Assembly: GCA_022496185.1 (NCBI GenBank)
Contig: WTXG01000404.1
Span: forward strand, 1-25,424
Direction: 5' to 3'
Length of the DNA stretch: 25,424 nucleotides
DNA from: Multifurca ochricompacta
Taxonomy: Eukaryota > Basidiomycota > Agaricomycetes > Russulales > Russulaceae
Position 1 is the first letter of the stretch, and every line of letters begins with the position of its first letter. A program made the translations under genes and the position numbers. Under the pieces are notes generated by a model. The model did not search any database, was not told the origin of the DNA, and saw nothing but the letters and a program-made list of their open reading frames with translations. Of the stretch, positions 1 to 25,424 are shown piece by piece.

Positions 1-200
1 TTGGGATATACATCTAGTACAAGTGATAAGATCAAAATGCGTTCACAGTTAATTAGATACTTGGGATGTACATCTAAGTGATAAGATCAAAAATGCGTTC
101 ACAATTAATTAGATACTAAAGATATACATCTAAGATAATACAAGTGATAAGATCAAAATGCGTTCACAATTAAATAGATACAAGTGATAAAATCAATTCT
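1..200. repeat. Tandem repeat, unit about 56-65 bp, three copies plus a partial fourth
   Basis: Three successive units (about 1-60, 61-116, 117-181) share the cores ACATCTA, AAGTGATAAGATCAAAA and ATGCGTTCACA and end in TAGATAC. A fourth, partial unit (AAGTGATAAAATCAA) follows. The units differ by small indels. No coding potential or known family recognised. Confidence 0.8.
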
Positions 201-242
201 GCATAACCCTATATATAATATATTGTGTGTCTTTACCAGTGA

Positions 243-319
243 GGCTGGGTGGCTTAGTGGTTAGAGCACCGGACCGAGCTTGTTCCCGGAGGTCCTAGGT
301 TCAATCCATGTTTCAGCCA
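243..319 (+). repeat. tRNA-like sequence: probable SINE head or decayed tRNA gene
   Basis: A pol III A box (TGGCTTAGTGG, 250-260) and B box (GGTTCAATCC, 298-307) lie at tRNA-like spacing. The acceptor arms GGCTGGG (243-249) and TTCAGCC (312-318) pair with two G-U pairs, and the D stem GCTT/GAGC pairs. The anticodon arm (269-289) is four nt too long and pairs only through CCGG/CCGG. The T stem has two mismatches. A small inverted repeat (CTAGG...CCTAG) and a T-run follow within 45 bp. The good promoter boxes with a poor fold suggest a tRNA-derived SINE or pseudogene. I found no target-site duplication that would fix its ends. Confidence 0.5.
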
Positions 320-375
320 TTTCTGTTCTAGGTTGATGAGCCTAGTAAAAAAATTATTTTATATAATAATATTCC

Positions 376-535
376 CACGAGTATTCCGCGGGTACCCATG
401 CGGGTACCCGGGGTGCCAAAATCAATACCCGGATCTGCATGAGTATTTTCCCACGGATCACCCGGATCCGCGAGTATCAATACCTGCGAGTTTTCCCACG
501 GCTCTACTCAAAAAACTCGCAAGTTACCCGGACTC
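376..535. repeat. GGGTACCC-rich low-complexity repeat
   Basis: Irregular repetition of GCGGGTACCC, CCCGGATC, CGAGTAT and TTTTCCCACGG. The reading frames across it are repeat-encoded (runs of Tyr-Pro and Gly) and not genes. A similar stretch recurs at 1346-1440. Confidence 0.6.
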
Positions 536-548
536 GTGCTATGCCCTA

Positions 549-915
549 ACTTGGACACAACGTGTTCATTTATGGCTACTCAAGATCCCTCAAAGATTCC
601 TATTTTATGTTCATAAGATTAATATAATTTATTATTCCATTTTTATTTTATTATTCTGGTTTCAATTTTATACAAGCGCGACTGTTCTTTGCATTTCTGC
701 GCATTTCGGGTAAATGGCCCGGGCCATCCCGGTCAAGGAGATAAGCACTTGGACACAACGCATTCATTTATGGCTACTCAAGATTCCTCAAAAATTGTTG
801 GTTTATGTTCAGAAGATTAAATGGATCCTTTATTTACATTATTATTTTATTATTCTGGTTTCATTTCATACAAGCGCGACTGTCCTAGTCCCTGGATGCA
901 CATTTCTGCGCATTT
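549..915 (+). repeat. Direct duplication with 198-bp period
   Basis: The segment beginning ACTTGGACACAACG at 549 recurs at 747. Both copies continue through TTCATTTATGGCTACTCAAG, TATTATTCTGGTTTCA, ACAAGCGCGACTGT and CATTTCTGCGCATTT, with scattered differences. The short ORFs here are shadows of the repeat. No protein family recognised. Confidence 0.75.
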
Positions 916-1015
916 AAGTCAACCTTCCTTAATAGGAAGGAGGTCAGACCACCATGCGATGCAATGTAGTCGCTGCCCCATGCAGCTTGTAGACACACGC
1001 GGGCCTTGTTTCAAT

Positions 1016-2375
1016 AAAGTAATTTGATAATTAGATTATAGAATAGTCTATATTAGTCTAGAGTGTATTTTAGATAGTGCCAGACCGGCAGAATTGGTCG
1101 CGCGTTAATAAAACAGATGTATCATGGTTTTCAAGAAAGTGGATCACTGATAAGGATTTTATTTTACATCGCACCATTAATCTGCTTTGATATTTTGTAG
1201 GATAATACTAGAACATATTTAACGACACCCTGTAGCATACATCAGACGAGATCTTGTATTTTTGTGACTGCAGATGTGTTTTATCTCGGAAATTCTACTG
1301 ATCTTATCAATGCATAATCGGCGCCTATACCTGCCAAACCTGCCGTGCGGGTACGGGTTTCCACGGGTTGGGAGCTGTATACCCATACCCGTACCCGGCA
1401 AAACCCGCAGCGCTTACCCACGCGGGTACGAAACCCCTTGACAATCACTACCCAAGAGTGTTGGCTATCCGAGTATTGGATACGATACCAAACTCTCTTC
1501 TCATTGTCATATTCTACTGGTTGGTATCTTCCATCGTAATAGACATAGTATCCAAAATCAGACTCAAAGTCTTTCCAGGTGGCAGAGCCAAGTACCTGTT
1601 GTGAAAGATTACTCTCATCTCTTCATTCAATGAGTTCTTCTCGAAATAGGGTCTGACTGCAGCTGGAAGCCATGGTGAGAGACTTGACTTGATGTTATGC
1701 CTGGTGTGGGACATTCCACATGACTTGTGTGACAGTGCAGTTTGTAGGTTCAGGTAAGAAACCAATAAGGCTTCTTGGAGTTCAAGTGGGATGAGTCAAA
1801 GTCTGAGGGGCTGTTCCCCAAGACAATGTTGAGTGGAAGAGTGCCAAAAGCACTGAGACAAAACAAGTCAAAGACCAAAGGGATGTCCAGAAGACAGGCA
1901 CTGATGTATTTAATAAGTCAAGTCTGAAGTCTACAAGATAGCTACAGTGGACTTATATACATAACACAATGGGCATCTACAAGACAAGAAAAATGGAGTC
2001 AGGTGAACCCAAATATACAAAAGCGGACAGTGTAAAGCCTAGCTTCTGATAGGGGATTAAGTAAGTGTCCAGTCATAAGATAAGAAGATAAGATAAGAAG
2101 GTAATCATAGACAAACAACAAGTCAACAAGTACAATGCAGGTCACAGGGAGGGGCATAGGGCATGTGATGGATCCCAGGATGGAGACATAATCCAGAAGT
2201 GCATGGTGGGCAGTAAAGAGGGGTTCTCGTTGGGGAGGGTAAAGAAAATGGGGAGACTTGGCACTGGTTGTAACACATACCATACCCATCAGCAATCCAG
2301 TGAGTACAAAAAATGGATGGTGGACAGGTCAGCCATACCTGTCCTATTACCATCAATAGTGATGTTCTGGCCCAG
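1016..2375. other. No recognisable gene; unclassified intergenic or repeat-derived DNA
   Basis: 1346-1440 is a second CCCGTACCC/GCGGGTACG low-complexity patch. A minus-strand open frame at 1514-1765 (83 codons) matches nothing I recognise and lacks a convincing start. 1770-2375 is purine-rich on the plus strand with a TATATA-like motif near 1955 and could be a decayed LTR, but I could not find matching termini. Nothing else can be supported. Confidence 0.4.
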
Positions 2376-2380
2376 CTTGG

Positions 2381-2867
2381 TGTGAAACAGGCATGAGGCA
2401 CAGCATACTGACTCTGACCTAGACAAAGAAAGTTACTTCAGAGGTTAGAAGAACTCTATTAACTATACTACTGACCTAGACAAAGAAAGTTCTATATAAG
2501 AACGTTAGTCTAATAGTAAAGTAGATAGTAAAGAATGGAACTTACACTTCAGAGGTTAGAAGAACTCTGAAGTGGAAGAGACGAAACAGACACCCTTATA
2601 TACATCTCCAAGGGATGGTCTGTGCACTGGGAATAAGTCCACAAGTGCCGGACAAAGTCCAAACAACAAACAGAGGGAGAAAGGCCATTGGCCACTACAG
2701 AAATCACATGTTACATGGTGTATCAGTCAGCTACTGCGGAATGTGAGAAAGAAAGTAATAATGATAATGTAAATAGTCTGAAACTCCGGTATCTAATCTA
2801 ATCTACAAAGTAGCTAATCTAATCACCTGATGCCTGAAGCATCACCGAACATCTTCTGTGTTCAACA
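2381..2867 (-). mobile_element. Solo LTR, intron-bearing LTR family (iLTR copy 1)
   Basis: This 487-bp unit is the reverse complement of the family also found at 6459, 13479 and 22332. On its own strand it starts TGTTGAACACAG and ends TGTTTCACA, with a 5-bp target duplication CTTGG on both sides (2376-2380 and 2868-2872; CCAAG on the element strand). It carries GGCCAATGGCC and TATATAAG (plus coordinates 2595-2602), as expected of a U3 promoter. No internal region or coding sequence is attached, so it is a solo LTR. Its U3 and outer U5 resemble copy 2, while its R-region block (linker GTCAGTAGTATAG) resembles copy 3, so it looks mosaic. It sits inside TGGCC-rich low-complexity DNA. Copia versus gypsy cannot be decided. 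Confidence 0.88.
2492..2545 (-). other. Predicted 54-nt intron inside iLTR copy 1
   Basis: On the minus strand the segment starts GTAAGT, contains GACTAAC and ends ATATAG. Its flanks (2546-2569 upstream and 2476-2491 downstream) recur at 2435-2457 and 2419-2434 joined directly, without this segment. The splice signals and the exact absence both point to a spliceosomal intron. Confidence 0.75.
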
Positions 2868-2872
2868 CTTGG

Positions 2873-3335
2873 CCCAAAAGCCATGGCTTTGGCTCAGCCT
2901 GAGGTGGCTCTGGCTTTCCTGAAGTCTGGGCCAAGCCAAAGCCACCACAGATGGCTTGGCCCTGGCCTGGCTTGGCCCAAGCCATGGCTTTTGGCAGAGA
3001 GAATTTTATGACATATAACCAGTAGTTATAGTTCAGCTAATCCAAATCTGACTTAGTGTGTTACATATTGCAAAGCTATATCAAAGAAAAAGTTTGAAAT
3101 GCTGTGATAAACATGATCACGTGACCCAAATCATCCACTTTGTGATCAGATTTCTACTGATTTTGACGATTGCTATTGCACTTGTATGTACTGTTGAAAG
3201 CTGTGGCCTGAGCTGGCAGCTTTGGCTTTTAGTTTCTCTGAGCCAGGCCAAAGCCCTTGCTGGGCCATCACAACAGCCTGGCTTGGCCTGGCTTGGCCTG
3301 GCTTCCAGCTTTGAGCCAGGCCAGGCACATCACTA
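2873..3335. repeat. TGGCTTGGCC-type low-complexity repeat
   Basis: Dense irregular repeats of TTGGCC, GGCTTTGGC and CCAAGCC at 2873-2995 and 3200-3335, separated by more ordinary DNA. The block appears to have extended across the insertion site of iLTR copy 1, since the left flank reads GGCCCAGCTTGG. ORFs crossing it on both strands (about 3058-3451) are repeat artefacts. Confidence 0.6.
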
Positions 3336-4323
3336 ACCATCAAATGGATGGCCATTACTGTAAAATGGATGGTGTGCAGCACTACTAAATAGGTAAAGAT
3401 ACTACTATAGTGGGGGAGTTTTGGTGGCTTAATGATAAGATTAAAGCTCATTCAGTCAATGCTGTCCATGCCATCTAATGCCATCAACAGCCATTTTTTT
3501 GACAGTTTGGACAGTGTTTTCTGTACCCATCTACCATCCATCTTGACATTGACTTAGAGCTTGGTATGGCATGGGTACAGCAACTGTACTATGGACCCAT
3601 CCATACCATGAGGTACAGGTATGGTGCACAGCCCTAAACATAACAATTCATGTGGCTTTTCCTTTTGTTGAGCTTGACTGGTAATTTCTTTAATATATTA
3701 TATTATATTCCTCTGATTTATTCATGCTAGATATCAAAAAACATTGCACACATATATTATCATGTAAACTGCTTATGAAATAATGTCAGTATTATTTGAA
3801 CTATCTGGGCACCACTACTGTGAACTAGTGAATGCAATTCACCCAGCAGTTTGACAAATCACATGATGTAAAGTAAATAACAGCAAACTCTGTTGAACCA
3901 AGATAGTGGTACAAGAGGTTCTGGGATAGCGGTTTGACATGATTACGATCACACATAGATAACACAACTCAAAAACACATTCATCTAAGATCTGACATGT
4001 GATCAAATCATATCATTAGATGAGATAACTCAATAACACATTCATTTAAACCAGTAGCCAATATAGTACATAGATCTGCTATAGATAAAGCAGTTGCTAT
4101 CACATTATTGACTACAGCTAAGCCTCTAAGTCTAATCAAGGTGAGATAGCTAGCAGTGATGTAGCAAGCTGCACTATGCCTGTTCCACACATGATGTACA
4201 TAGAGACAAACAATACATTGTTGATTGTTTTGACAGATGTTCCAATACTCGGTTAGATCAATTGATCCCAGCTATCAACACCCATCCTAACACGCCTCAC
4301 TTCTCCCGAGCCCACCTCATAGC
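3336..4323. other. Non-coding AT-rich DNA, likely 5' flank of the MULE element
   Basis: No ORF with recognisable content. 3360-3640 has short diverged repeats (ATGGATGG, CATGGGTACA). An approximate direct repeat around AACACATTCAT occurs at 3956-3990 and 4021-4050. The MULE terminal inverted repeat should lie here or further left, but its partner end is outside the window, so I could not find it. Confidence 0.4.
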
Positions 4324-4325
4324 TA

Positions 4326-5915
4326 CAGTGGGTCAAAAAACTGTCCCAATGTTTGCACCATTTCTAGTATTCACTCTATAGCACCTCAGCATTTAGGAAT
4401 CTGGTTATGGTGTGGCTGTATGTCTGAATGCCCTGCGTCCTGGCTACCATGCCCAATTTGGATCAAAGAAATTGGCCATGATATAAGCATTTTATGATCA
4501 AATCAAATCAATCAATCATCGGGATGGTTTTTTGACCCACATTTTAAATCCACTATCTGCCCAATTACTCCTTTTTTTCACCCCTTTTTGCCTTGGTAAC
4601 TCCTTGAATCCTTTTAGTCATTCTTTCTATAACCTTTTGCCATCATTCTGGTGCATTTTTATTCCACTCCTCCACCACCCTCCCCTGCAACTCAGGTATC
4701 CCTTGACTGGTTAAGAACCTTCTTCAGATCCACCCAGAGGTGTCCAATGGGGCTAATATTTCAAGGGATTGGGCTATCCATACCAGGCTTCAATATTCCT
4801 GTCTTAAAACTGCTGGCTTGCCTTCTTGGAATTGTGTTTTGGGTCATTGTCCCACTGAAACATGCTTTCACCCTCCACCATTTCTTACTTTTCAAACCTT
4901 TCCACCACTCTGCCATCCAAAATATCATAGTACTGGCATGGATTCATGATCCCATAAACCCCTGTAAGCATTCCTAGTCCATTCCACCCCATACAAGACC
5001 AATACCATAAGTTCTTCCTCCTCCATGCTTGACTGTCAGGGTGGTGGTTCTGTCAGAGAGTGGTTACCATGAAAATTGGACAGTGGATGACTTGAAAAGG
5101 ATCTTGTGGTCAGGTGAGACTATAATGAACAGAATTGGTTCAGACAGAAGGAGCTACACTTGGGAAAAATAAGGGAGAACCACCCTCTGACAGAACCACC
5201 ACCCTGACAGTCAAGCATGGAGGAAGAACTTATGGTATTGGTCTTGTATGGGGTGGAATGGACTAGGAATGCTTACAGGGGTTTATGGGATCATGAATCC
5301 ATGCCAGTACTATGATATTTTGGATGGCAGAGTGGTGGAAAGGTTTGAAAAGTAAGAAATGGTGGAGGGTGAAAGCATGTTTCAGTGGGACAATGACCCA
5401 AAACACAATTCCAAGAAGGCAAGCCAGCAGTTTTAAGACAGGAATATTGAAGCCTGGTATGGATAGCCCAATCCCTTGAAATATTAGCCCCATTGGACAC
5501 CTCTGGGTGGATCTGAAGAAGGTTCTTAACCAGTCAAGGGGATACCTGAGTTGCAGGGGAGGGTGGTGGAGGAGTGGAATAAAAATGCACCAGAATGATG
5601 GCAAAAGGTTATAGAAAGAATGACTAAAAGGATTCAAGGAGTTACCAAGGCAAAAAGGGGTGAAAAAAAGGAGTAATTGGGCAGATAGTGGATTTAAAAT
5701 GTGGGTCAAAAAACCATCCCGATGATTGATTGATTTGATTTGATCATAAAATGCTTATATCATGGCCAATCTCTTTGATCCAAATTGGGCATGGTAGCCA
5801 GGACGCAGGGCATTCAGACATACAGCCACACCATAACCAGATTCCTAAATGCTGAGGTGCTATAGAGTGAATACTAGAAATGGTGCAAACATTGGGACAG
5901 TTTTTTGACCCACTG
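4326..5915. mobile_element. Tc1/mariner-derived foldback (palindromic) transposon
   Basis: The element is bounded by TA dinucleotides (4324-4325 and 5916-5917). Its inverted ends read CAGTGGGTCAAAAAACTGTC, the usual CAGT start and TA target of Tc1/mariner elements. The inverted repeat covers almost the whole element: arms of about 740 bp (4326-5065 and about 5178-5915) around a spacer of about 112 bp. I saw only a few differences between arms, for example A/G near 4472 and a 1-bp C indel near 4700. Each outer 215-bp piece also has an inward-facing copy of the terminal motif (GTGGGTCAAAAAAC around 4531 and 5701). The element lies 7 nt upstream of the MULE start codon. Transcripts of it could form a long hairpin. 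Confidence 0.88.
5066..5705 (+). pseudogene. Decayed Tc1-family transposase, catalytic-domain fragment
   Basis: Conceptual translation with stops and frame breaks gives fragments typical of Tc1 DDE transposases: WTVDDLKRILWSGET, IGSDRRSYTWEK, a GMGWNG-like stretch, QWDNDPKHNSKKA and WTPLG. The WSGET stretch corresponds to the family's WSDET, so the first catalytic Asp appears replaced by Gly. The DNDPKH Asp is kept. The N-terminal helix-turn-helix region is absent. Upstream of the spacer lies only an inverted copy of the distal half, antisense at 4540-5065. Several stops make it non-coding. The long minus-strand ORF over 5263-5709 is just the antisense of this fragment. Any movement of the element would need transposase supplied in trans. 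Confidence 0.8.
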
Positions 5916-6631
5916 TATCTAGAGATGGCAGAGTCAAAGAAGTGTGCAAAATGCAAGAAGTCCCTAGGCCTTGAAAAATTTCCACTGATGGCAAATGTTT
6001 TAACATGCAGCACAACATGTTCTCTCTGCATGATAAAGGCAAAAGGCAATAGACAGGCCAAGAAGAACTTGGAGAAGGTTCAGAACTTTGAAACTAATGG
6101 GGTTCAGGATGTGTCAGATGAAAGCTTATCTGTCTTGCCACTAAATGAATATTTGACTTTCCTGGGAAGGCAGAAAGTTGTGATCAAGGTCGAAGCAAAT
6201 GTGAATATCAAGGATTTAGTGGGTTACACTGTTAGGAGGGAGCACACAGATGCCATTGTCAATCTGATGTGGGAAGTGATGAGTTATCAGTTCCTGTGCA
6301 TAACACTTCTTTCTTTTCATTACAAAATTATGAATCTCTTCATATCAGTTACCAGAGTAAATATGACCACAAACGATCTGCAGGCACATCAACATGTTAC
6401 ATATACAATTGTGCCCAAAATACCAATTGGCAGCATGCCTCATCAAAGAGCCACCAAGTGTTGAACACAGAAGATGTTTGGTGATGCTTCAGGCATCAGG
6501 TGATTAGATTAGCTACTTTGTAGATTAGATTAGATATCGGAGTTTCAGACTTTTACTATATCTTTATTACTTTCTTTCTCACATTCCACAGTAGCTGACT
6601 GATGCACCATGTAACATGTGATTTCTGTACT

Positions 6632-6760
6632 GGCCAATGGCCTTTCTCCCTCATGTTTACTGTTTGGACTTTGTCCGGCACCTGTGGACTTATTCCCAGT
6701 GTGCACAGACCATCCCTTGGAGTATATAAGGGTGTCTGTTTCGTTCTCTACACTTCAGAG
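6632..6760 (+). promoter_or_regulatory. LTR U3 core promoter (iLTR copy 2)
   Basis: A CCAAT-type box within GGCCAATGGCC (6632-6642) lies about 80 bp upstream of TATATAAG (6723-6730). Both are conserved at matching positions in the other three copies. An AGAG at 6757, 34 nt after the first T of the TATA box, is a candidate transcription start. It is also exactly where homology with the downstream intron-less repeat begins. Confidence 0.6.
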
Positions 6761-6779
6761 TTTTCTTCACCTCTGAAGT

Positions 6780-6834
6780 GTAAGTCCCAGTCTCTCTACT
6801 TACTACCTTACCTATAACTAACCGTCTTCTATAG
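6780..6834 (+). other. Predicted 55-nt intron inside iLTR copy 2
   Basis: The donor is GTAAGT, a branch-site-like ATAACTAAC lies about 20 nt from the end, and the acceptor is TATAG. The flanking exons (6757-6779 and 6835-6848) recur fused as 6868-6890 plus 6891-6904, precisely lacking this segment. Confidence 0.8.
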
Positions 6835-7793
6835 ATAACTTGTTCTAGGTGTGTAGTATAGTAATACAGAGTTTTCTTCACCTCTGAAGTATAACTTGTT
6901 CTAGCTTAACCCGCTAACCACACAGTCAGTATGCTGCGCCTCATGCCTGTTCAACACCAAGAAGGTGTCAAAAATTGTGATAAAGAATCAATGGAAACCT
7001 TTGACTGCTCTGGTTGGATACATATAACCTTATCCAACCATTCTAATGTCATCTTCATTAAATTAACACACTGTGAAGATCATGTCCCATATTGGCCTAT
7101 TGATATCCCAGAAGAAGTTGAGCAATACGTCCAAATTAACCTCAAATTAACCCCAACGCAGGTAAGTAAACATCATTGGGTCTTGTCTACAAAATATTCA
7201 CACCTTATAATAAGCTCTGGACTGAGATTCTGAAGAAGCATCCAAAGCCGTCCTTCACGCGCAAATCCATCTATCAATTATGGTCACAAATGTCCAGTCG
7301 TACCTGGAAAAGGGATGAGGATGAAGTCCAGTCAGCACAGCTGCTTCTTGAAGAGTTTAAAATGCCATCACCAGATCGCCTGTACACCATGTAATCAATA
7401 CCCATTGAAGAGGATGAGGGCATCACAGTTATTGCATTTGCACTACCTGAAATTCTTTGCCAATGGGGAGGGCATCTCTGTGAACTACAGTTAGATTCTG
7501 CATGTGAGTCTTGCATTTACAAATAACAACTTGAAGCTGACCTGACAATGGCCAGGGAACACAAATGGAGTGCATTTTGAAGTTTTTGTGCTTCTCAGTG
7601 AAATCTATGGGTCAGGGTTACCTCTTGGATATCTCCTGATTCAGTCAAACATTGGTGAACTGGGAGCCAAAGAACTATTTATCAGCCATTTCATTTCATA
7701 CATCAACAATCATTGGAATTTGCAGATTATTTTTACACTTACAGACAAGGATTGGTCAGAAATAAATGCATTTATTGCTGTCATACCAGATGC

Positions 7794-8445
7794 TGTAAGG
7801 ATGGCTTGGGCGTTGGACGCGAAACCTCCGGTCATCACCACTTCTGGCAGGACCCGTTTGCTCTCATTCTTCCATACTATACTGTCAATAAATTTTCTAA
7901 CATTTGCCTGACTTTAGTTTCGGACAGACTCTGACACCGGTGCAAAGCGTGATTGATCTATGGTACAAGTAATTTTACTTAGCATATTACAGGGATTGTG
8001 CGCGTTCCGGGCCGCCTGCCTATTCTTTTCCGTACACCCGGCTACCCGGTTTCTCCCTTACTCCCTTTTACTTATTCCACTTTCGTTCACCCCACATGGC
8101 TTCACCTCTGTTTATTTTCTAAAACTTTCCTTCAGCTAGGTCTCTCCACAAGTATATAAAGGTACATACAATGCTTGTAGTAGACCAGCCAGTGAACAAG
8201 CAACCTAGGAATCTCTCTCTCTCTCTCTTTTCTCTTCTTGTGTGCTAAAGAACCTCAACATCGTCCAGTGCAAGGTCAAACGGAACCAGCAAGCACGTAT
8301 TTGCAAGTTCAAAAAGTACAACGACATCTCTCCTTTGACATCAAAGTTATCCTGGGTTTCTTCCTTCCTCCTCTCTCCTCTGTCTCTCTCTCTCCTCTTG
8401 GGAAACGCACTTTGCCTCTTACTCACTGCGGACCACGTCCGTACA
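7794..8445 (+). repeat. Gypsy-A 5' LTR (652 bp)
   Basis: Starts TGTAAGGATGG and ends GTCCGTACA. TATATAAAG at 8153-8161 is followed by a CT microsatellite (about 8212-8228). Against the 3' LTR I count 11 substitutions, all at CpG/TpG/CpA positions, plus one 5-bp indel. ORFs within (about 8205-8477) recur in the 3' LTR and are shadows. Confidence 0.92.
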
Positions 8446-8446
8446 A

Positions 8447-8466
8447 ATTGGCTGCCCCAGTGAGGC
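8447..8466 (+). other. Candidate primer binding site of Gypsy-A
   Basis: Immediately after the 5' LTR comes ATTGGCTGCCCCAGTGAGG. A TGG one or two bases inside the LTR end, complementary to a tRNA CCA end, is the usual layout of a Ty3/gypsy primer site. I cannot name the tRNA. Confidence 0.45.
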
Positions 8467-8531
8467 AAAGTTCTTAGTTTCCCCTTGACCACCCCTCCTC
8501 TTTGCTCTTGAGTCACACCTGCAACTTGTCT

Positions 8532-8936
8532 ATGCACCGACAAAACATCATACTGCCCAGAATACCATCAACAAGAGTTACTAGAAAAGCTTTGACATCT
8601 TCTAGAGCTTCGGCAGTCTCATCAGAACAATCTAGACCCCCATCTCCTGCACAATCGACATCATCTGATAACACAGCTCGCCCCGATCTAGTTTCACCAC
8701 CCTCCATCCTTCAAGCCACTTCAGAAGCGAGCATAGCCCCTAGCTATTCTGTTCCTTTCTCCGCCTTAGTCTCCAATGCAATCAATCAGCTTTCTTCGCC
8801 GATCTCCTCTAGTCCCACTCCATCTACAGTCCCCACCTCCGCAGTCACTTCTGCACTAGCTTCTAGGATCCCTAGCCCGTCGTTCCAAGAAACGCTTCCA
8901 GCCACCTCGACATTCCCCCTCCCATCCGACACTACA
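8532..8936 (+). pseudogene. Gypsy-A gag, N-terminal part
   Basis: Open from ATG 8532 (MHRQNIILPRIP). The product is Ser/Thr/Pro-rich and low in complexity, as often seen at the N-terminus of fungal Gag. The reading runs into the solo LTR at 8937. Skipping 8937-10240 continues the frame at 10241 as far as a TGA at 10331-10333, beyond which the same frame leads to the main gag ORF. The start is the first ATG about 85 nt after the LTR. The weak point is that this segment carries no diagnostic motif and is assigned by position. Confidence 0.6.
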
Positions 8937-10235
8937 TGTTACGCTCAGCGGAGCGTTCTGTGCGGCGTGCACGGGTCGGCGCGGGTCCATTACCTCAGCC
9001 ACGAGCCTAGCACGATAAGGCTAGACTCTGGGCACTGTTTAGCTTCGGGATTGGTTAAGGTTTGGTGCTATAATCAAGCACAGAGGGAGACGGGATGAGC
9101 CAGCCAAAGGGAGCTAATCCCCTAAGGCTGTTAAGTGGAGACAGGGCCCAGTTGCTGTGCCGGAAATGCACTGAGCACACTGGAGCCCTAGGAGACGGCA
9201 AAGGGGTTCAAAGGGAAGGGTACACACCCATTGCCAGAGGCAATGGGGGTCCCTGCAGGGATCTCAAGGACGCAAAAGAGGGGGAAAAGGCTTCTGATGT
9301 ATTGGGGTCTAAGATCTCTAGGCTGAAGGCACAAGAGGTCAAATCTAGGGTTGTACAAACTGTCTACAGGGTCTTATATACTGTATGGGGATCTGGTTTG
9401 TAGCTAATCAGGAACAGGGTCAGAGTCCTTATCATCCAATAGCAGATAAGATGTCAAATATAGTCCATGATAAGGATAAGCCTTATCAGAAGCATAATCA
9501 TGTGGGACAGCCCCACAGGAGTCATATCAGTGTGGGAGGATTCCCACCAGGGTCAGGGGTAAATGGGGAGATAACAGGTCCCACAGGAGTCAGGGTGGAT
9601 GTGGGAATACTCCCACAGGAATCAGAGAAGCGAATGATAGGCCAGATGGGCCATGTGATCAGAGAGGGGTAAATGATCAGATGAAGATGCTGTGATCAGG
9701 GTCAGGGATCACATGGTCCAAAGTCACATGGTCAGGGATCACATGGTCAAGGATCACATGGCCAAGGGTCACATGGCCAGGAGTCACATGACTGGCAGAG
9801 GGTCAAGTACAAGCCAAAGTCGAAGATTAGATTGGCAGGGACAGTGTCAGAGATCCTATGGGTGTCAGCCACAGGGACAGGGTACAGATACTGGCCAAAA
9901 CAAAGGCCAAGCATCAGGAGAAGGGGGTTCTACAGCCAACAGCACAGTAGCTGAACTATCAGTGGGTCAGGTGCAGGTGTCAGGAATGGGGTCCTATGAG
10001 TGTCATATCACAGGCATCAAGGTGGGGTCCTGGGCACACAGGCCACAGGCATCAGGCAGGGTCCCAATGCAGTAAGCCAAGGGCATCAAGTCAAAGGTCC
10101 TAGGCACAAGGCCATAGGCATCTGGGTTCTGGGGCCAAAGTGGTCAAGGGATGGTGGAATAGGGGAATGGACAGTCAAGTGTGGTGCAAGGGGGAGGTGC
10201 AGTGTAAGGGTCAGGAAAAGAGTAGGGTCGTAACA
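8937..10235 (-). mobile_element. 1.3-kb solo LTR inserted in Gypsy-A gag
   Basis: Inverted termini TGTTACG/CGTAACA enclose 1,299 bp. The flanks CTACA (8932-8936) and CTACG (10236-10240) look like a 5-bp target duplication with one CpG-type change. The minus strand reads GTATATAAG near 9375, a plausible TATA box, so I assign minus orientation. It shares short blocks with the Gypsy-C LTR (GGGATGAG, then GCTAATC and CCTA), suggesting a related chromovirus family, although the lengths differ greatly. ORFs across it (about 9095-10233) encode repeat-like peptides and are not genes. The half near 9500-10235 is built of short repeats. Confidence 0.75.
9709..9798 (+). repeat. 15-bp minisatellite, six copies, each with CACATG
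   Basis: Unit TCACATGGTCARGGA repeated six times with variation at the last few bases. CACATG has the E-box form (CANNTG). On the assigned minus strand it lies upstream of the TATA box, so it occupies U3 of the solo LTR. Confidence 0.85.
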
Positions 10236-10240
10236 CTACG

Positions 10241-12091
10241 GCATTCAAGCTAAGGCCAGCCTCCTTCCTCGATTCACCCACTACCCCGTCAGGATTTGAA
10301 CCATCCTCACCACCATCACCCTTATTCAAATGACGATCTTCACTTCCAGTACAGCCCCCAGTCCCTTTCAATCAGAACATTACAGCACCGCCCCTTGCAC
10401 AAACCATGTCATCAAAAATTGCTGTCCTCGGTCTTGCAGGAATGCCACCCCCTCGATCTAACAAGGCACCCTTCTTTGGCGACCAACCGGGCGACCACAT
10501 CGAGAACTTCCTCAGAGAGTACGAAAACCTGGCTAGCGCGGCAGGACTCACAAATCAGCAAATGGTAGAACAAGTCCTCAGATATGTCCCACCTGAGCAA
10601 GGCAACCTCTGGCAGTTCCTAGATGGCTACAGTGTCAAGGACTGGGTTATTTTCAGAAAGTCTCTTGAGAAGGTCTACACTGAAGCATCCCTTAAAAATC
10701 GGTACTCCAAACAACGTCTTTGGGACTTAGTCAAATTATCATCTAGAAAGCGAATGGCTGATGAAGGCGATGTCAGAACATATTACAAAAGGTTCCTACT
10801 GTTTGCTCAACCACTGATCAGCTCACGCCGCCTCACTGATGAAGAACGCGACAATGCCTTCTGGAAGGGATTTCATCCAGACGACCGATGATGTTTGTAT
10901 CACCGACTCATTAGCGACCACCCCCAACACCCCAAAGGAGAGCCCTTCAACTACGAAGATGTGCTTGAAGTAGCCTGCGCCGAATTCGCGAGTGGACAAT
11001 TCAATGCATTTAGCTCTGAAGATGAATGGGACACTACTCCTCCTGAAGATAACATCAAATCTGATCCAGTTCTCCAGCAGTGGTTCGGCCAAGAAGCACG
11101 AGACTTGAGGATGAATGACCGAGACCGCATCCCCTCCAATCATAGATCCCGAGACAACAGGCCACGACAGGAAGTCTACCGTGCTGCCGCAGAACATTCA
11201 AATCAGGAGGATCGCCACCAGCCTTCGCGCAACCAGGAGGACCAGGAGATCGAAGAGCTCTCAAAGAAGATCCATGCCCTATCCCCTAGCGATCCAGCCT
11301 ACGCCGGGCTGTACTTACGATTCCAGCACCGATACCCTGCCCTCGTCCAGTCACTCCCTAAGCCCAACTTCGGTCACCAATCCATGTTTTATCAAGCACC
11401 TGTGGCAACCCCTTCGTATCATCAAGCACCTGTGGCAACTCCCTCATACCATCAAGCACCTGTGACGACTCCTTCATACCATCAGCCACCACCTGTTCAG
11501 TCAGCTCCTCCTACCATCCCTCCCAATCTAAGTGCTGCAAAGGCCATATTCTTCCGCCGCCATGCTGATCCCACAGAAGGATGCGCATTCTGCGCCAAGA
11601 CTGGACATTGCATTAGGCAGTGCAAAACCGCTGAAGAATATATCGATTCTGGTCGAGCTTCAATAGTCAACAATCGCATCAGCTTGCCCAACGGACAACC
11701 AATCCCGATGAATGGCGCGAATCAAGGACTGCAGGCCAGCATAGACGAGTGGTTAGCCAACCATAGCAACCCCTCCACCACAGCCTTTTCACACGACACT
11801 CCCCCTCACCAAACACTGGTCATTCAGACCTTCAGAATTCAACCCACGACAGCAGCTCATATTGAGGAAGTCACAGAACCCGACCATAGCCCTTTGGAGT
11901 CAGAAGACGACAGTGACGAAGATGGTATGGATATTTTTCAAGTATTCGCCACTGAAAGGAAGAAGAGACAAGCCAAGGCCTCAAAGATGCAAGAACTAAC
12001 CCCAGCAGCCACGACAAAGTTAGAAAACCAATCACACCAGCCCCACCCAAAATCACGACTCCTGACCAGCCATTCTCCACTGCTTCCGTGA
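10241..12091 (+). pseudogene. Gypsy-A gag, capsid and nucleocapsid parts
   Basis: One frame (ATG 10406) interrupted by TGA at 10331-10333 and 10889-10891. It encodes a retrotransposon Gag: a helical capsid-like region (about 10440-10990, with PFFGDQPGDHIENFLREYE and DVRTYYKRFLLFAQPL), an acidic stretch and a Pro-rich linker. The linker has three 10-residue repeats (YHQAPVATPS type, 11391-11490). A CCHC zinc knuckle, C-x2-C-x4-H-x4-C, lies at 11582-11623 (CAFCAKTGHCIRQC). It ends at TGA 12089-12091 and overlaps the pol frame, which is -1 relative to it and open from about 12000. The two internal TGA codons could be CGA changed by a CpG transition. A gag-pol join by -1 frameshifting or by decay is possible. 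Confidence 0.8.
11391..11490 (+). repeat. 30-bp in-frame tandem repeat in gag
   Basis: Three units of ATCAAGCACCTGTGGCAAC plus 11 further bases encode a Tyr-His-Gln-Ala-Pro-containing decapeptide. They extend the Pro-rich linker just before the zinc knuckle. Confidence 0.85.
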
Positions 12092-13478
12092 CTCCAGCTA
12101 ACACAGGTATAAACCCTAGTGCCGCCCCATATGCCAGTCCTATAGTCCCACGAACTGCCCCTCAATACCGATATCAGTCTTCCCTGGAGGATCAGCATCT
12201 AGTAGAAGAACTCTTTGCTTGGCTTATGACAGGGAAGCTTGCCCTCACAACACCAGCCCACATCCTTGCTGCTAGCGCTGTCATTCGAAAAGAAATGGTT
12301 GAGAAGCTTCGTACTCGACGCGTTGAGACTAACTGGATAGAAGAAACCCCAGACTCAGCACAGGAAGTATCAGTCCCAATTCCGGAACTCACCACACGCC
12401 GCACACCCAAATTCTCACTGCCCCTTAGAGAAGTGGACGTCTTAGTCAATGGCACTGCTCCAGAAGCTGGGATATTGGACCAAGGATCACAAATAGTTGT
12501 TATACGGAAGGACTTGGCTCAGGAAGCAGGCGTACACATCAACACACACAATTGGCTCAATATGGAAGGCGCAAATGGAAGTCTGAGCGAAACCTTAGGC
12601 TGTGCTGAAAACTTGGCTATGCAGATTGGTAATGTTTCCTTCAAAATTCATGTGCACGTAGTGGAACACGCCCCTTTTCGCCTCCTGCTTGGCCGACCCT
12701 TCCACCACCTCCTTCTGTGCCACCTTGAAGATCATCCAGACGGACGCATAGAAATCCGCATTCATGACCCCTACAATCCAAAAAGAGTTGAAACCATCAT
12801 TTCTCGTGCACGCAAGGCCCAGGATGGCTTCTCCAGGACACTCGCTCTGGCTGTTCAGGCTTCCCCTCCCTGCATCGAAGCTCTCCATCTCCATCACATC
12901 GCTACTTTCACCCCTGACGATTCTGGCCCCACAGTTTCAACACTAGCCTACAAGAAAGTTGCGAAGAAGGTCCGACCGGTTCCCACATCCTTGCCTGAAG
13001 ACTTCCACACCATTCACCGCATTCCTTCCGATCCATTACTCTCCCTTCCTTCCCTTCCGATACAACCTCCGAAATTCACCTCCGGCATCCGCCTGACACA
13101 AGAATGTCTTGACTCTTTAGAACTCAATCGCTACCAGTTCCTTTGGCCGGAAGAGCTGAAACTATTGCAACACATCCTCAAAATCAATGAACTCGGGCTA
13201 GCCTGGACCGAGGACGAAAAAGGGAGATTTCGCGAAGACTACTTTACTCCAGTTAAGATCCCTGTTATTGAGCACATTCCTTGGGTGCACCGCAACATCC
13301 CTATTCCTTCCAGCATCATCGAAGAAGTCATCCAGATATTCAAAGACAAATTCGCAGCTGGAGTTTACGAACATTCCGATGTGTCATACAGATCCAGATG
13401 GTTTTGTGTCAAAAAGAAAAGCGGGGCCCTTCGGCTAGTACATGACCTTCAACCCCTCAACGCAGTCACTATTCGCAA
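12000..13478 (+). pseudogene. Gypsy-A pol: protease and start of reverse transcriptase
   Basis: Open in one frame (the computed ORF starts at a GTG at 12088, but the frame is open from about 12000). The protease region is 12430-12720, with ILDQGSQIVVIR around 12472-12510 as the aspartic active-site segment (Asp-Gln-Gly rather than Asp-Ser/Thr-Gly) and LLLGRPF downstream. The RT N-terminus follows (RNIPIPSSIIEEVI, SRWFCVKKKSGALRLVHDLQ, LNAVTIRN at 13300-13478). The coding sequence stops at iLTR copy 3. The fingers/palm segment containing the YxDD active site does not reappear after that LTR. Confidence 0.82.
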
Positions 13479-13988
13479 TGTTGACACAGGATGTGTCTGG
13501 AGATGCTTCAGGCATCTAAGGTTCGCTTCAGCTGTAGATTAGATTAGATTAGATATCGGAGTATCGGACTTTTTATGTTATCTTTATTACACTTCTTTCC
13601 TTCTTACTCAGCTGATTAGTGATGGACTTAGTAATGCGCAGTAAGCATGTGATATCTCTTTGGCCAATGGCCTTTATCCCTCTCTGTTTATTGTCCGGCA
13701 CTTGTGGACTTATTCCCAGTGCGCACAGACCATTTCCCCTGGCCCCTATGGGTATATAAGGGTGTCTGTTTCGTCTCTTACACTTCAGAGTTCCTTCTAT
13801 CTCTGAAGTGTAAGTCCCATTTACTTTACTCTCTACTTCCTTTAGACTAACGCTCTATGTAGTACTTGTCTTTTCTAGGTCAGTAGTGTAGTAATATAGA
13901 GTTCCTTCTATCTCTGAAGTTACTTGTCTTTTCTAGCCTCACCGCTACTAACCACAGTCAGTATAACCAGCAGCATGATTGTTTGACA
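13479..13988 (+). mobile_element. Solo LTR, intron-bearing LTR family (iLTR copy 3), at an RT deletion
   Basis: Starts TGTTGACACAGG and ends TGTTTGACA, about 510 bp, with TATATAAG at 13753-13760 and the same CCAAT/TATA/hairpin layout as the other copies. Unlike copies 1 and 2 there is no target duplication: the left flank is CGCAA and the right flank GCCCG. RT coding is missing between the flanks. This fits recombination between two LTR insertions, or an insertion with a deletion. Its R-block sequence differs clearly from copies 2 and 4 (loop TTCCTTCTAT, exon TACTTGTCTTTTCTAG). Confidence 0.85.
13810..13862 (+). other. Predicted 53-nt intron inside iLTR copy 3
   Basis: GTAAGT donor, GACTAAC branch-like motif, ATGTAG acceptor. 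The surrounding exons (13787-13809 and 13863-13878) recur joined at 13898-13920 plus 13921-13936. Confidence 0.8.
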
Positions 13989-13989
13989 G

Positions 13990-15210
13990 CCCGGAAATGA
14001 CGGGATACGAAGGTTCATTTGGGAACACCTCAATGACATGCACTGCATCCTTCATCGCCTTCGCCGCGCAGGCTCAACTGTTTCGGCTCAAAAGCTTTTT
14101 ATTGCCGTTCCGGAAGTCGTCATCTTAGGTCACAAATGCACTTATGAAGGCCGTGTTCCAGACGACTCCAAAATTGCCAAGATCCATGATTGGCCACCAT
14201 GCAAATGCACCACTGATGTTCGTGCCTTCTTAGGTATCGCCGGTTACATGCGAGTCTGGATCAAGAACTACTCCTCCATCGCAAGACCCCTAGTCGACCT
14301 TACGCGCAAAGGACAAGCTTTCTCATGGGACGAACAACATGCTCAAGCCATGCAAACTCTCAAGGACGCAATCATCCATTCCCCGGCCCTCATCTCTATT
14401 GATTACTCTTCTGATCACAATGTTTACCTTGCTATTGACTCATCTTGGCGTGGTGTAGGCTGGATTCTCTCTCAGGACTGTACTGACGGCAAGCGTCACC
14501 CTGCTTGGTTTGGCTCTATTTCGTGGAACGAACGGGAATCTCGGTACTCTCAAGTGAAGCTCGAACTATATGGGCTTTTCCGAACCCTTCGCGCCCTTCG
14601 CCTTTATCTTGTCGGCATTCGAAATCTGGTAGTAGAAATGGATGCTCAATTCATCAAAGGTATGATTGCCAACCCCGACATTCAACCCAACGCTGCCATC
14701 AACAGGTGGATCGCCGCCATCCTCCTCTTCAACTTCAAATTAGTCCATGTCCCGGCTCAGAAACACCGCGGTCCCGATGGCTTATCAAGACGCGAACCGG
14801 CAGAAGGAGAAGACGTAGAAGAAGAAGACCCTGAAGATTGGATCGACAACACACTCTGTCTTGGTATCTGGATGACCACTTGGGCTAATAGACTGCAGAC
14901 TCGTCTAGGCAATCCCCCAACCTTGGTACTCAATGCAAGTGCACACTCTCCCATTCCATCTCCTGACATTCCTACTTCTGTTCAATCCCTAGATGCCGAC
15001 GCCGATATGCTTCGGATTCAACAATACTTGGCAACCTTCAAGCTACCAGATGGACTCGATAATTGTAATTCCGAGAAGCTTTTGAAGAAGACACGCAAGT
15101 TCTTTCTGCTCGATGGACAACTCTGGCGACACAATAGTCTTGGACACCATCAACTCTACATCCCCCTTCACAACGCCTCTCAATCGTTCATGCAGCACAT
15201 GACGACTTAG
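13990..15210 (+). pseudogene. Gypsy-A pol: RT thumb/connection and RNase H
   Basis: Resumes at 13990 with PGNDGIRRFIWEHLND and LHRLRRAG, the part of RT after the catalytic motif. ILGHKCTYEG and DVRAFLGIAGYMRVWIKNYS follow. RNase H has all four acidic residues: Asp 14437-14439 (AIDSSW), Glu 14563-14565 (VKLELY), Asp 14641-14643 (VEMDAQ) and Asp 14776-14778 (GPDGLSRR). The frame ends at 15208-15210. Continuity with integrase (AHDDLGHKG) requires a frameshift near 15170-15185, probably a 1-bp indel. RT itself cannot work, because the YxDD segment is gone. Confidence 0.85.
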
Positions 15211-16334
15211 GACACAAGGGTATTTATTCAACAAGACGATTCCTCACTGACCGCTTCTGGTGGCCCTCTCTCGATACCGATGTCAAATGGTTCATCAAGA
15301 CATGTCATGACTGCCAGCTCCGTCAAGAAACTAAAGTCCAAATCCCTCCCACCGTCGCGCCTCCAGCTCCACTCTTCCGAAAGGCGTACATTGACACCAT
15401 GCATATGCCTTCCGCCGGTGGATTCCATTACATTGTTCAGGCTCATTGCTCACTCACCGCTTGGCCGGAATGGCGTGCTCTCCGGACCGAGACAGGTCGC
15501 ACCCTTGGCAGTTTCATATTCGAAGACATCCTGTGCCGATGGGGCGCTGTCGAAGAAATCGTTACTGACAATGGCACACCTTTTGTCGCGGCATTAGACT
15601 GGCTGGCTAGCAAGTTTGGTATCAAGCACATCAGAATTTCGGCTTACAACTCTCGCGCCAACAGTATCGTCAAACGACAACATCGCACTATCCGGGAGTC
15701 AATCGTCAAAACATGCAAAGGCGACATCTCCAAGTGGCCAATAGTGGCGCCGCACGTTTTCTGGGCAGACAGAGCAACTATCTGCAAATCCACCAGATTC
15801 TCCCTGTTTTATATGGCTCATGGAGTGGAACCCCTTCTCCCTTTCGATATCATCCTCGCAACCTTCCTCGTCCCCGATCTCACTCACCCCATGGCAACTT
15901 CCGACCTTATCTCAATCCGCACACGACAGCTCCAGTCCCGAGAAGAAGACCTCGCCAGTATATGAACCAACATCCTTAAAAGTCGTTTTGCATCCGCTAG
16001 AGAGTTCGAGCGCCAGCACGCTCACACCATCAAGACCGTCTCCTTTAGTCCAGGAGATTTGGTCTTGGTTTGAAACTCAGCGGGCGCAAACAATTTTTCG
16101 CACAAACACAAGCCTCGTTACTTTGGGCTGATGGTTGTGGTTCATGGGTCTCGCAACGGAGCCTTTCGTCTAGCAGAACTTGATGGTGCTATTTCAAGAC
16201 TTCGCTACGCTGCCTTTCGTCTTGTTCCATATCATTCTCGGTCGCACTCTAACATTCCACTTGATGACCTCCTCAGCCCAGAGGACCTCGCAGCATTCGA
16301 AGAAGACTCCACTTTCGATGATAAAGAAGCTTGA
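15180..16334 (+). pseudogene. Gypsy-A integrase
   Basis: The zinc-binding HHCC domain is visible in AHDDLGHKG and TCHDCQ. The catalytic core keeps Asp 15393-15395 (YIDTMH) and Asp 15567-15569 (VTDNG). At the position of the third acidic residue, 35 residues on, NSIVKRQH has Lys (AAA, 15672-15674) where the family has Glu (VERSH). A single G-to-A change at a CpG explains it. TGA codons at 15963-15965 and 16071-16073 interrupt the C-terminal region. At the second, the family has Arg (LVLVRN), which fits CGA to TGA. The tail PRYFGLMVVV...LAELDG...AAFRLVPY is the usual C-terminal beta domain. The final stop is TGA 16332-16334. Confidence 0.85.
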
Positions 16335-16367
16335 CCGGGGACAGTCAAATTTGAACCCCCCAGGAGA

Positions 16368-17024
16368 TGTAAGGATGGCTCGGGCGTTGGATGCGAAACC
16401 TCTGGTCATCACCACTTCTGGCAGGACCCGTTTGCTCTCATTCTTCCATACCATACTATACTGTCAATAAATTTTCTAACATTTGCCTGACTTTAGTTTC
16501 AGACAGACTCTGACACTGGTGCAAAGCGTGATTGATCTATGGTACAAGTAATTTTACTTAGCATATTACAGGGATTGTGTGCGTTCCGGGCCGCCTGCCT
16601 ATTCTTTTCCGTACACCCGGCTACCCGGTTTCTCCCTTACTCCCTTTTACTTATTCCACTTTCGTTCACCCCACATGGCTTCACCTCTGTTTATTTTCTA
16701 AAACTTTCCTTCAGCTAGGTCTCTCCACAAGTATATAAAGGTACATACAATGCTTGTAGTAGACCAGCCAGTGAACAAGCAACCTAGGAATCTCTCTCTC
16801 TCTCTCTTTTCTCTTCTTGTGTGCTAAAGAACCTCAACATCGTCCAGTGCAAGGTCAAACGGAACCAGCAAGCACGTATTTGCAAGTTCAAAAAGTACAA
16901 CGACATCTCTCCTTTGACATCAAAGTTATCCTGGGTTTCTTCCTTCCTCCTCTCTCCTCTGTCTCTCTCTCTCCTCTCGGGAAACACGCTTTGCCTCTTA
17001 CTCACCGCGGACCACGTCCATACA
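16368..17024 (+). repeat. Gypsy-A 3' LTR (657 bp)
   Basis: Preceded by CCCCCCAGGAGA, where a polypurine tract is expected (the tract itself is weak). It contains an extra CATAC-like 5 bp at about 16450 relative to the 5' LTR. It ends GTCCATACA, followed by the TSD ATGC and MULE sequence. Confidence 0.92.
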
Positions 17025-17028
17025 ATGC

Positions 17029-17517
17029 AAAGCATCAAATTTGCTATTGGCATGCCATCTGAGCGGTCAAGATGTGCTTGTCAACCCTATGACGTGCCCC
17101 AGCACCCTATAATGTCAAAGTTGCAAAAGCTGAGTTCAGCTGGATTGACGAATCATTCATCCCGGTTCATCAATCTAGTGATAAGGTTTGTGTCCGCATG
17201 CATCGCATTTAAAATTCATTATGACAAAAATCAACAGCCTGGAACACATTATGTTGCTATGAAAGCAATTCCTCAACTTTTGGTATGCCTAAACAGAGTC
17301 TTACAAACACTCAATATGCCTCCAAAGGAGCAGCTAACCATCCAAATTCCCCCAATCCCAATATCTGATGTATCCTGGCTACCCACCACTGACTCCGATC
17401 CATCTCCATCAATTAATGAGGGGGTTGAGGTGGATCTTGACGGGTTGTCAGATGAGGGCAGCGATCTAATAGACAAGCTTGATGAATGGCTTGGTTCTGA
17501 TTCAGATCCAGGCTCCA
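17029..17517 (+). pseudogene. MULE-type transposase, middle part (exons 4-5)
   Basis: Continues exon 4 directly after Gypsy-A with CYWHAI (17042-17059), the C-x-W-H motif of MULE transposases. The family continues with Arg-Ala-Val-Lys, but here TGA stands for Arg at 17060-17062, and a second TGA at 17090-17092 also replaces a probable Arg; both fit CGA to TGA. AEFSWIDESFIPVH follows. Intron 4 is 17186-17237 (GTTTGT...CAACAG). Exon 5 is acidic (VDLDGLSDEGSDLIDKLDEW), the variable linker of the family. It is cut by Gypsy-B inside a Lys codon, which is completed by 21201-21202. Confidence 0.78.
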
Positions 17518-18017
17518 TGTCACAGTTAGGTGCGGAACTGTGTCGGGGTCGGACGGGAGCAAGTCTTCCAAGGCAAGGTTCAAAGTTACAATAGAGTCAA
17601 GATCTAGTCAAGCCCATGACGAAGTCAGAGGGCACGCATGTGAGATTCGAGGTCGACGGCAGAGACTCTAAGTCCTGCAACAAGTTCAAGATGATGAAGG
17701 CTCTCCAAGTCACATCTTGGAGAGTTCAAGTGGGGTTCTAACTGAGAGGATTCAAGGATTCCGAAGCACCTCTGATTGAACACAAGAGAACAGACTTAGT
17801 CTGTCTCTCTACTCTAGTAGGTCTTTAAATACATGTAGTTCTAGCTATGTCATAGTAAATAGAAGGTTCTAGTTCTATGATATAATATCTAAATGGTTGT
17901 GCAGTAGAACGAGCTAGAACTAAGGAGAATTAGGAGGGGTTAGGCCCTCAGTAAGCAAAACACCAGTGAAACACAATATCGAGTCATTAGTAACGTTGCA
18001 GGGAGAATTCTGTCACA
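17518..18017 (-). repeat. Gypsy-B left LTR (3' LTR of the element)
   Basis: On the minus strand it runs TGTGACAGAATTC to CTAACTGTGACA. A perfect 9-bp hairpin CTCTCCAAG/CTTGGAGAG lies at 17701-17724. TATTTAAAG (complement of about 17825-17833) is a possible TATA box. ORFs here are duplicated in the other LTR and are not genes. Confidence 0.9.
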
Positions 18018-19090
18018 TTACCCCTTCTGTAGGCTGACGTTTGCCCCCAAACGTCGTTGAATGTCGGTGGCGGCAGGGTTCGTGGTCGCGGCGCGCGCGG
18101 TCGTCGAGTGGTTGTCGAGTATCATCCAGTCGTCGTGCAGCTTGAGGGACGTCATGTGTTGTCAAGTCTTCTTGCAAGACGGCGCGCGGTTCCGGGTGCG
18201 GCGTGAATCTTGTGAGCTTGCTCGGTCGGATAGATTCGGTGGTACGCGTTGCGTCGTGTCAGCGCTTGCGTCGATGTTCATACCTTCTGGACTGTTATTT
18301 CTATTTGCTTTCGTGTGGTGGTCACGGCCTGCGTTGTTAGTCGTGGCGCGGAATCTTGTCACCTCAGCCCAGACCCTCGGATCGTGTAAGTCGTCGAGCG
18401 CGGTGTTGACCAGTTCGGTGTGAGGCATCTCCGTGTCGAAGAGTCGCTGTTGGAAGCGCGAAATCGGAGGTTTGGGTTGTTGTGGGTTTCATGGTGGTTT
18501 CTGGCGTGAAGCACGAAAGAAAAAGGCAGCTGGCCCTCGCCCATCGTGGCGAGGACCTGGGGGTTACGTTGTCGGTAATTGAAACTCACAAACCTGGCGT
18601 GTAAAGTGCGACCTTCATTACTCCTGATGCATCAGTGTTGGTAGTGCATCGAGTGGACGTGGTTCCGAACGAATGGCGGCCCAGGGTGGGTGTACCTATG
18701 ACGATCTGTCGTCGACTGACATGGCCGCGGGGTCGGCAGAACTGGAGAGTCAGGTCGATACTTGATTCTTGGGTTGTCATTGGACTGTGTAGCGTGCATG
18801 TGTCGGCAAGCGCGTTCCGACTTCTTGTAACAATCGGGTCTTCATTCAGTAGTGCTGGTGTGGGAGGCGGCGTCGGTGCTGCTGAGATGCACCGGATTCG
18901 GGTTTCATTGTCGGTCGAGGTGTTGGTGGCGAGAGTCTTCGGAGTCGACATTCTAGGTGTTCGGCAGGTCTGATGGATGTTCTGAGCGGAAGGGCAAGTA
19001 AGGTTCTTGGTGCGTGCCAGGGTGAAGCGAATTTCTGGGGAAACGCTGAGACACAAATGGAATAATTACCCCCCTCCTAAGGCTTGCGGC
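18018..19090 (-). other. Unrecognised 3' segment of Gypsy-B between chromodomain and polypurine tract
   Basis: About 1.07 kb, GC-rich, with minus-strand open stretches: 18586-19056 (156 codons, Thr/Pro/Ser-rich), 18359-18589 (76 codons) and 18162-18428 (88 codons), in different frames. I recognise no domain. It could be an accessory 3' ORF broken by frameshifts or a long 3' untranslated region. Plus-strand ORFs at 18061-18423 and 18635-18973 overlap the same DNA and seem less likely, given the element's orientation. Confidence 0.45.
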
Positions 19091-19545
19091 GTCCTCGACA
19101 CATAGATGTCGGAGCGGCAGGCGTCCAAAAGTCATCACTCAAAGGGTAACCTTTCCAGTGGACAAAGAACTGTAGTGTCTTTGCACGGCCATGATATCAA
19201 TGCCTGATAAGGCGCTCGACTTCGTATTCTTCTTCGTCGTTGACAAGACTAGATGGCGGGCGTGTGTAGCTCACTCAGTGGGCTTTTGTTTCATGATAGG
19301 GTGATAAGGGGTCCACATGATACCTGTTGTGTATCTTCATGTGGGCTGGCAAGTCTAATTGGCAGGCAATTGCATGTATCTGATCTTTCATTGTGAATGG
19401 TCCAACTCGGCGTGGTGCCAGCTTGGAAGAAGGAAGACGCGTTTGAGGCGTTTTCTTTCGAGCCAGACCTGTCTTCCCACGGCAAACTCCGGTCGGTTTC
19501 GGCGGTGGGTCGCTCTGCGGAAGTGCTTGTTCCGTTCTCTGTTGT
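19090..19545 (-). pseudogene. Gypsy-B integrase C-terminus with chromodomain
   Basis: Minus-strand fragments in shifting frames: EFAVGRQVWLERK (about 19440-19480), then after a frameshift SSKLAPRRVGPF with the GPF motif (about 19390-19430), DLPAHMKIHNRYHVDPLSPY (about 19300-19360), EEEYEVERLI and FFVHWKGYP. The last two are the start and core of a chromodomain of the chromovirus type. TGA codons fall at 19275-19277 and about 19206-19208. The upstream integrase core is absent. The fragment sets the element's strand and clade but cannot encode a working enzyme. Confidence 0.8.
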
Positions 19546-20695
19546 GTGGCTAGGTCATCGATGTTTCCTTCCCTCTTCAAAGCAAGGATGTGGGTAATTC
19601 AAGACCGTTTGTTCTGGATGGTCGTGGAATCGGATCTATAGGTGAGTTTAATCCCGCTCCTTTCCGGGGCAATTCTAATTGCTTCGAGTTGCCTTCTAGT
19701 TTTCGGGTGTACTTGGTGTCGAGTGTTTCTGTACCAGTCCTCTGCAATTCTTAGGCTGTCGATAAGGAACCTAATATCCTTTGGATGGTATGTCTTCTTT
19801 GTGGATTCTAACCACTTGGTGTTCTTCTTTAGATGTATAGTGATGTTATCGACGGCGCGGGCTTGGGATGTCAAACCGGGACTTCGGAGTCGCGGTGTCA
19901 AGTTTCTTTTTGATGGATTCGATGGTCTGTTCGTGAAGCAAGGTAGCTTCAAGTTGGGGTTCAAGGACTCTGGGTTCACAGGTCCGTTACTCTGGACGCT
20001 GTCGGTCGGGGATTGCTGACGAGCAATGTAAGGCGGTTTTGGTTTTCAGGTGGTATGTCTTCAGTTTCAGTTTTAGATTTTGATCCGGTGATTGATATTC
20101 AAGGAACGCGTCGTCCGTTAAAGGCGCTTTTCAGGTTCCGGAGTTGGTGTTCGGGTTCGATGGTGTCTGATGTCAGGGCGTCCTCTATCGCGAGAACAGC
20201 AGGTCGATTACGGGGATCGACTAGAGCGTCATCAGTTTCAAGATCAGGGGTCGGGTTCGTTGTCGAGGCAAGGGACGCGTCGTCGTCGCCTTGTGGGTCA
20301 GGTGAGTCGCTTTTCTTCTTAGGTTCTGACTCTTCTGTCAGGTTTCGATGTGGAGGTCGGTCTTCAAAAGACGTGTCCCTTCAAGGTCGGGGTTCGGGGT
20401 TCTTGCGCGGACATCGCGACTTTCTGGTTTCGGGATTCTTGCGCGGAATAAGATATCGCGGCTTTCTGGGTTTCGGGATTCGTGCGCGGAATAAGACGTC
20501 GCGGCTTTCTGGGTGTCGACCAATGGTCTATCTGTGAAGCAAGAATGCTCCAAGTCTGGATTCAAGTAAATCTTCTGTGGTTCTGGGGGCTGGCGGTTGA
20601 AATCGTGGGGGTCTGGTTGTCGGGGCGAGGGACGCGTCGTCGTCGCCTCGCGCGTTCGGTAAGTCGTTCATTGGTTTCGGTTAAGTCTGTTCTAA
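19546..20695 (-). other. Gypsy-B 5' internal region, possible gag remnant
   Basis: Minus-strand open stretches at 19599-19979 and 20338-20565 are basic and Pro/Ser/Arg-rich, without a zinc knuckle or recognisable capsid motif. Position between 5' LTR and pol remnant suggests gag-derived or leader sequence. Two segments about 590 bp apart (19930-19975 and 20525-20570) resemble each other (GTGAAGCAAG...TTCAAG), so part of the region is duplicated. I could not identify a primer binding site next to 20695. The plus ORF at 20013-20537 is antisense. Confidence 0.4.
20398..20518. repeat. Minisatellite, about 40-45 bp unit, three copies
   Basis: Units share TGCGCGGA, ATCGCG or GTCGCG, and CTTTCTGG followed by TTTCGGGATTC. 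On the minus strand they encode a repeated Arg/Pro-rich peptide (RARIPKP type). Confidence 0.75.
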
Positions 20696-21195
20696 TGTCA
20701 CAGTTAGGTGCGGAACTGTGTCGGGGTCGGACGGGAGCAAGTCTTCCAAGGCAAGGTTCAAAGTTACAATAGAGTCAAGATCTAGTCAAGCCCATGACGA
20801 AGTCAGAGGGCACACATGTGAGATTCGAGGTCGACGGCAGAGACTCTAAGTCCTGCAACAAGTTCAAGATGATGAAGGCTCTCCAAGTCACATCTTGGAG
20901 AGTTCAAGTGGGGTTCTAACTGAGAGGATTCAAGGATTCCGAAGCACCTCTGATTGAACACAAGAGAACAGACTTAGTCTGTCTCTCTACTCTAGTAGGT
21001 CTTTAAATACATGTAGTTCTAGCTATGTCATAGTAAATAGAAGGTTCTAGTTCTATGATATAATATCTAAATGGTTGTGCAGTAGAACGAGCTAGAACTA
21101 AGGAGAATTAGGAGGGGTTAGGCCCTCAGTAAGCAAAACACCAGTGAAACACAATATCGAGTCATTAGTAATGTTGCAGGGAGAATTCTGTCACA
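20696..21195 (-). repeat. Gypsy-B right LTR (5' LTR of the element)
   Basis: Same length as the left copy, with two CpG-type substitutions between them. The hairpin recurs at 20879-20902. It is followed by TSD CTCCA and the MULE exon. Confidence 0.9.
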
Positions 21196-21200
21196 CTCCA

Positions 21201-22331
21201 AGTTGGGTGAGGCAGACGAAGATGATCCAGAATGGGATTTTGAAGAGGGTGAGACACAAGTGAAGGACATCGCATATGTATTTTGCCCAGTGCCCCACAG
21301 AAAACAGATCCTCCATCTCTTCACAAAGCACTTCTGTCAGCATCCGGCTTTTTCTGAATGGAATGAGGGACCATGCAGTGCAACAGAAATCCACAAGCAT
21401 GCTATCATAGAGATGTATCATTTCTGTCACCAACAGGGACTTCGGGAAGTGTGGGGATACCTCTGGACATCATGGTATGTGCTACCAAAGTGGAAACTCT
21501 GGGCATGCTCAACATCTCCATATGTATCTTGGTGGCAAACAACGATGGGAACTGAAAACCTCTGGAGGCAGTTAAAACACAATCACCTGCACCACATGCT
21601 TCGACCTCGCCTTGACCTCCTTGTTTGGATTATCATAACTAAAATCACACCCAAGTACATTGTGCATGCAGAAGTCCTTGAAGACACATATCGTTTGGGT
21701 TGCTCAAAGCTGCTTTCAACTTATCAAAGGTACTTCAAGATGTCTTGGAAACAGCTCGCAGAAGTGTCCATCAGCAATGTTATCTATGTCACAGATGTTA
21801 CTACATGGACATGCAATTGTGGACAGCAAAAGTATCACAGCCAGCACCTCTGTAAGCACCTTGTCCAATCGGTACAGCCTCCCCCCATGCACTTCTGGCA
21901 TCAAGTTGTCCATCACTGCGTTTTGCCACTTTATCGCCACCCTGCTCTTGTATGTGATATTGAAGGGATGGAGGTTGAGCACCTGGATCCAGATGAAGGC
22001 AGTATCACTGATGGAGATGACCATATTTGGATAGGAAATCCAGATATGCTGGTGGAAGGCCAATGGAGAGAGTTTGATCTTGAGGGGATGCTAGGCAAGT
22101 GGCTGTGGAGCATGATGTCAATGAGTACTGAAGAAATGTCATCATTGGCCAAACTTGACATGGAAGAGGTACAAGAACTGCTCAATGATGGAGATGAGAG
22201 TGATCTTGAGGAAGAAGTATGTCAATGACTCAAACAATCATCAGAACAGCTACTCATTCCCATCAAAGCTACAAATCAAGATTAATGCACTTTTGTCACA
22301 GGCAGACGAGCTTGTTGAGGCAGCCAAGATT
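21201..22331 (+). pseudogene. MULE-type transposase, C-terminal part with SWIM zinc finger
   Basis: An open frame of more than 1 kb continues exon 5 right after Gypsy-B (DPEWDFEEGETQVKD). RHFCQHP-like KHFCQHP, LREVWGYLWTSWY, and TTMGTENLWRQLKHN with a candidate third catalytic Glu (21554-21556) follow. A SWIM zinc finger, C-x-C...C-x-H, lies at 21812-21859 (CNCGQQK...LCKH). The ORF ends at a TGA (22226-22228) that lies inside intron 5 (22217-22268, GTATGT...CAAAG, 52 nt). Exon 6 (LQIKINALLSQADELVEAAKI) runs to iLTR copy 4, whose first bases TGTTGA supply Cys-stop. The true C-terminus and the element's right end lie beyond the window. This part has no nonsense codon. Confidence 0.82.
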
Positions 22332-22816
22332 TGTTGACACGGCATGTGTCTTGAGGTGCTTCAGGCATCTAGGTTAGGGTCTAAGCTGTGCAAGATTAGA
22401 TTAGATATAGATTCGGAGTTCCAGACTTTTACCATATCATTATTACTTTCTTTCTCGCAATGCGCAGCAGCTGACTGATGTACCTTAGTAATCCTGTGTA
22501 GCATGTGATATCTCACTGGCCAATGGCCTTTGTCCCTCAGTAGTACATTCTAGTGCATTCCATTGCACACAGACCATCCTTTAGAGTTATATAAGGAGGT
22601 CTAATTCGTCTCTTACACTTCAGAGTTTCCTTCACCTCTGAAGTGTAAGTCCCAGTCTCTCTACTTACTACTTTACCTATAACTAACCGTCTATTGTAGA
22701 TAACTTGTTTCTAGGTGTGTAGTATAGTAATATAGAGTTTCCTTCACCTCTGAAGTATAACTTGTTTCTAGCCTTACACGCTAACATCCAACAGTCAGTA
22801 TCACTGTGCGCACATG
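22332..22816 (+). mobile_element. Solo LTR, intron-bearing LTR family (iLTR copy 4), cut by Gypsy-C
   Basis: Starts TGTTGACACGGC in MULE exon 6 (left flank AGATT). It has GGCCAATGGCC, TTATATAAGG (22587-22596) and the duplicated R block. Sequence stops matching the family at 22816, where Gypsy-C begins, so the last few bases (expected GTGTCAACA) and the right TSD should reappear beyond the window. Whether an internal region follows cannot be seen, so 'solo' is an assumption from the other copies. Confidence 0.85.
22645..22699 (+). other. Predicted 55-nt intron inside iLTR copy 4
   Basis: GTAAGT donor, ATAACTAAC motif, TTGTAG acceptor. The flanking exons (22622-22644 and 22700-22714) recur joined at 22734-22756 plus 22757-22771. 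Confidence 0.8.
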
Positions 22817-23400
22817 TGTTACAACTCACTGTCGACTGCCTGGACAGTGGATTGTATGCGAAGGGGAAGGGATTTGGAAGTGGGCAAAGGATGAGAGTGA
22901 GGGTGAAAGTGCAAGGGAGACGAAGCGAACAGCTCAAGGGCAAGGGATGAGAAGCCTTCCACAAGGTGGGGCTAATCTCCTAGGTAATCAGGAACCGGAT
23001 CACAAGTGGACAGTCTGGAGCTGTCCATTCTATTCCCAAAGGGTTTATATACGTAATTACAACCAGGACTTTGGTCTGTGCACCACTTTAGGGGAGGTTA
23101 ACTTCGCTTTAACTCCCTACTGATCCACCAATGAGAATAGCCCCACTTTTGGGCTTAGAAATCCGCAGTCCACAGTCCGCAGTCCGCAGTTTGTGGACTG
23201 CTGTTTAGGCATTGTGGGGTTCTGTTAGTACTCTTCCCACAGCTCTCCAATTTGGCAGGAGTCCGGCCCTGGTCCGGACTGGCCCTTCTCTGGTCTTAAT
23301 CTAGGGTTATCTTCATCTCTGAGGGTTTTACAAGGTCTTCTGGGAGTGTCTGAGGATTTCTGGGGGGTCAGGAGGTTTTCTAGGGTGTCAGTTCATGACA
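22817..23400 (-). repeat. Gypsy-C 3' LTR (584 bp)
   Basis: On the minus strand it starts TGTCATGAACTG and ends GTTGTAACA. GTATATAAACCC (complement of about 23042-23053) is a TATA candidate. Repeated AGTCCGC units occur at 23163-23190. The plus ORFs at 22762-23123 are shadows. Confidence 0.85.
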
Positions 23401-23415
23401 CTATCCCCTCTTTAG
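23401..23415 (-). other. Polypurine tract of Gypsy-C
   Basis: The minus strand reads AAAGAGGGGATAG directly before the LTR start TGTCATG, the expected site for plus-strand DNA priming. Confidence 0.7.
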
Positions 23416-23441
23416 GGCCTTGCTGTGCCATAGCAAGTTTG

Positions 23442-24938
23442 TCAGAGGTGTGGGGGTCTAGGCAGGGTGGGGTGTCGATGATGGAAGTCCTGAAGCAGGG
23501 TCATGGCATTCTTCATTTCAGTGAAGGGGACCCACGAGTTTTCTGAGGCAGGGTAGCCCTTCCATTTGACAAGGTAACGGATGCCCTTTCTGTTAGGGGT
23601 GTGAGCAGACTGTAAGATGGTCTCTATCTCATAATGGTCTTCTTCCCCATTCACAAGTTCTGGTGGTGGTCGAGTGAAGTTGGGTCCATGGACTGGGGTT
23701 TCTTTGTAATGGGACAGGAGAGAGTTGTGAAAGACTGGGTGGATGCGCCATGACTTAGGGAGTTCAAGCTTGCAGTTAACAGGGCCAGAATGTATGACTT
23801 TAAAAGGACCATGACGTCGGGGGCTGAGTTTGGCTTTGGGGTGAGTGGTGCATATATTTGTCCCTTCCAACCAAACCAGCTCCCCTGTTTTGAAAGCATG
23901 GAGGGGTCCATCTGGTCTCGACTGTTTCATGAGTTCTGCAGCCACCTGGAGGGCAGCAGCTACTTCACTACGGATAGTTTCTAGGGTGCGGAGTCTTTCT
24001 TCAACTGACAGGATAGGGGTGGCAAAATGGAGTGGGGGAATAAACTCTGGTTGGAAGCCATACCAGATTTCAAAGGGAGATCTTTTAGTAGCACTGTGAG
24101 TTCTAGCATTGTGGGCGAACTCCATAAAGGGGATCAGTTCTGCCCAGTCATCTTGTTGGAAGTTGCAAAAGACACGGAGGTATTGTTCTAGTTCTTGGTT
24201 GACCTGTTCAGTCTCTCCATCAGTCTGGGGGTGATAGGCAGTGCTCAAGGATGATTGTACTCCTAGCTTGCTCCACATTTCCTTCATGACTTTGGATGCA
24301 AACTGGGGGCCTCGATCAGAGATGACTTGGTCTGGGAGGCCAGTGCGTCTCCATACATGTTCAAGGAATAGTTTGGAGGTTTCTGGGGCAGTGATATCTT
24401 TGGTGCAAGGAACAATGATGGTGGCTTTACTGAACCGGTCCACCACCACAAAGAGGGAGTCGTATGACTGAGATAGGGGTAAGTCTGTGATGAAGTCCAT
24501 GGTGATTGTTCCCCATACTCGAGTTGGAACTTGATTGGGTTGCAGAGGGATGGGTAGTCAAGGTCGAACTTTGGTTTCTTGGCAGGTGGCACATCCATCC
24601 ACATATTCTTTGACAAAGGAGGACATTCCTGGCCACCAAAATTCTCGTGATACTAGTTCATAGGTCTTCCATCTGCCTGGATGTCCTGTGGCAATGGAAT
24701 CATGATGTAACTTTACAATGTCTCTTCGTAGTTCTTGGGACTTGGGGATGTAGACTTGGCCTTTATGTAGGATTAGGCCATTTTCTAGGTTCCAGTCTTC
24801 CAGTCCTTTGGCAAGGGAGTGTGGCCCATTGTGCAAGATGGTGGTCAGGGCTTGGGTGACTTCATTGTCATGGTCTTGGCAGTCTTTGATTCTGTGGTGT
24901 AGAGTGGAGTCATGAGTTGTTGTGACTGTGGTTTTCAT
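23442..24938 (-). pseudogene. Gypsy-C integrase and chromodomain
   Basis: A single minus-strand frame. HHCC zinc domain: LHHDSIATGHPGR and CATCQ (about 24560-24740). The DDE core is intact: Asp in TMDFITDLP, Asp in VISDRGPQF and Glu in DGETEQVNQ, followed by NARTHSATKRSPFE. GPY/F-type motif in SPRRHGPFKVI. C-terminal chromodomain with YEIETIL, LVKWKGYP and NSWVP, keeping the aromatic residues that normally bind methylated histone tails. The stop is at 23442-23444. One TGA (complement of 24558-24560) interrupts between the zinc domain and the core at VRP-stop-LPIPL; a CGA to TGA change would explain it. Chromodomains are thought to direct such elements to H3K9-methylated chromatin. Confidence 0.88.
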
Positions 24939-25424
24939 GGCCCGAATGCGAAAAAACTTAGAGTCCAGGAGTATGCGCTCATCATTGTCATGCTCTATCC
25001 CCTCTTTATGGTCTGGACGCCGGGACAGAGCATCAGATTTGTTGAAAGAGCCAGGTTTGTGAACAATGGTGAAGTTGTATCGAGACAGTTCAAGGGCCCA
25101 CCGTGCTTGGCGGCGGGAGAGCTATTGCTTGGAGCGGAAGTAAGTCAGGTTGTTGTGGTCAGTCCACACCTCAAAGGGAAGGGCTGCACCCTCAAGGTAG
25201 TGTCTCCAGGTGTCCAGAGCACGAACAATGGCAAGAAGTTCTTTGTCATGGATGTCATAGTTGCATTCAGCATCCAGCATGGACTTGGATAGGAAGGCAA
25301 GGGGATGGTAGCGATTGAGTTCATCAGGTTGTTCAAGGATGGCACCAATAGCAAAGTCACTGGCATCAGTGATGATACGGAAAGCTTTAGTATGGTCAGG
25401 GAGGGTGAGGACAGGGGCAGTGGT
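24939..25424 (-). pseudogene. Gypsy-C RNase H and RT connection (partial)
   Basis: Same frame as integrase, entering from the window edge. RNase H motifs: TDASDFAIGAILEQ, HDKELLAIVRAL, VWTDHNNLTYF and NKSDALSRRPD, so the four acidic residues are present. A TAG (complement of 25122-25124) lies between FRSKQ and LSRRQARW. It is the only stop in this stretch and does not look like a CpG change. RT proper is outside the window. Confidence 0.85.

What the first reader, a model, noticed from the sequence alone, without database searches (positions are those of the whole stretch)
6723..6904. LTR family carrying a spliceosomal intron next to its own spliced duplicate
Seen directly in four LTR copies (2381-2867 minus, 6459-6956, 13479-13988, 22332-22816). 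Downstream of the TATA box lies exon A, then 53-55 nt with a GTAAGT donor, a CTAAC branch-like motif and an AG acceptor, then exon B. After an 18-nt linker (ending GTAATA in copies 2-4) comes exon A fused directly to exon B with the intron exactly missing. The downstream copy begins at AGAG, about 34 nt from the TATA box, where transcription should start. The duplicate therefore looks like the 5' end of a spliced transcript written back into the LTR. Inference: template switching during strong-stop cDNA synthesis or first-strand transfer on spliced RNA. I know of no described LTR with this layout.
Basis: partly seen in the sequence, partly recalled or inferred. Interest (0 to 1): 0.92.

Follow-up and report, generated by a model that had tools for sequence, protein, structure and literature searches.

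The report
Retrotransposon LTR rewritten from spliced RNA
More than a thousand end repeats of one jumping element carry a short predicted intron followed by a second, intron-free copy of the exon next to it, and because in about nine of ten sampled repeats the intron-free copy matches the repeat's own exons even where repeats differ from each other, it is likely written anew from spliced RNA at each jump, which would let an intron survive a replication route expected to erase it.

Summary
The layout is real. A 15-base exon/intron signature occurs 1,460 times in the window's genome (control 0); 1,052 sites fit a strict pattern running from the donor through the linker to the start of A'. The units are LTRs of a Ty1/copia retrotransposon (RVT_2, integrase before RT, 5-bp target duplications). 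In 100 parsed copies exon A equals its duplicate A' in 94 and exon B equals B' in 90 (both in 88), despite 16 A and 40 B variants (shuffled means 12.6 and 4.5). On a tree of the rest of the LTR, B and B' change together (46 and 46 steps, 49 jointly). So the duplicate is not one old accident; its age is about that of the insertion carrying it.

Best model: transcription starts at AGAG; two tandem introns (i1, and i2 = linker+A'+B') leave the 5' leader; strong-stop cDNA of A-B-U5 lands on A'-B' of the unspliced 3' LTR RNA and overwrites it. A 10-14 bp U3/exon A hairpin would hide the i1 donor only in the 3' copy. No RNA data were available, and recombination inside the LTR remains a rival. My ten paper searches showed no precedent, judged mostly from titles and abstract starts.

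The parts
6459..6956 (+). solo LTR copy 2, flanked by CCAAG on both sides
6725..6730 (+). TATAAG promoter motif, copy 2
6751..6756 (+). CACTTC: U3-side arm of the hairpin that can pair with the end of exon A and the i1 donor (copy 2)
   Evidence: 99 of 100 copies have CACTTC here; hairpin and accessibility predicted; function inferred
6757..6779 (+). exon A, copy 2; likely transcription start at 6757
   Evidence: start site inferred
6780..6834 (+). intron i1, copy 2 (GTAAGT / CTAAC / TAG)
   Evidence: splicing inferred
6835..6848 (+). exon B, copy 2
6849..6904 (+). predicted intron i2 = linker + A' + B', copy 2 (GTGTGT ... TTCTAG)
   Evidence: motifs; splicing inferred
6868..6904 (+). A'-B', intron-free duplicate and proposed landing site, copy 2
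   Evidence: identical to A+B
2381..2867 (-). solo LTR copy 1, flanked by CCAAG on both sides
2546..2568 (-). exon A, copy 1
2492..2545 (-). intron i1, copy 1
2476..2491 (-). exon B, copy 1
2419..2475 (-). predicted i2 (linker 2458-2475, A' 2435-2457, B' 2419-2434), copy 1
13479..13988 (+). LTR copy 3, inside a gypsy-type element
13787..13809 (+). exon A, copy 3
13810..13862 (+). intron i1, copy 3
13863..13878 (+). exon B, copy 3
13879..13936 (+). predicted i2 (linker 13879-13897, A' 13898-13920, B' 13921-13936), copy 3
22332..22816 (+).
22622..22644 (+). exon A, copy 4
22645..22699 (+). intron i1, copy 4
22700..22714 (+). exon B, copy 4
22715..22771 (+). predicted i2 (linker 22715-22733, A' 22734-22756, B' 22757-22771), copy 4

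Best explanation
Each intact LTR of this Ty1/copia retrotransposon carries exon A, a 49-57 nt stretch with intron signals (i1) and exon B, followed by an intron-free copy A'-B' that matches its own A and B in about nine of ten sampled copies, and A'-B' is likely rewritten in each replication cycle by strong-stop cDNA of the spliced 5' leader. Steps: (1, inferred) transcription starts at AGAG; (2, inferred) i1 and a second intron i2 (linker+A'+B') are spliced from the 5' leader, leaving A-B-U5-PBS; (3, inferred) in the 3' LTR RNA, U3 sequence upstream of the start site folds onto the end of exon A and the i1 donor, so i1 stays in; (4, inferred) strong-stop cDNA of A-B-U5 pairs with the 37-41 nt A'-B' in the 3' LTR RNA and is extended through linker, B, i1, A and U3, so the intron is kept and A'-B' is overwritten. 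Shown directly: the layout, the concerted A/A' and B/B' identity, edges at the expected start site and at splice-like signals, the low within-copy divergence, and the sequence of the hairpin arms.
For: Layout genome-wide. In 100 parsed copies A=A' in 94, B=B' in 90, both in 88, against means of 12.6 (max 25) and 4.5 (max 12) in 2,000 shuffles; 16 A and 40 B variants. Tree of U3+i1, 97 copies: parsimony steps B 46, B' 46, joint 49; A 27, A' 25, joint 27; controls U5 (first 14 nt) 68 and linker 46 give joint 81 and 65 with B. Within-copy A-B versus A'-B': 12 edits in 3,811 nt (0.31%, 98 copies) against 15.3% between copies; the two LTRs of one insertion differ by 13 substitutions in 4,846 columns outside CpG (0.27%) plus 7 gap events (10 pairs). 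Left edge at the expected start site: A is preceded by CACTTC in 99 of 100, A' by T in 81, C in 15, A in 3, G in 1. i1: GTAAGT in 100 of 100 (the parser asked for GTAAG), a YTRAY motif in 100, TAG in 98. i2: 55-61 nt, linker GTNNGT in 100 (asked for by this parser, not by that), B' ending TAG/CAG in 98 of 98 uncut (the parser favours AG). i1 donor region -3..+6: mean unpaired probability 0.415 in RNA starting at AGAG, 0.180 in read-through 3' RNA, 0.345 with shuffled upstream; 3' below 5' in 91 of 100 and below shuffled in 91 of 100; arms of at least 10 bp in 98 of 100. LTRs expected from partial splicing or mis-landing exist: intron-free A-B (24 sites; 9 read to A-B-U5, one more), A-i1-B-U5 (L066, L080), doubled units (L078, L079), A-i1-B-L-A-B-L-A-B (L083).
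Against: No RNA, start-site or cDNA data. The variant LTRs can also come from DNA recombination between A and A' or B and B'. A branch-like motif for i2 is not uniform among B types. The i2 donor is not specially hidden by i1 (own 0.242; shuffled i1 0.261, own lower in 55 of 100; i1 of another class 0.261, own lower in 58 of 100), so retention of i2 in the 3' RNA has no structural explanation. The promoter end is conserved as a whole (most positions from TATA to -1 at 0.94-1.0), so conservation of CACTTC alone does not prove the hairpin; there is no covariation. Element L021 has 5' and 3' LTRs that differ in B and B' together, which needs conversion or two RNA templates. L026 and L033 show B different from B' in both LTRs, so the mismatch was probably there at insertion. 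Within-copy divergence (0.31%, indels counted) is slightly below LTR-LTR divergence if the 7 gap events are added (4 of the 7 lie in L021); sampling by an exact exon A end may cause this, but weak conversion is not excluded.
Confidence: 0.72

Rival explanations
1. One founder event wrote a spliced duplicate into an ancestral LTR, and A/A' and B/B' have since been inherited independently.
For: Explains the layout and its exact edges.
Against: Would give independent drift; instead B and B' change together (46, 46, joint 49 steps) and within-copy divergence is 0.31% against 15.3% between copies.
Confidence: 0.03
2. The duplicate arose once and is kept identical by DNA gene conversion or unequal recombination inside each LTR after insertion.
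For: Deletion and expansion products between the direct repeats exist; L021 shows a concerted difference between LTRs of one insertion; within-copy divergence is slightly below LTR-LTR divergence if gaps are counted.
Against: Needs steady conversion of separate tracts of about 15 and 23 nt around an intron without moving the intron: an A-B-linker unit with GAAGT was found 0 times against 806 B-linker sites (control 4); one GAAGC case lies in an expanded unit (L083); the only two sites with the exact i1 signature in two successive units are whole-unit duplications.
Confidence: 0.13
3. Only i1 is spliced; strong-stop cDNA of A-B-L-A'-B'-U5 lands on A'-B', making an expanded LTR that later contracts by slippage, so no second intron is needed.
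For: One LTR with exactly that expanded form, A-i1-B-L-A-B-L-A-B-U5 (L083).
Against: The expanded form was met once while concerted identity is the rule; the linker head changes little (9 steps) while its tail changes about as often as B (43 steps), as expected for a donor site.
Confidence: 0.08
4. Identity of A-B and A'-B' is held by selection, because strand transfer needs complementarity, rather than by rewriting.
For: A transfer site must match the strong-stop cDNA end under any strand-transfer model (established knowledge).
Against: Dozens of joint changes, including length changes of B (14-18 nt), would need matching double mutations.
Confidence: 0.04

Closest known systems
Ty1/copia (Pseudoviridae-type) LTR retrotransposons
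   Same: Gag_2, zinc knuckle, integrase before reverse transcriptase, RVT_2, 5-bp target duplications, LTRs with PBS and PPT.
   Different: LTR holds a predicted intron plus its spliced duplicate; none of the titles and abstract starts listed by my ten searches describes such an LTR.
BARE1 and copia subgenomic splicing (PMC3735527, passages seen)
   Same: Copia-type elements with alternative splicing and separate RNA pools.
   Different: The BARE1 intron lies at the end of gag, and the paper says replication must avoid reverse transcription of spliced RNA; here the spliced leader is the proposed template of the LTR.
Split-intron retroviral vectors (PMC3182074, passages seen)
   Same: A splice signal placed in the LTR so that RNA is processed differently after reverse transcription.
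   Different: Engineered, donor only in the LTR with the acceptor downstream; no spliced duplicate and no rewriting.
Reverse transcription of spliced HIV-1 RNA (PMC1868081, abstract) and effect of the start site on strong-stop transfer (PMC4668388, abstract and first paragraphs)
   Same: Spliced RNA can be reverse transcribed; the exact 5' end affects first-strand transfer.
   Different: There the R repeat is not split by an intron (recalled).

Membership tests
Ty1/copia LTR retrotransposon | RVT_2 reverse transcriptase | tested here: met
   PF07727 E 1.8e-50 (L032) and 2.5e-82 (L023)
Ty1/copia LTR retrotransposon | integrase upstream of reverse transcriptase | tested here: met
   PF13683 residues 11-66, PF07727 residues 365-605 of one open frame
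Ty1/copia LTR retrotransposon | LTR pair with PBS, PPT and 5-bp target duplication | tested here: met
   10 pairs, 8 of 10 with identical 5-bp flanks; 28 of 34 LTRs next to neither PBS nor PPT too
Ty1/copia LTR retrotransposon | tRNA primer match | tested here: inconclusive
   PBS GGTTATGGGCCCTG resembles the complement of the initiator tRNA anticodon half (recalled); two patterns for it found nothing in the assembly
Spliceosomal intron (i1) | 5' donor, branch motif and AG acceptor at host-like size | tested here: met
   gaps under 100 nt between neighbouring actin-family matches of the genome run from 31 to 64 nt, 3 of 8 being 53-55 (my count; match edges are rough)
Spliceosomal intron (i1 and i2) | removal from RNA | not testable with these tools
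   no RNA reads at hand
Spliceosomal intron (i2) | donor, branch motif and acceptor | tested here: inconclusive
   GTNNGT and AG constant; a branch motif is not uniform among B types (read off)

The most novel reading that the evidence does not exclude
A retrotransposon with a spliced R repeat: it replicates through a leader from which two tandem introns have been removed, rewrites the spliced record into its LTR every cycle, uses that record as the landing site that saves the intron from loss, and tells its two identical ends apart by a hairpin whose one arm lies upstream of the start site and so exists only in the 3' RNA copy.
Probability: 0.5. Interest if true: 0.95.

Novelty: new variant of a known kind. 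Interest (0 to 1): 0.88.

Why it matters
Reverse transcription of spliced RNA is expected to erase introns, and a paper on BARE says retrotransposons must avoid it to replicate (PMC3735527, passage). Here an intron appears to persist in more than a thousand LTR copies because the element re-creates a spliced twin as a transfer site. If right, genomic LTRs archive the start site and splice junction of each round, which makes RNA processing of a retroelement readable from DNA alone, and it gives a natural answer to how two identical ends of one RNA can be processed differently.

Tried and rejected
Masking of the i2 donor by i1: tested by folding; unspliced 0.242, i1 removed 0.315, i1 interior shuffled 0.261, i1 of another class 0.261; not supported. 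Initiator tRNA as primer: two patterns, no hit. The signature in IMG/VR contigs: 0. Naming the host through pol relatives: the 120 listed of 6,337 hits did not name it. Pfam on the RNase H-end piece of L021: 0 families. A one-off founder duplication: rejected. The U5 motif CTAAC...ACAG as acceptor of i2: considered; it would drop the start of U5, which the LTRs keep, so it is not favoured for the template RNA. The between-copy rate (0.259) and its within-copy count (22) came from MAFFT placing gaps badly; replaced by edit distance (0.153; 12). The pattern for A-i1-B-U5 found 2 sites, of which one (L082) is an ordinary copy.

Dropped rows: of 63 planned windows around the first 100 of 1,460 listed sites, 60 were fetched. 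Of 115 TATA-anchored hits, 100 were parsed; the 15 others are 8 antisense hits of the hairpin (L014, L017, L022, L025, L026 twice, L028, L068), 5 interrupted or cut copies (L024, L027, L030, L031, L070), one LTR without L-A'-B' (L066) and one intron-free LTR (L037, the same copy as L069). LTRs without TATAAG were not counted. The tree leaves out 3 of the 100 (damaged B or B' end) and the clock 2; the extra AG at the edge of A' in three copies (L010 twice, L011) was collapsed for A' in the tree and the clock.

Full report
Check of the observation. The window is contig C340 of an unnamed 53.8 Mb, 605-contig genome. The signature CTCTGAAGTGTAAGT (end of exon A plus donor) occurs 1,460 times and its reversed control never; 1,052 sites fit a stricter pattern that also demands an exact linker core and the start of A' at the right distance. 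B' and U5 are not part of that pattern.

What the units are. From 60 fetched windows around the first 100 listed sites, the window itself, five loci of the first search (L004-L008) and nine short pieces (L069-L077) I found 115 TATA-anchored hits and parsed 100. 92 could be delimited as LTRs; 30 are followed by GGTTATG (PBS), 28 are preceded by an AGGGA tract (PPT), 34 have neither, and 28 of these 34 have identical 5-bp flanks. Ten full-length pairs, 8 of 10 with identical 5-bp flanks, differ at 43 of 5,024 positions, 30 of the 43 at CpG, with 7 gap events; one pair is identical over 503 nt (L037). Open frames hold Retrotran_gag_2, zinc knuckle, Pol_BBD and RVT_2 (L032), and integrase before RVT_2 in one frame (L023): a Ty1/copia element.

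The key finding. Exon A has 16 forms and exon B 40 forms in 100 copies, yet A=A' in 94, B=B' in 90, both in 88. Three of the six A misses carry an extra AG at the left edge (L010 twice, L011), and two of the ten B misses are B' cut by other DNA (L039, L058). Shuffling partners gives 12.6 and 4.5 on average. On a tree from U3 and i1 (97 copies) B changes 46 times, B' 46 times and the pair 49 times; A 27, A' 25, pair 27. Control pairings of B with U5 or linker give 81 and 65. A-B and A'-B' of one copy differ by 12 edits in 3,811 nt (0.31%, indels counted), A-B of one copy and A'-B' of another by 15.3%, and the two LTRs of one insertion by 0.27% substitutions outside CpG plus the gap events. The duplicate is therefore about as young as the insertion that carries it; A was sampled by an exact end, which lowers the first figure somewhat. 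No A/A' or B/B' mismatch is shared by different elements in this sample. L026 (both LTRs: B ...TTATAG, B' ...TTTTAG) lies between relatives with TTTTAG in both (L014, L017) and TTATAG in both (L028), which fits B changing first and B' following, though other histories are possible.

Edges. The left edge is AGAG, 32 nt after the start of TATAAG in the four window copies. Upstream of A stands CACTTC in 99 of 100; upstream of A' stands T in 81, C in 15, A in 3, G in 1. C there (14 of 97 copies) takes 12 steps on the tree, which may reflect starts one base earlier. The right edge is the end of B, where the linker begins with GTNNGT in all 100 (this parser required it; that did not and showed the same). 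B' ends in TAG or CAG in 98 of 98 uncut copies. Linker+A'+B' is 55-61 nt, much like i1 (49-57 nt). A second intron thus explains why the copied piece is exactly A-B followed by U5.

Why the intron would survive. In RNA that starts at AGAG the i1 donor region has a mean unpaired probability of 0.415; with 60 nt of U3 in front, as in the 3' LTR, 0.180; with those 60 nt shuffled, 0.345; 91 of 100 copies are lower in the 3' form. The arms (CACTTCAGAG with CTCTGAAGTG, up to 14 bp) reach at least 10 bp in 98 of 100. This is prediction. A similar idea for the i2 donor failed. Retention of i2 in the 3' RNA may follow from the tiny exon B being usable only after i1 is out, or from polyadenylation before the end of i2; both are inference.

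By-products. Genome-wide, U3-A-B without i1 occurs 24 times for B of the AACTTG type, the type of 62 of 100 parsed copies. Nine read by letter continue straight into U5 (L069-L077); two such LTRs on C246, 5,964 nt apart on one strand, are likely one full-length element (L081 with PBS; L074). A-i1-B-U5: L066 and L080. A doubled A-i1-B-L unit: L078 and L079. A-i1-B-L-A-B-L-A-B: L083. Each is what a differently spliced or differently landed strong-stop would leave, but recombination between the short repeats would leave the same, so I give them little weight. A-B-linker with GAAGT is absent against 806 B-linker sites (control 4).

What is known. My ten full-text searches listed no paper whose title or abstract start describes this layout; three searches found nothing at all, two lists were cut (12 of 15, 10 of 23), and the library lacks most subscription journals. 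I looked inside five papers: PMC3182074, PMC9278108 and PMC3735527 by passages, PMC4668388 and PMC1868081 by abstract and outline. The nearest ideas are BARE1 splicing, engineered split-intron vectors, reverse transcription of spliced HIV-1 RNA and start-site effects on strong-stop transfer. Asymmetric LTRs, with a proposed mechanism using two RNA copies, are described for HIV-1 and may bear on L021.

Verdict. The layout and its concerted renewal are shown; spliced-leader copying with landing on A'-B' is the best reading (0.72), the hairpin switch the boldest part.

Noticed in passing
window 4320-5921: Near-perfect palindrome of about 1.6 kb: arms of 383 nt (99%) and 322 nt (100%) around a 197-nt spacer.
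   Followed up: no
window 17517-17816 and 20695-20994: Identical 300-nt direct repeats 3,178 nt apart, looking like the LTRs of a short element; of ORFs of at least 140 aa, one search lists only two (156 and 174 aa) wholly between them.
   Followed up: no
window 7786-8171 and 16360-16750: LTR-like pair of a gypsy-type element (protease and RNase H domains); LTR copy 3 sits in it without matching flanks, and part of the reverse transcriptase region there looks missing.
   Followed up: partly
window 23442-24500, minus strand: Integrase plus chromodomain ORF of a second gypsy-type element.
   Followed up: partly
L021, LTRs at 740 and 6738 (minus strand): 5' and 3' LTRs of one insertion (same CAATT flanks) differ in B and B' together, and in i1 and U5, while U3 is identical: two RNA templates or conversion.
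   Followed up: partly
L021, L023, L032, just after the PBS: A branch-like ACTGAT and an AG follow the PBS within about 50 nt; splicing to it from the leader could make an mRNA without PBS.
   Followed up: no
U5 of many LTRs: CTAAC...ACAG followed by TCAGTA, a further 3' splice-site-like motif, recurs in U5.
   Followed up: no
window 2381-2867 and 6459-6956: Two solo LTRs about 4 kb apart in opposite orientation are both flanked by the same 5-bp CCAAG.
   Followed up: no
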